64,000 bases of DNA from assembly GCF_002005445.1 (NCBI RefSeq), contig NZ_CP014692.1, positions 3,430,001-3,494,000 on the forward strand, in the 5' to 3' direction. Numbering within the stretch: position 1 is the first letter of the stretch; each line of letters starts with the position of its first letter. The notes below the pieces were generated by a model. That model saw only the letters and a list, made by a program, of their open reading frames with translations, had not been told where the DNA came from and did no database searches. Below are positions 1-64,000 of this stretch, piece by piece. The position numbers and the translations under genes are program-made. The DNA is from Acetobacter aceti (GTDB taxonomy: Bacteria; Pseudomonadota; Alphaproteobacteria; Acetobacterales; Acetobacteraceae).

Positions 1-71
1 ACTGCCAGCAGGCAACCTCCCTCAGGTCGGCCGCCTTCATCTGACGATGCTCGTTTCGCCTCTGTCGCCAT
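1..71 (-). CDS. 5' end of a divergent gene running off the left edge
   Basis: An ATG at 71 on the minus strand is preceded by AAGGAG with a 5-nt spacer and opens a frame (MATEAKRASSDEGG...) that stays open to the window edge, 23 codons. It faces the TetR gene across about 100 bp holding a palindromic operator. This is the usual layout of a TetR-controlled efflux operon, and a charged N-terminus of this kind is common in HlyD/EmrA-type adaptors, but nothing diagnostic of a family is visible. The function is unassigned. Confidence 0.5.
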   Translation of the reverse strand, partial: MATEAKRASSDEGGRPEGGCLLA

Positions 72-85
72 GGACGCTCCTTGAC

Positions 86-108
86 GCTGACCGAACCGAT
101 CGGTCAGC
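86..108. promoter_or_regulatory. Probable TetR operator
   Basis: Perfect 8-bp inverted arms GCTGACCG (86-93) and CGGTCAGC (101-108), with an inner perfect palindrome ACCGATCGGT (95-104). It lies between two divergent starts at 71 and 176. TetR-family regulators commonly bind such dyads to repress themselves and the divergent gene; the assignment here is by position and symmetry. Confidence 0.6.
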
Positions 109-175
109 ATGCACCCTATCGGCTTTCCCTAAGGCGTCAATCACGCCTGCATCCCCCACGGCACCAGAGAAGATC

Positions 176-814
176 ATGCAAGACCAGGATACCTGCTCAC
201 CGCAACAGCCCGGAGATGCCTCCTCAGCCAAACGGGAGCAGATCCTGAAGGGAGCCCACGATATTTTCGCGGAACATGGCTACGAGGGCGCAAGCATGTC
301 CGTTATCGCGCGCCATGCGGGCGTGTCGAAAGGCACGCTTTACAACTACTTCGAGAACAAGGCCGAGCTCTTCACCGCCGTTGTGAAGCAGAAGGCCGAA
401 CGGGATCTCCCGGCAGCCTTTCGCCCGGTGAACGCCGATCTGCCACCTCGCGAAACCCTCAATGCCCTCGCCCGCTCGATCATCGCCCTCATCATCGCCC
501 CGACAGCGCTCGCGCTCTATCGGGTCATCATTTCAGAAGCGCGGCATTTCCCTCATCTTGCCGAGACGTTCTGGGAACACGCGCCCGCCATCTGCATCGA
601 CACACTGGCCCGATGGCTGACCGACCGGACCGAGAAAAAGGAGCTGAATGTCCCCGACCCGATGTTCGCTGCCGAGCAGTTCTATACCTTGTGCCAGACC
701 CGTATCATCACACGTCGCCGCTTTGAGCTGCCTGTTTCCACGACGGACGCTGATATCGACCGGATTGCCGACGCAACCGTGACCATGTTTCTGGCAATGT
801 ATTCTGCAAGCTGA
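176..814 (+). CDS. TetR/AcrR family transcriptional regulator
   Basis: A 212-residue one-component repressor. The N-terminal helix-turn-helix spans about residues 20-65, with the typical TetR pattern FAEHGYEGASMSVIARHAG and VSKGTLYNYFENKAEL. The C-terminal part is an all-helical ligand and dimerisation domain of the kind often annotated as TetR_C in AcrR-like proteins. I chose the ATG at 176: the frame is open upstream to 47, but that extension is low-complexity and would run through the operator. Its likely target is the divergent gene at the left edge plus its own promoter. The effector is not predictable. Confidence 0.85.
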   Translation: MQDQDTCSPQQPGDASSAKREQILKGAHDIFAEHGYEGASMSVIARHAGVSKGTLYNYFENKAELFTAVVKQKAERDLPAAFRPVNADLPPRETLNALARSIIALIIAPTALALYRVIISEARHFPHLAETFWEHAPAICIDTLARWLTDRTEKKELNVPDPMFAAEQFYTLCQTRIITRRRFELPVSTTDADIDRIADATVTMFLAMYSAS

Positions 815-976
815 AATTTTTGTCATGATGTGAATCGTGGCCGAACTCCATGCCCTGCCACCCGTTCAGTCTCCAGACAGACAAGCGGCTCTGCATCCTG
901 TCAGCCCTTATATCAGAAACGCCCTCCGACAGAGACAGTGACGTCCGCTTGCCGTTTACGGTTAAAGGAGACTGTC

Positions 977-1369
977 ATGACCAAGAGAATGAACGACAAT
1001 CTGCCCGGCGTTCTGAATGACGCAGTTGATTTCGTGACAAACGCCCGGAAGGATAATTCAGGACTCGCCTCTGCTGTGAGCGAATATATGGGAAAAGAAG
1101 GCGCGGTCGGTATTCCGGAAGTTCGCCACCGTGCTCACGAAGCGGGTCTGGACGGCCTTCTTCAGGGATGGAGAGACGCGATCAGCAAGACGCCAGCCAC
1201 AGAGGCCGACATCAAAACACTGATTCCCCATGGTGTCATCAACAGGTTTGCAAGGGAAACAGGGCTTTCTCCGGACGCCGTGATTTCAGGCCTCGCTTCA
1301 GTCGTCCCCGGCATTGTCTACCGCAACGCCAGACAGGCCGAGGCAAAACAGAAACCAGAAGTCCTGTAA
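977..1369 (+). CDS. YidB family (DUF937-like) protein
   Basis: A 130-residue protein with no signal peptide or membrane segment. The middle and C-terminal part (GLDGLLQGWRDAI, then a PHGVINRFARETGLSPDAVISGLASVVPGIV stretch read in pieces) matches the YidB/DUF937 pattern of Gly-Leu rich helices followed by a GLSP-type helix and a VPGIV motif. The family's biochemical function is unknown. The start is the ATG at 977, with AAAGGAG 6 nt upstream (964-970). It appears to be transcribed alone and ends just before a strong hairpin shared with the convergent aldo/keto reductase. Confidence 0.7.
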   Translation: MTKRMNDNLPGVLNDAVDFVTNARKDNSGLASAVSEYMGKEGAVGIPEVRHRAHEAGLDGLLQGWRDAISKTPATEADIKTLIPHGVINRFARETGLSPDAVISGLASVVPGIVYRNARQAEAKQKPEVL

Positions 1370-1404
1370 AACGCCGTTATAGCTATAAGAATAACGAGAC
1401 AGCG

Positions 1405-1436
1405 TTCCGGCCTGAAGACCATTCTTCAGGCCGGAA
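1405..1436. terminator. Hairpin between convergent genes
   Basis: A perfect 14-bp stem (1405-1418 with 1423-1436) and a 4-nt loop between the 3' ends of the YidB-like gene and the aldo/keto reductase. No long T tract follows on either strand, so it may act as a transcript end stabiliser as much as an intrinsic terminator. Confidence 0.6.
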
Positions 1437-1491
1437 ACTGTCATGTGAAGAAGGGAAAAAGCGGAGAACTGATCCGATCTCTCCGGCTTCC

Positions 1492-2346
1492 TCAGATCAC
1501 CTCAAGAGCAACCTTCTTTCGGGGAGGAGAGAACGCCTTGTCCAGCGCAGTCAGGTCGCCTTCCTTTAATTTGATTTCCTGAGCAGCAATGTTCTCACGA
1601 AGATGTTTCTTCGATCCCGCCTTGGGGATGGCAATCAGAGAAGGCTGACGCAGAACCCACGCCAGAGCGATCTGCGCCGGAGTTGCTGGCCCGAGACTTG
1701 TAGTGTGGTGCTGGGCAATTTTCGCCAGCACATTATCCTTCAGCATCCCGCCCCCCTGACCAAGCGGCGAGTAAGCCATCGTCACCACCTGACGCGCCTG
1801 ATTCTCCTTCAGAAGATCGAATTCGATTCCACGATGGCTCAGGCTGTAAAGAACCTGATTGGCAACACAACCGTCACCCTGACCGGTCTGAATCACCTCT
1901 TCCATCGCGTCCGTGTCGAAATTCGAGACGCCCCAGCTACCGATCATCCCACGATCGCGCAATGTCTCGAAAGCTTCAAATGTTTCCTCAAGAGGGATAT
2001 TTCCCTGCCAGTGCAGAAGATAGAGATCCATATGATCGGTACGGAGCCGCTTGAGAGAGTCGGTGCAGCTCTTGAGCACACCTTTGGCTGACGCGTTCGA
2101 GGGCAACACCTTGCTGACGAGAAACACGTCGTTCCGTCGCTTCTCTATCGCTTCTCCCACGACACTTTCAGAACGGCCATTGCCATACATTTCAGCCGTA
2201 TCAATCACGCGCAGCCCCGCATCGAGACCCGCCTGCAGACTGGCGATCTCATCGCTGCGCAGGGAAACATCGTCGCCCATGTTCCATGTGCCCATGCCTA
2301 AAGCCGGGACTTCGACGCCATTCTTGAATCTGACCGTGCGTGTCAT
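1492..2346 (-). CDS. Aldo/keto reductase
   Basis: A 284-residue NADPH-dependent reductase of the (beta/alpha)8 aldo/keto reductase superfamily, close in length to E. coli YeaE-type methylglyoxal reductases. The catalytic tetrad is visible: Asp49 and Tyr54 in RVIDTAEMYGNG, Lys79 in FLVSKVLPS and His112 in LYLLHWQG. The C-terminal cofactor loop IPKAGSKKHLRENIAA matches the family's phosphate-binding segment. It starts at the ATG at 2346 with an AAGGAAG ribosome site. It is likely cytoplasmic and monocistronic; the physiological carbonyl substrate cannot be told from sequence. Confidence 0.9.
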   Translation of the reverse strand: MTRTVRFKNGVEVPALGMGTWNMGDDVSLRSDEIASLQAGLDAGLRVIDTAEMYGNGRSESVVGEAIEKRRNDVFLVSKVLPSNASAKGVLKSCTDSLKRLRTDHMDLYLLHWQGNIPLEETFEAFETLRDRGMIGSWGVSNFDTDAMEEVIQTGQGDGCVANQVLYSLSHRGIEFDLLKENQARQVVTMAYSPLGQGGGMLKDNVLAKIAQHHTTSLGPATPAQIALAWVLRQPSLIAIPKAGSKKHLRENIAAQEIKLKEGDLTALDKAFSPPRKKVALEVI

Positions 2347-2670
2347 GACATCTTCCTTTCAGGAAAACTGTCTGCAACATTCATCATACGGGATTTGCGG
2401 TCGTGTCGCAGACTATCGTTCGCAATCCGCTTTTGTATTCTCAGAGATGGTCACAACGCAGCAGAACGGAAAATGATCCACGCTCGAGAAAAACTAGCGC
2501 CAACCAGAAAGCTGCTCTTCCTAAGCTCTGATAAAAACAAAGTTTTTGGTAAAGCTTTTTTCAAAAAGTTTTAGAGAACGCCCCCTTTTTGAAAAAAGGC
2601 GGCACCCAAAAACTTTTCCTGTCTTTACAGAGATGCGTGCGAGCCAGCTTCTGGAAAGCAAGACTTGCCT
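2347..2670. other. Intergenic region with palindromic repeat
   Basis: About 320 bp between the aldo/keto reductase promoter side and the 3' end of holC. Apart from the nested palindrome at 2539-2616 I see no gene; short reading frames here are shadows. Confidence 0.6.
2539..2616. repeat. Nested intergenic palindromic repeat
   Basis: Outer arms AAAGTTTTTGGT (2539-2550) and ACCCAAAAACTTT (2604-2616) enclose two inner hairpins: CTTTTT/AAAAAG near 2554-2568 and GCCCCCTTTTT with its GC-rich complement near 2580-2602. It sits downstream of holC and may terminate the pepA-holC transcript. A degenerate copy in the opposite orientation is visible at 16960-17000. Confidence 0.55.
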
Positions 2671-3117
2671 TCAGCGCGCCCTTGTCCAGCCCTTTGCTTC
2701 CTGTTTCCAGTAGGCCAGCGTGTGCCCGGCGTCACGCAACGCCACCCAGCGCACACGCGCCGCCGCGACCGCCGCCTCATCCTGCCCGTCAAACAGATCG
2801 AACACACGCTCGAACGGCTCCAGGGGAAGAACCTTGTTCACGCCAGTAAGAAACAGGAAATCTGCCCCATTGGGAACATCATCGCCCGCCGTAATCCACA
2901 CGGGCTGACGCTCGGGATATTTCCCGCCCGTCGCGGCGTGTGGGAGCCACACAGGCTCCACGACTTTCCAGAGCGCATCATCAAGAGCGGCGACCGTCTC
3001 CGGGTCACCGCATCTGACGACGGCTCTCCTGCCCGCGTCCAGTGTGCGGCCCAGCAGCACCGGCAACGCTTCAAACGCGCCGGTGCGTGTCAGATGGTAG
3101 AAGCCGACTTCGGCCAC
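2671..3117 (-). CDS. holC: DNA polymerase III subunit chi
   Basis: A 148-residue protein recognised as HolC by the N-terminal EVGFYHLTRTGAFEALPVLLGRTL segment (read in parts), the central RAVVRCGDPE motif and the C-terminal FERVFDLFDGQDEAAVAAARVRW stretch. Chi links the clamp loader to single-strand DNA binding protein at the replication fork. It begins 8 nt after the pepA stop codon, so the two are almost certainly co-transcribed. The pepA-holC pair is a frequent arrangement in proteobacteria. Confidence 0.9.
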   Translation of the reverse strand: MAEVGFYHLTRTGAFEALPVLLGRTLDAGRRAVVRCGDPETVAALDDALWKVVEPVWLPHAATGGKYPERQPVWITAGDDVPNGADFLFLTGVNKVLPLEPFERVFDLFDGQDEAAVAAARVRWVALRDAGHTLAYWKQEAKGWTRAR

Positions 3118-3125
3118 CGGCCCTG

Positions 3126-4592
3126 TCAGCCCTCGAACTGACGCACGAACCGGTCAAGCAGGCGCACGCCGAAACCGGACGCGCCTTTTGGAGAACCGGA
3201 CTTCGCCTTGGTCGCCCAGGCCACGCCTGCGATGTCGAGATGCGCCCACGGCGTCTCACCCACGAAGCGCTTGAGGAACTGCGCCGCCGTGATGGACCCA
3301 CCCGCGCGACCACCGCCGATATTCTTCATATCGGCAATATCGGACTTGAGCTGCTTGTCGTATTCCTCGCCCATCGGCATCCGCCAGAGCTTTTCCTGCG
3401 TCGTGGCGCCTGCTTCCGTCAGTTTCTCGGAGAGCGTGTCATCGTTCGAGAACAGGCCCGCATATTCGTGGCCCAGACCAACAATGATCGCCCCTGTCAG
3501 CGTGGCGAGATCGATCATGTAACGCGGCGAGAACGTCTCACGCGCATACCAGAGCACATCAGCCAGAACGAGACGGCCTTCCGCATCGGTGTTCAGCACC
3601 TCGATGGTCTGGCCAGATGCGCTGCGCACCACGTCGCCGGGACGCTGTGCGTTGCCGGACACCATGTTCTCGACGATACCGATCAGACCGACCGCATTCA
3701 CTTTCGCCTTGCGACCAGCCAGCGCCGCCATCAGACCGGTGACAACACCTGCACCGGCCATGTCCCACTTCATGTCTTCCATGCCGGCGGCAGGCTTGAT
3801 GGAAATGCCGCCGGAGTCGAACGTCACGCCCTTGCCGACAAACGCCAGCGGCGCGGAGTCATCACCGGCACCATTCCAGCGCATCACCACCATACGCGGC
3901 GGGTTGTCACTACCCTGCGCGACACCAAGCATGGAGCCGAACTTCAGCTTCTCAAGCGCGGGAACGTCGAACACTTCGACTTCGACACCGAGTTTTTTCA
4001 ATTCCTCGGTGCGTTTGGCAAATTCAATCGGTGTCAGGACATTGGCGGGCTCGCTGACCAGATCGCGCGTCAGGGTCACACCCTTCGCCACGGCTTCCCA
4101 GCCAGCCCACGCGGCTTTCGCACCCGCCACATCCCTGGTCAGAATGGCGAGAGAAGCCAGCTTCGGCTTGTCGTCCTTCTTCTCCGTCGTGCGGTAGCGA
4201 TCGAAGTGATACAGGCCGAGTGACGCGCCAAGCGCTACATGCACTGCCAGTTTCGGATCAAGCGCCGCCGTGGACACTGCGCCCTGAACATGCATGGTCA
4301 GCGTCTGCGCCGCCGTGCCGCCGATCTGCTCGGCTGTTGTTTCGGTCAGGCTGTCCTTGTCCCCAAGGCCCACCAGCACAACGCGATCCAGCTTCGCACC
4401 CGGAGCCAGCACCACGCAGGTTGCGCCACGCTTGAAGGTGAAAGACGCCGCTTCTGCGGCACGGGTGAGAGCCCCGTCGGTCGCCTTGTCCACAGTAGCG
4501 AAAAACTCGGACCGCGCCGTATCGGCGAATTCGGGCAGCGCCAGAGCACCGCTGGTAGGGAGCGCGAGGTCGGAGAAGCTGATCTCTGTCAC
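3126..4592 (-). CDS. pepA: Leucyl aminopeptidase (M17 family)
   Basis: A 488-residue two-metal exopeptidase removing N-terminal residues from peptides in the cytoplasm. The N-terminal macro-like domain is followed by the catalytic domain with the metal and catalytic segments VGKGVTFDSGGISIKP, WDMAGAG and the M17 signature NTDAEGRLVLADVL. I chose the GTG at 4592, which has AAGGAAAAGG upstream at a 7-nt spacing. An in-frame GTG at 4649 would add 19 residues but lacks a ribosome site. It is the first gene of a pepA-holC unit. In some bacteria PepA also binds DNA; nothing here tests that. Confidence 0.93.
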   Translation of the reverse strand: MTEISFSDLALPTSGALALPEFADTARSEFFATVDKATDGALTRAAEAASFTFKRGATCVVLAPGAKLDRVVLVGLGDKDSLTETTAEQIGGTAAQTLTMHVQGAVSTAALDPKLAVHVALGASLGLYHFDRYRTTEKKDDKPKLASLAILTRDVAGAKAAWAGWEAVAKGVTLTRDLVSEPANVLTPIEFAKRTEELKKLGVEVEVFDVPALEKLKFGSMLGVAQGSDNPPRMVVMRWNGAGDDSAPLAFVGKGVTFDSGGISIKPAAGMEDMKWDMAGAGVVTGLMAALAGRKAKVNAVGLIGIVENMVSGNAQRPGDVVRSASGQTIEVLNTDAEGRLVLADVLWYARETFSPRYMIDLATLTGAIIVGLGHEYAGLFSNDDTLSEKLTEAGATTQEKLWRMPMGEEYDKQLKSDIADMKNIGGGRAGGSITAAQFLKRFVGETPWAHLDIAGVAWATKAKSGSPKGASGFGVRLLDRFVRQFEG

Positions 4593-4732
4593 GTTGACGC
4601 CTTTTCCTTGTCTGACAGGCGCGACGACGGACCGGTTCCGCTGCCCCACCCGGAGCTATCCACTGTTAGAGGTAGCGAGGGGGACGGTGGTTGGCAACGG
4701 CTGGCATTGCTTCACCTGAATGTGTTGCGTGT

Positions 4733-4790
4733 TTCAGGGTCCCGGGCTCTGCCCGAACCCGGCAGGAACCGCTGGTCCCTGCACCCTGAA
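4733..4790. repeat. Intergenic palindromic repeat
   Basis: Perfect outer arms TTCAGGGT (4733-4740) and ACCCTGAA (4783-4790) enclose a GC-rich interior containing CCGGGCTCTGCCCG. It lies between the pepA start and the 3' end of the next minus-strand gene, so it may end that upstream transcript. The composition resembles dispersed intergenic repeats seen in acetic acid bacteria (recollection, not a search). Confidence 0.45.
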
Positions 4791-4803
4791 TGCTGGGTAA
4801 AAC

Positions 4804-5847
4804 TCAGGCTGACTTGCCGCTTTTGAGTGACTCGTCGATCTGCAAGGCCAGTTGCGCCATTTTCAGCGCGCCTTCGCGGCTTCCAGCGCCACAGATGAAG
4901 CGGGCCGGATGCGCGAACACCGCATCCGGCACACCCGACACTTTCGCCAGTTCCGCTTTCTCCAGACCACCCCACGCTTCCGGAAGGGAGACGCGCTGGC
5001 CGAAATCCCCACGTGTCGGCGAAATCGCCTTCACATTCCACTGGCCGTTATTGGTCGGAGACACCACATAAACCACAGGCAGGTCATTCTCGAAGATCAT
5101 TTTCTCGGTCGGCATGCCCGTGTCCATCAGCAGGATACGCTTGTCTTCGGCCCTGGCATAAGCCTCCATCACCCGGCTCGCAGCTTTCAGGCTGGCCCGC
5201 ACACGGTCCAGAGAATTGACCAGATGCGCCGCGACGGCACTGGCGGCATTGGCGAAACCAGTGGTTTCACGGGTGTTTGCAACATCCGCTCCGTACAGTT
5301 CCGTCGTATCCCACGGCGGATTGCAGGCCGAAACAATATCCGCCAGCGAGAGCTTGCCCATCTTGGCCACGCCATTGTCGTCCAGATCGACAGGAAGGAT
5401 CAGCGACTTGTCGAGCGTCTGCCAGATCGACGCCACATCGGTTTCACTGACCGGCGTCTTCAGGACCGCGCCGAGAATATTGCGGATCGCAGCCTTGCCG
5501 TAATCCTTCCAGAGCAGCCCGGCGGCGCTGTAAGGCGTGCCATCGTCCCGTAGCGGCTTGACCCGCATGTGATGATCGTAACGACCTTTGGGAGGCGCAT
5601 ACTCACCGCCGACATCGAACACGATATCCGCAGCCTGAATGTCTTCCGGATTACGCGAGCGTACAAAGGTGAGGCGTCCGCCATCATGACCGTTCAGCAC
5701 GCGGCCGCGCAGATCACCCTCCGGCTCAAGCGCGTAATGCAGGATCACGTAGCCCAGCGTTTCATCCGTATGGAAATTCCCGGAATGGGTCAGAGCCCGA
5801 ACGGGGGAAGCCTGCTGATCCAGACCGATGGGAGTATGTTCTGACAT
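4804..5847 (-). CDS. MYG1 family protein (UPF0160)
   Basis: A 347-residue member of the MYG1/UPF0160 family, related to DHH phosphoesterases; the eukaryotic member is a 3'-5' RNA exonuclease, while bacterial members are little studied. Visible landmarks are the N-terminal THSGNFHTDETLGYVIL motif with metal-ligand His/Asp, DVGGEY, the RYDHHM motif around residue 90 and YSAAGLLWKDYGK. It is complete in length for the family. It is followed downstream by pepA on the same strand after about 210 bp with a palindrome, so probably not in the same operon. Confidence 0.85.
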   Translation of the reverse strand: MSEHTPIGLDQQASPVRALTHSGNFHTDETLGYVILHYALEPEGDLRGRVLNGHDGGRLTFVRSRNPEDIQAADIVFDVGGEYAPPKGRYDHHMRVKPLRDDGTPYSAAGLLWKDYGKAAIRNILGAVLKTPVSETDVASIWQTLDKSLILPVDLDDNGVAKMGKLSLADIVSACNPPWDTTELYGADVANTRETTGFANAASAVAAHLVNSLDRVRASLKAASRVMEAYARAEDKRILLMDTGMPTEKMIFENDLPVVYVVSPTNNGQWNVKAISPTRGDFGQRVSLPEAWGGLEKAELAKVSGVPDAVFAHPARFICGAGSREGALKMAQLALQIDESLKSGKSA

Positions 5848-6012
5848 GAAAGAATCCGCTGTAGCCGAAAATAGTTTCAGAGCCCGATCGGGTCAGGCCG
5901 TCTCCGCCCGAACCGCACATCAGTCTCTCAGTTCATGACCCGCACCCGATCCGGTGCCGGATACATTCCTGACCTGAGAGCCTCTCATGCCGCAGAGAAA
6001 CCGGTTACACAA

Positions 6013-7170
6013 TCAGCTTCGCGCGGAAATGACCTGCAGCGTCAGGGCTCCTGCGGCCATCAACCCGCCAAACAACGCAACCGCACTCCAGCCGCCAGTG
6101 ACCCACGCGGCCGAGGCGCCCGCCGCACCAGTTGCGCCGCCGAGAAACATCACCCCCATGAAAAGCGTATTGAGACGGGAGCGCGCTTCAGGACGCAGGG
6201 CGTAGACGATATGCTGATGCGAGACCAACGCACTCTGCACCGCGAAGTCCAGCAGAATACAGCCGACAACCAGCCCGGCCAGAGACAGCCATGTACCAAA
6301 AAGCACCCACGACAGAAGCGTGAGAATTGTCCCCGCCAGAATGGCCCGGTGCGGCCCGTGCCGGTCGGCAAACCGTCCGGCGAGCGGAGCCGCCAGTATC
6401 CCCACAGCGCCCACGATCCCGAACAGTCCGGCGGACTGCGCGCTGAGATTGAAGCGGGGCTCCTGCAGATGCAGCGCCAGAATGGACCAGAAGACGGAGA
6501 ACGTGCCAAACAGCAGCGCCTGCGTGAAAGCAGCCAGTCGCAGCGCCGGAAACTCCCGCCAGAGATGCGCCAGCGACACCATGAGACTGGCGTAGCTGTG
6601 CTGCGTATCGGGACGACTATAGGGCAGCAGCAGACGCATCCCCGCCCCCGCGCCCAGACTCAGCGGCACGCCCAGCCAGAACATCTCACGCCAGCCCGCG
6701 TGATCCGCCACGAATCCGGCCAGCGTCCGGCTGAGCAGGATGCCGCACAGCAGTCCGGACATGACCACGCCCACGACCGCACCGCGCCGTTCCGGTGGCG
6801 CTAGATGCGCCGCAAACGGCACGATCTGCTGGGCGACAGTCGCGGCGGCCCCGATCAGCAGCGAGCCGAGCAGTACGATCCCCGCACCGGGGGCGAGCGC
6901 CGTCACCGCCAGCGCCACGGCCAGCAGCACGAACTGCCAGACAATCAGTTGACGGCGTTCAAGCAGATCTCCCAGCGGCACCAGCGCGAACAGCCCCAGT
7001 GCGTAACCAAGCTGCGTGGCCATGGGGACGAGCGCCGTGAGACTGCTCGGCATCGCCCGCTCCATGACGCCCAGCATGGGCTGATTGTAATAGATACTGG
7101 CGACGGCGAGACCGGTGGCGGCGGCCATTGCGAGTGTCATCCCGCGACCGGGAGAAGAAGAGGCGGTCAT
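6013..7170 (-). CDS. MFS transporter (DHA1-like)
   Basis: A 385-residue inner-membrane secondary transporter with about 12 hydrophobic segments. The N-terminal SIYYNQPMLG motif and the loop 2-3 motif LVPLGDLLERRQLI (motif A type) place it among DHA1-like exporters such as those annotated YnfM-like or drug:H+ antiporters. The second-half repeat is LAGRFADRHGPHRAIL. It starts at the ATG at 7170 and stands alone between a MYG1 gene and a 440-bp gap before cysQ. The substrate cannot be predicted. Confidence 0.85.
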   Translation of the reverse strand: MTASSSPGRGMTLAMAAATGLAVASIYYNQPMLGVMERAMPSSLTALVPMATQLGYALGLFALVPLGDLLERRQLIVWQFVLLAVALAVTALAPGAGIVLLGSLLIGAAATVAQQIVPFAAHLAPPERRGAVVGVVMSGLLCGILLSRTLAGFVADHAGWREMFWLGVPLSLGAGAGMRLLLPYSRPDTQHSYASLMVSLAHLWREFPALRLAAFTQALLFGTFSVFWSILALHLQEPRFNLSAQSAGLFGIVGAVGILAAPLAGRFADRHGPHRAILAGTILTLLSWVLFGTWLSLAGLVVGCILLDFAVQSALVSHQHIVYALRPEARSRLNTLFMGVMFLGGATGAAGASAAWVTGGWSAVALFGGLMAAGALTLQVISARS

Positions 7171-7608
7171 ATGGCTTCCTGAAAGGGACTACGGTCCATG
7201 AATAGCAATCTGCCCGAACGATTCCCTACCCTGTTCTCTTTGTGAAGAGGTCCAAAGAGCAATATTCTTTCCTTCGCCCATTGATTTAACAAGTCGGAAT
7301 CAATGGGGCTGCGTCCTTTTGCGGGGTTCGGGGCAAAGACCTGAAAAGCGGTCTGCGCCGGTCATCCGAAGACCCATCCAAAAGAAGCCAACGCGGACAG
7401 TATCCGAAACGGATATTGACCGAGCCAGCTTTCCCGCCGCCCTTTCCTTAACCGGTGTACCTAAAATGGAGGAGACAGAAAATAGATGCCCCGCCTGAAA
7501 CAGCTGAGCCACTGGACCGTTTCCTGCTCACGCCACAAAAGACAGACTGAAACAGGCGGTCACCAGATAATCAATTGCGCCTTCACTTCTGGGGAGTAAG
7601 AAAGAGAT
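7171..7608. other. Divergent intergenic region
   Basis: A 438-bp gap between the MFS gene (minus) and cysQ (plus), presumably carrying both promoters. The only frames are short, without ribosome sites or recognisable products; no other element was seen. Confidence 0.5.
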
Positions 7609-8400
7609 ATGACGCTTTCCAACGCTCCGGTCTCTGACGCCGCGCTCCTCGCCCTCGCCCTCCGTCTCGCTCGCGAGGCCAGCGACATCATCAACGCCAT
7701 CCGGGCCAAAGGCTTCGTGACCACCACGAAGTCGGACCGCTCTCCGGTGACGGAAGCCGATCAGGCAGCGGAGAAGCATATTCTGGCCGGACTGCGCGCC
7801 GCTGCACCCCACATTCCGGTGATTGCGGAAGAAGAGATGGCGGCGGGCATCCGCGTGAAAGGCGGCGCGGAATACTGGCTGGTCGATCCGCTGGACGGCA
7901 CACGGGAATTCGCCGCCGGACGTGACGACTTTACCGTGAATATCGGGCTGGTGCGTGATGACCGGGCCGTTCTCGGCGCAATGGCGCTCCCCGCTTACGG
8001 ACAGTTCTACACCGGCGGCGAAGGGCTGGGAGCGACCCGCTATGACGCCGATGGTGAGCATGCAATCCATGTCCGCAAGGCGCCGAAGGACGGACTGGCG
8101 GTCCTCGCCTCCCGGCATCATGGCGACGATCCGGCCCTGGAGAAATTTCTCGGTGAGCGTCCCATCGCCTCGCTGGGCAATATCGGTTCGGCCGTGAAGT
8201 TTGTCCGTGTGGCCGAGGGTGTGGCGGATTTCTATCCGCGCCTCGGACCGACAATGGAATGGGATACGGCGGCCCCTCAGGCCATTGTGGAAGCAGCGGG
8301 TGGTCAGGTCATGCTGCTCGATGGCAGCGGCCCTCTCCGCTACAGCAAACCCGGCTGGAAAAATCCGTTCTTTGTCTGTACGGGTGATCTTGGCGACTGA
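7609..8400 (+). CDS. cysQ: 3'(2'),5'-bisphosphate nucleotidase
   Basis: A 263-residue member of the Li-sensitive inositol monophosphatase superfamily that hydrolyses PAP to AMP during sulfate assimilation. Metal and phosphate-site motifs are present: IAEEE near residues 72-76, DPLDGTREF from Asp93, and the C-terminal EWDTAAPQAIVEAAGG. The AAGAAAGAG ribosome site lies just before the ATG at 7609. CysQ and generic inositol monophosphatases are hard to separate by eye; the VDPLDGTREF and WDTAAP context favours CysQ. It precedes tsaC on the same strand by about 180 bp with a hairpin in between. Confidence 0.85.
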   Translation: MTLSNAPVSDAALLALALRLAREASDIINAIRAKGFVTTTKSDRSPVTEADQAAEKHILAGLRAAAPHIPVIAEEEMAAGIRVKGGAEYWLVDPLDGTREFAAGRDDFTVNIGLVRDDRAVLGAMALPAYGQFYTGGEGLGATRYDADGEHAIHVRKAPKDGLAVLASRHHGDDPALEKFLGERPIASLGNIGSAVKFVRVAEGVADFYPRLGPTMEWDTAAPQAIVEAAGGQVMLLDGSGPLRYSKPGWKNPFFVCTGDLGD

Positions 8401-8405
8401 GGCGA

Positions 8406-8434
8406 CGGAGCGATCACGCTCCGCTGCCGGTTTT
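8406..8434 (+). terminator. Weak terminator-like hairpin after cysQ
   Basis: CGGAGCG (8406-8412) and CGCTCCG (8417-8423) form a perfect 7-bp stem with a 4-nt loop, followed 7 nt later by TTTT. It may end cysQ transcription before tsaC. Confidence 0.35.
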
Positions 8435-8581
8435 CCTGTCGCAGGACGGGATGGTTCGGTGACAGTCGCGGTTCAGGCTGGGTGGAAAACGGCCGCGTCC
8501 TGCGACGGCGAACGCCTGAAATCCAAACTGGCCGTTTGTCGCCATTCCGTGATAAGCCGACAGCCTCATCTGAGGAGCCGT

Positions 8582-9616
8582 ATGACCGACCGCCTTGTTT
8601 CCGATGACGCAGAGCAGCCCGAGGGCCTGATCCGCGCCGCAGAACTCCTGCGCGACGGCCGTCTTGTCGCGTTCGGAACAGAGACGGTCTACGGCCTCGG
8701 CGCGGATGCGACCAATCCTCTCGCGGTGGCCCGTATCTTCGAGGCCAAGAAACGCCCAAGTTTCAATCCGCTCATCAGCCATTTTCCGAGCGCAGATGAC
8801 GCCTTCAGACATGTCGTCGCAACACCGCTGGCCCGCACGCTGGCGGACCGTTTCTGGCCCGGCCCGCTGACCCTTGTGCTGCCACGCCGTCCGGACGGTG
8901 AGATCTGTGACCTCGCTGCCGCCGCGCTCCCCACAGCGGCCGTGCGTGTCCCGGCACAGGACACCGCGCTCGCGCTGCTGCGCGCCGTCGGACGACCGGT
9001 TGCAGCCCCTTCCGCCAATCCGTCCGGCGCGGTGAGTCCTTCCGACGCCGATCATGTGCTGGATGGGCTGGCTGGACGCATTGACGCGGTGCTTGATACC
9101 GGCCCGTGCGCTGTCGGTCTGGAAAGCACCATTCTGGATCTGTCCGGCGAGACGCCACGCCTGCTCCGTCCGGGCGGCGTTACTGTCGAGGATATTGAAG
9201 CCGTCATCGGTCCTGTGGAACGTCATCGTGACGCGCAGGAAACGGGCGCGCCCGTCGCTCCGGGCATGCTGACCTCGCACTACGCGCCCGGCCTGCCCGT
9301 CGTGCTCAATGTCCGGTCAGTGCAGTCCGATGATGCGCTGCTGGCGTTTGGTCCCCCGCTGAACGGTGCGCGCGTGACGTGGAATCTCAGTGAGACCTGT
9401 CGTCTGGATGAAGCGGCCTCGCGGCTGTTCGCGGGCCTTCGTTATCTCGACCAGCACGGCACACAGGCCGGATGCAGGCGGATCGTCGTGCAATCGATCC
9501 CTGAGACAGGTCTGGGCCTCGCCATCCGTGATCGTCTTGGCCGGGCAGCCGCCCCACGTCCAGCTTCCGATGCCTGTCAGGACGCCCCTTCGACACAGGA
9601 GCATCACGTCGCATGA
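8582..9616 (+). CDS. tsaC: L-threonylcarbamoyladenylate synthase (Sua5 type)
   Basis: A 344-residue enzyme making threonylcarbamoyl-AMP from Thr, bicarbonate and ATP for t6A modification of ANN-decoding tRNAs. The N-terminal YrdC domain (about residues 15-200) shows FGTETVYGLGADA, the KKRPSFNPLI segment and SANPSG. The extra C-terminal Sua5 domain (about 250-340) makes this the long form and begins after PGMLTSHYAPG. The start is the ATG at 8582 with GAGGAG upstream; the frame is open further 5' but without support. Its stop overlaps the next gene by 4 nt (ATGA), which implies coupled translation. Confidence 0.9.
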   Translation: MTDRLVSDDAEQPEGLIRAAELLRDGRLVAFGTETVYGLGADATNPLAVARIFEAKKRPSFNPLISHFPSADDAFRHVVATPLARTLADRFWPGPLTLVLPRRPDGEICDLAAAALPTAAVRVPAQDTALALLRAVGRPVAAPSANPSGAVSPSDADHVLDGLAGRIDAVLDTGPCAVGLESTILDLSGETPRLLRPGGVTVEDIEAVIGPVERHRDAQETGAPVAPGMLTSHYAPGLPVVLNVRSVQSDDALLAFGPPLNGARVTWNLSETCRLDEAASRLFAGLRYLDQHGTQAGCRRIVVQSIPETGLGLAIRDRLGRAAAPRPASDACQDAPSTQEHHVA

Positions 9617-10155
9617 GCGACTCGTTTGATCCGAAAGAGCTGAAAGTCCTCTCCGATATTCTGGCGCTGGTGCTGGAAGATCAGGCTGGCCAGTCGGAAG
9701 CCGCTCTTTCCGCCCTGCGCGCGCGGGCGCAACGCAACAAGATCACCGGCGGCGCTCTCAAGAACCTTTTCACGGCGATCGCCCCTAATCCTCCGAAACG
9801 GACCGGCGCGGCGGCTCCTCGCCCACGCGCATCCCGCTCGGCGGCGGCAGGGGACGTTCAGCTCGAACGACAGCGTGTAAGGGAGCTTTCAGAAAACCTG
9901 AACCGGCTCGACATGGAGTTGCGTAATGTAAGGGCGTCCAACGCGTCCCTGAAGGCGGAACTGTTCCTGACCCAGCAGGCGAGGGCGGAAACCCAGAGCC
10001 TGCTGGTGGCCGCGCAGTCAGCCACGCACACCCGGTTCGGCCTGATCGGCGTCGTCCTGCTGGTCGGCTGTATTGCGGGAGTCGCGGGCGGCGAACTGTT
10101 TCACTCGCTGAAACCCGCTCCCCACCATGTTCCCAACGCCGTTTATCTTCACTAG
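9613..10155 (+). CDS. Coiled-coil single-pass membrane protein, unknown function
   Basis: A 180-residue protein I do not recognise. Residues about 1-55 are helical and acidic, about 58-78 are Pro/Ala/Arg-rich, about 80-135 are heptad-like (LERQRVRELSENLNRL and following), and one membrane segment near 142-162 (FGLIGVVLLVGCIAGVAGG) is followed by a short tail. Translation is coupled to tsaC through an ATGA overlap. The layout suggests a cytoplasmic coiled coil anchored at its C-terminus. Nothing links it by sequence to tRNA modification. Confidence 0.7.
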   Translation: MSDSFDPKELKVLSDILALVLEDQAGQSEAALSALRARAQRNKITGGALKNLFTAIAPNPPKRTGAAAPRPRASRSAAAGDVQLERQRVRELSENLNRLDMELRNVRASNASLKAELFLTQQARAETQSLLVAAQSATHTRFGLIGVVLLVGCIAGVAGGELFHSLKPAPHHVPNAVYLH

Positions 10156-10383
10156 GGGCGTTATGCACGTTGCCTCATCCGCTCCCAACTCATGAGGGCG
10201 GATTCATCTTTTTCTGGAAGTAAAAAGGCTTTTGCTTATCAGGAGACCAGTCTGCCGCTCTCTGACCCAACAAGGTTTTTTAATTCTTCTTTTCAAAAAA
10301 GAACCGGGAACAGCGCCAACTTCAGTTCTGAGTCCTTCAGCATTATATAGCGCCCCTTCAGGCCCATATCCGGACGAACCAGC

Positions 10384-11811
10384 ATGACCAGTCTTCCTCC
10401 CGCCCTGCTCGATGCTCTCACAAAGGCTCTCGGCCCCGGTGGTCTGCTGACTGATGCCAGCGACATGACGCCGTACCTGACCGACTGGCGCTCGCTGTTC
10501 CACGGCAAGGCCGTCGCCGTCGCGCGTCCGGCCAGCACGGCAGCCTGCGCGGAAGCCGTGCGGCTGTGCGCGAAGCATAACGTCCCCGTCGTGCCGCAGG
10601 GCGGCAACACCAGCATGGTCGGCGGGGCGACACCGGATGAGACAGGCCACGCGCTGGTCATCGTCACCAGCCGCATGAACAGGGTGCGCGAGATCGACCC
10701 GATCGACAACACGATGGTTGTGGAAGCGGGCGTGACGCTGAAAGCCGCGCAGGACGCCGCGACGGCTGCCGGACTGATGCTGCCGCTGTCCATTTCCTCG
10801 GAAGGGTCGGCGGAGATCGGCGGCGTGCTGGCCACCAACGCGGGCGGCAACAACACCGTGCGTTACGGCAATGCCCGTGAACTGGTGCTTGGCCTCGAAG
10901 CCGTGCTGCCCGACGGGCAGGTGCTCGATGTGATGCGTCGTCTTCGCAAGGACAACACCGGTTACGCGCTACGCCAGCTTTTCATCGGCTCGGAAGGTAC
11001 ACTCGGTCTCATCACCACAGCCATTCTCCAGCTTCAGCCGAAGCCGAAATCCGTCGAGGCCGCCCTCTGCGCCGTCGCGGACGCCAAGGGCGCGCTGGCC
11101 CTGTTCTCGGCCTTCCGCAACACGGAGCCCAGCGCGATTCAGGCGTTCGAATTCATGTCCGGCCTGAGCATGAACCTCGTCAACACGCTGATCCCCGATG
11201 CGTCCCTGCCGCTGTCAGAGGCTGCTCCCGGCTATGTGCTGGTGGAACTGGCGAGCCCGCGTGAAGGCGGAGCCCTGCGTGACCTGATGGAAGAAGTGCT
11301 GGGCAGGGCCTTCGAGGACGGACTGGTGAGCGACGCCGTGCTGGCGGAAAGCGAAACACAGCGTCTGGCCTTCTGGAAACTGCGCGAGGAACACGCCGAA
11401 GCACAGAAGCGTGCGGGGGCTTCCGTAAAGAACGATGTTTCCGTACCGCTCTCCGCCATTCCGACCTTCATCGACCGCGCGACCGCAGCCTGCGAAGCGC
11501 TGATTCCCGGCATCCGCGTGGCCCCGTTCGGCCACATTGGCGATGGGAATATCCACTTCAATCTCGTCCAGCCGGAAGGCGCGGACGGCAAGGCGTTCCT
11601 CGCCCGCGATCACGAGATGATGGACACGGTTGCGGGTATCGTAAAGGAACTCGGCGGCTCCTTTTCCGCCGAGCATGGCGTCGGTCAGCTCAAGACCTAC
11701 ATGATGCCGGGCTGGCGCGGTGGCGCGGAACTGGACATGATGCGGCGCATCAAGAGCGCGGTGGACCCGGAAGGGATCATGAATCCAGGGAAGATTTTCC
11801 CGGCAGCCTGA
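10384..11811 (+). CDS. FAD-binding oxidoreductase (GlcD / D-2-hydroxyacid dehydrogenase type)
   Basis: A 475-residue flavoprotein of the PCMH (vanillyl-alcohol oxidase) fold. The N-terminal FAD domain contains VVPQGGNTSMVGGATP, GGVLATNAGGNNTVRYGNARELVLGLE and FIGSEGTLGLIT. The C-terminal domain has GHIGDGNIHFN, EHGVGQLK and the terminal VDPEGIMNPGKIF. These are hallmarks of the GlcD/DLD/D2HGDH group, which oxidises D-lactate, glycolate or D-2-hydroxyglutarate. The His-containing HIGDGN and EHGVG motifs are compatible with metal-assisted D-2-hydroxyacid oxidation. The exact substrate is open. It is transcribed alone and ends at a good hairpin. Confidence 0.85.
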   Translation: MTSLPPALLDALTKALGPGGLLTDASDMTPYLTDWRSLFHGKAVAVARPASTAACAEAVRLCAKHNVPVVPQGGNTSMVGGATPDETGHALVIVTSRMNRVREIDPIDNTMVVEAGVTLKAAQDAATAAGLMLPLSISSEGSAEIGGVLATNAGGNNTVRYGNARELVLGLEAVLPDGQVLDVMRRLRKDNTGYALRQLFIGSEGTLGLITTAILQLQPKPKSVEAALCAVADAKGALALFSAFRNTEPSAIQAFEFMSGLSMNLVNTLIPDASLPLSEAAPGYVLVELASPREGGALRDLMEEVLGRAFEDGLVSDAVLAESETQRLAFWKLREEHAEAQKRAGASVKNDVSVPLSAIPTFIDRATAACEALIPGIRVAPFGHIGDGNIHFNLVQPEGADGKAFLARDHEMMDTVAGIVKELGGSFSAEHGVGQLKTYMMPGWRGGAELDMMRRIKSAVDPEGIMNPGKIFPAA

Positions 11812-11823
11812 ATGATGACTCTC

Positions 11824-11851
11824 CCTGCCGGGAATGCTTTTTTCCGGCAGG
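11824..11851. terminator. Bidirectional terminator hairpin
   Basis: CCTGCCGG (11824-11831) and CCGGCAGG (11844-11851) form a perfect 8-bp stem; the loop carries a T6 run. It sits between convergent genes, the GlcD-like flavoprotein and the LysE exporter. Confidence 0.55.
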
Positions 11852-11856
11852 AAGTT

Positions 11857-12489
11857 TCATGCAGCCGGTTTCAGTTTCAGCAGGGCCAGTCCGAAACAGG
11901 CGAAGATGCCTCCCGTGATCCGGTTGAACCATTTTCTGACTGTCGTGCGCACCAGAAACCGTGACAGTGACCGTCCACCAAAAGCGTAGACGCCATACCA
12001 GAACCCTTCAATAGCGGCGAAAGTCACAATCAGAATAAGAAATTTCGGACAGTGCGCCTTTCCGGGGCTGATGAACTGAGGAAGAAACGCAGCCGCAAAC
12101 AGCAGCAGTTTGGGATTGCTGATACCCACCGTGAACCCTGCACGAAACAGAGTCTTCCCTGACGGTGTTTTCCTGTTTTCCCTATATTGAACCGGGATGG
12201 ATGAAACTTCCGCACACCATGCTTTGACACCAAGGAAGATCAGATAAGCCGCGCCCATATAACGCAACATGTCGAACACGCCCGGAAGAGCCAGAAGAAC
12301 TGCCGCCAGCCCCAGAGCAGACGCCATAAGGGTCAATACAACGGCTGAAACACAGCCCAGCATGGCCACAGAGCTCCGTTGCCATCCAACTTCGAGACTA
12401 CGTGTCATGATGTGCAGCATATTCGGACCCGGCGTGCCCGAAAGCAGGAAGACCGTCGCAACAAACAGCCACCATGTATGAAGAGTCAT
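11857..12489 (-). CDS. LysE/RhtB family amino acid exporter
   Basis: A 210-residue inner-membrane protein with about six hydrophobic segments. The N-terminal TPGPNMLHIMTRSLEVG motif is the hallmark of LysE/RhtB translocators, which export amino acids or homoserine lactones. The start is placed at the ATG at 12489 (MTLHTWWLFV), the usual family N-terminus; an in-frame ATG at 12534 would add 15 polar residues, and neither site has a clear ribosome site. The substrate cannot be predicted. Confidence 0.85.
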   Translation of the reverse strand: MTLHTWWLFVATVFLLSGTPGPNMLHIMTRSLEVGWQRSSVAMLGCVSAVVLTLMASALGLAAVLLALPGVFDMLRYMGAAYLIFLGVKAWCAEVSSIPVQYRENRKTPSGKTLFRAGFTVGISNPKLLLFAAAFLPQFISPGKAHCPKFLILIVTFAAIEGFWYGVYAFGGRSLSRFLVRTTVRKWFNRITGGIFACFGLALLKLKPAA

Positions 12490-12608
12490 CAGCCGGATCA
12501 TCCCGTTTCTGAAAAAAGAACGACAGGCTACCATATGCAGGAAATAGAGCGATATTTCAGGACGATCGAACTCCTGAAAAGGATCGACCGTCCTGAATGC
12601 CTTACGGT

Positions 12609-15002
12609 TTAATAAGCAAAGCTGACTTCACCCATGAACATACGTCCGGCGGACGGTGTTGCACGGTTGGAGAACAAGCTCTGATAGTTCAGACGGTTGG
12701 CAAGGTTGTAGCCGTTCATGGACAGTTTCCAGTGCTTGTTGAAACGATGCGAGACCATCGCGCTGAAATCCAGATTGGCTGGCACGCGGTAGGTATTGGC
12801 CGCATCAAGCCACACATGCTGACGCCACGTCACACCGCCGCCGACAGTAAAGTTGTAGAGCGTATTCGGGAAGGCGGCATAGGCCGTCCACAGGGTTGCC
12901 TGATTATGCGGAACATACTGGATATTCTTGCCACGATTGGCAGCCGTGGCTGAAGAGGTAGTCGAACTGTCGTAAAGCGCATAGGTCGCGGAAACATTCC
13001 AGCCCGGCAGGATGATCCCGCCCACGGAAAGCTCCAGTCCCTGATTGCGCTGACGGTCGGTCGAACCTTCGATGGTTCCGGTAACAGGGTCGGCGTTGAG
13101 AGCATTGCCTTTCTCAAGCCGGAACAGGGAGCCTGTCACGCCCATGCGTCCATTGAGCAGGCTGTATTTCGCACCCACTTCATAAAGCTGGGATTTTTCC
13201 GGACTGGCATAGGAATTTGTTCCAGGCCGGATCGGCACTGAACCGTTGGTGACATACATGCCCATCGGTGTGGTCGAACTGGACCATGTGAAATAGTACA
13301 TCTGCCTGTCATCAGGTGTGATCATCAGGCTGACATTCGGATTGAAAACACCCGTGGTGTTATGAAAATGCTGGTCAGGGTTGGTCGCCACGTCCCCGCC
13401 CTTGAGATTGTAGCTTGTCTGCCAGCGATCCCAGCGGAAACCTCCTTTGACAGACAACCATTTTGTGAACCAGATCTGATCGAACAGGAACAGTCCCGTA
13501 TCAAAACCATAGCCGCTGCTGTCAGCTTTCGCACCGAGCGAGCCCAGCTTCACCAGTCCAGCAGGATTGGCGTCTCCCGGCACCATGTCCAGATTTCCAA
13601 CGTGAGGATTGGGGTTGACCAGATTGGCGTAAGGCTTGGAATTCAGGTAGGTGGACTGGGCCCGCACATCATTCACCCGCTCGATATCGAACCCGGCGAC
13701 CAACTGATGTTTCAGAAAACTGGTGTTGAAATTGGCGACCACGGACGCCACATTCTGCACCGACCAGCTTCTCTGCTGATACGGCAGAGGCGCGAAGTAG
13801 GTTCCACCACCCTTGCCATTACCGGCCCCGACCGGGCCGGATCTCGCTACCAGCGCATCGGAAGGATCGCCAAGAAAGTAGTTGTTGACGCAGGTTGCGT
13901 CACAGGTGGCCTTGGATGCCGCGAAATTCCGATAATACTCGCCGCCCCGCAGATCATTATAAACCGTGATATTGTCGTTGACCTTATATGTAAAACGCGC
14001 TGTTTCCATATTGTCATTTGTGGAATTGTGATCGCTGTCCGTGCCATACCAGTTCGTGCGGCGCACTCCATATTCGGTAATCGGTTTTCCTGTGGATGAG
14101 CCGGGCGGCTTCACGACAGGCACGCCAAAGTCAGGAATCGAATCTTCCTGCTGATGCATGTATTGCAGCACCAGTGTTGCGCGTGATCCCAACCCAAAGG
14201 CGATCGAGGGCGCGATCCCCCAACGATGCGAATAGAGATAATCGCGACCAACGATGTTATGCTCGTCTCCCATCCCGGTAATGCGGAAAGCCGTTGTCGC
14301 GTCGAGCCGCTGGTTGACGTCGATTGTGCCGCGGTAATAACTGCCGGACCCGCCGTTGAACTCGGACCGGTAGTGATTGTCGAGACCGGGCGTCTTGGTC
14401 ACCATATTGATGGCGCCACCCGTCGTTCCATTTCCAAAGACTTCCGAAGACGGTCCCTTGATGACGGAAACGGATTCAAAATTGAAAGAATCTCTTGAAT
14501 AGACACCAAAATCACGAAGACCATCTTCATAGATGTCATTCTGTGCCTGAAAGCCGCGGATCAGGAACTGGTCTCCATTCATGCCGCCGGCGCCTTCACC
14601 GATCGAGGCCGTGACGCCAGGCACGTTGCGGAGCGCTTCATCAAGTGACTTGACGTTCTGCTGCTGCATAAGAGCCTGCGGAACCACATTGATGTTCTGC
14701 GGTGTGTGCATCACATCCTGTGGCATCCGGGAAAGACCGACAGACGCGTGCATCGTGTTGAAACCATGACCGGTCACGGTGACCTGCTCATCGCCATGAG
14801 CGATCACGCCGCCGCCCAGCACTGCGCCTGCTTTGGTCTGTTTCCCGTTTTTCTGCATGGCAGAATCCTGGGCTTTTCCGGGATGCTTGCGGTCCACGCC
14901 CTCTTTGATCGCGACCGTATCCGCACCGTACGCCTGAGTTGTGATCAGCAAACCTCCCGCCATGGAAAGGGGTTTCATATATGCGCGGATAAAATCACTC
15001 AC
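12609..15002 (-). CDS. TonB-dependent siderophore receptor
   Basis: A 797-residue outer-membrane receptor. A signal peptide-like N-terminus ends in TTQAYGA; the TonB-box-like DEQVTVTG is near residue 70; the plug domain includes TPQNINVVPQALMQQQ, LRNVPGV and IKGPSSEVFGNGTTGGAINMVTK (read in parts); a long beta-barrel ends in the aromatic-terminated GEVSFAY. The plug resembles catecholate siderophore receptors such as Fiu, though ligand class is a guess. The frame starts with GTG at 15002, with AGAGAG upstream; an ATG at 14978 is the alternative. A Fur-box-like sequence lies about 50-65 bp upstream, which implies iron repression. Confidence 0.9.
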   Translation of the reverse strand: MSDFIRAYMKPLSMAGGLLITTQAYGADTVAIKEGVDRKHPGKAQDSAMQKNGKQTKAGAVLGGGVIAHGDEQVTVTGHGFNTMHASVGLSRMPQDVMHTPQNINVVPQALMQQQNVKSLDEALRNVPGVTASIGEGAGGMNGDQFLIRGFQAQNDIYEDGLRDFGVYSRDSFNFESVSVIKGPSSEVFGNGTTGGAINMVTKTPGLDNHYRSEFNGGSGSYYRGTIDVNQRLDATTAFRITGMGDEHNIVGRDYLYSHRWGIAPSIAFGLGSRATLVLQYMHQQEDSIPDFGVPVVKPPGSSTGKPITEYGVRRTNWYGTDSDHNSTNDNMETARFTYKVNDNITVYNDLRGGEYYRNFAASKATCDATCVNNYFLGDPSDALVARSGPVGAGNGKGGGTYFAPLPYQQRSWSVQNVASVVANFNTSFLKHQLVAGFDIERVNDVRAQSTYLNSKPYANLVNPNPHVGNLDMVPGDANPAGLVKLGSLGAKADSSGYGFDTGLFLFDQIWFTKWLSVKGGFRWDRWQTSYNLKGGDVATNPDQHFHNTTGVFNPNVSLMITPDDRQMYYFTWSSSTTPMGMYVTNGSVPIRPGTNSYASPEKSQLYEVGAKYSLLNGRMGVTGSLFRLEKGNALNADPVTGTIEGSTDRQRNQGLELSVGGIILPGWNVSATYALYDSSTTSSATAANRGKNIQYVPHNQATLWTAYAAFPNTLYNFTVGGGVTWRQHVWLDAANTYRVPANLDFSAMVSHRFNKHWKLSMNGYNLANRLNYQSLFSNRATPSAGRMFMGEVSFAY

Positions 15003-15388
15003 CTGCCGTATCTCTCTCTATGTCAAGGATTACGCTGGCTTCATAAGCGAATTGATAATCAGTTGCAACAACAATGATACACTCGGCATCACTTCTGATA
15101 CTTTTTTGCAACAGGTGAATTCCCCATATGAGAGGATGCAAAATCTGCATTCATTTCAAATAACCATTTTAATTTATAAATATTGTCATGAAGATATTCA
15201 GCAGTCAGTGTCGCAGCCGGATCTCAGACCATTTCAGAGTCGACGCCGCTTTAGTATTCAGCAAAATCAGCCATCCACACTCATGGCCGCCAATGCTCCT
15301 GTCACGACCCAACAGATAACGTCATCAGATCTGGATCAAGTCAGGTCTGGGCGCATCGCGTCCCTGATGATAAAGAAGAGCGGTGACC
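15003..15388. other. Divergent promoter region, siderophore receptor / dnaB
   Basis: A 386-bp region between the receptor (minus) and dnaB (plus). It contains the Fur-like site near 15048-15067 and an AT-rich stretch around 15130-15200 likely to hold promoter elements. No gene is supported. Confidence 0.5.
15048..15067. promoter_or_regulatory. Fur-box-like operator
   Basis: On the minus strand the sequence reads TGCAACTGATTATCAATTCG, matching the alphaproteobacterial Fur pattern TGCAANNNATTNTCANTTGCA closely on the left and centre. Its place just upstream of a siderophore receptor supports iron-dependent repression. Confidence 0.55.
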
Positions 15389-16900
15389 ATGACCGACTCT
15401 CCCACCACCCCTGCCGCTGACGGCGCACTTCTTGGCGTTTCACTGCGTCAGCCCCCTTCCAATGTGGACGCCGAACAGGCGCTCCTTGGCGCACTGCTGA
15501 CCAACAACAAGGCTTATGACCGCGTCTCCGACTTCCTGACCGGCGCGCATTTCGCCAATCGGGTGAACGGCGCGATCTATGACGCGATCGCCAAGCGTAT
15601 CGAGGCAGGAATGCTGGCCGACCCGGTCACGCTCCGAGCCACGCTGGAAAATTCCGGGATTCTGGATGCGGTCGGCGGCCTGCCCTATCTCGCCAGACTG
15701 CTGACGGCGACGGTCGGCATCATCAACGCTGGTGACTATGGCCGGGCGATTCAGGATGCCTGGATTCGTCGCCAGTTGATCGATATCGGCGAAACCATCG
15801 TCAACAGCGCCTTCGGCAGCACCGATCTCGACGGACAGGACCAGATCGCCGCCGGTGAGGAACAGCTTTTCCGGCTGGCCACCGACAAGGGGCAGGACGG
15901 CGGCTTCACCGGCTTTGACCGGGCGCTCGCCTCCGCCATCGAAACCGCCGAAAAAGCCTTCCGCAACGAAGGCGACGTGTCCGGCCTCACCTCCGGTTTG
16001 CGCGACTTCGACAGGAAGACCGGCGGCCTGCATCCGTCCGATCTGCTGATTCTCGCCGGCCGTCCCGCCATGGGCAAGACCGCGCTCGCCACCAAGATCG
16101 CCTTCTCCGCCGCGCGCGCGCTGCTGAACGCCGCCCGCGACAAAGGTGAAGGCGTGCAGCCGGAAGGGGCTGTCGCGATCTTCTCGCTCGAAATGTCATC
16201 CGAGCAGCTCGCCACACGTATTCTCTCCGAGCAGGCCGAAGTTTCCGGTGAGCGCATCCGTCGTGGTGATATCGGACAGAAGGAATTCGACCGGTTCGTG
16301 CGCGTCAGCCGTGAGCTGACCCAGATTCCACTGGTGATCGACGACACTCCCGCCATCTCGCTATCGGCCATGCGCACGCGCTGCCGCCGTCTGAAACGGA
16401 CCAAGGGGCTGAGCCTCGTCGTGGTGGATTATCTCCAGCTCATGCGCCCAGCCGTCGGCACACGTCCGGACAATCGCGTGCTAGAAATCTCGATGATCAC
16501 GCAGGGCCTGAAAGCCATCGCCAAGGAACTGGAAGTGCCGGTCATCGCCCTGTCCCAGCTTTCCCGTCAGGTGGAAAGCCGAGAGGACAAGCGCCCGATG
16601 CTCTCCGATCTGCGTGAATCAGGCTCGATCGAGCAGGACGCCGACGCCGTGATGTTCGTCTATCGCGACGAATACTACCTCCAGCAGCGTGAGCCGAAAG
16701 AAACGGCTTATGATTCGTCTGATAAATATCAGGCGGCGCTGGAAGACTGGGGTCGCAAGATGGAGCTGGTCCACAACAAGGCCGAACTGATTCTTGAGAA
16801 GCAGCGTCACGGACCGACCGGCACGGTGCAGCTTTACTTCGAAGGCCAGTATACCCGCTTTGCAGATCTGGATACGGTGCATGAAGAGTATGAACGGTAA
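15389..16900 (+). CDS. dnaB: Replicative DNA helicase
   Basis: A 503-residue hexameric 5'-3' helicase of the replication fork. The N-terminal DnaB_N domain (PPSNVDAEQALLGALLTNNKAYDRV) is followed by the RecA-like motor with Walker A GRPAMGKTA near residues 224-232, EMSSEQLATRIL, Walker B LVVVDYLQLM and the RESGSIEQDADAVMF motif. I prefer the ATG at 15389 because AAGAAGAG lies 8 nt upstream; the in-frame GTG at 15383 is too close to it. No intein interrupts the Walker motifs. It appears monocistronic. Confidence 0.95.
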   Translation: MTDSPTTPAADGALLGVSLRQPPSNVDAEQALLGALLTNNKAYDRVSDFLTGAHFANRVNGAIYDAIAKRIEAGMLADPVTLRATLENSGILDAVGGLPYLARLLTATVGIINAGDYGRAIQDAWIRRQLIDIGETIVNSAFGSTDLDGQDQIAAGEEQLFRLATDKGQDGGFTGFDRALASAIETAEKAFRNEGDVSGLTSGLRDFDRKTGGLHPSDLLILAGRPAMGKTALATKIAFSAARALLNAARDKGEGVQPEGAVAIFSLEMSSEQLATRILSEQAEVSGERIRRGDIGQKEFDRFVRVSRELTQIPLVIDDTPAISLSAMRTRCRRLKRTKGLSLVVVDYLQLMRPAVGTRPDNRVLEISMITQGLKAIAKELEVPVIALSQLSRQVESREDKRPMLSDLRESGSIEQDADAVMFVYRDEYYLQQREPKETAYDSSDKYQAALEDWGRKMELVHNKAELILEKQRHGPTGTVQLYFEGQYTRFADLDTVHEEYER

Positions 16901-17249
16901 AGATCTATAATCAATAAGGAATTTTTGAATCGGGATGTTGCTCTTTAAAAGAGTAGTGTTCCTTGATGCTTTTTGGAAAAAACTTCACCAAAAAAAAGTC
17001 TTCATGGATATTGCAATATATATATAATTTTTGTAATTTATTTAAGTATATGTATTTTATAGAAGAATATTGAATTTCAGAAAACCATTCTACAAACAAA
17101 AAACTTTCCGATCAAGTAAGACTATCTTCTGCCACGACACGCACCTTTCTGATCGAGTTAAAAACAAAATCACTATCCGACCCAGCGAACCAGGTGAGCA
17201 GATGAACTACCCAGCCTGACAGCAGCAGTCCTGTGCGGCGATGTGCAGA
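16901..17249. other. AT-rich intergenic region
   Basis: About 350 bp, very AT-rich between 16960 and 17100, downstream of dnaB. It contains the degenerate palindromic repeat at 16960-17000. A short minus-strand frame here has no family features and is probably chance. Confidence 0.5.
16960..17000. repeat. Degenerate copy of the 2539-2616 repeat
   Basis: Read on the minus strand it gives CTTTTTTTTGGTGAAG followed by TTTTTTCCAAAAAGC, aligning with the left half of the 2539-2616 element (AAAGTTTTTGGTAAAGC then TTTTTTCAAAAAG). The right half is not recognisable. Confidence 0.45.
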
Positions 17250-17868
17250 AAAACCAATCTCTGCCGGATTGGAACGCCCTGACTCTGACCGGCAATGCAC
17301 GGCGGGAGATCAACGCGCTCATTCTCCCGGATGAGGAAGAAATTCACGAGCAAGATCATCAGCGGCGGGCTGTCCACCGACTTCCGGAAATCGAATTTCT
17401 GTCTATTCTGGCGCTCGATGTTCACATTCGAGCCTTCACACAGCGTGATCGAGATGAAGCGCTATCTCGCCCGTTTTGCGCATCAGATCCTCGGACAGAA
17501 GGATCTGCACACACTGAAATTCACCAAATATAATCAGCAGGAATCTCTGGACAAACCCTGGCGACATGGCTTGCTGATCAAGGTATGGTGTTTCACCGCA
17601 GCGCAGGTCACGAATGTCGCCGTCGATTTGCCGGGTAGAAAGAAAATCACAACCCATGTCGACTGAGTGGAAAGCGGCACGGAACATGGCGTCGATCCTG
17701 ATCCAGACGAACTGGTTTTCATCACCAACGGCTCAATGGTATAAAATTCCAGTTGGGGTGATCACCATGCCCCTGCGCCGACCGATACGACCCCATCAAG
17801 GACGGCAGCATCTGATGGTTGTGGCGCAACATCGCGCCGCAGAATCCGGCGTTCGGGCTGCCCTTTAT
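17250..17868 (+). pseudogene. Oleate hydratase remnant (frameshifted, truncated)
   Basis: Successive pieces in three frames match the oleate hydratase (myosin-cross-reactive antigen) family: LPDWNALTLTGNARREINAL near 17265, then after a frameshift SGGLSTDFRKSNFCLFWRSM, FEPSHSVIEMKRYLARFAHQ and LHTLKFTKYNQQESL (17350-17560), then in a third frame LVFITNGSM followed by a stop, SSWGDH, and finally WLWRNIAPQNPAFG after another stop. The native enzyme is about 550-650 residues; here only part of the middle remains. The right end abuts an IS5-type transposase remnant. Not translatable as one product. Confidence 0.75.
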
Positions 17869-18232
17869 TTTCTTGCCAGCGTCATAGCCGCACGACCCGC
17901 CATTTTCTGAAGTTTTTACCGACTGTCTGTCGACGATATCTACCGAACGCGTAGCATTCCGTCCGTCCAGATCGCGCGACAAGGATCACGAGAATAAGGT
18001 TGATTTCATCCCAGCGCCCTCGTGGATCTACTGATGGAAATAGCCCTGCACAGTCGTGAACACCGGAGACTGTCGCGGCAACTGTCGCCACTGGCAGCCG
18101 GTCGTAACGCTATGAAAGATCGCCTCCATAGCGCGGTGCAGGTCAATCCGCCATAGTCTCCCACGTTGCTTACTCCCGGACATCAGCGGAGCAATCAACG
18201 CTCATACCGCATCGCGCAGCATACTCAAGGTC
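17868..18232 (-). pseudogene. IS5-type transposase remnant
   Basis: The minus strand encodes broken pieces of an IS5-group DDE transposase: MEAIFHSVTTGCQWRQLPRQ, SPVFTTVQGYFHQ, then a stop, and VDRQSVKTSENGGSCGYDAG, which contains the DRQSVKT segment with the first catalytic Asp. The reading then passes straight into the antisense of the oleate hydratase remnant, so the element's 3' part is missing. No intact terminal repeats were found. Confidence 0.7.
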
Positions 18233-18349
18233 GTCCCTTTGATGCTGCGCGCGGATGGTTTCAGTCCGGACCATCCAGATCTCTTCAGATTATCGCAAAT
18301 CCATAAATTATAGCCACTGGAATCACTTAATTCATTCCCTGCCAGACAG

Positions 18350-18448
18350 TCAGGGAAATAAACGACTGATATATATGACTGCAACAATATAAAAAGTCAG
18401 GTAAAGCATGGGAATAAAGAAAATAATTTGTTCCAGATCACCCATCAT
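18350..18448 (-). CDS. 32-residue single-membrane-span protein in the cyd operon
   Basis: A short frame below most gene-finder cutoffs: MMGDLEQIIFFIPMLYLTFY then IVAVIYISRLFP. It is one hydrophobic helix with a short acidic head and a basic end. The ATG at 18448 lies 2 nt after the stop of the CydX-like gene and has AAGGA 9 nt upstream, embedded in the end of that gene. Position, ribosome site and composition all fit a small auxiliary subunit of cytochrome bd, like CydX, CydH or CydS, but I see no clear sequence match to any of them. An ATG 3 nt later is the alternative start. Confidence 0.5.
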   Translation of the reverse strand: MMGDLEQIIFFIPMLYLTFYIVAVIYISRLFP

Positions 18449-18450
18449 GA

Positions 18451-18642
18451 TCAGATTTCCTTTTCCGAAATGTGTTCATCCTGAGCGTCCAGCAGGATGG
18501 CTCCCGCACCGGAGATGAGAATGATCATCACCGTGCCAACCACCCATGCGAAATACCAGGGCCCCTGATCGCCGACGAAAACGGCGAACAGGAGCGAGAC
18601 AACCAGAACTGCGGCCAGACCAGCGAGACGTATGATATTCAT
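18451..18642 (-). CDS. cydX: CydX-like small subunit with an extra membrane segment
   Basis: A 63-residue protein with two membrane segments. Residues about 28-60 (PWYFAWVVGTVMIILISGAG and following) match CydX, whose E. coli form begins MWYFAWILGT and stabilises the haems of cytochrome bd-I. The first about 26 residues (NIIRLAGLAAVLVVSLLFAV) form an additional N-terminal helix not present in classical CydX of about 37 residues. GGAGAG precedes the ATG at 18642, and the gene starts 10 nt after cydB. It is probably cotranslated with cydAB and acts in the inner membrane. Confidence 0.7.
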   Translation of the reverse strand: MNIIRLAGLAAVLVVSLLFAVFVGDQGPWYFAWVVGTVMIILISGAGAILLDAQDEHISEKEI

Positions 18643-18652
18643 GACACTCTCC

Positions 18653-19789
18653 TCAATAACTGTGATTATCGTGAATCACATCCGCAGTGCGGACTTTGCC
18701 GCGCATGACGTAATAACACCATGATGTGTAGGACAGAATGATCGGCACGAAGATCGAGGCGACGACCAGCATGCAGGTGAGACCATAGGCGCTGGCCGTG
18801 CTGTTCCAGATCGTCAGACTCTGATCGGGTGTTGTAGAAGATGGCATGAGAAACGGAAACATCGCGCTCCCCACGGTGCAGATTGTACCGATCCATGACC
18901 CCACACCGATCCACCAGGCGAGGACGGGACGGTTGGTCTTCACCATCATCGTGCCGAGCAGCATGCAGGACACTCCAAGCAGCGGCAACAACCAGAGAGC
19001 TGGATGCAAATGGAAGTTTTCCAGCCAGCCACCAATACTGACAGTCACATGCTGCCCCTGCATCGGATTGGCTGGCATGCCGGGATTGCCGTTGTCCAGA
19101 TGAAAACCGTTCAGACGGCTTATGAAAACACCACCAATCACAAACAGAACAGCAGCCGTCACGCCACCACGCATTGCATAGCGACGGGCACGGCCATGAA
19201 TGGGGTCCTCTGACCGCAGCATCAGCATGACGCCACCCTGATAGACGCTGAGTGCCACCGACATCAGTCCACACAGGATCGCAAACGGATTGATCAGATA
19301 AGAAAAGAACGATTCATCCTGATAATACTGACCGGTCCAGCCGAAATGATAGCCCACCCCCTCAAGCACGTTTCCAAAAGCTGCACCGTAAATGAACATG
19401 GGCAGCGCACCGGAGATCAGGAATACGCCGTCCCAACTGGCGCGCCAGTGTTTGCTGTCGGCCTTGGAGCGGTATTCAAAAGCGACCGGCCTCAGAATCA
19501 TGCTGAACAGCAAAAGGATCATCACAACATAGAAAACTGAGAATGACGTCGCGTAGAGCGTCGGAAACGCTGCAAAAATAGCGCCGCCTCCGAGAATGAA
19601 CCACACCTGATTGCCGTCCCAATGAGGCCCGATGATGTTGAGCGCCGTGCGACGCTCGCCATCATTACGACCGACAAAGCGCAGCAGGGTGCCCACGCCC
19701 ATGTCCATGCCGACCATCACGCCCAGTCCGATAAACAGGACGCCCAGAATGCCGGCCCAGACAAGTTTCAGAATTGCGTAAGTATCCAT
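18653..19789 (-). CDS. cydB: Cytochrome bd ubiquinol oxidase subunit II
   Basis: A 378-residue polytopic inner-membrane subunit of the bd-type quinol oxidase. The N-terminus LKLVWAGILGVLFIGLGVMVG, followed by GMDMGVGTLLRFVGR and the GPHWDGNQVWFILGGGAIFAAFP stretch (read in parts), are CydB hallmarks. I place the start at the ATG at 19789, with AAGGA upstream, rather than the longer frame start at 19837, which would extend into cydA. The order cydD-cydC-cydA-cydB-cydX gives a complete oxidase and assembly operon. Confidence 0.93.
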   Translation of the reverse strand: MDTYAILKLVWAGILGVLFIGLGVMVGMDMGVGTLLRFVGRNDGERRTALNIIGPHWDGNQVWFILGGGAIFAAFPTLYATSFSVFYVVMILLLFSMILRPVAFEYRSKADSKHWRASWDGVFLISGALPMFIYGAAFGNVLEGVGYHFGWTGQYYQDESFFSYLINPFAILCGLMSVALSVYQGGVMLMLRSEDPIHGRARRYAMRGGVTAAVLFVIGGVFISRLNGFHLDNGNPGMPANPMQGQHVTVSIGGWLENFHLHPALWLLPLLGVSCMLLGTMMVKTNRPVLAWWIGVGSWIGTICTVGSAMFPFLMPSSTTPDQSLTIWNSTASAYGLTCMLVVASIFVPIILSYTSWCYYVMRGKVRTADVIHDNHSY

Positions 19790-19802
19790 TTCAGATAATT
19801 CC

Positions 19803-21434
19803 TTACGAAGATAGGGAAGATGCAACAGAGAAGGCACTCTTCCCGTCGGGAACGATGCTCAGATGTGTATCGTGCGTTTCATGCGCATCGTGATCGGGAC
19901 CAAGTCGGGCGTATTTGAACATCAGGAAAAGTTCAGCTGCGATAAAGATTGAATAAAGCAGCGCGAATCCGGCCAGAGAGAAAATCATGTAGCCGACGCC
20001 ATGGCTGGACGCAGACAGGAAAGTCGGCAGTCGGTTGAAAACGGTCCATGGCTGACGGCCTGCCTCTGCTGTAATCCAGCCAAACTCCGTAGCGAGGATC
20101 GGCAGTGGGATAGACCACATGCAAAGTTTCAGTAGCAGACGGTTTTTTTCCAGACGGTTTTTCAGACTGACATAGGCGGAAAAGGCGAAAACGGCGAAGA
20201 ACCACAAAGACAGAAACACCATGATCCGGAAAGCCCAGAAAGTGACAAACACATTCGGGAGAATATCCGGTTCGGTCTGCTGCACGACGCTGGCCAGCCG
20301 GTCCGCAGGAATATTTGTTACATCCTGATTGGGGGCATGACGCATGGCCAGAAAGCCGAAACCCATATCGGCTTCATGCGCTCTGAACTGCTCCAGATCG
20401 ACGGCATCATGAGTCCTGCTGTATTGATGCAGGGCTGAAACAGCCTGAATACCCGAGATAATATGCGGACCGGCCTGCTGCTCCAGTTCGATCATGCCGG
20501 TAACCGGCGTATCAAAACTATGGGTTACAAGTGGCGTGAGAACGAAAGGCACACCTATTTCAAGATGGTTTTCCTGTTTCGCATCGTCGGGAAGGGCAAA
20601 AGCCAGCCAGGGCTCGAAGGGTGGGTTGGTGGTGTGCCAAACGCCCTCGATCGCGGCGATCTTGGTGGGCTGGTGTTCGTAATCAAGACGTCCAAGCACG
20701 TCACCCAACGTAATCACGGCAACGGTTGAGATGATGCCGAAGAGCGCCGCCATGCGGAAAGAGCGCGCGGCAAAAGCCTTGTGTTTCCCGCGCAGGATAT
20801 AAAAGGCGCTGATGCCCATGACGAACATGGCGGCCGAGACATATCCGGCTACCGAAGTATGAACGAACTTCGCCTGCGCATCCGGATTAAAGATCACCTT
20901 CACCACGCTGTCGAACTGCATACGCATGGTGTCCGGATCGAAATGCGCGCCTTCAGGCATGTTCATGCTGGCATTGGCCACCAGAATCCACAAAGCCGAC
21001 AGGTTGGAACCCAGCGCAACAAGATAGGTGATCGCCAGATGCGCCTGCTTGCTTAACCGGTCCCATCCGAAAAACATGAGACCAACAAAGGTTGATTCCA
21101 TGAAGAAGGCCATCAGCCCTTCAATGGCCAGCGGCGTGCCGAACATATCACCGAAAAAACGGGAATACATCGACCAGTTGGTGCCGAATTCAAATTCCAT
21201 CGTGATGCCGGTGGCGACACCGATGGCAAAATTGATCCCGAACAATTTGCCCCAGAACTGGGCCATGTCCTTGTAGATCTTTCGGCCGGTGACGACGTAC
21301 ACCGTCTCCATCGCCGCCAGCATGAACGTCAGTCCCAGTGTGAGGGGGACAAACATGAAGTGATATAACGCCGTCAGCGCGAACTGGAATCGCGACAGAT
21401 CAACGACATCCGGATTAATAAGGTCCACGATCAT
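19803..21434 (-). CDS. cydA: Cytochrome bd ubiquinol oxidase subunit I
   Basis: A 543-residue haem-bearing subunit that oxidises ubiquinol and reduces O2 to water without pumping protons. Landmarks are LSRFQFALTALYHFMFVPLT with the haem b595 His, ITMEFEFGTNWSMYSRFFGD, KFVHTSVAGY with the b558 His, a periplasmic Q loop and FGWITAEAGRQPW. I use the ATG at 21434; AGGAGA lies immediately before it. The upstream in-frame TTG would add only six residues. The C-terminal tail is long and His/Asp-rich (GPDHDAHETHDTH). Bd and cyanide-insensitive CIO oxidases share these motifs, so inhibitor resistance cannot be told here. Confidence 0.93.
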   Translation of the reverse strand: MIVDLINPDVVDLSRFQFALTALYHFMFVPLTLGLTFMLAAMETVYVVTGRKIYKDMAQFWGKLFGINFAIGVATGITMEFEFGTNWSMYSRFFGDMFGTPLAIEGLMAFFMESTFVGLMFFGWDRLSKQAHLAITYLVALGSNLSALWILVANASMNMPEGAHFDPDTMRMQFDSVVKVIFNPDAQAKFVHTSVAGYVSAAMFVMGISAFYILRGKHKAFAARSFRMAALFGIISTVAVITLGDVLGRLDYEHQPTKIAAIEGVWHTTNPPFEPWLAFALPDDAKQENHLEIGVPFVLTPLVTHSFDTPVTGMIELEQQAGPHIISGIQAVSALHQYSRTHDAVDLEQFRAHEADMGFGFLAMRHAPNQDVTNIPADRLASVVQQTEPDILPNVFVTFWAFRIMVFLSLWFFAVFAFSAYVSLKNRLEKNRLLLKLCMWSIPLPILATEFGWITAEAGRQPWTVFNRLPTFLSASSHGVGYMIFSLAGFALLYSIFIAAELFLMFKYARLGPDHDAHETHDTHLSIVPDGKSAFSVASSLSS

Positions 21435-21517
21435 TTCTCCTGATCTCTGCAATCTGACCTGCCCACTCCGTGCGCAGAGTCATCGATCGTACCGTCTGGC
21501 ACGCAGTCATCGTCATC

Positions 21518-23215
21518 TCATCGCGGCCTCCCGCGATCTGTCGTGTTTTCATGAAATTGCCGGTTTGCGATTTCCACTGTCCGGTCCAGAAAAGGCAGGA
21601 CTGTCGTGCGATGCGTGATGCAGAGGAGCGTCACATCATGGGACAGGGAGGCAGTCAGAGCGGTCATCACTGCCCGTTCCGTCTCCGCATCCAGTCCTTC
21701 GGTCGGTTCGTCGAGGATCAGCCAGCGCGGACGACGCAGCAGCACGCATGCCAGAGCCAGTCGCCGCCCCTGTCCACCGGACAGGCAGAGACCGGCTTCA
21801 CCGACAAGAGTATTCAGTCCCGCCGGTGTCTGATGCACGAAGGACGCTAGTTGCGCTGTCTCAAGCGCCGCCCACATCGCGGTTTCGTCTGCTTCGGGAC
21901 ACGCCATTGCCAGATTGCGGCGAATACTTCCCTGAAACATATGCGCGTCCTGCGAGAGTATTCCGACCGTTTCAGGCAGGGTGTCTGTGTCCAGCCTGCT
22001 GACGTCCACGCCGCCAAAGCGCATGACGCCTTCCTGATATGCGATGAAACAGAAAAGAAGATTAACAAGAGTGCTTTTTCCCGAACCGGATGGCCCTACA
22101 AGCGCCACGCGTTCACCCTGCCGAATTGTCAGGTTGGCGTGCCGCAGCACCCAGCTTTCATCGGACGCATAGCGCGCGCCGAGATTGCACAGTTCCAGAT
22201 CAAGAGGCGCGTGCGGCAGCGCATTCCTTTCTTCCGGCGTATCATCATTCTTTGGTCCACACAGCGTCAGGAGACGCTGCTCAGAAAGCCGAGCCTTTCT
22301 CTCCATCTGTCGGGCTGCTGACAGTGGCGTCACATTTTCAAATGCGGCCAACGCTCCAAGCGCCAGCATCGGCAGGCAGGCGGCGGAGAGAAAGCCTCCC
22401 TCTCTGGCAGTCGCTGCGCAGATCAGAACGCCAACTGCGGTCAGCATGGCCAGCACACCAACCAGAGCCCTGTTGGCGCCTTCAATCATCGCAAGCTGCA
22501 TCCGGGCCTGTCGGACCGCTATCTGCCGCTTTTCCAGTCGCTGTGTCATCGCGGGGCCTGCGCCCAGAAAGGCGATTTCATCCAGACTTTGCAGCACCTC
22601 GACCAGATCGCCGTGCATGGCATCCTGATGCACGACCATGCGGGCTGTAGCCCGATCCGAGAGCCATCCCGCCATCCGCGGCAGCACCACGCCGGACAGC
22701 AGCAGCCCTGCCGCCAGTACAAGTCCGGCCATCGGCGCGAAAAACGTGGTCAGTGCGACGCAGGTTACACCGCATACTACTGCCGTGACACGCGGCACCC
22801 TGACGTCAAGCCAGACATTTCCAGCGCGCTCCGTGTCGGCGACAAAGCGAAAAAGCTGTTCACCACTCCGGCGTCGGGCCAGCAGTTGCGGAGGAAGCGC
22901 AACCAGACGCGCGAAGCTCCAGGTACGAACCTGTCCAATCCGACGCAGGGTGACGTCGTGGGTAACCACCCGCTCGCCATAACGGGCCAGAATCCGGGCT
23001 GTCGCCAGAAAACGCACCCCGGCGGCAGGAAGAAACATGTTGAAGGCGTCACGGGCCGCCAATCCCGCCAGACCGGCGACGGCCGCGCTCGCCAGCAGCC
23101 AGCCGGACAGGAACAGCAGACCGAAATTCGCCAGAGCCGCGAGGGCAGCGAGCGCCAGACCCAAAATCATCTGACGTTCGGTCGAACGGGGCGGCAGGGA
23201 AAAATCCTGTTTCAT
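21518..23215 (-). CDS. cydC: Thiol reductant ABC exporter subunit CydC
   Basis: A 565-residue half-transporter. The N-terminal membrane domain has SGWLLASAAVAGLAGLAARD and the CydC-specific ARYGERVVTHDVTLRR; the C-terminal ATPase shows Walker A GPSGSGKST, the signature LSGGQGRRLALA and Walker B LILDEPTEGLD. CydDC exports glutathione and cysteine to the periplasm and is needed to assemble cytochrome bd. It overlaps cydD by 4 nt (ATGA at 23212-23215), so the two subunits are translationally coupled. About 80 bp separate it from cydA. Confidence 0.9.
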   Translation of the reverse strand: MKQDFSLPPRSTERQMILGLALAALAALANFGLLFLSGWLLASAAVAGLAGLAARDAFNMFLPAAGVRFLATARILARYGERVVTHDVTLRRIGQVRTWSFARLVALPPQLLARRRSGEQLFRFVADTERAGNVWLDVRVPRVTAVVCGVTCVALTTFFAPMAGLVLAAGLLLSGVVLPRMAGWLSDRATARMVVHQDAMHGDLVEVLQSLDEIAFLGAGPAMTQRLEKRQIAVRQARMQLAMIEGANRALVGVLAMLTAVGVLICAATAREGGFLSAACLPMLALGALAAFENVTPLSAARQMERKARLSEQRLLTLCGPKNDDTPEERNALPHAPLDLELCNLGARYASDESWVLRHANLTIRQGERVALVGPSGSGKSTLVNLLFCFIAYQEGVMRFGGVDVSRLDTDTLPETVGILSQDAHMFQGSIRRNLAMACPEADETAMWAALETAQLASFVHQTPAGLNTLVGEAGLCLSGGQGRRLALACVLLRRPRWLILDEPTEGLDAETERAVMTALTASLSHDVTLLCITHRTTVLPFLDRTVEIANRQFHENTTDRGRPR

Positions 23216-24894
23216 GCCGCAACTCTTTCGTCACAGGTGACAGTCCGTATCGTGCCGCCGTCAATCAACAGCAGATGATCTGCGTCTTTCATCAGTCTCT
23301 GCCGGTGCGTTGAAACGATGACGATCCGCCCCTGCACGCAACGACGGATCGCATCCGTCACGCGTTTCTCGCTGTCTGGATCAAGGGAGGCTGTTGGTTC
23401 GTCGAGAAACAGGATGTCAGGCTTGCGGATCAGCGCCCGCGCCAGAGCCAGTCGCCTTACCTGCCCACCGGAGAGCCGTGCGCCGTGCTCACCGATAAGG
23501 GTTTCAAAACCATTTGGAAGCTTCTCAATGAATGAGAGAGCATCCGCTTCCAGAGCTGCGGCACGGAGGCTGGCGATATCCGCCTCCGGCGCACCGAGGC
23601 GCAGGATTTCAGCAACAGTGCCGTAGGGCAGGCAGGGGCGTTGCGGCACCCAGCCCATTCGTGACCATGCGTCGTCGATTGGCTGCCCCTGAGCATCCAG
23701 AGCGCGCACGCTGCCTGTGACGGGCGTATGCAGCCCGAGCAGCGTGCGCATCAGGGTCGTCTTGCCGGCGCCACTTTCGCCGATCACAACCGTCAGTTCA
23801 TCACGGGCAAACCGGCAGGACACGTGAGTCAGAACAGCCGGGTTTGTGCTGTCATAGCCCAGGGAAAGATCGTCACAGACGAGGCAGGCGGCAGGTCGGT
23901 TTGAATCATGCTCCGCCGCCGTCACTCTTTTTGGCGTTTCAGGCAGGATCAGGAGAGCATCGATCCGCTCCATCGCGACTGTGGCGTTCTGTCGCGCGTG
24001 GTAGCTGGCGGAAAATGCCCTCAGAGGCATGAAATATTCCGGAGCCAGCAGCAGAACGAGAAAGGCGGTGCGGAAATCCGCGTGACCGGCCAGCAGGCGG
24101 GAACCGAACACAACCGCGATCAGGGCGATCGACAGGCTGGCGAAAAATTCGAGTGTGGCGGAGGTCAGAAAGGCGATGCGCATGACCGATAGCGTCGACC
24201 GCCGGTAATCATCGGCCATGGTTGCAACGACATCCACGGCCTGCCGCGCATGGCCGAAGAGCCGCAGGGTTGTCAGTCCCTGAACAAAATCGAGGAAACC
24301 GGAGCCGAGCAGAAGGAGGCGGGTCCATTGCCGGTCCATGATGGCCTGCGCCCGATAGCCAACAAGCGCCATGAACAGGGGAATCAGGGGGCCGGTACAG
24401 GCCAGAATCAGAAGACTCCAGCCATCAAGCCCCGCGACGCAGGCCAGAATCATCAGCGGCAGGACGACCATCATCGCGGCTTTTGGCAGATATTGAGCGA
24501 TATAGGGTTCCAGCGCGTCGATGCCGTCCACCATGGTCGTGACGGTTTCTCCTGCGCCGCGATGTGCAAGACTGACGGAATCGGTCCGCAGCAGATGCCC
24601 CAGCACGTCTGCCCGGAGGGTGGTGGTGACTTTCATGCCTGCTGTGGCTGACGCCATATCAGCCAGCCAGACCAGAACTGCGCGCCCGGTCAGAAGTAAT
24701 ACCAGCCACTCAATCTGGCCGACTTCGTCATGAAAGCCGCGCCCCCTGAAGGTCAGGTCATCGACGATCCCACCGAAAACGAACAGTTGCAGCACCAGAA
24801 GCGCCGCTGACGCGCTGCCCAGACTCAGCGCCACACCCAGCCACAGTCTGGCGCGTGACGTCAGTCCTTTCAGCTTTCCGTGTCCTGTCTGCAT
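23212..24894 (-). CDS. cydD: Thiol reductant ABC exporter subunit CydD
   Basis: A 560-residue half-transporter and first gene of the cyd operon. The membrane domain carries the family's TTLRADVLGHLL, HRGAGETVTTMVDGIDALEPYIAQYLPK (read in parts) and AQAIMDRQWTRLLLLG segments; the ATPase has Walker A GESGAGKTT, the LSGGQVRRLALARAL signature and Walker B LFLDEPTASLD. It forms the heterodimer with CydC. The promoter presumably lies in the AT-rich stretch at 24930-24990, where an inverted repeat is visible. Confidence 0.9.
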   Translation of the reverse strand: MQTGHGKLKGLTSRARLWLGVALSLGSASAALLVLQLFVFGGIVDDLTFRGRGFHDEVGQIEWLVLLLTGRAVLVWLADMASATAGMKVTTTLRADVLGHLLRTDSVSLAHRGAGETVTTMVDGIDALEPYIAQYLPKAAMMVVLPLMILACVAGLDGWSLLILACTGPLIPLFMALVGYRAQAIMDRQWTRLLLLGSGFLDFVQGLTTLRLFGHARQAVDVVATMADDYRRSTLSVMRIAFLTSATLEFFASLSIALIAVVFGSRLLAGHADFRTAFLVLLLAPEYFMPLRAFSASYHARQNATVAMERIDALLILPETPKRVTAAEHDSNRPAACLVCDDLSLGYDSTNPAVLTHVSCRFARDELTVVIGESGAGKTTLMRTLLGLHTPVTGSVRALDAQGQPIDDAWSRMGWVPQRPCLPYGTVAEILRLGAPEADIASLRAAALEADALSFIEKLPNGFETLIGEHGARLSGGQVRRLALARALIRKPDILFLDEPTASLDPDSEKRVTDAIRRCVQGRIVIVSTHRQRLMKDADHLLLIDGGTIRTVTCDERVAA

Positions 24895-24955
24895 TGACTG
24901 CGCACTTCCACCTGCTGCGCGGCAGGATCTGAATTACTTTCAATTATTATGAAAG

Positions 24956-24975
24956 CATAACTTAAAATAATTATG
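24956..24975. promoter_or_regulatory. AT-rich inverted repeat upstream of cydD
   Basis: CATAA (24956-24960) and TTATG (24971-24975) flank CTTAAAATAA in an otherwise very AT-rich segment about 60 bp upstream of cydD. It resembles the dyad between the peroxiredoxin and persulfide dioxygenase-like genes at 26285-26306 and may be an operator or promoter element. Confidence 0.4.
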
Positions 24976-25061
24976 AAATTATTAAGCGTCAAGAGTTCTC
25001 GTCCTCGTGCATCACAATGCTGGAAGGATGCTCTTGCAGTGCTCTCTCCTGGAACAGGCAC

Positions 25062-25085
25062 AAAAAAGAGGGCCTGTGGCCCTCT
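25062..25085 (-). terminator. Rho-independent terminator
   Basis: AGAGGGCC (25067-25074) and GGCCCTCT (25078-25085) form a perfect 8-bp GC-rich stem with a TGT loop; on the minus strand it is followed by TTTTTT. It ends the peroxiredoxin-ArsR transcript and insulates it from cydD. Confidence 0.85.
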
Positions 25086-25157
25086 CCTTATCAAGCAGAT
25101 TTTCTGAATATGCTTCTGCTTAAGTTACTGTAAGATGAAGAAAATGAATAAGAAACG

Positions 25158-25562
25158 CTACTCTCGTCTCTCCGCGGGACTGACCCGCGCAAACACGGCC
25201 CCGGTCTCGTCTTTTCCTGCATGGTGGATGGGAGGAGGGCGTGTGACCGACCCTGCTTCTGAAGAGGGTTGCGTATCCCACATGCCAAGGAGGGACCGCA
25301 GCCATTTCTCAGCTTCGATGTTTGCGAAACTATAAAAAATCGTACGCGAGTCCCGCTCGGTTCGAAGAATACCGGCACGACGCAGGATACCAAGCTGCTG
25401 ACTGAGGGTCGGCTGGCCAATTCCTGTGCTGCTTTCCAACACGCCTACGGCATGCGGACCATTCAGCAGTTGCGCCAGAATCATGAGTCTCTGCGACTGG
25501 GCAAAGAGCTTCAGCCGCTCGGTCAGTCGCCGCGCCTCTTCTGATGTCATGGCGCTGCTCAT
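25158..25562 (-). CDS. ArsR family regulator lacking cysteines
   Basis: A 134-residue winged-helix repressor. The helix-turn-helix SSTGIGQPTLSQQLGILRRAG and the wing LRTERDSRTIFYSFAN resemble the BigR/SqrR/YgaV group of sulfide-responsive ArsR proteins, and the neighbours are a persulfide dioxygenase-like enzyme, an SQR fusion and a TauE/SafE exporter. However, this protein contains no Cys at all, so the two-cysteine persulfide switch known for BigR and SqrR cannot operate. The ATG at 25562 overlaps the stop of the peroxiredoxin gene (ATGA). The last about 40 residues are a polar tail. Confidence 0.8.
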   Translation of the reverse strand: MSSAMTSEEARRLTERLKLFAQSQRLMILAQLLNGPHAVGVLESSTGIGQPTLSQQLGILRRAGILRTERDSRTIFYSFANIEAEKWLRSLLGMWDTQPSSEAGSVTRPPPIHHAGKDETGAVFARVSPAERRE

Positions 25563-26215
25563 GAATGATTTTCCTGCCTGATCTGCATGAACCACGCCGG
25601 TCCTGCGGCTGCCGCGTCTTCCTGAGTCTGAACGGCCGGCAGAACGGTAGCGTCTCCGGGTTGCCATCCCGCCGGAGTCAGCACGTCATCCTGAGTCACC
25701 TTCTGCAGGGCGGCAACCAGACGAAGCATTTCCGTCACCGAGCGACCGACAGACATGGGATACCAGGTAATGGCGCGGATAATCCCCTCCGGATCAAGGA
25801 TATGGACTGTCCTGACGGTAGCGCTGCTCTGCGCCGTGAGATCCAGCATGCCGTAGGCCCGGGCCACGGCCATCGAGGGGTCTTCGATGATCGGAAACGG
25901 AACTGTCACGCCGAACTGGGCGCGGATGGCCTCAATCCAGGCCAGATGGGCGGGGAGGCTGTCCACGGAAAGTCCCAGCAGGGCGCAGTCAAGTTCTTTA
26001 AAGCGGTTAAAGGCTTGGGAAAATGCAAGAAACTCGCTGGTGCAGACCGGCGTAAAGTCCGCAGGATGGGAAAACAGCATGACCCAGTGCCCTCGCAGCG
26101 AACTCAGCTGCAAGCGCCCATGCGTTGTGCGCGCCACGAAATCGGGCGCCCTGTCGCCAATACGCGGGAAAACTTCAGAGACCTCATTGCAGGCCATCGA
26201 AACTGAATTGCTCAT
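25559..26215 (-). CDS. 1-Cys peroxiredoxin (Prx6 type)
   Basis: A 218-residue peroxidase. The peroxidatic cysteine is Cys58 in HPADFTPVCTSEF, and the SVDSLPAHLAWIEAI and Prx6-type DPEGIIRAITWYPMSVGRSVTEMLR (read in parts) segments place it in the 1-Cys group, which reduces peroxides and possibly persulfide-derived oxidants. I use the ATG at 26215 (MSNSVSMACNE); an upstream ATG at 26263 is possible, but AAGGAG falls inside that extension. It is cotranscribed with the downstream ArsR gene and is divergent from the persulfide dioxygenase-like gene. Confidence 0.85.
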   Translation of the reverse strand: MSNSVSMACNEVSEVFPRIGDRAPDFVARTTHGRLQLSSLRGHWVMLFSHPADFTPVCTSEFLAFSQAFNRFKELDCALLGLSVDSLPAHLAWIEAIRAQFGVTVPFPIIEDPSMAVARAYGMLDLTAQSSATVRTVHILDPEGIIRAITWYPMSVGRSVTEMLRLVAALQKVTQDDVLTPAGWQPGDATVLPAVQTQEDAAAAGPAWFMQIRQENHS

Positions 26216-26284
26216 TGTCTGGCTTATAAATCCAACTCTCTCCTTGACGCAACAAAGTTTCATTATTAAATAAACAAATAGACC

Positions 26285-26306
26285 ATACTTAAAAAATTAA
26301 GTTAAT
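26285..26306. promoter_or_regulatory. Candidate ArsR operator in divergent promoter
   Basis: ACTTAA (26287-26292) and TTAAGT (26297-26302) form a perfect 6-bp inverted repeat with a 4-nt spacer inside an AT-rich 105-bp region between the peroxiredoxin and dioxygenase-like genes. A single bound repressor here could control both directions. Assignment is by symmetry and position only. Confidence 0.45.
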
Positions 26307-26320
26307 AAATGGGGGCCGCC

Positions 26321-27265
26321 ATGCCTGATCCCACTTCTTCTTCCGATCCTGCGGTGACTGTCGCCGTCGCTCAGATCCGTCAGGTCGAGCAGGGACAGGC
26401 CCGTTCTCCGGTTGTCCATACCATCTTTGACGAGGCGACATTCACGGCCAGTCATATCGTTTATGATCCGGTAACACGTGAAGCTGCCATCATCGACAGT
26501 GTGCTGGACTATGAGGCTTCATCCGGTCGCACCAGCCACGCTTCCGCCCGGAAAATCGTTGATTATGTGCATTCGGAAAGGCTGACGGTGCAGTGGCAGC
26601 TTGAGACCCATGCTCATGCAGACCATCTCTCCGCCGCCCCGTGGTTGCAGCAGCAACTGGCCGGCAAACTGGCGATCGGGGCTGAAATCACGCGTGTGCA
26701 GAACGTCTTCGGCAAGATATTCAACGCAGGGACGGAGTTCGCGCGTGACGGCTCCCAGTTCGATCATCTGTTTCGGGATGGTGACCGTTTTTCCGTAGGC
26801 GGAATTGAAGCCATTGCCCTGCATGTGCCCGGTCACACGCCTGCGGACATGGCGTTCATCATCGGTGACGCCGCCTTTATTGGCGACACGCTGTTCATGC
26901 CGGATTATGGCACGGCCCGCGCTGATTTTCCGGGTGGTGACGCCCGTCAGCTTTTCCGTTCCATCCGTCGGCTGATGGAGCTTCCCGATGCGACCCGCGT
27001 TTTCCTGTGCCATGATTACAAGGCGCCCGGTCGTGACCATTTCGCATGGGAGACGACGATCGGCGCGGAACGGACCGGGAATATCCACGTCCATGATGGC
27101 GTCAGTGAAGATGAATTCGTCGCCATGCGTACGGCCCGCGACGCCACCCTGTCACTGCCCAACCTGATCATGCCTTCCGTGCAGGTGAACATACGGGGCG
27201 GTCACATGCCCGAGCCGGAATCCAACGGCACGCGCTACATCAAGATCCCGATCGACACGCTCTGA
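26321..27265 (+). CDS. Metallo-beta-lactamase fold persulfide dioxygenase-like protein
   Basis: A 314-residue enzyme of the ETHE1/Blh group. The metal-binding motif THAHADHLSAA (His97, His99, Asp101, His102) is followed by VPGHTPADMAF, FIGDTLFMPDYGTARADFPGG and CHDYKAPGRD. ETHE1-type enzymes oxidise glutathione persulfide to sulfite; the GTARADFPGGDARQL stretch is typical. I prefer the ATG at 26321 because GGGGG lies upstream; the ATG at 26309 has no ribosome site. It is the first gene of a dioxygenase, DUF442-SQR and sulfite exporter series, a logical H2S detoxification order. Confidence 0.85.
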   Translation: MPDPTSSSDPAVTVAVAQIRQVEQGQARSPVVHTIFDEATFTASHIVYDPVTREAAIIDSVLDYEASSGRTSHASARKIVDYVHSERLTVQWQLETHAHADHLSAAPWLQQQLAGKLAIGAEITRVQNVFGKIFNAGTEFARDGSQFDHLFRDGDRFSVGGIEAIALHVPGHTPADMAFIIGDAAFIGDTLFMPDYGTARADFPGGDARQLFRSIRRLMELPDATRVFLCHDYKAPGRDHFAWETTIGAERTGNIHVHDGVSEDEFVAMRTARDATLSLPNLIMPSVQVNIRGGHMPEPESNGTRYIKIPIDTL

Positions 27266-27308
27266 TTGTCAGCCTTTCTCCTCTCTCAACGACCGGGAAA
27301 CCTGCCTT

Positions 27309-28994
27309 ATGTCCTTTCGCTCCCTGACACCCGACTTCGCCATTTCTCCTCAACTTTCCGTCGCAGATGTGAACGCGGCGGCGTCACAGGGTTTCAGGAC
27401 CATCATCTGCGCCCGTCCTGATGGTGAAGGCGCAGGACAGACTCCTGCGACAGAAATAGAGCAGGCAGCGCGCTGTCGAGGGTTGGAATTCGTGGCGATC
27501 CCCGTTCGTTCCGGTGCTTCGCCCGATGATAATGCTGTGGCAGCCATGAGCGCCGCATTGAAGCAGATGCCGGGACCAGTGCTGGGCTATTGCCAGAGTG
27601 GAAACAGGGCGGCGCGTCTCTGGGCGCTCACGCAGGTAGGCGCCCTGTCGAAAGACGCCATCCTGATGGCGGGAAGAGCGGCGGGAATTGATCTGTCCCC
27701 GTTGGGGGACCGTCTGGACGCGGCGTCACACTCCCCCCACAGTTCTGCGGGGAAAGCTCCGTCGCGCCGCTTCAACATCGTGATTGCCGGTGGCGGTGCG
27801 GCCGGTCTGTCCACCGCAGCCAGTATCCTGAAACGTCGACCGGATGTTTCAGTGGCGATCATCGAGCCTTCGACCAGTCATTATTATCAACCCGGCTGGA
27901 CACTGGTGGGTGGTGGTGTCTTTACACCCGAGCAGACACGGCGCTCAGAAGACAGGCTGATTCCATCCGGTGCAATATGGATTCGCCAGTCGGTCGCGGC
28001 CTTTCACCCCGATGCGCGGGAAGTGCTGCTGGATGACGGCAAAGTGTTGTCCTACGATATTCTGATTGTCGCAACCGGTCTGTCTCTGGACTGGGCCGGG
28101 ATTGCCGGCCTGACAGAGACTCTGGGCAGAAATGGCGTCACCTCGAATTATCGTTACGATCTCGCGCCCTATACCTGGCAGCTTGTGCAGGGATTATCGC
28201 GCGGCACGGCCCTGTTCACGCAGCCACCGATGCCCATCAAGTGTGCTGGCGCTCCCCAGAAGGCGATGTATCTCTCCTGTGATGCATGGCGGCGACGGGG
28301 TGTGTTGAAGGATATTTCCGTTCAGTTCGATACTACCACACCAGCGCTGTTTGGTGTGGCTGCCTATGTGCCCGCGCTTATGAACTATATCGAGCGTTAT
28401 GGGATCGATCTCAGGCTGCGCTCGAAGCTTATTGCTGTGGATGGACCCCAGCGTGTGGCGACTTTTGAACATGTAACGGATAACGGCACGACGCAGGTTC
28501 AGCGTTCCTTCGATATGCTGCATGTCGTGCCACCACAGGTCGCGCCGGACGTGGTCAAAAACAGTCCGCTTGCGGGCGCAGACGGATTCGTATCCGTGGA
28601 CCCGGCGACCCTGCGTCACACCACCTTTGCCGATGTTTTTGCTTTGGGAGACGTAGCCGGGACTTCGAACGCGAAGACAGCGGCCGCCGCGCGTAAACAG
28701 GCGCCTGTCGTTGCGGTCAATGCGCTTGCGGCGCTGGATGGCAAGGCTCCTGTCGCCATCTATGATGGTTATGGCGCGTGTCCTCTGACAGTCGAGCGCG
28801 GACGGATCGTGCTGGCCGAATTTGCTTATGGCGGCAAGCTGGAACCCACTCTGCCGCTGTGGCTGTTGCGGGGCACGCAACCAACCCGCCTTGCATGGTT
28901 CCTCAAGGAAAAAGTGATGCCGTCACTCTATTGGCATGGCATGCTGCGCGGTCATGAACTGCTGGCATCTCCCCGGAAAGCGCCGGGAGCCTGA
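27309..28994 (+). CDS. DUF442 phosphatase-like domain fused to sulfide:quinone oxidoreductase
   Basis: A 561-residue fusion. Residues about 1-115 are a DUF442 (TIGR01244-type) domain with the dual-specificity-phosphatase-like loop YCQSGNRAARLW (Cys95). After a linker, residues about 153-560 form an FAD-dependent disulfide oxidoreductase starting IVIAGGGAAGLSTAAS, with SHYYQPGWTLVGGG, KCAGAPQKAMYLSCDAW and a LGDVAGTSNAKTAAAARKQAPVV cofactor-binding end (read in parts), all typical of SQR. SQR oxidises H2S to persulfide and passes electrons to quinone at the membrane. In Xylella-type Blh the DUF442 domain is fused to the hydrolase instead. It precedes the exporter gene by 2 nt. Confidence 0.85.
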   Translation: MSFRSLTPDFAISPQLSVADVNAAASQGFRTIICARPDGEGAGQTPATEIEQAARCRGLEFVAIPVRSGASPDDNAVAAMSAALKQMPGPVLGYCQSGNRAARLWALTQVGALSKDAILMAGRAAGIDLSPLGDRLDAASHSPHSSAGKAPSRRFNIVIAGGGAAGLSTAASILKRRPDVSVAIIEPSTSHYYQPGWTLVGGGVFTPEQTRRSEDRLIPSGAIWIRQSVAAFHPDAREVLLDDGKVLSYDILIVATGLSLDWAGIAGLTETLGRNGVTSNYRYDLAPYTWQLVQGLSRGTALFTQPPMPIKCAGAPQKAMYLSCDAWRRRGVLKDISVQFDTTTPALFGVAAYVPALMNYIERYGIDLRLRSKLIAVDGPQRVATFEHVTDNGTTQVQRSFDMLHVVPPQVAPDVVKNSPLAGADGFVSVDPATLRHTTFADVFALGDVAGTSNAKTAAAARKQAPVVAVNALAALDGKAPVAIYDGYGACPLTVERGRIVLAEFAYGGKLEPTLPLWLLRGTQPTRLAWFLKEKVMPSLYWHGMLRGHELLASPRKAPGA

Positions 28995-28996
28995 TC

Positions 28997-29770
28997 ATGA
29001 GCATTGATCTTCCCCACCTGTTGCTGGAGATCCTCTCCGGCTCGCTCATCGGCTTCACGCTGGGGCTGATCGGTGGTGGTGGATCGATTCTGGCGGTTCC
29101 GTTGATGGTGTATGTTGTGGGCGTGAAAAATCCCCACGTCGCCATCGGCACCAGCGCTCTGGCCGTTGCGGTCAATGCGCTGGCAGGACTTGCACAACAT
29201 GCGCGCCTCGGCACGGTCAAGTGGCGCTGTGCAGGGCTCTTTGCTCCCTGTGGTGTGTTAGGTGCGTTCGTCGGCGCCACGCTCGGCAAGGCGATGGATG
29301 GTGGACGTCTGCTGTTATGTTTTGCGCTATTGATGGTTGTGGTGGGCGTCCTGATGTTGCGGAAGCGGAGCAATCAGGGATGCGTGGGAGCTGCTTGTAA
29401 CCGTCAGAATGCCCCCCGTGTGATTACCTATGGGTTGGGCACCGGTCTGTTGTCAGGTTTTTTTGGTATTGGCGGCGGCTTTCTGATCGTGCCGGCGCTC
29501 ATAGCATCCACCGGCATGCCAATCCTGAATGCCATTGGCACGTCGCTGGTCGCTGTTGCGGCTTTCGGGGCCAGTACGGCGATCAGTTATATGACTTCCG
29601 GTTTGATTGATTGGAGTCTGGCTTTACTTTTTATTCTGGGTGGGATTATCGGCAGCTTTGGCGGAATGAGGGTCGCCAAGTCACTCTCGGGAACGACCGG
29701 TGCGCTGACTGCGCTGTTTTCTTGCGTCATCTTCTGCGTGGCCGGCTATATGATCTGGAAAAATATATAA
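28997..29770 (+). CDS. TauE/SafE family sulfite/anion exporter
   Basis: A 257-residue inner-membrane protein with about eight hydrophobic segments. Two internal repeats begin with GFTLGLIGGGGSILAVPLMVY and GLLSGFFGIGGGFLIVPALI, the glycine-rich motif of TauE/SafE transporters. Members export sulfite, sulfoacetate or similar anions; beside a dioxygenase that would make sulfite, sulfite export is the natural inference. It starts 2 nt after the SQR fusion, hence coupled. It is the last gene of this plus-strand unit; about 280 bp without a gene follow. Confidence 0.85.
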   Translation: MSIDLPHLLLEILSGSLIGFTLGLIGGGGSILAVPLMVYVVGVKNPHVAIGTSALAVAVNALAGLAQHARLGTVKWRCAGLFAPCGVLGAFVGATLGKAMDGGRLLLCFALLMVVVGVLMLRKRSNQGCVGAACNRQNAPRVITYGLGTGLLSGFFGIGGGFLIVPALIASTGMPILNAIGTSLVAVAAFGASTAISYMTSGLIDWSLALLFILGGIIGSFGGMRVAKSLSGTTGALTALFSCVIFCVAGYMIWKNI

Positions 29771-30053
29771 TTGAATTACACAAAACGGGTCATTATTACT
29801 TATAGATATCATGATTGATCTGATTCATCTGACTATTTTTTGTAATAAACAGGTTTTCCAAAAAATATTTCCAAGTTTCCAGATTCAAAGTATTTTTGAT
29901 TGAGGTTTTTTCTATTTAATTCTGATCACGTCGCACATTCAACTCATGGCAGCCCTCGGACTGTCTGTTCGCGGCAGTTGCCAGGTCTTTTCTACCGGGG
30001 TGTCTGGAAGACAGGGCGCGCCGGTTGTTTCGAGGACTGAGACGACCCGCGAT

Positions 30054-30950
30054 TCAGACCGGGAGGTGGGTGGTCGCTTTCATGATGCTTTCCACAAAAT
30101 CTGCAAAATGACGGGCTTTGGCCGTTATCATTCGTCCTGCGGGAAAGACGGCCCATAAATCAATTGACGGCAAAGACCACGCTTCAAGAACACGAACAAC
30201 AGCACCATTTTCAAGTTCTGGCGCGAACATCCAATCGGACGTGATAGTCAGACCCATATCCGCCAGAACGGCCGCCCTCAGACCCTCAGCCGCGCTGACC
30301 CTGAGGCGTCCGTTGACAGAGACCGATGCCGCAGCGCCCTCCCGCAGGAAGGACCACGCGTTTGGCAACTGGCTGTAAATAATCGCTTCATGGTTCGCCA
30401 GATCCGCCGGAGAACGCGGCGTTCCAACACGCTTGAGATAGGCAGGCGTGGCGAGGACCGAACGTCCTCCCGTTGCGATCTTCCGGGCGATAGCAGTGGA
30501 ATCCGCAAGCGTCCCCATCCGCAAGGAAATATCGACGCCTTCCGCCACGAGGTCGATCATCCGGTCATCAAGAATGATCTCCACAGTCAGTTGAGGGTGC
30601 TCTGCCAGAAATCGTGGTAATTCCGGAATAATATGGAGCCGCGCGAATGTCGTTGCCGCTGAAACCCGCAACCGCCCTGACAGACCTGCGCTTGTTCCTT
30701 TGGCGGCAAGCTCCGCCTCATCAGCCGCCTGAATGGCGTTCCGTGCCCGCTCGTAGAAATTCTGTCCGGCCTCGGTCGGCGTCAGACCATGTGTGGAGCG
30801 GATGAGCAGACTGACCTGAAGGCGCTCTTCAAGCTGCGCGACGGTTTTGGATACCGCCGGTTGCCCTACGCCAAGCTGCCGGGCGGCAGCCGAGAACGAG
30901 CCTGCGTCCACCACGCGGATGAACGTGACCATTGCCTGATAACGATCCAT
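30054..30950 (-). CDS. LysR family transcriptional regulator
   Basis: A 298-residue regulator. The N-terminal winged helix has AMVTFIRVVDAGSFSAAARQ, LGVGQPAVSKTVAQLEERLQ and the LTPTEAGQNFYERA linker start; the remaining two-lobed co-inducer domain matches the CrgA/DmlR-like group (RLRVSAATTFARLHIIPEL). I chose the ATG at 30950 with GAGGAAT upstream; the longer frame to 31052 is unsupported. It is divergent from a small ORF and the peroxiredoxin-like gene, its likely targets. Confidence 0.88.
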   Translation of the reverse strand: MDRYQAMVTFIRVVDAGSFSAAARQLGVGQPAVSKTVAQLEERLQVSLLIRSTHGLTPTEAGQNFYERARNAIQAADEAELAAKGTSAGLSGRLRVSAATTFARLHIIPELPRFLAEHPQLTVEIILDDRMIDLVAEGVDISLRMGTLADSTAIARKIATGGRSVLATPAYLKRVGTPRSPADLANHEAIIYSQLPNAWSFLREGAAASVSVNGRLRVSAAEGLRAAVLADMGLTITSDWMFAPELENGAVVRVLEAWSLPSIDLWAVFPAGRMITAKARHFADFVESIMKATTHLPV

Positions 30951-31064
30951 GATATTCCTCCAGGGAATGATCCTTATCGCCTCAAGCACTCTCCCCTGTC
31001 GAGCATGGAAGAGGCATCTCTGGTGTATCACCCCGGGCAGGCCGGGTTTCAAAGGAGCCCAGAG

Positions 31065-31301
31065 ATGTTCGGCCCATTCCTACGCGCTACGTCTGGACCG
31101 GTCGTCGCAGACAGTCTGCTGGTTTTTCATCTGACAGGCAGCCTGTTGCACGCCGCCTTCGCCTTTCTGGGATATGTCATTTCCGACCGACCGGACCGTC
31201 TGCGACACAACCTGCCGCTCGCCCCATATGATCGTGCAACCTTCTACGTCGGCGGAGCGCACGGATACACCGATTATCCCCACACCAAAGTCTCCGAGTG
31301 A
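31065..31301 (+). CDS. Small hypothetical protein, possible membrane span
   Basis: A 78-residue frame starting MFGPFLRATSGPVVADSLLV with one moderately hydrophobic segment (about residues 13-40, LLVFHLTGSLLHAAFAFLGY) and a polar tail ending YPHTKVSE. AAAGGAG sits 9 nt before the ATG at 31065, which is the main reason to believe it. It is divergent from the LysR gene and about 100 bp upstream of the peroxiredoxin-like gene. I do not recognise the family. Confidence 0.45.
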   Translation: MFGPFLRATSGPVVADSLLVFHLTGSLLHAAFAFLGYVISDRPDRLRHNLPLAPYDRATFYVGGAHGYTDYPHTKVSE

Positions 31302-31404
31302 CAACCATTCCGACATGGAATGACCAATAGTCCTTCATACCGTCATCCCTGAAAAAACCAGCGGCCTTAACGTCAGACGTCGCTTCATCTTAAAGGAATT
31401 ACCC

Positions 31405-32082
31405 ATGTCTCTTCAGGCAAAACTCGACGCATTCAAAGCAGACTTCGAAGCAGGCAAGCCGCCTTACAATGTGCCCGCTTCTGTGATTGAGGTCATGCAC
31501 CGTGCGACGGCTGAACTGATCGCCGCGCGCGCAGCAGAAAAGGCGCTTAAAGCAGGCGACAAAGCGCCGTCTTTCACCTTGAACGACCCGGAGGGCAAAT
31601 CGGTCTCCTCTATCGACCTGCTGCAAAAAGGCCCGCTGGTCATCAGTTTCTATCGCGGTGTGTGGTGCCCCTATTGCAACATGGAGCTTCAGGCTCTCGA
31701 GGCTGCGCTGCCATCTTTTCGCGAACTCGGCGCAAGCCTGATCGCCATCTCACCGCAGACGGCGGTGAACAGCCGCAAATCGGTCCGTCAGAATCATCTC
31801 GACTTCCCGATCCTGTCAGATCCGCACAACGACGTTGCAGCAGCATTCGGTCTGCGGTTCGTGCTTCCGGACTATCTCGTGGACCTTTATACCAACCTGA
31901 AGAACGATCTTCCGTCCTTCAACGGTGATGACAGCTGGACTCTGCCGATGCCCGGCCGTTTCGTCATCGGGCAGGATGGCGTGATCCTCTATGCCGAGGT
32001 CAATCCCGATTACACCCGCCGCCCGGAGCCGGAAGACATGCTTCCTGCGCTTCGGAAAGCAGCACAGGCTTCGGTAAAATAA
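31405..32082 (+). CDS. AhpC/TSA-like peroxiredoxin (redoxin) protein
   Basis: A 225-residue thioredoxin-fold protein. After a helical N-terminal extension of about 45 residues, the redoxin domain starts KAGDKAPSFTLNDPEGK and carries the active site GVWCPYCNMELQALE, that is CPYC as in thiol-disulfide and peroxidase enzymes. ISPQTAVNSRKSVRQNHLDF and the final FVIGQDGVILYAEVNPDY fit the YwbD/AhpC-TSA subgroup. It probably reduces organic peroxides or quinone-type electrophiles. It lies downstream of the divergent LysR gene and upstream of a glutathione transferase gene with a hairpin between them. Confidence 0.82.
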   Translation: MSLQAKLDAFKADFEAGKPPYNVPASVIEVMHRATAELIAARAAEKALKAGDKAPSFTLNDPEGKSVSSIDLLQKGPLVISFYRGVWCPYCNMELQALEAALPSFRELGASLIAISPQTAVNSRKSVRQNHLDFPILSDPHNDVAAAFGLRFVLPDYLVDLYTNLKNDLPSFNGDDSWTLPMPGRFVIGQDGVILYAEVNPDYTRRPEPEDMLPALRKAAQASVK

Positions 32083-32107
32083 CTGCAAGAATTCTGGTTT
32101 TCGGATG

Positions 32108-32136
32108 TGGCCCTGTTGAATATCGGTTCAGGGCCA
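32108..32136 (+). terminator. Hairpin after the peroxiredoxin-like gene
   Basis: TGGCCCTG (32108-32115) and CAGGGCCA (32129-32136), a perfect 8-bp stem with a 13-nt loop. No T tract follows, so termination would be partial. Confidence 0.35.
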
Positions 32137-32192
32137 TTCCGGTCGCCATAAGGCAAAAGCTTTTCCTACAACGACCTCGAAGGAACTGGCAC

Positions 32193-32912
32193 ATGCTCCA
32201 TTTCTACTACGGCCCCGGCCCGAACCCGATAAAGATTGCGCTGTTTCTGGCTGAAACCGGAATGCCTTTCGAAGCCATACCGATCGATACCTATCGTGGC
32301 GCCCAGCATGAGGCCGCGTTCCGGGCCATCAATCCAAATGGCAAGGTTCCCGCTCTCGTGGATACGGATGGTCCACAGGGCATTCCTGCAACTTTGTTCG
32401 ATTCTACAGCCATCCTGCTCTATCTGGCCGAAAAAACGGGACAGTTCCTCGGAGAGACTCAGGACCGCCCCCAACTCCTCTCCTGGCTGATGTTTGTTGC
32501 AACGGGTCTTGGTCCCTTCTCAGGGCAGGCTGTACATTTCCAGCATGCGGCGCCAGAGGGTCTGGACTACGCGGTCAACCGATACCGCCGTGAAGCGGAA
32601 CGGCATTATCAGGTTCTGAATGATCATCTGGACGGTCGATCTTTCATTGTCGGAGATCGTTATACGATCGCGGATATGTCCGCATGGGGCTGGCTCGACC
32701 GGGCGGCACGCGTCATGAAAAACGAAGACAGACCGCTGGAACGCTGGCCCAGTCTTGCCCGTTTCATGGACATGATGAACGCTCGTCCGGCAGTGGAGCG
32801 TGCGCATGCCATCATGAACGGGCACGCATTCAAGACCGTCATGGACACCGACGCGCGCCATGCCATGTACCCGACCAGCTTTCCTCCGGTGTCAAAAGGC
32901 ACAGTGTCATGA
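32193..32912 (+). CDS. Glutathione S-transferase (YfcG/YghU-like)
   Basis: A 239-residue protein with the thioredoxin-fold N-terminal domain (LHFYYGPGPNPIKIALFLAE, NGKVPALVD, FDSTAILLYLAEK) and the helical C-terminal domain with the FIVGDRYTIADMSAWGWLDR motif that is conserved in bacterial nu-class enzymes with disulfide-bond reductase activity. It is cytoplasmic and uses glutathione. A second, decayed YghU-like gene follows directly, and the stop overlaps the apparent start of that remnant (ATGA). Confidence 0.85.
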   Translation: MLHFYYGPGPNPIKIALFLAETGMPFEAIPIDTYRGAQHEAAFRAINPNGKVPALVDTDGPQGIPATLFDSTAILLYLAEKTGQFLGETQDRPQLLSWLMFVATGLGPFSGQAVHFQHAAPEGLDYAVNRYRREAERHYQVLNDHLDGRSFIVGDRYTIADMSAWGWLDRAARVMKNEDRPLERWPSLARFMDMMNARPAVERAHAIMNGHAFKTVMDTDARHAMYPTSFPPVSKGTVS

Positions 32913-33225
32913 GCGAACCCGAACTCCAAAATTCCCACCCTTGTTGGTCATAGCGGCGAAAAACCTCTGCCCGTTTTTGAATCAGGCTTGATCCTGCTGG
33001 ATCTGGTCGAAAAATTCGGTGCTTTTATTCCGAAAGATATTACTCATCGGACAGCGTGCCTGAACTGGCTGTCCTCGCAGGCTGGCAGCGCGCCTTGTAT
33101 TGGCGGTGGTTCTGGGCACTTCCACGCTTATGCACCCGAAAAAAATCGAATAAGCGATCAATCGCTTTGTCATGGAGACCAAATGGCAGTTGGATGTGCT
33201 TGAGCGGCGGCTGACAAAGGATGGT
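32909..33225 (+). pseudogene. YghU-like glutathione transferase remnant
   Basis: Starting shortly after an ATG that overlaps the previous gene, a shifted frame reads NSKIPTLVGHSGEKPLPVFE, SGLILLDLVEKFGAF, WLSSQAGSAPCIGGGSGHFH and AYAPEK; a frameshift then leads to a frame with one stop and INRFVMETKWQLDVLERRLT. These match the second half of the N-terminal domain and the first helices of YghU. Both ends are missing: the 5' end is lost after the short MSEPELQ start, and the 3' end is cut where the IS5-type remnant begins. Confidence 0.75.
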
Positions 33226-33830
33226 AACCACAGTTTTACGGCGGCGAGGTTAAGAAAGGCGAGAAACGATTTTCTTGTCTTGTCATAGCGTGTGGCGATA
33301 CGTCGAAACTGCTTCAGCCTGTTAAATACGGTTGCACTCCCTGTAACACCGGAAATCGCAGGGACTATCCTCTCTGCGGTTTGAACGCGACAGGATAACA
33401 GGAAGAATACCTCGAAAAAGCAGGTTCTCCCGTATCCTGTCGCTATCATACCCCTTGTCGGCCAGAAGTCTGCGTGGCGTCACGACCGGCAGGTCCATCT
33501 GGGCATCAGCGCCGGAATAATCAGAACCTTCCCCACCCGTCAGGTCGAAGCAGGAGGGGTCTCTGGCCGTCAGCACGGGCGTGGATCTTGCTCGTAAAGC
33601 TGCCACGGCTTCGACCAGAACCTTCCTTGTGAGTCCCTCTTTTGCGCCAGCCACCTGGCTGTGAGTCCGAACGACCGTGCTGTCGATCATGTGCTGCCAG
33701 TTATCGCCCATTCTTCGTCCGACAGGTCGGCACGCAATTCACTGGTCTCCGCAAAGACCTGCGTTGAATCACGCCCAAATCAGCCGGAAAGACCCGTTGT
33801 CAACAGAACCTAGAAAGCTTCATCATCAAG
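33226..33830 (-). pseudogene. IS5-type transposase remnant
   Basis: On the minus strand, 33711 down to about 33340 encodes MIDSTVVRTHSQVAGAKEGL, then TPRRLLADKGYDSDRIRENL, LFRGILPVILSRSNR and CDFRCYRECNRI; a frameshift follows and the frame continues VFNRLKQFRRIATRYDKTRK, SFLAFLNLAAVKLW. These are the DDE Asp region and the Y-(2)-R-(3)-E-like end of IS5-group transposases. The 5' coding part is missing. GGTTCTGTTGACAACGG near 33798-33814 (minus strand) resembles an IS5-type terminal repeat, but no partner was found. Confidence 0.75.
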
Positions 33831-33892
33831 CCAATCCGTCAGATCCCAGGACTAAACACGTAAACAACTAAAAAAGATTACCGAATTGCCTA

Positions 33893-35233
33893 TCAGACCA
33901 CCTCTTGTAATGCAGGCATATCTGATATCCGTTCCATTCGACCCAGCCCGTTACAGAGTGTACGGTAAGACGGGATGCATAGCAGTAGTAAAACGCCTCC
34001 CAGAATGCTGGCGGTACCAGCCACCAGTGCAATAGATGTGCCGATGCTAGCAGCTGAATGAAAGACATGGTCATTCAGAGCACCGATAAGAAGAGATCCT
34101 CCTGACAATCCACCAATGGCGTTGCAGAACAGCATGGCAGCGGAAAAACGTGCCCGCATGGGGGCAGGCACAGCAATCTGGAGAACTGTTGCCGAGGGAG
34201 GCATCGGGAAAGAGGCAAAGAAGAAGGCGACGGAAAAAGAGATGATGGCCAGATGGGTGTTCATTGTAGTGACGCTGATGACAAGCGGTATGCTTGCTGC
34301 AAAGGCTGCACTGCTTGCTACGAGTTGAGGCGCGTACCAGAGGCCGCGCTTCGTCAGGATGTCAATAAGCCACCCACTTGTAAAAGCTCCGCCACATCCG
34401 GCGACAATAACAATTATCCCTAACGTCAGCCCCAGTTCGGTGTGCGACATGTGATGAATACGCATCATCTGTGCAGGCATCCAGCTGAAGAGGGAAAAGA
34501 GGGTAACGGCCAGAAGCGTATATCCCAGCATATGCAGGCTGAAAAAAGTGCGGTGATTTCTGAAGAATGAAATCGCCACAGAAGTTGTTGCAGGCCTGGC
34601 AGGGACTGTGCGGCAAGAAGGCTCGTGAACTGTAAGGGCAATGATGATACCGAGAAAGATACCGGGAAGCCCGACAACCATAAAGCATATCTGCCAGGCA
34701 TGCAGGATCATGAAATGGTGTTGCTGCACAAAAGCCAGAAGCCAGCCTCCAAACAGGAATGCGCAACCTGATCCGAGAAAAGATCCCAGAAAAAAGAACG
34801 CCAATGTACCCGCCAACCGCTCACGGGGCACCGTGTCTGCAATGTAGGAGTACACCGCTGGCGCAAGAGCCGCCTCTCCCAGCCCTACGAGCACCCGGCA
34901 CAGGAAAAGTGACCAGAAGCTGTTGCAGAGTCCGCACGCCATGGTCGCAAGGCTCCACAGGATCACACCCCCAACGATGATGGGTGGACGTGGATATCGG
35001 TCGCTCATGCTGGCGAGAGGGAAGCCAAGAATGGCGTAAAGCAGAGAAAATGCCAGACCGTTGAGACAGGCAAACTGCGTATCACTCAGCAGCAGATCAG
35101 ACTGTATGGGCCCGATCAGCAATGCAAGAATTTGTCGATCGATGTACGACAGGAGATAGGCAACCATGAAAAGGCACATGGTATTGATTTGCCTCACGCG
35201 CGTCATTTCGTTGCTCCGCAACTGCTTGGACAT
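33893..35233 (-). CDS. MFS transporter (ACS-like, organic anion)
   Basis: A 446-residue 12-segment permease. The N-terminal AYLLSYIDRQILALLIGPIQ and LSDTQFACLNGLAFSLLYAI, and the motif-A loop PLASMSDRYPRPPIIVGGV, resemble MFS carriers for sugar acids and aromatic or other organic anions (Spinster/ACS type). It is divergent from an OprB porin operon across 950 bp, so outer- and inner-membrane uptake of the same substrate is a reasonable inference. It starts at the ATG at 35233 with GAAAGG upstream; an ATG at 35206 is possible. Confidence 0.82.
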   Translation of the reverse strand: MSKQLRSNEMTRVRQINTMCLFMVAYLLSYIDRQILALLIGPIQSDLLLSDTQFACLNGLAFSLLYAILGFPLASMSDRYPRPPIIVGGVILWSLATMACGLCNSFWSLFLCRVLVGLGEAALAPAVYSYIADTVPRERLAGTLAFFFLGSFLGSGCAFLFGGWLLAFVQQHHFMILHAWQICFMVVGLPGIFLGIIIALTVHEPSCRTVPARPATTSVAISFFRNHRTFFSLHMLGYTLLAVTLFSLFSWMPAQMMRIHHMSHTELGLTLGIIVIVAGCGGAFTSGWLIDILTKRGLWYAPQLVASSAAFAASIPLVISVTTMNTHLAIISFSVAFFFASFPMPPSATVLQIAVPAPMRARFSAAMLFCNAIGGLSGGSLLIGALNDHVFHSAASIGTSIALVAGTASILGGVLLLLCIPSYRTLCNGLGRMERISDMPALQEVV

Positions 35234-35614
35234 GCGCCTTTCGGGCTACATGTATTGCATTCAGGGCTTCCTGACCGGGTGTCAGGAAGAATGGGGAAAA
35301 GGTTCAACGGCATACTGGTCATGCAACGGATATTCCTCGGACCGACGCTACATGTCGTCGAAATGTACTGAGATGTATGACTTGTTCAGTGTATTAGCGC
35401 TGATATCGGTTCGCACCTGCACGCGTCCGGTCAGGAAAAACTGCAACACCAGAGCGTCATGTCCAGTCCTGATGGAATACATCAAACAGGATGCGCTCTT
35501 GAATCAAGCATGGCCAGACATAACAACCCCCACACATTTAACAATCCATTTCATGTGATATTGATCCTATTGGTCATTTAAAAACGATCTCGGAACATGA
35601 TTCGAGGCGATATG

Positions 35615-35630
35615 ATTTCGATATCGCAAT
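35615..35630. promoter_or_regulatory. Near-palindromic motif ATTTCGATATCGCAAT
   Basis: A 16-bp near-perfect palindrome; the same motif with two changes occurs at 36120-36135 on the other side of the region, just upstream of oprB. It is a candidate operator for a regulator outside or elsewhere in the window. Confidence 0.45.
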
Positions 35631-35802
35631 GGGCCAGATTCGAAAGCTTCATGTCAACCGCTTTTGCGGGACACAACAAAAGGAATCGAACTCACATCGA
35701 GATATCTTATCTTTATAAAAGGATTATTTTAATTCAATTTCATTATTTTATTTTTTTCTCTGAATGATTCGGACATTCTCATCTCGATTGACCGCTATTA
35801 TA

Positions 35803-35861
35803 TGCACGAGAAATGAGCACAAACCAGAACGAAAACAGCCAAAATGCTCATTTTATGTGCA
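35803..35861. promoter_or_regulatory. Inverted pair of 17-bp motifs
   Basis: TGCACGAGAAATGAGCA at 35803-35819 and TGCTCATTTTATGTGCA at 35845-35861 are inverted copies matching at 14 of 17 positions (consensus TGCAC, three variable, AAATGAGCA), with 25 bp between them. It is a probable operator pair in the MFS/oprB divergent promoter. Confidence 0.5.
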
Positions 35862-36119
35862 CATTCGAAACGAAAATAATATAATATTTATATTGATGAT
35901 TTTTCTGTTGAAATTTCTTCTAATTACGGACCTATAATAAATCATCGAGGCACGCACCAACCTGATGGGCGCTCATTGCGGAGTTGCAATTAAACTATGC
36001 CAGAGATGGACAAGAGGCAGAAAAAGGGAAAACGATTTCCCTCTCCTGCATGTACCCCCCCTCGCTTTGATCACGACGCCTGAACGCTGTGTTTCTCGTT
36101 CTATTTTCGTAGGTTTTTC

Positions 36120-36135
36120 ATTTCAATATCGAAAT
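36120..36135. promoter_or_regulatory. Near-palindromic motif ATTTCAATATCGAAAT
   Basis: A second copy of the 35615 motif, 14 of 16 identical, within perfect arms CATTTC (36119-36124) and GAAATG (36131-36136), about 55 bp before the oprB start. Confidence 0.45.
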
Positions 36136-36189
36136 GATACCGCAGTATCGCTATCCGTCCCAACATCCTCGCGTGGAGCTTTTCCCTAC

Positions 36190-37776
36190 ATGCAGCATCG
36201 CTTCACAGCTCATGGAGCTTCCTGTTTCGTCCTCGCCGTCTGTAGTCTCCTGTGTGTTCCTGAAGGTCATGCCGCCGTGGCGCATGAGCCGGTGACGTCA
36301 AATCGGCAGAAAGCCATTGCCGGCACGTCGGTTTCGATACTGCCGGTACAGACAGGCACATCAGTTGCTGCCGACAACGAACAACGGCGTCACGATGAAC
36401 TGACGGTTCATGGTAAGGCGCGGATCATGGATGATAGTGACTCCATGTCTGCGCCTAATAACATCAGCACCAAGATCATGCCGGCAGTTCCGGTGGCCGT
36501 GGAGGAGAACAAGCCCCAAAAAGGGTTTTTCCATGATGTTCTCTCGCCCCTGAAAGAGCACGGAATCACGTTCCATGCGCTGCTTCTGGACAATTTTGTC
36601 AGTAATGTTGTCGGTGGCGTAAAGCCCGGCACACGTCTGCAGAATTCGTTGGGCGTCATTGAGACCCAGATCAATCTCGAAAAACTTCTCGGCTGGAAGG
36701 GCGCACAGATCAATTTCGGAGAGGATATCTTCTTCCTGCGCAATAACGACCGTAAATGGTCGCAACAGGTTGGAGACAGCATCATCGGGTACCAGCCTCC
36801 TCATCTGTTCCGGGGCAACTATCTGAGCGAACTGACGCTCGATCAGAAACTTTTCAATAACAAGCTCGAAATAGAGGGCGGTCGCGCCAACATATCACGT
36901 TACTTTCTAGTCCCGAACTGCAACCAGATCCTGACCTGCTTCAAGGATGTGTGGTCTCAGGACGCCGGTATCAGTACTTTTGTCTATGCCACATGGTCCG
37001 GACACGTCGTGTACCATTTCACACCGTCATGGTATTTTCAGGCGGCAGCAACCGAGGTGAACAACACCGTCTATTACACCAACGGGTGGGAATGGAACAC
37101 GAAGAACGCCAGCGGAGCTACCGGTGTGGGTGAGGTGGGCTACAATCGGGGCTTCGACAAGACGGCTTATCCGTCGATGTTCGAATTCCTCGGGTTCTAC
37201 AATTCATCTACCGTCACAGATCCGATCAGAACCGTGGCTGGCACATCCAAACTGTACGACAAAAACTCACCCGTCCAGACGCATACGGGAATGTCGGGCA
37301 TCTTCTTCAGTGGCCAGCAATATGTCTGGCGCAAGGACCACGGCACCTCACGCAATCCGCATGGAATGGCTCTTGCTGTGTATGGTGGCGCCGGTTCCGG
37401 TTTCCAGACCTATGCGCCCGTGCAAGCCGAAGCCTATCTGGGAGCTTTCGTGCAGGCTCCATTCGCCTCGCACCCGCTGGACAGCTACGGCATCCAGTTG
37501 CACTGGACCAAGCTCGGCTCCCGTGAGGAACAGTTTCTGGCGGAAGCCAACAAGCTGAGCGGAGGAGACGGCCGGCGTCCCAACGCGGCCCATCTCGTGG
37601 TTGATGTTCATGCACACACCTTCCTGTTTCCCAATGTGGCGCTTGAACCCAGCCTCCAGTATGTGATCAATCCGAACACATATTACGCTCCGATGACCCG
37701 CCAGCATCCGCATGATGCTCTTGAGGTTGGCGCCACGTTGTTCGTCTATCTCGACAAGATGCTGGCATTCCCATGA
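36190..37776 (+). CDS. oprB: Carbohydrate porin, OprB family
   Basis: A 528-residue outer-membrane porin. A signal peptide (MQHRFTAHGASCFVLAVCSL, cleavage near GHAAVA) is followed by a polar stretch of about 100 residues and then the OprB barrel: GITFHALLLDNFVSN, INLEKLLGWKGAQINFGE, FRGNYLSELTLDQKLFNNKLEIEGGRAN (read in parts) and the C-terminal TLFVYLDKMLAF. I chose the ATG at 36190, which starts the signal peptide, with GTGGAG upstream; the frame is open from 35965 but lacks a signal there. It heads an operon with the reductase and aldolase. Confidence 0.85.
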   Translation: MQHRFTAHGASCFVLAVCSLLCVPEGHAAVAHEPVTSNRQKAIAGTSVSILPVQTGTSVAADNEQRRHDELTVHGKARIMDDSDSMSAPNNISTKIMPAVPVAVEENKPQKGFFHDVLSPLKEHGITFHALLLDNFVSNVVGGVKPGTRLQNSLGVIETQINLEKLLGWKGAQINFGEDIFFLRNNDRKWSQQVGDSIIGYQPPHLFRGNYLSELTLDQKLFNNKLEIEGGRANISRYFLVPNCNQILTCFKDVWSQDAGISTFVYATWSGHVVYHFTPSWYFQAAATEVNNTVYYTNGWEWNTKNASGATGVGEVGYNRGFDKTAYPSMFEFLGFYNSSTVTDPIRTVAGTSKLYDKNSPVQTHTGMSGIFFSGQQYVWRKDHGTSRNPHGMALAVYGGAGSGFQTYAPVQAEAYLGAFVQAPFASHPLDSYGIQLHWTKLGSREEQFLAEANKLSGGDGRRPNAAHLVVDVHAHTFLFPNVALEPSLQYVINPNTYYAPMTRQHPHDALEVGATLFVYLDKMLAFP

Positions 37777-37810
37777 GAGATGGTGGAGTGACTGGTATGG
37801 AAATATTGAG

Positions 37811-37833
37811 ATTTCGACAGATATTGTCGAAAT
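37811..37833 (+). promoter_or_regulatory. Perfect inverted repeat at the start of the reductase gene
   Basis: ATTTCGACA (37811-37819) and TGTCGAAAT (37825-37833) are perfect 9-bp arms with a 5-nt spacer. The right arm runs into the ATG at 37832, so an RNA hairpin could hide that start; as DNA it resembles the ATTTCGA/TCGAAAT palindromes upstream of oprB. Confidence 0.5.
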
Positions 37834-38860
37834 GGATGATAACCGGATGAAGCGTGAACCGCGCATCTGCATCGCGGGGATGGGGGCGATCGGGAGCCTG
37901 CTTGCAGCCTCCCTGTCCTCACGGCCGGTAAACCTGTCTCTGGTTGCGCGCGGAGAGACACTCCGCACGCTTCAGCAGAACGGGCTGACGTGCCGAAAAG
38001 ACGGCCAGGTAACGACGTTCCGTGTTTCGGCGGATATCCGTGCACCAGACGAGATTCAGGACGTCATTCTTCTTGCCGGGAAGGCTCATCATCTGCCGGA
38101 TCTTGTCCAGACGATCCGGCATGCTGTGGGGCCAGAAACATGCGTGGTACCCGTGGTCAACGGCGTACCGTGGTGGTTACTGCCACAGCTCGGAATCGGA
38201 CCTGAAGCCGTCGCGCGTGTCAACGGCATCCTTGACCCCGAAAACAGACTGTCCGCTCTGCCTCCGACCTGCATCGTCGGATGTGTGGCCTATGCTTTTG
38301 CAAGAGTGGAAAAGCCCGGCGAAGTGTCTGTCGAGGGCCCTTCGCGCTTCGTGATCGGAGATGCTGTCGGGGGAAGCAACACTCAGGCCAGAACCGTCAT
38401 GGGCTGGCTGGGTGAAAAAGACACGCTGTTTCAGATTTCTACAGATATGAAAACAGAGATCTGGAACAAGCTGTCTCTCAATGTCGCCACCAACTTCCTG
38501 TCGGTCCTCTGCGAAACCACTCTTGAGGGGCTGGTGACAGATGCAGCGATCAGACCACTGGTGAGCCGGTGCCTGTCGGAAATTCTGATGCTGGGACAGG
38601 CCTGTTCCATCGAAAGGCTTTTTCCGGTCCCGAAAGGCATGGAGATCATCAGTGCAGGCGGGACTCACGCCACCTCCATGCTACAGGACTTTCACGCAGG
38701 ACGTCCACTGGAACTGGCAGCGCTTGGTGATGTCATCATCGCGCTGGGCCGACACAAGAGTGTGCCCCTGACCACCACCGAAACCCTTCTGGGTTTGACG
38801 CGGTATGCCTCGACCAGACGCAACACGACACATACGAAAGGAACACTCCATGTCCATTGA
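37832..38860 (+). CDS. 2-dehydropantoate 2-reductase family protein
   Basis: A 342-residue NAD(P)-binding reductase of the PanE/ApbA fold. The dinucleotide motif CIAGMGAIGSLLAASL is at the N-terminus, with VPVVNGVPWW and the C-terminal helical domain EIWNKLSLNVATNFLSVLCE. In catabolic neighbourhoods such PanE paralogues often act on other 2-keto acids or 3-ketoacyl compounds rather than on ketopantoate, and pantothenate genes are absent here. The start is uncertain: ATG 37832 or ATG 37847. Its 3' end overlaps the aldolase start by 11 nt. Confidence 0.8.
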   Translation: MDDNRMKREPRICIAGMGAIGSLLAASLSSRPVNLSLVARGETLRTLQQNGLTCRKDGQVTTFRVSADIRAPDEIQDVILLAGKAHHLPDLVQTIRHAVGPETCVVPVVNGVPWWLLPQLGIGPEAVARVNGILDPENRLSALPPTCIVGCVAYAFARVEKPGEVSVEGPSRFVIGDAVGGSNTQARTVMGWLGEKDTLFQISTDMKTEIWNKLSLNVATNFLSVLCETTLEGLVTDAAIRPLVSRCLSEILMLGQACSIERLFPVPKGMEIISAGGTHATSMLQDFHAGRPLELAALGDVIIALGRHKSVPLTTTETLLGLTRYASTRRNTTHTKGTLHVH

Positions 38861-39614
38861 TCAGCAGCATGCAGAGAAACGCCTGCGTATCCAGCTTGCA
38901 GAGTGTTATCATCTGATCGATTATTACGGCTGGACGGAAATGATCTTCAATCATATTTCCGTACGACTGCCCGGCGAGCCACGGCGTTATCTGGTGAACG
39001 CATTTGGACTGAATTACGATGAAGTGACACCGGACAACCTGCTGGTTGTGGATGCGGACGGTCAGTTACTGAGTAACGCCGAGGATAAGCCCAATCCGGC
39101 CGGCTTCGCCCTGCATGGTTCAATTCACGGCGCGCGGGATGACATCCACTGCATCATTCACACCCACACGAATGCCGTCTGTGCTGTCGCGATGAAAAAA
39201 GATGGTTTCAGCTACGACAATTTCTATGGGGCGCAGCTTTTCGGCCGGGTCGGATATCATGATTTCGAAGGCATCACGCTCTATGATGACGAGCGGCCAC
39301 GCATGCTCGACAGCCTTGGACAGAAACATGTTCTCGTCCTCCGGAACCACGGTATTGCCGTTGGAGAAAGCGATATAGCCCGTACCTTCTTTCTGCTCTG
39401 GGTTGTGCAGCGCGCTGCCGAGATCCAGTGCCAGACGGGGATGATACCGGGAGCTGACATCGTGTTGCCGGACACGATCCGGCAGCGCTGCTCGGAAGAT
39501 GCGCAATCCGTGATGACCCATTCCAGTGCGGCCCAGAAGATGTTTGATGCGGCGGTCCGGAAGCTGCGCAAGGAACGCGGTCCCTTGTGGAAAGGTGATG
39601 AGGGCTGCGTGTAA
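38850..39614 (+). CDS. Class II aldolase/adducin family protein
   Basis: A 254-residue metal-dependent enzyme. YYGWTEMIFNHISVRLPG, the zinc-ligand motif CIIHTHTNAVCAVAM and LRNHGIAVGESD (third His) are typical of class II aldolase/adducin-domain proteins, which cleave or decarboxylate phosphorylated or hydroxylated acids. The ATG at 38850 has AAAGGA upstream and overlaps the preceding gene. It is the third gene of the oprB operon and is followed by a strong terminator. The substrate is unknown. Confidence 0.85.
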   Translation: MSIDQQHAEKRLRIQLAECYHLIDYYGWTEMIFNHISVRLPGEPRRYLVNAFGLNYDEVTPDNLLVVDADGQLLSNAEDKPNPAGFALHGSIHGARDDIHCIIHTHTNAVCAVAMKKDGFSYDNFYGAQLFGRVGYHDFEGITLYDDERPRMLDSLGQKHVLVLRNHGIAVGESDIARTFFLLWVVQRAAEIQCQTGMIPGADIVLPDTIRQRCSEDAQSVMTHSSAAQKMFDAAVRKLRKERGPLWKGDEGCV

Positions 39615-40014
39615 CCGGCTCCCCCGCCATCGGACCAACCGGCGGTTCTCTTGCGGAAAGAGGGGCGAGTCTGTGAGAAAGCGCGTTCCTCACCAAACGG
39701 ACATACCCTACCCGATCATAAGGCTGAGACCGCAGATGCAGTCTCAGCCTGTTTTATGTCAGCAGAGCAGAGCGCTCAGGCCGGACTGTTTCACACATTT
39801 TCTGGCGTGATGAAGGTCAAATGACGTCGGCTCACAGGCGGGGCAGATCAGTCATTCCCCTGCCCCGCCATCGCTGGCTCACCAAACGGGAAATGCGGCG
39901 CATCAGGAAAACATATCCGGGGACGTTCATCCCTCAGGATCTTCCGCCGTCTCGCTGTGGAGGGCATGCAACCCGGAACAATCGGAAAAAGGCGCTCAGA
40001 ACCGCTTGCCGCGA
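39615..40014. other. Intergenic region with terminator
   Basis: 400 bp between the aldolase and MarR genes. It contains the terminator at 39721-39755; I see no further gene. Confidence 0.5.
39721..39755 (+). terminator. Rho-independent terminator of the oprB operon
   Basis: AGGCTGAGAC (39721-39730) and GTCTCAGCCT (39741-39750), a perfect 10-bp stem with a 10-nt loop, followed by GTTTT. Confidence 0.8.
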
Positions 40015-40491
40015 TCAGTAAAGATTATGATAGATCTTGCGTGACGCTACCAGAAGATTCTGTATTTCAGTATCTTCGAAGTCATGGAATGCCCGCTCGA
40101 AGATGAGAGAGGCAATAGACCTTACGTCTGCAAAGATCTGACGCCCTTTGTCGGTCAGTTGAACCTCGGTCACGCGGCCATCACTTTCGGAGACGGCCGT
40201 GCTGATCAGGTCTTCACTCTCCATGCGATAGATCAGTTTGGTCATGGTGGAAATGCGAATGACCGCAAGATCCGCGATGTGGCTTATCGGGGCGCGGTCG
40301 TGCTCATGCAGAATCGCCAGGACACGCCAGCGTGAAACATCCATCCCGACACGCTTGAGGTGTCCATCCATGCGCATCTGGTACAGGCCAACCAGCCGGG
40401 CAAGATGAAAAAAGGGAGAGGCTTCCGCTGAAAAGAGGGGATCGCGTGGGTCTGCGCTGCGCCATACCTTGCTGCTTCGTCTTCTGACCAC
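40015..40491 (-). CDS. MarR family regulator (IacR-like)
   Basis: A 158-residue winged-helix regulator. The recognition part APISHIADLAVIRISTMTKLIYRMESEDLI is a MarR HTH and VSESDGRVTEVQLTDKGRQI is the beta-wing. MarR regulators (IacR/IadR) control indole-3-acetate catabolic clusters, and this gene lies 600 bp downstream of an iac-like gene set on the same strand, so it is the best candidate for its regulator. It starts with GTG at 40491; GAGGGC lies upstream. Family membership is firm, the IacR role is inference from context. Confidence 0.8.
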   Translation of the reverse strand: MVRRRSSKVWRSADPRDPLFSAEASPFFHLARLVGLYQMRMDGHLKRVGMDVSRWRVLAILHEHDRAPISHIADLAVIRISTMTKLIYRMESEDLISTAVSESDGRVTEVQLTDKGRQIFADVRSIASLIFERAFHDFEDTEIQNLLVASRKIYHNLY

Positions 40492-41110
40492 GGGCTGCCC
40501 TCTTCTGGATCGCTCAACCCCCTAGCTTGTTTGAAGGGGACTGTGAAGCATCTTTATGTGAAGCGTATCCGGGGCCACACGGCTGGAGCAGACGGAATAT
40601 CCTCCCGCCGGACAGAGTGGGAACGTCCTGTTTTCCAGCTCTTTTCCTGCTGGAAAAGGCATCTGCTTTTTCGTTTGCTACCCTGTTCGGTGGTGATTGG
40701 CTGCTGTCCGTCCGCCAGACATCTGCCCGACGACCTGTTTTTTCTGAGCAGAAGGAAGGCGCAATATCCTTTGGGAGGGCAGGACTGTAAGCAGGGACTG
40801 CGCCCCAAACCCGGCGGTGTGGGGGCGTTCGGCCTGCATCCTGTCGTTCCTGAAGATGAAATCGGCCAGCCTGTGATAGCGGAGGCCATGGAGATGATGT
40901 TGGTCTGCTGCGAGAATAGGCAACACAGCCCGTTTGTCACTTCGTTCATCGGAACGACCAGCGTACGCGCCGTCTTGCTGATCAGATCGCTCGTAACCAG
41001 CTTCGGGCGGGTGGCATTTCCGGGTCGGCAACCCGTCTCTGACCCTGCTGCTTTTGGTCTCTCCCTGCCCCGATCACGGACTCGGGCATCGGAACAGGGA
41101 GAGGCGTTTG
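40492..41110. other. Gap between MarR and the NTF2-like gene
   Basis: About 620 bp. Both strands carry medium-length frames, but none has a ribosome site, a recognisable domain or consistent protein-like composition. A hairpin lies at 41061-41101. It could be decayed coding DNA, which I cannot identify. Confidence 0.4.
41061..41101 (-). terminator. Hairpin downstream of the iac-like operon
   Basis: CTCCCTG and CCGAT (within 41061-41074) pair with ATCGG and CAGGGAG (within 41088-41101), with one 2-nt internal loop. No T tract follows on the minus strand. It is the first hairpin after the last gene of the operon. Confidence 0.4.
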
Positions 41111-41506
41111 TCAGGGCAGGAAGGTTTCCTGCAGGTAGTTCCAGAGCAGTTTCTCACCCGTGCTGTCGGGGACGAGCAGAACGCCGGACCAGCGTTCCGT
41201 GCGGGTGTCGCCCTGTGTCTGCTCCTCGCGGTAGGTGACAAGCAGGCTGTTTCCAACGCTGGCCTGAATGTTCACGTCGTGGATCTTCATCACGAGACCG
41301 GGGCGTGAGCCGTACAGTGACGGAAGCACACCCGCGAAAGCATCGCGTCCGATAGGACGACCTGCGGCCCCCACCATGCGGAAATCAGGGGTGAAATGTT
41401 CAAGAAGCGCCTGCGGATCGCTGGTTCCTTCGCCGCAGAACCAGTTCTGAAGAAGCACATGCAGTTCAACGATTTCGGCCGAAGCCGCAGATTTCGGATC
41501 GGTCAT
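41111..41506 (-). CDS. NTF2-fold (SnoaL/DUF4440-like) protein
   Basis: A 131-residue single-domain protein with the cone-shaped NTF2 pattern: LHVLLQNWFCGEGTSDPQAL, LLEHFTPDFRMVGAAGRPIG, then the paired strands GNSLLVTYREEQTQGDTRTERWSGVLLV (read in parts) and WNYLQETFLP. Such proteins are small isomerases, hydratases or binding partners. The ATG at 41506 has AAAGGAAC upstream. It is the last gene of the iac-like operon and does not resemble the longer NTF2 protein next to it closely enough to be a recent duplicate. The role is unknown. Confidence 0.75.
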   Translation of the reverse strand: MTDPKSAASAEIVELHVLLQNWFCGEGTSDPQALLEHFTPDFRMVGAAGRPIGRDAFAGVLPSLYGSRPGLVMKIHDVNIQASVGNSLLVTYREEQTQGDTRTERWSGVLLVPDSTGEKLLWNYLQETFLP

Positions 41507-41534
41507 GAGAATGTTCCTTTGTTCAGGAGGACGA

Positions 41535-42137
41535 TCAGGGGTTCATCAGGACCGAATGCGTCGGAACGCTTTCGGCCCAACCGGAAGTCAGCGGCGCGAT
41601 GAAGACGTTTTCCGTGCGTGTCCGTGCGATTTTCCAGACACCGTCTTCCTTGCGGAAAAGATTGTTGAGCCGACTGGACCGCAGCAGGGAACGACCATCG
41701 CTGAAGATCCACGGCTGGCAATGCACCCACTGTCCATCAGCCGTGTCTCCATGGACGTGGATCTGCTCGGAGGTGAGGTAATGCACATTGAGCAGAAGCG
41801 CCGGGTCCCGCTTCTCTCCCCAGAAAGCCTCGAAATGACGACGGATGGCGGCTTTGCCAACGCATTGTCCGAACTGGCCGGTGTAGTATTCTCCCACACC
41901 CTCCCAGATCGCGTCTTCCGTATAGAGATCCATGATCAGATCGATCCGCCGAGCATCATCCACATTCCCGATTTCCGGGCATGGTGTGTCGCACAGGAAC
42001 ATGTAGCGGGCCTGAATACGGCGCACGGCCGCTTCTCCCTCCAGATCCTCGATGCGTCGTTCAAGAGAAGCGACCAGATCCACCAGTGATGCGTTATTAA
42101 CCATTTCGATCTCCGTCGTATCCGGGGCGTCAGACAT
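41535..42137 (-). CDS. iacI: SnoaL-like NTF2-fold protein (IacI-like)
   Basis: A 200-residue protein. A short coiled start (LVDLVASLERRIEDLEGEAA) leads into a SnoaL_4-type domain: VRRIQARYMFLCDTPCPEIG, IDLIMDLYTEDAIWEGVGEY, AAIRRHFEAFWG and a final strand VWKIARTRTENVFIAPL. SnoaL-like IacI proteins accompany the indole-3-acetate monooxygenase genes in known iac clusters; the assignment rests on fold plus context. The ATG at 42137 overlaps the amidase stop by 8 nt. I ignored an upstream in-frame extension to 42251, which lies inside the amidase gene. Confidence 0.7.
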   Translation of the reverse strand: MSDAPDTTEIEMVNNASLVDLVASLERRIEDLEGEAAVRRIQARYMFLCDTPCPEIGNVDDARRIDLIMDLYTEDAIWEGVGEYYTGQFGQCVGKAAIRRHFEAFWGEKRDPALLLNVHYLTSEQIHVHGDTADGQWVHCQPWIFSDGRSLLRSSRLNNLFRKEDGVWKIARTRTENVFIAPLTSGWAESVPTHSVLMNP

Positions 42138-43365
42138 GCACTGACGGGACAGGGCGTGAGGGCAGCACCGTTTCGGCCCAGGCGGCCTGATCAAGCAGGG
42201 TCTCGTCCTCTCCGAACGGCGCGAGGAGCTGCACGCCCACCGGCAGCCCATGCAGACCTGTCAGGCCCGGCAGCGTGACAGTCGGTAGTCGTAACAGCGT
42301 CCACAGACGGCTGAAGAGCGGGCTTCCTGTGCCTTCGGACAGGAGGGGAGCCACATCGGGAGCGGCGGCGGCGAGAACAGCCGTCCCGGACGGCACAAGA
42401 GCAGCAAAGCGGGACCGCAGTTCTTCCGCACGTGCCAGCGCATCCCGATAGGTGGCATAGTCGATGCGCTGCCCGGCTTCCAGAAGTCCGGTGATCTGAT
42501 CGCTGAGTTGCACACGCCGCTGAGTAAATTCCCACGCGAGAGCCTGCGAGGCTTCATAGCTCATGATCGTGATATGCAGGCTGGCGGCATCCGAAAAGTC
42601 GGACAGATCAAGCTCCACAACGTCCACATGCGCACCGAACAGGCGAGCAGCTTCTTCCACGGCATGACGCGTGCCTTCTCCGGCTTCGTCCCAGTGCGGG
42701 GTGCGGCACAGAGCGATGCGTGTCGGAGCCGTAGGAGAGAGGTGGCTCGTGGTGGCGACTGGCCCCTTAAGGACGGCGTCAGCTCGAGCCGCAGTTGCGA
42801 CGTCACGGGTGATGGTGCCCAGCGTGTCAAACGAGGGCGCCAGGCTCTTGATTCCTGCCGCAGCGTAACGTCCGTAGCTCGGCTTGAAGCCGACCGTGCC
42901 GCAATAGGATGCGGGGCGTGTCAGGGAAGCCGCCGTCTGGGAAGCGAGACCGATATCGATCATGCCTGCCGCGACTGCTGCCGCTGACCCACTGGAAGAG
43001 CCGCCCGGTGTGCGGGTGACATCATGCGGGTTGACGGTTGGACCGGGCCGGAAGAAGGCGAATTCGGTCGTGACTGTCTTGCCCACGCAGACCGCACCGG
43101 CATTGCGGAGCTGGGTCACACAAGCAGCATCGCCCCGACTGTGGTTTCCCGTATAGATCGGGGAACCATGCTCTGTGGTGTATCCCACCGTATCGATGAT
43201 GTCCTTCACCCCGACACTCAGTCCGTTCAGCGGTCCTGCGGGTGCCTGCTCGGCCTCCATCCGGATACGCACCGGGTCATAAGTCGTAAAAGCCCTGACC
43301 GTGCCTTCACAGGTTTCAATGCGCTTCAGGAGAGCAGTCGCGGTATCCATCGGGGAGTTGGTCAT
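42130..43365 (-). CDS. iacH: Amidase (IacH-like)
   Basis: A 411-residue amidase-signature enzyme with a Ser-cisSer-Lys triad: Lys54 in VGVKDIID, the cis-Ser in TPGGSSSGSAAAVAAG and the nucleophile Ser147 in ASQTAASLTRPASYCG. The usual TGGS before the nucleophile is TAAS here. IacH is the amidase of the iac cluster, possibly acting on amide conjugates of indole-3-acetate, but it is dispensable in the core pathway. It starts at the ATG at 43365 with GAGGTGAC upstream. The downstream IacI-like gene overlaps its stop. Confidence 0.78.
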   Translation of the reverse strand: MTNSPMDTATALLKRIETCEGTVRAFTTYDPVRIRMEAEQAPAGPLNGLSVGVKDIIDTVGYTTEHGSPIYTGNHSRGDAACVTQLRNAGAVCVGKTVTTEFAFFRPGPTVNPHDVTRTPGGSSSGSAAAVAAGMIDIGLASQTAASLTRPASYCGTVGFKPSYGRYAAAGIKSLAPSFDTLGTITRDVATAARADAVLKGPVATTSHLSPTAPTRIALCRTPHWDEAGEGTRHAVEEAARLFGAHVDVVELDLSDFSDAASLHITIMSYEASQALAWEFTQRRVQLSDQITGLLEAGQRIDYATYRDALARAEELRSRFAALVPSGTAVLAAAAPDVAPLLSEGTGSPLFSRLWTLLRLPTVTLPGLTGLHGLPVGVQLLAPFGEDETLLDQAAWAETVLPSRPVPSVHV

Positions 43366-43393
43366 GTGTCACCTCATGAGTATCGGAAGATGG

Positions 43394-43876
43394 TCAGGCC
43401 GCGAGATCGAAGGCGCCCTTGAAATACAGCAGCGGGAGCGTGGACTCTTCGGTGTGCATGGTGACGCTCACGGGGCGGGCGAGAAAGATCTCGTGGGTGC
43501 CGCCACGCAGGGTTTCCACGACTTCGACCCCGATCTGGACAAGCGCATCACGCACAAAGAACAGGCCGTCCTCATGCCATTCGCATTTTTCCTCGAAAGA
43601 TTTTCCATCCGCCTTGCCCGCGAAATGAAAGGCGAGATCCTGCTGCGTGCTGTTGAGAATGCTCAGGCCAAAACGGCCGGTTTCCTCAATGGCGCTACAG
43701 GTGGCGCTTTTGTTGTGCAGGCACACCAGAAGCGTGAGAGGATCGAGAGACACCGAACTCAGGGCGCTGATCGTGGCGCCGCGGTCACCGTCCGTACCAC
43801 GCGCCGTCACGACGGCAACACCGGTCGCGAAATGGGACATGGCGCGACGGAAAATATCAGGGGTGACGGTGGTCAT
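43394..43876 (-). CDS. iacG: NAD(P)H:flavin reductase (IacG-like)
   Basis: A 160-residue split-barrel flavin reductase: FRRAMSHFATGVAVVTARG, GATISALSSVSLDPLTLLVCLHNKS (read in parts) and RFGLSILNSTQQDLAFHFAG are the family signature (HpaC/HsaB type). It would supply reduced FMN or FAD to the acyl-CoA-dehydrogenase-like monooxygenase IacA. It has GGAGAG before the ATG at 43876. It lies between the reductase and amidase genes, in the same order as iacFG in the known cluster. Confidence 0.82.
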   Translation of the reverse strand: MTTVTPDIFRRAMSHFATGVAVVTARGTDGDRGATISALSSVSLDPLTLLVCLHNKSATCSAIEETGRFGLSILNSTQQDLAFHFAGKADGKSFEEKCEWHEDGLFFVRDALVQIGVEVVETLRGGTHEIFLARPVSVTMHTEESTLPLLYFKGAFDLAA

Positions 43877-43968
43877 TGGTCTCTCCAGGCCATGCAGGCG
43901 CTTGCCCGCGTCATCTTTACGCCGCCATCGGCACGATGACGGCTGCGTTGCACGGTGGGTTGGCGATG

Positions 43969-44931
43969 TCAGATATCGACAACCAGAAGGGGGGTTTTGG
44001 AGCGCGAGCAGCAGAGTGCGATCTGATCGGTCCGTTCATCTTCCGTGAGGTATTCGTCGCGGTGTTCAGCTTCACCTTCCAGCACACTGACAACGCAGGT
44101 GCCGCAGATGCCCTGCTCGCAGCTCAGGGTGACTTTCACGCCCGCCTTGCCGAGAGCGGTGGCGATGGACTCATCCGAGCCCACCTCCACGCGCACGCCG
44201 GATTTGGCGGCGAGAACGGTGAAGCCCTCTCCGCCTGTGACGGGCTGGGCTGAAAAGGCTTCACGGTGAAGGAGGCTGTCCGGATAGCCGAGCTTGTGTC
44301 CGGCTTCGAACACGGCATCCATCAGCCCGATCGGCCCGCAGGTATAGACATGCGCCTCTGCACTGGCCGCTGCCGGTTTCAGAGCCGCCTCCAGATCGAA
44401 GCGGGCGGCATCCTTGCTGCTGCGGTCGTGAACAATCACTGAATCCGCGAATGGCATTTCTGCGAGAAGAGGGGCGAAGACCGGATTGCGCGCCACGTAA
44501 TGAAGTGTGAAAGCACGTTTGCGGTCGTACAGTTCATAGGCCATCGCGATGAGCGGTGTGACGCCAATGCCGCCACCAACCAGAATGGTGTGCTCACCAT
44601 CCGGGGCCAGCGGAAAGAGGTTACGCGGCAGACCGATGGTCATCGCCTGACCGGGGCTCACCTGATCATGCACCGCCTGCGAACCGCCGCGCGAAGCAGG
44701 CTCACGCAGCACGGCGAGACGGTAACAGGACCGGTCGGCCGGATCGCCGCACAGGGAGTACTGTCTTACCAGACCGTCACCCAGGAACAGATCGACATGC
44801 GCTCCGGCTTCCCATGCGGGAAGAGGAGAACCGTCTTCGGAGATCAGCGAAAAGGAGAGGACATCGCCCAGATGTTCGGCGGCGCCTACCTTGACGGACA
44901 GGGTCTGTCCCGAGGGTGTGCTGGCATTCAT
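43969..44931 (-). CDS. iacF: Phthalate-dioxygenase-type reductase (IacF-like)
   Basis: A 320-residue oxidoreductase with three parts: an FMN-binding barrel (DLFLGDGLVRQYSLCGDPAD), an NAD domain (HTILVGGGIGVTPLIAMAYE) and a C-terminal plant-type [2Fe-2S] ferredoxin with CEQGICGTCVVSVLEG and a distal ALCCSRS. It passes electrons from NADH to the Rieske oxygenase IacCD. The ATG at 44931 overlaps the SDR stop codon (ATGA), so it is translationally coupled to iacE. Confidence 0.85.
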   Translation of the reverse strand: MNASTPSGQTLSVKVGAAEHLGDVLSFSLISEDGSPLPAWEAGAHVDLFLGDGLVRQYSLCGDPADRSCYRLAVLREPASRGGSQAVHDQVSPGQAMTIGLPRNLFPLAPDGEHTILVGGGIGVTPLIAMAYELYDRKRAFTLHYVARNPVFAPLLAEMPFADSVIVHDRSSKDAARFDLEAALKPAAASAEAHVYTCGPIGLMDAVFEAGHKLGYPDSLLHREAFSAQPVTGGEGFTVLAAKSGVRVEVGSDESIATALGKAGVKVTLSCEQGICGTCVVSVLEGEAEHRDEYLTEDERTDQIALCCSRSKTPLLVVDI

Positions 44932-45662
44932 CGCATATAGAGCCCACAGTTGATGTCGATGATGGAACCGGTGATGGAACCGGCGTCCGGACGGGCAAGT
45001 TCCGCTACCATCCGGGCAACGGTCACGGGGCTACCCGGCTGTCCGGTCGGCAGGCTGGCCATGGCGCGACGGGCGTTTTCCTCACCGATGGTTTCCGCCA
45101 CGGAAGGAAGGTCGAGCGGACCGGGCGCAATGGCGTTCACCGTGATGCCGTGCGGCGCCAGATCGCGGGCAAACACCTTGGTCAGCGTGTGCACGCCTCC
45201 CTTGGAAGCCGCATAATGCGCGCCCGTTGCCGTACCGCCGTTTTCACCGGCCAGAGAGCCGATATTGACGATGCGGCCACCGATGTCCCCTGCCCGCAGA
45301 CGCCGCGCGAAACGCTGGCATCCGAGGAAGGTGCCACGCAGGTTCACAGCCATGATGGCGTCGAACGTTGCGATATCGATGTCGAGCACCTTCTCCGCCT
45401 TCATGACGGCGGCGTTATTCACCAGAAGCCAGGGGAGGCCGAGGCGCGCCTCGACCGCATCCAGCGCTGTCTCCATGGCCTGTTCCGATGAAACATCCAG
45501 AGCCACACCCATGGAGTCCGGACCCAGCCCGGCCGCCATGGCGCATGCCGCCGTCTCATCGAGATCGGCGATGGCGACACGATAGCCTTCGGAGGCCAGA
45601 TACCGCGCGATGCTGGCACCCAGCCCTCTGGCGCCGCCGGTGACGAGGGCGACGGGCTTCAA
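44928..45662 (-). CDS. iacE: Short-chain dehydrogenase/reductase (IacE-like)
   Basis: A 244-residue classical SDR: TGGARGLGASIARYLA binds the cofactor, NNAAVM follows, and the catalytic Ser-Tyr-Lys are in IVNIGSLAGENGG and HYAASKGG. In the iac pathway IacE converts 2-hydroxy-indole-3-acetate to dioxindole-3-acetate. An alternative reading, a cis-diol dehydrogenase, would fit the adjacent Rieske enzyme. The start is an unusual TTG at 45662 that overlaps the stop of the beta-subunit gene (TTGA); no ATG gives a complete Rossmann fold. Confidence 0.8.
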   Translation of the reverse strand: MKPVALVTGGARGLGASIARYLASEGYRVAIADLDETAACAMAAGLGPDSMGVALDVSSEQAMETALDAVEARLGLPWLLVNNAAVMKAEKVLDIDIATFDAIMAVNLRGTFLGCQRFARRLRAGDIGGRIVNIGSLAGENGGTATGAHYAASKGGVHTLTKVFARDLAPHGITVNAIAPGPLDLPSVAETIGEENARRAMASLPTGQPGSPVTVARMVAELARPDAGSITGSIIDINCGLYMR

Positions 45663-46132
45663 AGGATGTAACTCACGGCTGTAAGCGCTTCGGTGGAGGT
45701 CAGAAGACGGACGATCTTGCGATCGATCTTCAGCGCCCCATCAATGCGGACCAGCCGGAAGGTGACATTCGCGGAGTAGTAACGCTCGCGCCCCTGACGC
45801 AGCTCCGTCAGCATCTGCGCACATCGCAGCGTGCAGCTCTCAGCATTGCTTTCCAGCATACGGTAGCGGGCCTGCAGACGAACCGTTTTGGCGGGAGGTG
45901 CCGCCGAAATGGCGCGCCCGTTCAGCAGACGCTCGACCCGCTTTTCACGCATTTCTGCATTGTCATAGGCATAATTCAGAGTTTTTTCGAACTCTTCCGT
46001 GTCCGGATCGATGGGAACCACATAGATGCCGCTGGGTGTGTAGAGTGACAGCCACTCCCTGAAGTCGCCATGATCCAGCATGTCGGCCTCAAGTGTGATC
46101 ATCTCGATGGCTTCGTTGAGGGTAATGCTCAT
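45659..46132 (-). CDS. iacD: Rieske dioxygenase beta subunit (IacD-like)
   Basis: A 157-residue NTF2-fold beta subunit of a ring-hydroxylating dioxygenase: LEADMLDHGDFREWLSLYTP, GIYVVPID, KRVERLLNGRAISAAPPAKT and the final FRLVRIDGALKIDRKIVRLL are typical. It forms the structural part of the alpha3beta3 oxygenase. The ATG at 46132 overlaps the alpha-subunit stop (ATGA), which argues against the longer frame from 46180. Confidence 0.85.
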   Translation of the reverse strand: MSITLNEAIEMITLEADMLDHGDFREWLSLYTPSGIYVVPIDPDTEEFEKTLNYAYDNAEMREKRVERLLNGRAISAAPPAKTVRLQARYRMLESNAESCTLRCAQMLTELRQGRERYYSANVTFRLVRIDGALKIDRKIVRLLTSTEALTAVSYIL

Positions 46133-47409
46133 TCCCCGTTCTCCGCTCTGACGGTTTTGCCTGTCATATCGACCAGCCACTGCCGGTAAGCTGCGCGCAT
46201 ACCCGTTTCCGCGCTCACGTCACTGAACAGGTTTCCATCCTCCCGCTGCGCTTCATGGCCAAGACCACGATTGAGCAGGATCGAGATGTCGCGCCCGGCC
46301 AGCGAACCGCGCTGCACACGATCCCATGCCTCGGAATCATCCGGTGTCCCAAAGCCCATTGGTCCCTGAAAATGCTCATGCAGACGCAGGCGCATTTCAT
46401 TTCCGAGTTCCGGACCACCATCCATGCCGATCGCGATATGACGGATTTCCGTTTCCATGACGGCCAGCGGGCGCAGTACCCGGAAGAAGGCCATTGAACA
46501 GGCCAGATTGGGGAAGAGATTCAGGTTGAAGCCTGATCCGCCCACGGCGCGCACGATGCGACGCACCTGCTCGTCGGGATAATCCTTCGCCAACTCGTCA
46601 GCGAGTTCCTGAAAACGCTCGGGAATGGGTGCTTCAAGATTCTCGTCCAGATCGACCAGATCGGGGATCATCACCATGACGGAGTGACCATGCCCGAGAT
46701 CCTCGACGTAGCCATTGCCTTCCACGAAATCGAAGGTGTTCTGCGTCTCGCTGTCCACGGAATCCAGAAAGGATTTGTGCACGATCGGGAAGTGATAAGC
46801 ATCCGTCGTGTTTTCGAGCTGAATTTTCCAGTTACCGGGGAACGTGAACTTGTGTTCGCCCATGGTCTTGATCGGCCAGCCTGCGCCCTGCTTCATGAAC
46901 AGGTCGATCCACGGCTTTGTGCGACCGAGCCACGCATCCAGCGACATGATGTCATGATCAAAGCTTGCAAAGATCAGGCCGTTATATTCTTCGACGCGCA
47001 GCGAGATGAGCGGATAATTGCTCTTGTCGAGCTGGCCCGTATAGCCTTCCTGAAAGGGAACGCCACGCAGAGCGCCGTCGAGACCATAGGCCCAGCCGTG
47101 ATAAGGGCAGACGAAGCTGGCCGCCTTGCCTTTCTTGTGCTCGCACACCGTCGCGCCACGATGACGGCAACGGTTGAGCATGACGTGGACTTCGCCCTTG
47201 CGGTCACGGGAAACGATGACCGGGTGTTGCCCTATGAACGTCGTGATGTAATTGCCGGATTCGGGAAGATCGCTGCGGTGGGCGACCCAGATCCAGTTGT
47301 GCATGAAAATGCGGTCCATTTCCATGTCGAACAGATCGGGGTTGCTGTAAATCGAACCATCCGCGCTATCCTCGTTTACGAGAGTGGTCGGGTCCGGAAG
47401 AATGTCCAT
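46129..47409 (-). CDS. iacC: Rieske dioxygenase alpha subunit (IacC-like)
   Basis: A 426-residue catalytic subunit. The Rieske centre is Cys81-x-His83 and Cys101-x2-His104 (RCRHRGATVC and VCPYHGWAYG); the mononuclear iron site is Asp203, His206 and His211 in TTDAYHFPIVHKSFLD. It is closest in style to benzoate/anthranilate-type oxygenases. In the iac pathway IacC with IacD acts on dioxindole-3-acetate on the route to catechol. The start is the ATG at 47409; its ribosome site is weak. Confidence 0.85.
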   Translation of the reverse strand: MDILPDPTTLVNEDSADGSIYSNPDLFDMEMDRIFMHNWIWVAHRSDLPESGNYITTFIGQHPVIVSRDRKGEVHVMLNRCRHRGATVCEHKKGKAASFVCPYHGWAYGLDGALRGVPFQEGYTGQLDKSNYPLISLRVEEYNGLIFASFDHDIMSLDAWLGRTKPWIDLFMKQGAGWPIKTMGEHKFTFPGNWKIQLENTTDAYHFPIVHKSFLDSVDSETQNTFDFVEGNGYVEDLGHGHSVMVMIPDLVDLDENLEAPIPERFQELADELAKDYPDEQVRRIVRAVGGSGFNLNLFPNLACSMAFFRVLRPLAVMETEIRHIAIGMDGGPELGNEMRLRLHEHFQGPMGFGTPDDSEAWDRVQRGSLAGRDISILLNRGLGHEAQREDGNLFSDVSAETGMRAAYRQWLVDMTGKTVRAENGE

Positions 47410-47459
47410 CTGTCTGATCCTTGCTCTTCGTGATCTGATGTCGTGACAGCGTCAGCTGA

Positions 47460-48614
47460 TCAGGGATAACCAGGGCGGCCACCGCGGCCCAACATGACCT
47501 TGCCGGCAGCTTCGTAATTTCCGCGCGCCATGAAGGCGTGTTGCGCCACCACGGCACAATCCTGGAAACAGCGCCCAAGAATGTGGTCTGTCTGGACAGC
47601 GGCTATGCCACCCAGCGTGAAGCACATCCGTGCGACGTCGAAAGCGGCCTGCGCTCCGTTCGTTGCGGCAAGACGGACCAGGTTGGCTTCCGCATCGGAA
47701 ATCGCCTGACCGGCACAGAGCTTGCTCCACACGTCCCTGGTTGTTTCATAAAAGAAGGAGCGTGCGGCAGAAAGCTGCGCTTCCGCCTCTCCAGTGATCT
47801 GCTGCACATGCGCCCGATCGGCCATGGTCGGTGCGCCCGTAATGGATCGACGACCTGCAGCCATCTGCTTGACTTCCTCAAGGGCGCGTCGTGCGCATCC
47901 AAGGCCCACGACAGTCAGCACCTGAGCGGCAAACCCGAGCGATGGATAAGAGTAGATCGGCATGTCGAGGTTGGGCTCGCCGCCACGAATGAAGGTCCAT
48001 TCCGCCGGCACGAATACGTCCTCGACAACCACATCGTGACTGCCGGTGGCGGCAAGACCGATGGTGTTCCACGTCTCGTCGATGCGCACGGCGGAGGCGG
48101 GCATCACGGCTGTCCGGGGCAATCCGCCCTCTTCGCCTTCAACGGCAATACCGACACCGATAAGGGATGCGCCGGGGCAACCGCTGGCATAGGGCCACCG
48201 GCCGTTGACGATAAAACCGCCATCGACGGCTTTTGCCTTCTGGGGCGGAAAGATCGCACCGGCAAAAACCACATCCGGGCCTTTGGCATAGAGAGTTTCG
48301 AGCGTATCAATGGGAAGCGCTGCGAGATAGGTGGCCGAAACGCCGAAACTTGCGACCCAGCCAGCCGAGGCGTCAGCCTGCGCGATGGCTTCGATCAGTT
48401 CCAGAAACTCCATCGGCGTCGCTTCGAGACCACCGAAACGCTGCGCCACAAGAGCGCGATACACGCCGATCTTCTGGAATTTCTCGATGATGGTCTGGGG
48501 CACCCGTCTGAGGGCGCGATATTCGAGAGCGTCTTTCCGGATCGTGGCCAGCGTCTCTTCAAGAACGCCGCCAGCCTGAAACGCCTCTGCGACCCGCGGG
48601 GTGTCATTCAGCAT
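47460..48614 (-). CDS. iacA: Acyl-CoA-dehydrogenase-like flavin monooxygenase (IacA-like)
   Basis: A 384-residue two-component (class D) flavin monooxygenase of the acyl-CoA dehydrogenase fold: VAQRFGGLEATPMEFLELIE, AIAQADASAGWVASFGVSAT, FIVNGRWPYASGCPGA, IGLAATGSHDVVVEDVFVPA and a C-terminal four-helix bundle ending MARGNYEAAGKVMLGRG. IacA starts indole-3-acetate breakdown by hydroxylating C2 of the indole ring with reduced flavin from IacG. HsaA/DszC-type enzymes share the fold, so the substrate call depends on the neighbouring genes. It is the first gene of the operon. Confidence 0.8.
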   Translation of the reverse strand: MLNDTPRVAEAFQAGGVLEETLATIRKDALEYRALRRVPQTIIEKFQKIGVYRALVAQRFGGLEATPMEFLELIEAIAQADASAGWVASFGVSATYLAALPIDTLETLYAKGPDVVFAGAIFPPQKAKAVDGGFIVNGRWPYASGCPGASLIGVGIAVEGEEGGLPRTAVMPASAVRIDETWNTIGLAATGSHDVVVEDVFVPAEWTFIRGGEPNLDMPIYSYPSLGFAAQVLTVVGLGCARRALEEVKQMAAGRRSITGAPTMADRAHVQQITGEAEAQLSAARSFFYETTRDVWSKLCAGQAISDAEANLVRLAATNGAQAAFDVARMCFTLGGIAAVQTDHILGRCFQDCAVVAQHAFMARGNYEAAGKVMLGRGGRPGYP

Positions 48615-49257
48615 GTATTCGCGCCTGATCTGTTGCGGAAGCAGAACGTCTGCTCCTCGGTTTCATCAGGGACGCCTCTGTCATCGGGGGGCATCCACCT
48701 CTTTTCGTCTATCGGCGATTCATATCCTTTTCAAGTAATTTTTCTATCTTTCTTCTTTCGAAACGATATCCATGAATTTCACCTGTTTCTTAAGGGAAAT
48801 ACTGAGTGAACCGGCAGAATGGCTGGTCATCGCCTCATAACCAGACAGGCTGGACGATTGTGGACCGAAATGGGAGCAGGCGCGTCCTTACCAGCGCCCG
48901 CCATCTCATCGGCAGCCGACTCTGGAATCGACCCGGCCACAATCCCTTCCGAGTCTACCCTTTCCTGATTCGAGGCCGAAGAAAGCCATTTTTCCGCATT
49001 TCCACGAAAGATTAAGGAGGACCATCTGCACAGATAAAGATAACTGCCAGACAGACGCCCTCCCCCGCCACGCCCGGCGGCTGCGCCACCATCAAGCCTC
49101 TCATGATTCGATTTCGCAATATTTAAACGATATTTCGCTTGAATAGGACACAATCAGACGATAGCGTCGTTCCGTATCCGATATGATGATCGTCTCCGGA
49201 TGGAATGTGGCAGGGCAGTTCTCCGGCATACATCCCGATACGAAGAAAGGTAATGCC
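48615..49257. promoter_or_regulatory. Divergent promoter region iacA / aldehyde dehydrogenase
   Basis: 643 bp without a convincing gene. It presumably holds promoters for the iac-like operon (minus) and the ALDH-PQQ dehydrogenase pair (plus). AAACGATAT occurs twice, at 48761-48769 and 49125-49133, each inside an AT-rich stretch on the side of one promoter, and could be half of a shared operator. Confidence 0.5.
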
Positions 49258-50751
49258 GTGACAGAGACGTCCGTACTGCCGGAAGTGCAGGAATTTGTCA
49301 GTCGCCAGCACCAGCTCTACATTGATGGTCAATGGATCGAGCCCGTTGGACAGGGTCGCCTCAACATCTTCAACCCGGCCACCGGCAAATGCATCGGTTC
49401 CGTACCTGATGCGTCACCTGAAGATGTTGATCGTGCGGTAACGTCCGCTCATCGCGCCTTCAAGTCCGGCGTATGGAGCGCTCTTTCTCCCTGCGCACGT
49501 GAGCGCGTTCTTCTTCGACTGGCTGATCTTGTCGAGCGGGATGCCGAGATCCTTGCCCAGCTGGAAACACTTGAGCAGGGAAAGTCTCTCGTCCTGTCAA
49601 GGATTCTCGAATCCGGAGGAGCCCAGAACTGGATCCGTTATGTCGCGGGTCTGTCCACGAAGATCACAGGACAGAGTCTCGATGTGTCGATCCCGTTGCC
49701 TCCGGGAGCCCGCTATACAAGTTTTACACGCAAGACTCCCGTGGGTGTGGTCGCCGGAATCGTGCCCTGGAACTTTCCACTCGTGATTGCCGTCTGGAAA
49801 GTGCTGCCGGCCCTGGCCGCAGGATGCTGCGTTGTCGCCAAGCCAGCCGAAACCACACCACTGACCCTGCTTTACCTCGCCCGCCTTGCAACCGAAGCCG
49901 GTGTGCCGGACGGCGTTTTCAATGTCATCACGGGTTCGGGCGGCGTTGCGGGGGATGCGCTCGTCCGCCATCCCGATATCGCGAAAGTCAGCTTCACCGG
50001 ATCGACCCCGGTAGGAAAGCGCATCGCGGAAATCTGTGCGTCCCGGCTGGCGCGCGTGTCCCTGGAACTCGGCGGCAAAAATCCGGCTCTTGTTCTGGCC
50101 GATGCGGATGTCGAGCAGGTGGTCTCCGGCCTCGCCCTCGCAGGCTTCCTCAATCAGGGACAGGTCTGCGCGGCCTGTTCACGCGTTTATGTCGAAGCGC
50201 CCCTGTTCGACAAAGTGGCGGCTGGCCTTCAGGCCGTACTGTCCTCAATGCGGGTCGGCCCCGGATTTGACGAAACGGCGCAGATCAATCCGCTGGCCTC
50301 CGCCGCTCATCAGCGCAAGGTGAAAGGCTACCTGCAGACCGCCATCGACAACGGAGCCGAAATCCTCTGGGGACAGGAAGTTCCTGAAGGTGACGGCTAT
50401 TATGTCAGACCGGCCATCGTGCTGAACCCCGATGACTCCCTGCCGCTGGTGCGTGAAGAGGTCTTCGGGCCGGTCATGACCCTGACACGCGTCGAAAATG
50501 TGGAAGAGGCTTTGAGCCGGGCCAATGACTGCCGTTTCGGTCTGGCCGCCAGCGTCTGGACCTCCAGTCTTTCACATGCGATGGAGTTGCCGCCCCGTCT
50601 CGAAGCAGGCACCGTATGGGTAAACTCGCACGTCATGATCGATCCGAACCTTCCCTTCGGAGGCATGAAGGAATCTGGAATTGGCAAGGATTTCGGCACG
50701 GAATGGCTCGACGCATTCACCGAAACCAAGGCGATCTGCATCCGGCACTGA
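49258..50751 (+). CDS. Aldehyde dehydrogenase (NAD-type, phenylacetaldehyde/betaine-like)
   Basis: A 497-residue cytosolic aldehyde dehydrogenase. The catalytic Cys304 is in [12 protein letters not shown], the general base Glu is in [10 protein letters not shown] and the cofactor segments are [20 protein letters not shown] and [12 protein letters not shown] chose the GTG at 49258 with GAAAGG at a 7-nt spacing; a nearby ATG is immediately followed by a stop in another frame. It is divergent from iacA, and the PQQ dehydrogenase gene begins at its stop, so oxidising an aryl or indole acetaldehyde is a natural guess, not shown. Confidence 0.88.
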
Positions 50752-50771
50752 TGGGAATGGGAAACAAGACG

Positions 50772-52913
50772 ATGCGGTTTGACCAGATCACACTGACCCG
50801 GCGGTTTTTTCTTGCGGCGAGCGCGGCTCTGTCCCTTCTGGCAGGCGGTGCTGCGAAGGCCGACAACGTGCCGGACAGTGACTGGCCGCAGCACGGCAGG
50901 ACAGCCGCGGAACTGCGCTACAGCCCTCTGACGCAGATCAACACGTCCAATGTCAAACGACTTGGCCTTGCATGGTATCAGGATTTCGACACATTCCGTG
51001 GTCAGGAAGGCACTCCGCTTGTCATTGATGGCGTGATGTATCTCACCACCAACTGGAGCAAGGTGGAAGCTGTCAGGGCGGCGACAGGCGAGGTTCTGTG
51101 GCGTTATGACCCGCAGGTGCCGGGTGATGTGGCGGTGCGGGGATGCTGTGATACCGTCAATCGTGGAGCAGCCTACTGGAATGGGAAAGTCTTTGTCGGC
51201 ACCTTCGACGGTCGGCTGATTGCGCTGGATGCGAAGACCGGAAAGCTCGTCTGGAGCGTCAACACCATTCCGCAGGATGCAAACCTGGGAAAGATCCGTT
51301 CCTACACGATTGATGGCGCACCGCGTATAGCGAAAGGCACGGTCATCATCGGCAATGGCGGGGCCGAGTTCGGCGTGCGTGGTTTCGTCTCGGGCTTTGA
51401 TGCAGAAACAGGTTCTCTCAAATGGCGCTTCTACACGGTGCCGGCGCCGGGCAACCGCCCCGATGGCGCAGTATCCGATGAACCGCTGAGCAAACTCGCC
51501 TATCATACCTGGAGCCCCACCGGTGCATGGACCCATTCCGGCGGTGGCGGAACGGTATGGGATTCGATCGTCTATGATCCTGAAACCGATCTTGTGTTTC
51601 TCGGTGTCGGAAACGGATCTCCCTGGAACTATCAGGTGCGCTCGAACGGAATAGGCAACAATCTGTTCCTTGGCAGCATCGTAGCCATTCGACCTGAAAC
51701 AGGCGAATATGTCTGGCATTTTCAGGAAACACCGAACGATCAGTGGGATTTTACGGCCTCCCAGCCGATGATGCTGCTCGACCTCGTCATCAACGGCAAA
51801 AAACGCCACCTCCTCGCTCAGGCGCCCAAGAATGGTTTCTTCTATCTTCTTGACGCCCGCACGGGAGAATTTGTTTCCGCCATTCCTTATACCAATGTGA
51901 ACTGGGCCAGTGGAGTCGATCCGAAGACAGGTCGTCCGAAGATCGTGCCTGAAGCAATGTGGTCTCTCACTGGTCAGACATGGATGGGTATTCCGGGCTC
52001 TCTGGGTGGCCACAACTGGGCGCCCATGGCCTATAGCCCGAAGACCGGATATGTCTATATTCCTGCCCAGGAATTACCGGAACCATTCAAAGCTGAAAAG
52101 AATTTCAGGCTGCATTCCATGGGTGTCAATCTCGGCATCGACATGGCCGGACTGCCAGATGATCCCCATGTGGTGGAGGCGGTAGGCAGCAGCCTGAAGG
52201 GCTGGCTGGAAGCCTGGGACCCCGCGACCGGAAAGGTTGCCTTTACTGTTCCCCATGAGACGCCCTGGAATGGCGGCGTTCTGGCTACCGCAGGCGATCT
52301 CGTATTTCAGGGCCTCGCGACAGGTGCGTTCGAAGCGTATGACGCGCGGACCGGTTCAAAACTCTACCATTTCGATGCTCACAGCGGCATCGTGGCGCCC
52401 CCCATCTCATATGAGGTGAATGGTCATCAGTATGTGGCTGTGGAAGTCGGATGGGGAGGCGCTTTCCCCCTCATGGGCGGTGCGCTGGCAAGGCATCGGA
52501 ACACGACCATCAACCACTCCCGCCTGCTTGTCTTCGCTCTTGATGGTCATGTCACTCTGCCCGTCGAGACGCATAACACACAGGTGCCATTCCGGACCAC
52601 GCAGCCATTCGATGCGGAGCGGGTCAATAAAGGTTATGATCTGTATCAGCACTACTGCCTTGCCTGTCATGGCGACAATGCCGTGGCTGGAGGTGTTCTA
52701 CCGGATCTCCGCTATTCCGGTGCGCTGGAAGACCCGACGGCTTTCTACAACATTGTCGGACGTGGCGCCCTGGGCAACTATGGCATGGTGAGTTTTTCTT
52801 CCAGTCTCAAGGAAAGCGAAATCGAGGATATCCGGAACTTTCTCATCAAACGCTCCCAGGGGTCTCATGCTGACAATTTACCGACCCTCGATCAGAAAAA
52901 AACATCCCGTTAG
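50772..52913 (+). CDS. PQQ-dependent quinohaemoprotein alcohol dehydrogenase (AdhA-like)
   Basis: A 713-residue periplasmic enzyme. A Tat-like signal (LTRRFFLAASAALSLLAGG) leads into an eight-bladed PQQ propeller with the adjacent cysteines Cys125-Cys126 in VRGCCDTVNRG, NGSPWNYQVRSNGIGNN and FQETPNDQWDF; the C-terminal cytochrome domain has C629-LA-CH. The C-terminus (CHGDNAVAGGVLPDLRYSGA) is very like AdhA, subunit I of the membrane alcohol dehydrogenase of acetic acid bacteria, yet no cytochrome subunit II gene follows. It starts at or near the end of the ALDH gene; ATGs at 50751 and 50757 are alternatives. Confidence 0.88.
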   Translation: MRFDQITLTRRFFLAASAALSLLAGGAAKADNVPDSDWPQHGRTAAELRYSPLTQINTSNVKRLGLAWYQDFDTFRGQEGTPLVIDGVMYLTTNWSKVEAVRAATGEVLWRYDPQVPGDVAVRGCCDTVNRGAAYWNGKVFVGTFDGRLIALDAKTGKLVWSVNTIPQDANLGKIRSYTIDGAPRIAKGTVIIGNGGAEFGVRGFVSGFDAETGSLKWRFYTVPAPGNRPDGAVSDEPLSKLAYHTWSPTGAWTHSGGGGTVWDSIVYDPETDLVFLGVGNGSPWNYQVRSNGIGNNLFLGSIVAIRPETGEYVWHFQETPNDQWDFTASQPMMLLDLVINGKKRHLLAQAPKNGFFYLLDARTGEFVSAIPYTNVNWASGVDPKTGRPKIVPEAMWSLTGQTWMGIPGSLGGHNWAPMAYSPKTGYVYIPAQELPEPFKAEKNFRLHSMGVNLGIDMAGLPDDPHVVEAVGSSLKGWLEAWDPATGKVAFTVPHETPWNGGVLATAGDLVFQGLATGAFEAYDARTGSKLYHFDAHSGIVAPPISYEVNGHQYVAVEVGWGGAFPLMGGALARHRNTTINHSRLLVFALDGHVTLPVETHNTQVPFRTTQPFDAERVNKGYDLYQHYCLACHGDNAVAGGVLPDLRYSGALEDPTAFYNIVGRGALGNYGMVSFSSSLKESEIEDIRNFLIKRSQGSHADNLPTLDQKKTSR

Positions 52914-52945
52914 AGCATGATGAATTTACATTCGATCATATCCTG
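52910..52945. repeat. TTAGAGCAT-type repeat after the PQQ dehydrogenase
   Basis: Beginning within the stop codon, GTTAGAGCATGATGAATTT is followed by ACATTCGATCATATCC, an imperfect inverted repeat (GAT-AAT against ATT-GATC). It shares TTAGAGCAT and CATTCGA with the larger palindrome at 63217-63266. Confidence 0.4.
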
Positions 52946-53233
52946 ATTTTCTCAGGCAGTTGGCACGTTCCTGCGCCGTGTCGGACCGGAGGAGCGTGCC
53001 GATTGTCGTACACGCGGCGCTCCTGCTTCGGGGCAGCGGTCTTGCGGATCGCCCGGCAGCAGGGGCTGCACGCGGACCTTCTCGACAGAACGCCCCGTTC
53101 CCACAGGATCTTTGGTAAAGGTCAGGCCCAACTTTACACAGGCATCCCCGAAATTGTCGCAGGTCGCCAGAAACCCCTGTGGGGGAGGGATGATAGAGAG
53201 CGGCGCATTAACAGTATGCCCCGCTCCTGCCTT
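52914..53233. other. Intergenic region, no recognised content
   Basis: 320 bp between convergent genes. Apart from the repeat at its left end, short frames on both strands lack ribosome sites and recognisable motifs. I cannot tell whether it holds decayed coding sequence. Confidence 0.4.
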
Positions 53234-56200
53234 TCAACTGATCAATCGTGCTTTTTCCGAACCAGTTTCAGGGAAAAGCGCCAGCGCGTGGCTCAGGGCG
53301 CTCTCGACGACGGTGATGTCCTGAGCCGTCAGATTTGTGCAGACCGTCGATTCTGACAATTCCTGATAAACACTGACATCGTTATGGATCTCTACGATCT
53401 TTTCTGCCAGTTCGTCGGCTGTTCTGGCGACAAGGGCTGTCAGAGGCCCATCCAGATCGAGCCCTTCGGCTGCGATGGGGGTCATGATGCAAGGGACGCC
53501 GCGAGCGTGGCTTTCCAGCACCTTGCCCTTGATGCCAGCGCCAAAGCGCAGAGGAGCGGCGCTGAGACGGGCTGAAGCAAAAAGGACGTCGAGATCCGGG
53601 GCGTGCCCGATGATCTCAACCCCCTCCCCTGCCAGGGCCTTGATGCTTTCGGGCATGGCGGCACCAGCGATGCGGAAGTGGATCGAGGAATCGCGCTGAC
53701 GCACGCGGGGAGCGATCTCTTCGATCAGCCAACGGGCGGCATCGACATTGGGGGCGTGGGTGTAATTTCCAAGAAAGACGACGCCGCTCCTGTCGCTGAA
53801 CGACCGCGCAGCCGGGGTGGCTGTGATGTCCCATGGAACGACGTGCACATTGGCTCGCGGCATATCACGACGGAGCAGATCGGCCTCAACATTCGAGTGG
53901 ACCAACACACTGTCGGCATTCGCAACGGCTGTGTATTCCGCCTGTTTCATCAGTCTGGCACGGGCCGCCAGTTCGGGACGCTGCTGCGCCACGGACTGAC
54001 GCGCCATACGGAGGAAATGGAGATCGGCCATGCTGTAGACGACCCGGGCATTGCGCTGGAATCGCCGGGTCAGCGCCTGATAGCGGGTCGCCATCTCTTC
54101 GCGGTGGAGATAGACGATCGCGAAGGCGTCCTCATGTTTGCGGAGCGCGTCCTCGACCCCGGTGTAGAAAGGCGCGGAGAGGACGGTGACGCCCGGAGCG
54201 GCTTCGGGAGTGTCCTGCCGTCCGATATCATCCGCAGCGATGAAGAACACGTCGTAACCAAGTCCGATCAGGGCCCGCATGTGTGAAAGAAGCGCACAGG
54301 AGCCGGCGTCACGCCGGGCGTCCGGGCGCAGTCCGTCGATGACCAGAGCGCGAGGGCGTCGTGCGGTCTCGGTCACGGGCAGACCGCGACGGCGACGGGC
54401 GCGGCTGAGCGCCACGGCTGTATCGCCCCCAAGACGGTCGGCGCGCTGACGCGTCAGACGGTCAAGCTGGCCCATAAGGAAAGACAGGACATGGTCCTGA
54501 TCCTCGGTCTCCGAGGCAGCCTCGATGACGCGACTGATGGCGGTTTCTGTCGCTGGATCCAGAGCCGTCATGGCCTCGATGACGACCGGGGCTCCGAGGA
54601 GAGCGCCGTCATGTTCGCGGCGAACCTCGATGACGTGACGGCTGAGAGGAGACAGACCCTCCGGCAGCAGCACGTCGAAGCCGCAGCGAAGCCCGCGCCC
54701 TGTTGTCGCGACGTCCGGACGATGGCCGTTGGCGACGGTGACAGCGATCAGCGTGCCGTTGTCGACGATTTGCAGGGCGACCGGCTGGTCGGGGGTCTGC
54801 GGGTCCCAGGCCCAGCCACCGATGCGGCCCCGTGTCGCGATGTCGACATAACCTTCGAGCGTGTCATGGCCCCCCGCCATGCCGGTGGCGGGCAGGATGC
54901 GCGTGATGGTGGCCGGAGCGACGGACGCTGTCTGGTCGAGCACCCACGGGCTGTTGCCGAGGCGGGCGTGGTCCGTCGTGCGACGGACTTCGATGACATG
55001 ACGTTCGAAGGGTGAGAGACCACCGGGAATGGTGAAGGAGAAGCCGACTGCGCCACCTGCGTCCGGACGAAGCTGGCGGGCCGTCACCTCACCCAGCACC
55101 ACGCCGCGATCGAGCACCTGCAGACGCACGGCGTCGTTTGCGCCGGATGTGCGCGCCCAGCCGCAGATTTCCGTGCGGGTGACAGTGTCGATGAACCCTT
55201 CGAGGGGCTGCTCCTCGCTGACTGGCAGGGTCAGACCGGCGATAACCGCAAGGCGGGTGCGGATGGCTTCGAGTTCCGGTCCCTGTTCGCAGCGCGGGGC
55301 ACAGTAGAGGGCCGGGCCGTTTTTTGCGTCCGGATAAAGCGCGGCATAGGTCGCGGCATTATGGAACATGCCGCGTGAGTTGTCGTCGATGAAGGTTTCG
55401 GACTGGACGCCGTTCGCGATGACGACGTCGTGGCTGTCCAGTTCGATGTGGAAATAGGACACCTCGTCCATGCGCCCGGCCTGAACGATGGACGTGCCGT
55501 TGACGAGAGTGACGGCCGGGATGAGGAGGCCGTCCAGCAGCATGGCGTGCAGCGGCGAGACCGAGAGGTCCGTATGCGGCAGGTTCTGTCCAAGCGAGCC
55601 TTTCCGGAAGATCACGGGCAGCACGTCGCGATTGCCGTGCGCGAACTGGCCGGAATAGGCGCGGCGGCCGATCCAGCGGATGGCGCGGGGACCGTTCTCC
55701 GCCGTCAGCACGGTGTCGCCGATGGAGAGCTGTTCGACGGGGACTTCGCCACGCTCGGTCAGGATGAGCGTGCCGCGACCGTAACAGGGGGTGCCATCCT
55801 GCACGACCGTGAGCAGGGTGTCGCCCTGTCCGTCATCGGAAAGCGAGAACTGCGACACATCGTAAGTGCCGTCGAGGGCGATGGTAAACTGGCTGTCGGC
55901 ACCGGTGATGGTCAGGTCAGAACCGCTGGTGAGCGACAGGCTGACATCGGAGCCGAAGACAAGATCGGAGAGATCGATCATGCCGCCGGAGAGCAGCGCC
56001 ACGTTATCGGCGGAAGCGCCGCTCGCCAGAGAGAGAAGACCGCCGGAGGTGATGGTGGCGTCCTGCACATAGCCGCCGGAAGCGATGCTGACAGTCCCGG
56101 CGATGGTTTCATTGACCGCGCCGCCGCGCGAACCGATGGTCTGGGCGCCACCCTGATCGATGATGACGCCGGAGGTCGCGCCGCCGACAATCTGAGTTCC

Positions 56201-59200
56201 GCCGGACTGGATTTCGACATCCGCCGCATAGCCTGCGTCGCTCGACCCGCCACCGCCTGTTGCGGTGAGGCCGGCATTGGCGGCGTTGATGGTCACACTG
56301 ACGGAGCCTGCGGCAATGGTCTGCTTGCTGCCCGAGCCGATGATGGTGCCGCTGGCGGTGCCATAGACGGCCTGATCGCCGCCTTCGAGGACGGTGCTGG
56401 TGGCTGATCCGTAGACCGACTGGTTACCGCCTTCGAGAATACGGGCGCTGACGACTTTTCCGCCGACGATGACATTCTGGAAAGCGCCATCGCCGATGGT
56501 GGCGGAAATGTCCGCGGCTCCGGAAGCGATGGTCTCGCTGCCCTCATCCGCGAGGGTGGTGAGGCTGGCGCCTGCACCGGTTTCGAGAGTGAGCGTGCCC
56601 GAAACAGTGGTGTCTGCCGCGATGCCACCGCTGGCGACATCCAGCGTATTGCCGGACCCTATGGTGGCCGAGAGCGTGCCGCCACCGGAGAGAATGAGGA
56701 GGGAGGAACTGCCGTCATCGAGCGTGAAACCGCTGACGGGGGCGGCGACAGCGGCGATGGGCCTGCCCGCGCCGTTGAAAAGGACTTCACCCGAGGAGAT
56801 GACAACGCCACCGGAATCGACGGTGTCGGTCACGGCTGCTCCCGCCATGACGATGAGTGTGCCACCCTCCTCCACGGTCTCGCCGGTGGCCGAACCGCCG
56901 GCGCTGACGAGCTCGATGGCTCCGGAAGAAATGGTGTCCGCGCTGGCGACGCCACCCGACAGGATAGTGACAGCACCGCCGGACTTTTCATGCGCGCTGG
57001 TCAGTGTGCCTGCGTCCATGATCTGGCCACCGGCTAGAACAGCGGTCTCAATGGCAGCGCCACCCTGCGAGATGACCTGCTGGCCTGTCAGACTGACGAC
57101 AGTGCGGCTGGCGACACCTTCGACAGTCTGTTCACCCGCGAGGACGAGAGTGAGGTTTGTGACACCGCCTGCCTGAACGTCTTCCAGCCCGGTCACAGCA
57201 TCGGATACGGCGACAGCGCCGGAAGCGACTGTCAGCACACCATCTGCGGTGACGATGGTGCCTTTAGCCTGTCCCCCGGACTGGAGCGTGGCGGATGTGT
57301 GGGCGCTATCGAGCAGAATACCCGAGGCCACGCCCGATACGGCGGAGACGATGGTGGTTCCCGACCAGATCACCATGCCGGAGGTGACGACGGCGCCACC
57401 ATTCTCGATGGTGTCGGTGGCGCTGCCACCATCGAGCACCACGAGGGTAGCGCCGGAGTTGACGGTCTCGCCGGAAACCACAGCGCCGGAGGAGACAATT
57501 TCAATGGCTCCGGAACTGAGGGTATCGCCAATGGCGGTCGCGCCGGTCTGCACGTTGAGGACACCACCATCCTCGACCGTAGCGCCCGTGATGACGCCCA
57601 GAACTTCGGCCTGACCGCCGCTTTCGATCTCGGTACCACTGGCGACGCCGTAGACGGTCTGATCGCCACCGGCGGAAACGGTTGTCTCGATTGCAGCGCC
57701 ACCCGCGGAGACGATCTGATAACCGTCGTTCATGACCTGTGTGGCGGAAGCGCCTCCTCCGCTCTGGATCACTTCAATGGCGCCGTAACCGCTGACGATG
57801 GTTCCGGCGGCGACGCCACCGGACAGGATCTCGACATCACCCGCGTCCTGCGTGGCCGCTGCGATGGCTCCTGATGAGACGGTGAGAATGACGCCTTGCC
57901 CGATCGTGGAATTTTCAATCGCGCCACCGGGAAGAACCTGAGCGTTTTCTCCGTAACCCTCGATATCGAGACCTGATGCGAGAGTGGAGATACCGGAAAT
58001 GACGCGACCTGCAGAGAGAACGAGCACGCCAGCGCTGATGATCTGGCCTCCGCTGGCAAGGGTGATATCTGCGACCGAGGCACCGCTCTGGAGGATGAGA
58101 GTGCCGCCATTCTCAACCGTTTCATTCGAAACGGTAGCACCGGAATCGACGATTTCGAAAGCGCCGGAGGTGATGGTGTCATTGCTGCCACTGCCACCGG
58201 AAAGAAACTCGGTGATACCACCGGAAGACGTCGTAAGGCCGGTCGCAGTCCCGGAAACCTTTTCCGTGCCACCGGAAAGCACGGTGCTGCCGGAACCGGT
58301 GGCACCACTCTCGATGATCTCTGTCCCGCCACTGCCGATCTGCGTGCCGATGGCTGCGCCAGACACATCCAGCGTAGCGTAAGCGCCTTTGACAATGGTG
58401 CCTCTGGCTGTTGCGCCAGAGGCCACCCTGACGATGCTGCCGTCCTGCGTATTGACCGCGGTGCCACCGGACAGCACGTCGAGCGTGCCGCCGGAAGTGA
58501 GAATGGCGGCATCGAGTTCACCACCAGCCATGACGACAGCGCTTTCCGTAACACTGTCGAGGATGATGCCGGAAACCAGTCCCGCAGTCGCAGAGGTGAC
58601 TGCACCGCTGGACGTGATGAACACACCAGCCGATACGATGCTGCCGCCCTCATCCACAGTGCCGCTGACGGTAGCGCCGGGGAGCACCAGCAGCGTTCCG
58701 CCAGTGGACAGAACTTCGCCGATGGCGGAAGCGCCAGCGGAGATGACTTCGATGCCGCCGCTTTCGATCACGTCATATTCGGCCGTTGCGCCGGAGGAGA
58801 CGATGTTCAGGCCACCGCTTTTCACGGTGCCGCTGATGGTTGTTCCCCTGATCTGCTGGACACCGCCGGACCCGACCGTGATGGCGGATGTTGTAGCGCC
58901 CGCCGCGACGTTGAGAGTGCCGCCATCTGTGAGCGTAGCGCTCTCGATCAGGGCGCCTCCACTCATGTTGGCGTAGGCCGAGCCGGAGAAAGCGCCACCG
59001 TTCAGGACGCCGCCGGAAGAGACGATGACGTAGCCGCCGCTATCGAGTTCGTAGTTCGAGCCGACGCCGGAAATACGCCCCGAGCCGCCGTGGATTGCGA
59101 CGTCGATGGCGGTCGCACCGGCGCTGACTCCGAGATAACCATTATCTTCAAGCACGATGTGGGAGAGCACGCCACCGAAGTGCTCCCAGATGTTGCCTCC

Positions 59201-61105
59201 ATCCTCGACTGTCAGATCTTCACCGGTACCGCCTGCCCAGATACGAAGGACACCGGAACTGCCTATGGTGACGCCAATGGCGTCGCCACCGGAGGAAATA
59301 TGACTGGAACCTGTCATTTCCGAACCGCCGGAAAGCTGCCCGCCAGCCAGGACCGTGACGCTTCCGCCCTGGATGTTCGTGGCCTTGCCGCCGGACAGGA
59401 TCGTGGCGCTGGCGTTGTCATCAAGGTTGATGTTCTGCGCGGCACCGCCGTCATAGACCGTCAGTTCGCCGCCGCTGCCGACAGCGAGGCGAGAAAGAAC
59501 ATTTTCGGCGGCGTCAACGATGCCGCCATTGGATGTGACGACCACGGTCGCCGAGATGACCCGCGCGCCGGAAGCAAGAGCCATGTCCGAGACTGAAGCG
59601 CCGGACATGACGACAAGAGTCGCGCCGGATTCAAGAGTCTCGTTGCTGGCCGAACCACCGGACCAGATGATTTCGATGGCGCCCGAGGCGAGCGTGTCGC
59701 TCTCGGCAACACCACCGGCACTGATATTGAGCGAGGCGCCGGACTGGAGGGTAAGACCGCTGACCTGCCCGGTTACGATTTCAATACCGCCAGTCTGCAC
59801 CGTTGCATTGACGGACCGTCCGCCCGTACTGACAGTCTCGATAGCACCAGACTGCACGGTGGTGCCGGAGGCTGTGCCACTGACATCCAGTTCGGCACCG
59901 GAGGCAAGAACGGCGTTGGTAATATCCGCCCCGCTTTCGACAATGACATTGCCTGCATTCTGGACACCGGAAAGGCTCATCCCGGAGAAGACGTCGAGCG
60001 TTGTACCGCTGGCGACAGTCAGGCTGCTCAGGTCGCTATCAAGCGCGATGGCGCTGACGAACTGCCCGGCGGACTGGAGAATGGCCCCTGCGCTGATGAT
60101 GATGCCACCTGCATTGGTGATATCCGCGGCCTGAGCACCCACCGCGATAACCAGCTCGCCTCCGGAAGAGACGGTTTCCCCAGAAACACCCGCACCGGCG
60201 CTGACAATTTCCAGACCGCCGTCAGTGATGACGTCACCGCTTCCTGTTGCCCCGCTGGTGAGGATATCGAGCCCGCCGGAAGCAATGATGGCGCTGACTG
60301 TTGTGCCGGCGACCTGCTGCTGGCCGCCTGCGCTGACAGTGACGTTACTGGTGGCGGCGCCAGCGGAAACATAAAGGACTGCGCTATCGAGGACGGTGGC
60401 CTCATTGATGGTGGCGCCATTGCTCATCATGGCGTAAGCGCCGGTATCGAACCTGGCGTTGCTGAGCACGCCGCCGGAGGAAATCCAGAGATAGGCGCTG
60501 TTGGTGAGCGTGTAGTTCTCGCCGGTGCCGGAGATGCGTCCCGAGCCACCGTTGATCGTGACGTCCGAGGCAGCGCCGCCGGCGCTGATGCCGACATAGC
60601 CGCCGCTTTCGATCACATCGACACCACTGACATAACCGCCGGAAGAAACCCAGAGATAGGCACCACTTTTCACTGTTGTGTCGAGAGCTTCACCGCCGGA
60701 TGAGACACGGACAATGCCCGAAACACCCTGGATTGTGGTGTCTGAGGCGATCGCGCCCTTGTAGACATAGATGGTCGTGCCGGAGGTTGTGGAGGCGGAA
60801 ACGGAAAGACCGCCGGAGCTGATGATGAGGGCTCCAAGACTCTCGCTGCTGACGCCGCCGTTATAGACGTAGAGCATGCCACCGTCGGTGAGCTGGGCAT
60901 CCTCGATGACGCCGCCTGAGAGAACGCTTCCGACTGCTCCTGACGCAATAACGATATTTTCTGCGTTCCCGTTGGCGGAGATGACAAGCTTCCCTCCTGC
61001 CGCGACCGTACCGGCGAGGACGGAGCCACCGGACTGGAGCGTCAACGTGTCTCCAGACTGGATGGAGACGGAGCTTTCTGTCGAAGAAAGTGTGGAGGAA
61101 GTCAT
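53234..61105 (-). CDS. Giant strand-loop-strand repeat protein with Hint and glycosyltransferase domains
   Basis: A 2,623-residue protein. Residues about 10-1765 are near-uniform autotransporter-passenger strand-loop-strand repeats (AIDA type; units such as VLSGGVIEDAQLTDGGMLYV and IVSSGATAEYDVIESGGIEV) with SGG/SGA turns about every 19-20 residues, predicted to form a long beta-helix. A Hint domain starts at Cys1774 (CYGRGTLILTERGEVPVEQL, then LSPLHAMLLDG in variant form) and runs to about 1910. Two copies of a GWAW-type beta domain follow (about 1970-2065 and 2083-2175; each has RHVIEVRR). Residues about 2250-2610 are a GT-B glycosyltransferase (VVFLGNYTHAPNVDAARWL, FGAGIKGKVLESHARGVPCI). 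There is no signal peptide, beta-barrel or visible anchor. The divergent heptosyltransferase is the likely modifier. Confidence 0.85.
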   Translation of the reverse strand: MTSSTLSSTESSVSIQSGDTLTLQSGGSVLAGTVAAGGKLVISANGNAENIVIASGAVGSVLSGGVIEDAQLTDGGMLYVYNGGVSSESLGALIISSGGLSVSASTTSGTTIYVYKGAIASDTTIQGVSGIVRVSSGGEALDTTVKSGAYLWVSSGGYVSGVDVIESGGYVGISAGGAASDVTINGGSGRISGTGENYTLTNSAYLWISSGGVLSNARFDTGAYAMMSNGATINEATVLDSAVLYVSAGAATSNVTVSAGGQQQVAGTTVSAIIASGGLDILTSGATGSGDVITDGGLEIVSAGAGVSGETVSSGGELVIAVGAQAADITNAGGIIISAGAILQSAGQFVSAIALDSDLSSLTVASGTTLDVFSGMSLSGVQNAGNVIVESGADITNAVLASGAELDVSGTASGTTVQSGAIETVSTGGRSVNATVQTGGIEIVTGQVSGLTLQSGASLNISAGGVAESDTLASGAIEIIWSGGSASNETLESGATLVVMSGASVSDMALASGARVISATVVVTSNGGIVDAAENVLSRLAVGSGGELTVYDGGAAQNINLDDNASATILSGGKATNIQGGSVTVLAGGQLSGGSEMTGSSHISSGGDAIGVTIGSSGVLRIWAGGTGEDLTVEDGGNIWEHFGGVLSHIVLEDNGYLGVSAGATAIDVAIHGGSGRISGVGSNYELDSGGYVIVSSGGVLNGGAFSGSAYANMSGGALIESATLTDGGTLNVAAGATTSAITVGSGGVQQIRGTTISGTVKSGGLNIVSSGATAEYDVIESGGIEVISAGASAIGEVLSTGGTLLVLPGATVSGTVDEGGSIVSAGVFITSSGAVTSATAGLVSGIILDSVTESAVVMAGGELDAAILTSGGTLDVLSGGTAVNTQDGSIVRVASGATARGTIVKGAYATLDVSGAAIGTQIGSGGTEIIESGATGSGSTVLSGGTEKVSGTATGLTTSSGGITEFLSGGSGSNDTITSGAFEIVDSGATVSNETVENGGTLILQSGASVADITLASGGQIISAGVLVLSAGRVISGISTLASGLDIEGYGENAQVLPGGAIENSTIGQGVILTVSSGAIAAATQDAGDVEILSGGVAAGTIVSGYGAIEVIQSGGGASATQVMNDGYQIVSAGGAAIETTVSAGGDQTVYGVASGTEIESGGQAEVLGVITGATVEDGGVLNVQTGATAIGDTLSSGAIEIVSSGAVVSGETVNSGATLVVLDGGSATDTIENGGAVVTSGMVIWSGTTIVSAVSGVASGILLDSAHTSATLQSGGQAKGTIVTADGVLTVASGAVAVSDAVTGLEDVQAGGVTNLTLVLAGEQTVEGVASRTVVSLTGQQVISQGGAAIETAVLAGGQIMDAGTLTSAHEKSGGAVTILSGGVASADTISSGAIELVSAGGSATGETVEEGGTLIVMAGAAVTDTVDSGGVVISSGEVLFNGAGRPIAAVAAPVSGFTLDDGSSSLLILSGGGTLSATIGSGNTLDVASGGIAADTTVSGTLTLETGAGASLTTLADEGSETIASGAADISATIGDGAFQNVIVGGKVVSARILEGGNQSVYGSATSTVLEGGDQAVYGTASGTIIGSGSKQTIAAGSVSVTINAANAGLTATGGGGSSDAGYAADVEIQSGGTQIVGGATSGVIIDQGGAQTIGSRGGAVNETIAGTVSIASGGYVQDATITSGGLLSLASGASADNVALLSGGMIDLSDLVFGSDVSLSLTSGSDLTITGADSQFTIALDGTYDVSQFSLSDDGQGDTLLTVVQDGTPCYGRGTLILTERGEVPVEQLSIGDTVLTAENGPRAIRWIGRRAYSGQFAHGNRDVLPVIFRKGSLGQNLPHTDLSVSPLHAMLLDGLLIPAVTLVNGTSIVQAGRMDEVSYFHIELDSHDVVIANGVQSETFIDDNSRGMFHNAATYAALYPDAKNGPALYCAPRCEQGPELEAIRTRLAVIAGLTLPVSEEQPLEGFIDTVTRTEICGWARTSGANDAVRLQVLDRGVVLGEVTARQLRPDAGGAVGFSFTIPGGLSPFERHVIEVRRTTDHARLGNSPWVLDQTASVAPATITRILPATGMAGGHDTLEGYVDIATRGRIGGWAWDPQTPDQPVALQIVDNGTLIAVTVANGHRPDVATTGRGLRCGFDVLLPEGLSPLSRHVIEVRREHDGALLGAPVVIEAMTALDPATETAISRVIEAASETEDQDHVLSFLMGQLDRLTRQRADRLGGDTAVALSRARRRRGLPVTETARRPRALVIDGLRPDARRDAGSCALLSHMRALIGLGYDVFFIAADDIGRQDTPEAAPGVTVLSAPFYTGVEDALRKHEDAFAIVYLHREEMATRYQALTRRFQRNARVVYSMADLHFLRMARQSVAQQRPELAARARLMKQAEYTAVANADSVLVHSNVEADLLRRDMPRANVHVVPWDITATPAARSFSDRSGVVFLGNYTHAPNVDAARWLIEEIAPRVRQRDSSIHFRIAGAAMPESIKALAGEGVEIIGHAPDLDVLFASARLSAAPLRFGAGIKGKVLESHARGVPCIMTPIAAEGLDLDGPLTALVARTADELAEKIVEIHNDVSVYQELSESTVCTNLTAQDITVVESALSHALALFPETGSEKARLIS
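55376..55786 (-). other. Hint domain within the giant protein
   Basis: The block from Cys1774 to about residue 1910 has the Hint_2 pattern: CYGRGTLILTERGEVPVEQL, IGDTVLT, IRWIGRRAYSG, HTDLSVSPLHAMLLDGLLIP, LVNGTSIVQ, YFHIELDSHDVVIANG and ETFIDDNSRGMF. Hint folds cleave or splice their own backbone at the N-terminal Cys/Ser; here cleavage would release the repeat region from the glycosyltransferase half. Activity is not shown. Confidence 0.75.
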
Positions 61106-61566
61106 GAACAGTCTACTCCGCGCACCCGGCAGTCATGGTGTTCGACAGGACTGACCGCACGGGGAAAGGTGACTGTCCGTGTGTTACGAAAACAGCTTCT
61201 ATCCAGCACGAAAAATCCGGCTTTCAATCCATCGCCAAACATTGGTTTTGATTTTCTGTGATTTTGAGGAATATTTCCGGAACCAGACACACCACGTCAC
61301 ACAGAAAGTTTTTGTTAACTACTTTTGATGACGGCTCATCAGCAAGTGACGTTTCAATGACGGATTTATGTCATTGTTTTTTGTCTCTTTACTTTTATCC
61401 GCAATCGGTTTCTCGGTTCCCCAGGTTCTTTTGGTGCCGGAAGATATCGTGAAGCCTGGTTCCCTCTTCGGGGATATTGGCGGATCGACACTCTTTGGGG
61501 TCTTGGGTGTTTTAACACGCATGCACGACATTTTCTGGCGGTTCAACAGGTTTGCAGACGGACGGC
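61106..61566. other. Divergent promoter region, giant gene / heptosyltransferase
   Basis: 461 bp between the starts of the giant gene (61105, minus) and the heptosyltransferase (61567, plus). It probably contains both promoters. A hydrophobic 71-codon frame at 61368-61583 (+) lacks a ribosome site and overlaps the heptosyltransferase start. Confidence 0.5.
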
Positions 61567-62916
61567 ATGACAGATTCAAATGATGTGACTTCGGGCCCTT
61601 CCACTCCCCCTGTCAGTGTTGAGGCCTCTGCGATGACCACCGCCGCGCCTTCGGCGTCCACATCCACGAAAGATGAGAAGAAGGCGTTCGTGAGTCCGGC
61701 CACGCTTCCGACACAGGAGGGACCGGATGGCATCCGGTATGATTTCAATCTTGGCTGTCGGGTTCAGCTTCCTGACGGAAAATGGACGATCCGCCTGACT
61801 GATCTGGACACAGGCAACATTCTGTTCGAAACCACCGCGGGCAAGGCTACGGTGAACAGCGCCAAGCGGTTTTATGTTCGTTTCGGTATCGAGGTGAAGG
61901 ACGCGACAGACACTGTCTTCACGCATGAGTTCGACTGCCGGGACCGTGATGTGCTGGTGCAGCTTCCTGTTGGTACGCTGGGCGACACTCTGGGCTGGTT
62001 TCCCTACGTCGCCCGTCTGGGCGAGGTGCGTGGCTGCCGTCTGACCTGCGTGATGGCGGCGCCGATCATTCCGCTCTTTCGCGCGACCTATCCTCAGATC
62101 ACCTTCATCACTCCCGAGGAACTGGAGGGCAGCGATCGTTTGAAATCCTTTTATGCCACCTATACGCTTGGACTGTTTTTCGAAGATTCAGCGCATGTGT
62201 GGCAACCGAGTGATTTCCGGCTTGTCGGTCTGCATCGTACGGCGGGTTATATTCTGGGTGTCGATCCGACAGAGGAACCGCCTGAGATTGCGCCGGACGA
62301 GGATCCGTCACGACCGATCGAGGAGCCTTACGTCTGTATTGCGGCGCAGAGCAGTTCACAGTGCAAATACTGGAACAATCCGGATGGCTGGCGACAGCTC
62401 GTAGCGTTTCTGCAGGAGAGCGGCTATCGCGTGATCTGTATTGACCAGAAACCTGTGCATGGCACGGGTATTGTCTGGAATCACATTCCCTATGGAGCAG
62501 AGGATCAGACGGGCAACCGGTCTCTGGCCGAGCGTGTGAGATGGTTGCGTCATGCGGCTTTTTTCGTAGGGCTGTCGAGTGGCCTGTCGTGGCTGGCCTG
62601 GGCTGCTCGCTGCAGGGTTGTCATGATTTCGGGTTTCACCCATCCGACAAACGAGTTTCATACGCCCTGGCGCATCATCAACTGGCATGCCTGCAACTCC
62701 TGCTGGCATGATCCTGCCTGTCGTTTCGATCACAAGGATTTCCTGTGGTGCCCGCGTCACGCGGGCACTGGGCGACAGTTTGAATGCACGCGGCTGATTA
62801 CTGTGGAGCATGTGAAGCGGGTGATCAGAACGATTCCGGATTTTTCGTCGGTGAACGTCACTGCGGAGAAGATGGAGGATTCGAAAAACCCCTTTGATGT
62901 GAATGTCTGTCAGTAA
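61567..62916 (+). CDS. Autotransporter strand-loop-strand O-heptosyltransferase (TibC/Aah type)
   Basis: A 449-residue glycosyltransferase. After a disordered Ser/Thr-rich start of about 50 residues, a small beta domain (RYDFNLGCRVQLPDGKWTIR) precedes a GT-B core with LPVGTLGDTLGWFPYV, CIAAQSSSQCKYWNNPDGWR, LSSGLSWLAWAARC and the HPTNEFHTPWRIINWHACNS motif. The BAHT iron finger is visible as Cys376, Cys379, Cys385 and Cys395. TibC and Aah attach heptose from ADP-heptose to Ser residues in strand-loop-strand repeats, the repeat type of the divergent giant protein. I used the ATG at 61567; the longer frame begins with TTG. Confidence 0.88.
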   Translation: MTDSNDVTSGPSTPPVSVEASAMTTAAPSASTSTKDEKKAFVSPATLPTQEGPDGIRYDFNLGCRVQLPDGKWTIRLTDLDTGNILFETTAGKATVNSAKRFYVRFGIEVKDATDTVFTHEFDCRDRDVLVQLPVGTLGDTLGWFPYVARLGEVRGCRLTCVMAAPIIPLFRATYPQITFITPEELEGSDRLKSFYATYTLGLFFEDSAHVWQPSDFRLVGLHRTAGYILGVDPTEEPPEIAPDEDPSRPIEEPYVCIAAQSSSQCKYWNNPDGWRQLVAFLQESGYRVICIDQKPVHGTGIVWNHIPYGAEDQTGNRSLAERVRWLRHAAFFVGLSSGLSWLAWAARCRVVMISGFTHPTNEFHTPWRIINWHACNSCWHDPACRFDHKDFLWCPRHAGTGRQFECTRLITVEHVKRVIRTIPDFSSVNVTAEKMEDSKNPFDVNVCQ

Positions 62917-63216
62917 TTCCATATTTTTTGATCTGAATGCGGGAGATGGACCGGGGAATCTGGTTTCTTTGACGTTGAAGATCGTCAGGCTCATCTGAAT
63001 GGGTATGGCGATCAAACCGAAGCCTTTCCCTTAACTGTGGATTTTGACGTGTTTCACTTCGATCCGTAAAAAGATTGACTCTTTTGGGCGCAAGTAATGG
63101 CAGGCGTCTATCATTTGATCCGGACTCTGAGTTATCTCCTCAAAGACCATTTATAATTCAGGAATTTTCTCTATCTTGGACTGTAGCTTCCCATGCCTGA
63201 TGCCAGTTATTCTCGG

Positions 63217-63266
63217 TTAGAGCATATCCAGTTTGAATGGACACATTCGAACTGGTGAATATGCTC
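63217..63266. repeat. Imperfect palindromic repeat
   Basis: GAGCATAT, CCAGTT and GAATG on the left pair with CATTCGAACTGG and ATATGCTC on the right, with a 3-nt insertion in one arm. It begins TTAGAGCAT, as does the element at 52910. Confidence 0.6.
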
Positions 63267-63280
63267 GATAAACAATGAAT

Positions 63281-63322
63281 TAGAGCAATTCCACTGGGCC
63301 AGAGTTCAGTGGAATTGCTCTA
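63281..63322. repeat. Perfect 16-bp palindromic repeat
   Basis: TAGAGCAATTCCACTG (63281-63296) and CAGTGGAATTGCTCTA (63307-63322) are perfect inverted copies around a 10-nt loop. The sequence is typical of dispersed intergenic palindromes in alphaproteobacteria (recollection). It lacks a T tract on either strand. Confidence 0.7.
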
Positions 63323-63557
63323 GACGCCACATGTTACCGTCTCGGGAAGGTGTCCATGCGCACATCGTGGTGGGTAGTGTGATCAGAAGGGACGGGAAAA
63401 CCGTGTAAAAGAGAAAACAGCCACAAGAACAGGAGACCTTATGAGAGGATTCGCCCCACGCGGACGAGGCAGCCTGATTCTCTGATGTGTTTTGGCAAAG
63501 ACGGCTGGCTTTCTGTGCGATGATATCGGCAGTATTCTTCTTGCACCGGCAGGCGCT

Positions 63558-64000
63558 TCACCAGGCGAGATGCGGGTCCACATGCTTGTGGCTGAGGACG
63601 TGAACACTCTCTATTTTTTCTTTTTCCGACAGAGCCGGTGCTGCATTTTTTGAAAGTGCCTGTGCTGTATATATTGAGAAGATCGGTGCGACCTTTTTGA
63701 TTTCACCGGATCGCTCCAGAGTTACGGCGGCTGGGGTGATGGCTGTGACGGACCATCCGTCCACCTCATCCCCGATCCTGACGACGCGACTTTTCCCGTC
63801 GCCTTTCTCCGGTTTGAAGATCGCACGCCAGTCCTGATTTTTCCCCACTATACCCGAGATATGAAAGCCGCTTTCCTCTGCATGAGACACATCTTTCGGG
63901 TGGCGGTCGGGTTCGAAAAGCGGGCGTGCAAGAATGCTGTGGATCAGGCTGCCCAGCTCACCGGATTCCGCTGGGGAAGAGACAGTCTGTGCGTGGGCAC
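63558..64000 (-). CDS. GspC/GspN-like type II secretion protein, 3' part
   Basis: The minus-strand frame is open to the window edge (start outside), giving 147 visible codons. It reads LGSLIHSILARPLFEPDRHP, then HISGIVGKNQDWRAIFKPEK, RVVRIGDEVDGWSVTAITPA and AVTLERSGEIKKVAPIF. The LARPLFxPxRRP start, the GIV strand and the RIGDEVDGWSVTAI strand pair are the homology region of GspC/GspN-type inner-membrane proteins, which link the pseudopilus platform to the secretin. The C-terminus is a short polar tail. Which type II subunit it is cannot be settled without the N-terminal half. Confidence 0.6.
   Translation of the reverse strand, partial: AHAQTVSSPAESGELGSLIHSILARPLFEPDRHPKDVSHAEESGFHISGIVGKNQDWRAIFKPEKGDGKSRVVRIGDEVDGWSVTAITPAAVTLERSGEIKKVAPIFSIYTAQALSKNAAPALSEKEKIESVHVLSHKHVDPHLAW

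Follow-up and report, generated by a model that had tools for sequence, protein, structure and literature searches.

A probable surface fibre of Acetobacter aceti encoded in one frame with Hint and glycosyltransferase-type domains

How is a surface protein matured when its repeat passenger, a Hint domain and a glycosyltransferase share a single reading frame? The question is raised by a locus within a 64,000-nucleotide stretch of the Acetobacter aceti genome (the window; contig NZ_CP014692.1, positions 3,430,001 to 3,494,000), for which a sequence-only reading had proposed one polypeptide of strand-loop-strand (SLS) repeats, a Hint domain, two GWAW domains and a glycosyltransferase (GT). Our analysis bears this out: the fused ORF (53234..61105, minus strand) is a single open frame of 2,623 aa with no internal stops, and SLS repeat, Hint_2 and GT4 profiles all match within it. 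The ORF call, Pfam, NCBIfam and orthologs support the order SLS passenger, Hint_2, GWAW, GWAW, GT4, and the product is probably a sugar-decorated surface fibre carrying a self-cutting type of domain and a sugar-transferring type of enzyme.

Passenger and heptosyltransferase

The passenger (residues 1–1773; 55787..61105, minus strand) consists of SLS repeats spanning about 1,770 aa, with 28 stretches matching TIGR04415 (NCBIfam, E 1.6e-87) and five matching the Pfam AIDA stalk, and contains no cysteine in 1,773 aa. No signal peptide is recognisable (N-terminal hydropathy 1.35 vs 1.9–2.3 in five hand-picked controls), and the stop-to-stop frame exceeds the fused ORF by only nine codons. Pfam searches found no C-terminal beta-barrel in the fused ORF and no autotransporter barrel (PF03797) anywhere in the genome, while the same search was positive in the E. 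coli and Caulobacter controls. A classical type Va autotransporter is rejected for both protein and genome: the SLS/AIDA passenger is present, but there is no barrel and no recognisable signal peptide. A search for tandem-repeat DNA at the locus returned nothing.

The divergent gene (61552..62916, plus strand) encodes a TibC/Aah-type autotransporter heptosyltransferase (BAHT), identified by TIGR04414 (643.8 bits, curated cut-off 200), TibC_1st (93 bits) and the solved TibC structures 4rb4 and 4rap (455 and 454 bits). The iron-finger cysteines of TibC are Cys339, 342, 358 and 370 (PMC4358343). All four are matched in the alignment to 4rb4, confirming the four-cysteine finger proposed earlier, and the position of TibC Asp110, the catalytic residue, is Asp here (Ala in 4rb4, a D110A mutant). 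The BAHT frame starts with TTG, but translation may truly begin at an ATG five codons further in. The genome also has a heptose-activation gene (TIGR02198, 380.6 bits, cut-off 345). A promoter and terminator scan of the divergent intergenic region (61106..61551) found nothing above shuffled sequence. Pairing of BAHT and SLS protein is supported at this locus; more widely, only 10 of 30 BAHT loci have SLS-like sequence within their short, 1.5-kb flanks. The arrangement resembles AIDA-I/Aah and TibA/TibC in its SLS passenger and in a BAHT encoded alongside that has the iron-finger cysteines and the catalytic Asp; unlike them, the passenger lacks a recognisable signal peptide and barrel and runs into a Hint-GWAW-GWAW-GT tail.

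Tail domains and integrity of the frame

The tail, encoded on the minus strand throughout, opens with the Hint_2 domain (residues 1774–1908, 55382..55786; Pfam match to residues 1773–1908, E 9.7e-45) and a conserved post-Hint segment (residues 1909–1960, 55226..55381) with R1911, F1914, N1916 and G1942. GWAW domain 1 (residues 1961–2075, 54881..55225) and GWAW domain 2 (residues 2076–2195, 54521..54880) are 43% identical over 109 aa, and neither matches a Pfam family at E 0.1. The GT4-type domain (residues 2246–2600, 53306..54370) matches Glyco_trans_1_4 at residues 2441–2576 (E 3.8e-21, 76.3 bits, cut-off 27); Glyco_trans_4_4 (residues 2276–2424) is weak and below cut-off, as is TIGR03087 (88.3, cut-off 316.65). 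The domain shares with GT4 enzymes of the TIGR03087/Glyco_trans_1_4 kind a C-terminal half with NxDA, PLRxGxG and EG motifs (invariant N2453, D2455, A2456, G2481, P2518, R2520, K2528, E2547 and G2548). It differs from them in being joined to a passenger via Hint and in lacking EX7E, the catalytic motif of GT4 enzymes, whose first Glu is found in 0 of 50 aligned sequences and second in 19 (Asp in 21). A PDB sequence search with a single tail sequence gave no match; with the tail alignment, the best glycosyltransferase match was PimB' (3okc, E 0.0014), and ribosomal protein L18 also matched (E 0.0002–0.07), which we take for chance. The GT-B and beta-domain labels reflect family membership and appearance, and the activity and acceptor of the fused GT are putative.

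The fusion itself is real. Whole-protein orthologs at 90, 69 and 58% identity indicate that the ORF is no assembly artefact; they come from three other genomes of the genus and align to query residues 1–2622, 1–2609 and 9–2578, each in one open frame. The idea that a frameshift or an error of assembly brought separate genes together is refuted: the parts do stand as two genes at related loci, but the identical fused frame occurs in three orthologs, and Hint and GT occur together in 171 of the 207 retrieved proteins. Relative to the nearest ortholog, dN/dS is 0.09–0.16 in repeats, Hint, GWAW, linker and GT and 0.21 in a 73-codon junction. The earlier reading had named absence from related strains as grounds for doubt, and fused orthologs exist there. 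A scan of genome contigs gave three Acetobacter loci and two weak Pseudomonas matches. Orthologs occur in named Acetobacter species.

Proposed maturation

Our best explanation, held tentatively, is that glycosylation of the precursor takes place in the cytosol, that Hint parts the passenger from its tail, and that the passenger exits by a non-autotransporter route. The cysteine-free SLS passenger would be made in the cytosol, where the neighbouring BAHT, judging from its family, would O-heptosylate passenger serines. The Hint-GWAW-GWAW-GT tail would act as a modular maturation cassette, its GT modifying in cis the precursor to which it is joined, and the GWAW domains connecting them. Hint would then sever the Pro1773–Cys1774 bond through an N-S acyl shift followed by hydrolysis of the thioester, which would release the passenger and leave the tail in the cytosol. 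The passenger would exit with neither Sec signal nor barrel, perhaps via the HlyBD-type system of the genome. The absence of EX7E from the GT speaks against this reading.

Modularity of the tail

To judge from its distribution, the tail is modular. Before the same tail, 15 of 171 fused proteins carry passengers that are nuclease-type (PF03372), PF08548/PF00353 or PF09423 in precomputed Pfam assignments. That one tail follows such different secreted-type proteins makes it look like a reusable maturation device. Since nuclease-, RTX- and phosphatase-type passengers share it, the GT is not confined to proteins with heptosylated repeats: the earlier proposal that it adds a second sugar to the repeats describes one case at best and fails as a general rule. 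No BAHT lies within 20 kb at two nuclease-type loci.

The sequence-only reading had also called for a survey of Acetobacteraceae, where the architecture does recur, both fused and as adjacent genes. Other Hint_2 (PF13403) proteins of the family likewise have Hint_2 behind large repeat passengers, and the nine full Hint_2 genes of this genome comprise two fused to a GT, two followed by a GT gene and five with neither. The claim that the layout has no described counterpart stands in that we found none in the literature searched; it does not stand as a claim of uniqueness, given this recurrence.

The GT might instead serve general envelope polysaccharide synthesis, its fusion to Hint passengers reflecting neighbourhood drift with no joint function. 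GT4 enzymes mostly build polysaccharides, and for 11 of 37 GWAW-GT genes Hint was absent from the 3.4–11 kb of upstream DNA examined. We consider this unlikely, because Hint linkage is far above control: Hint was fused or upstream in 26 of the 37 (14 fused, 12 adjacent) vs 2 of 20 control GT4 genes picked by hand down the remaining list, mostly one per genome (Fisher p 1.6e-5). The linkage set comprised 38 GWAW-GT matches starting at query residue 21 or earlier, from at most nine candidates scored per genome; all had upstream DNA except G030:C29, seen in one open frame, and G096:C39 was excluded by its later start although it is Hint-adjacent. Three of the 12 adjacent pairs are separated by a single in-frame stop only and so may be broken fusions. 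Fusion and adjacency also occur in unlike lineages with unlike passengers, and the gene border falls between the GWAW domains, with one on each side in six split pairs (L100, L101, L134, L140, L141 and L150); this count omits L135 and L143 (unclear ORF calls), L110 (two on each side) and L112 (one and two). Judged from these sequences, the tail is a fused gene pair, [passenger-Hint-GWAW][GWAW-GT]. The best tree of the GTs, built by a quick method from 81 rows (57 fused and 24 unfused, with G003, which has an internal stop, and many fused proteins and loci omitted), implies eight changes among fused, split and alone, and its starred branches force two changes for the fused label.

Compartments and export

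Cysteine content changes abruptly at the predicted cut. In 150 of the 171 fused proteins (those with passengers of at least 150 aa), the 100 residues before Hint Cys1 hold no cysteine in 15,000 and the 100 after hold 181 in 15,000, though about a dozen near-alike 1,101-aa proteins are included and the counts are not independent events. Cysteines per 1,000 aa number 0.25 in passengers, 12.8 in Hint, 10.0 in GWAW and 14.9 in GT, and the 15 nuclease-, PF08548/PF00353- and PF09423-type passengers have two in 12,354 residues. The step is unclean before Cys1 in the GT-fused L136_9 (3 cysteines in 255 aa), L131_7 (2 in 226), L106_5 (2 in 623) and L135_10 (12 in 1,752). Given this step, the passenger and its tail are likely to finish in separate compartments.

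The whole precursor could alternatively be exported, for example by a type I system, with Hint cutting outside and the tail serving as a sugar-binding anchor and not an enzyme. The unrecognisable signal peptide and degenerate EX7E would fit, as would passenger P0031, whose zinc-protease motif and RTX repeats we take to mark a usual type I substrate. HlyB/HlyD genes are present at L132:8448-12152, and a lesser HlyD (98.6 bits), part of an HlyD/C39-ABC pair, adjoins another Hint protein at L131. Export of the whole precursor is nevertheless distinctly unlikely, given a cysteine-containing tail after a nearly cysteine-free passenger, purifying selection on the GT domain and the occurrence of the same GT as a separate gene.

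Against the preferred reading, in which cleavage precedes exit, any C-terminal export signal would sit in the GT part and be removed when the precursor is cut in the cytosol. We looked for a type I exporter beside the passenger gene and found none; HlyB/HlyD genes usually lie beside the substrate gene, though this is not strictly required. The sole HlyD over cut-off (G000 C1:3134453) lies about 350 kb from the fused ORF, and the Hint_2 gene closest to it is 344 kb away. In listings for 70 genomes there was no clear clustering of Hint_2 and HlyD genes, with at least five same-contig pairs within 35 kb (6, 12, 17, 21 and 33 kb) counted by eye and without a formal test.

Hint chemistry

The catalytic residues of Hint are kept, in line with the earlier reading: Cys1774 as nucleophile, Ser1850-x-x-His1853, His1886, His1892 and Glu1903. 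In an unselected alignment of 50, Cys1 is present in 40 of 40 and the block-B His in 43 of 44 rows with a letter there. The His is found in 162 of 163 proteins of a larger alignment, drawn from the 171 by the motif C[YF]xx[GS]T, so that Cys there is present by construction. Splicing inteins end in a His-Asn pair; this pair and a downstream nucleophile are absent from the Hint alignment columns (50 rows), which does not fit a splicing intein. The domain resembles hedgehog Hog and bacterial intein-like Hint domains in Cys1, the block-B His and its self-processing type behind a secreted-type passenger. It is unlike them in having SxxH where TxxH is expected, no sterol region and no sign of splicing residues, and in being followed by GWAW domains and a glycosyltransferase. 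Self-cleavage is what this residue pattern would predict.

Hint could, in principle, bind the C-terminal carboxyl of the passenger as a thioester and hand it on to a hydroxyl of a sugar or glycolipid carried by GWAW-GT, leaving the passenger lipid- or glycan-anchored. GWAW-GT is placed after Hint much as the hedgehog sterol-recognition region follows its Hint (PMC9163320). The Hint end AxG..E[ST]F with no intein His-Asn pair, a GT without EX7E and the coupling of GT to Hint across unlike passengers would also suit such a ligation. Simple thioester hydrolysis asks for less, nothing corresponding to D303, the general base in hedgehog, was identified at sequence level, and PDB sequence searches gave no hedgehog chain, their Hint-like matches being an intein and a BIL domain only (E 0.1–0.2). 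We regard ligation as still less probable than export of the whole precursor, and it is equally doubtful that the locus represents a bacterial counterpart of hedgehog processing, in which one portable tail covalently caps or anchors unrelated secreted proteins.

Implications

What is new here is the modularity of the tail, its apparent origin from a gene pair, the cysteine jump and a genome with no PF03797. If cytosolic glycosylation and Hint cleavage do mature the precursor, a self-cleaving tail with its own modifying enzyme could serve protein glycoengineering. Acetobacteraceae would then possess a portable tail, able to remove itself, by which a glycosyltransferase is coupled to several kinds of secreted protein, and SLS proteins accompanied by BAHTs, in a genome that encodes no autotransporter barrel, would need another exit route.

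Conserved fusion of passenger, Hint and glycosyltransferase

The sequence-only reading proposed that one polypeptide combines strand-loop-strand (SLS) repeats, a Hint domain and a glycosyltransferase (GT), and suggested a domain search. Profiles for all three matched the window protein (53234–61105, minus strand; 2,623 codons, frame open throughout): TIGR04415 (AIDA/SLS repeats) in 28 stretches, Hint_2 at residues 1773–1908 and GT4 at residues 2441–2576, its N-terminal half weak. Between Hint and GT, a domain of ~115 aa bearing the motif GWA[RW] occurs twice (window 54521–55225; 43% identity between the copies); a Pfam search of the window protein matched no family to this GWAW domain, a candidate new domain family. 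Copies are single or paired, and are found also ahead of free-standing GT4 genes. The divergent gene (61552–62916) encodes the anticipated TibC/Aah-like heptosyltransferase (BAHT) with its four-cysteine iron finger (TIGR04414, 643.8 bits; solved TibC, 455 bits): aligned to solved TibC, it matches all four ferric-ion cysteines and catalytic Asp110 described in the excerpt of PMC4358343. Elsewhere in the window, a single ORF (27309–28991) encodes a pyridine-nucleotide disulfide oxidoreductase fused with a PF04273 domain (beta-lactamase-hydrolase-like phosphatase).

Across 49 genomes of the genus, whole-protein orthologs were found at 90% (G284), 69% (G252, Acetobacter conturbans) and 58% (G256, A. 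fallax) identity, each in one open frame. Against G284, dN/dS was 0.09 for the repeats, 0.11 for Hint, 0.16 for GWAW and 0.11 for GT; against the other two, these regions gave 0.13–0.33. A decaying tail does not fit these orthologs and ratios (0.09–0.33), and nor does an assembly error. The frameshift or misjoined genes that might have undone the sequence-only reading were thus not found, and the fused layout is real, conserved, recurrent and wider than first supposed.

Fused and neighbouring genes

Among 38 GWAW-GT matches from 150 family genomes, 37 of them with surrounding DNA to inspect, 14 shared an open frame with an upstream Hint and 12 lay behind a same-strand Hint within 4 kb, three of these separated by a single in-frame stop only; no Hint was found upstream of 11, in 3.4–11 kb of DNA. 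Hint linkage in controls (GT4 relatives with no GWAW2 match) was 2 of 20 (Fisher p = 1.6e-5). Six split pairs (L100 and L101, both from the window's own genome, and L134, L140, L141 and L150) have a border with one GWAW per side, passenger-Hint-GWAW then GWAW-GT; two other loci have two per side (L110, A. fallax) or one and two (L112). A three-gene set (L135:9011–18880, G064) places BAHT between an SLS-Hint gene and a GWAW-GT gene. The best GT tree (81 rows) required 8 changes of state (fused, split or alone), against a mean of 22.5 after shuffling, its starred branches forcing 2 changes for the fused label. From linkage, borders and tree together, the window protein therefore reads as a gene-fusion witness of a Hint protein and a GT working together.

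Two further loci differ in arrangement. L142:6244–11390 (G235) holds two consecutive Hint-GWAW units, the second fused to GT and the first with a short partial GT match only, which would fit a duplication of the unit, and in L113:1070–15411 (G217) a 4,306-aa fused relative directly follows a BAHT gene.

Predicted chemistry of Hint and GT

In a 50-row alignment, counting rows with a letter, Cys1774 (the Hint nucleophile, Cys1) was conserved in 40/40, His1853 in 43/44, and His1886, His1892 and Glu1903 each in 47/47. In a selected set of 163, Ser1850 and His1853 were present in 162, and Cys1 was preceded by Pro (117), Ala (36), Thr (9) or Leu (1). In hedgehog, according to the excerpt of PMC9163320, the residues used for the N-S shift are Cys258, Thr326 and His329, and the thioester is attacked by cholesterol held by the sterol region that follows. 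Where hedgehog has block B Thr326/His329 the window protein has S-P-L-H, and GWAW-GT stands in place of the sterol region. Since no intein-type His-Asn end was seen in the window Hint, cleavage at its N side would be expected, and splicing would not.

The GT residues N2453, D2455, A2456, G2481, P2518, R2520, G2522, G2524, K2528, E2547 and G2548 were present in 50/50 rows. The canonical GT4 catalytic motif, EX7E, was not matched in these rows, its first Glu being replaced by Ala2523 (49/50), and position 2531 held Glu (19), Asp (21) or others (10). Given this degenerate motif despite the invariant residues, GT catalysis is likely, not secured. The best-matching solved glycosyltransferase was PimB' (E 0.0014).

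Portable tail

We assembled 207 sequences including the query (101 hits plus the best 120 of 514 from a second search); among the matches listed, 171 carried both Hint and GT, and the architecture, which the sequence-only reading had proposed surveying, recurs in the window's family. Passengers among the matches listed, read from a precomputed Pfam column, were SLS/AIDA repeats, many without any Pfam family, PF03372 (10 proteins, one named at source 'putative extracellular nuclease/glycosyltransferase'), PF08548 with or without PF00353 (P0031, P0190 and P0203; M10/RTX type), PF09423 (P0156 and P0182; phosphatase type) and PF12951 (P0201). BAHT was absent from 20 kb around two nuclease-type loci, L111 (protein P0017) and L117 (its protein shares 91% identity with P0007 across 899 aa). 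Because nuclease-type and other passengers bear it, and these two loci lack BAHT in their 20 kb, the tail is not reserved for heptosylated repeats. The earlier suggestion that the fused GT adds a second sugar to such repeats would at most cover one type of passenger, and is too narrow for a tail serving others too.

In a class-wide sample of 337 genomes (E 1e-60; scoring covered two candidates from each), the matches listed showed Hint-GWAW-GT joined in just two, G000 and G056, which belong to the window's family; the GWAW-GT match of G471 stood in a separate frame, and in G535 Hint lay apart from a cut-off GT match. A few metagenome tail proteins among the matches listed carry names from Stellaceae or Beijerinckiaceae.

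Cysteine step and export

The window passenger contains no Cys in 1,773 residues. Across 150 fused proteins with passengers of at least 150 aa, passengers held 24 Cys in 97,757 residues (129 had none), compared with 12.8 per 1,000 in Hint, 10.0 in GWAW, 14.9 in GT and 12.5 in 16 long window ORFs. The 100 residues before Cys1 contained 0 Cys in 15,000 and the 100 after 181, placing the step at the predicted scissile bond (Pro1773/Cys1774). The scarcity goes beyond beta-helix composition, since 15 passengers with PF03372, PF08548 or PF09423 had 2 Cys in 12,354 residues; the 4,306-aa L113_2 has none in its first 3,418. Exceptions, some with possibly wrong ORF starts, are the fused L136_9 (3 Cys in 255 residues before Cys1), L131_7 (2/226), L106_5 (2/623) and L135_10 (12/1,752), and several further passengers have 1 or 2. 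This composition suggests that the passenger, and not the tail, is bound for an oxidising or extracellular place; alternatively, passengers may shun thiols able to attack the thioester.

As to the route of such a passenger, no signal peptide was recognised in the window protein from reading frame and hydropathy, and 5 of 132 fused N-termini reached hydropathy of at least 2.0 (five controls, 1.9–2.3). In the genome, which spans 3.7 Mb and has three BAHT genes and nine full Hint_2 genes, a profile search whose controls were detected in E. coli and Caulobacter found no barrel of family PF03797. The genome's single HlyD over cut-off adjoins genes for an HlyB-like ABC protein, a Sel1 protein and glycosyltransferases, far from Hint genes (L132:433–12152; G000 C1:3126–3138 kb); this cluster includes a TPR-GT2-GT4 protein and a PF12000 GT4. 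Among the matches listed for 70 genomes, HlyD-Hint clustering was not clear. At L131:6420–12681 (G000 C1:48–55 kb), the neighbours of a 578-aa Hint_2 protein include a C39-peptidase ABC exporter, an HlyD and an ORF of 130 aa whose GG stretch is leader-like.

Within 1.5-kb flanks, 10 of 30 BAHT loci had SLS-like sequence and 2 of 30 Hint. Another BAHT (L103:10517–11863; G000 C1:2678.7 kb) shares 84% identity with that of the window and has no SLS or Hint match within its 20-kb locus. Directly upstream of SLS-Hint genes stands a PF04185 phospholipase C/phosphoesterase in the window's genome (L102:2887–4977) and in A. fallax (L110:865–2949, with a Tat signal match).

Novelty and overall reading

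A full-text search of the open-licence PMC literature, at the level of titles and abstract starts, returned no description of the fused Hint-GT layout, in keeping with the earlier remark that no such system was known. In excerpt, PMC2362128 covers other Hint types, and PMC12487129 tabulates PF13403 as one of the functions enriched among fast growers. The individual parts are already known; new relative to that literature as searched are the portable Hint-GWAW-GT tail, the derivation of this tail from the fusion of a gene pair, and the cysteine step. We tentatively propose, at slightly under an even chance, that the precursor would be glycosylated in the cytosol, Hint would part the passenger, and the passenger would leave by a non-autotransporter route.
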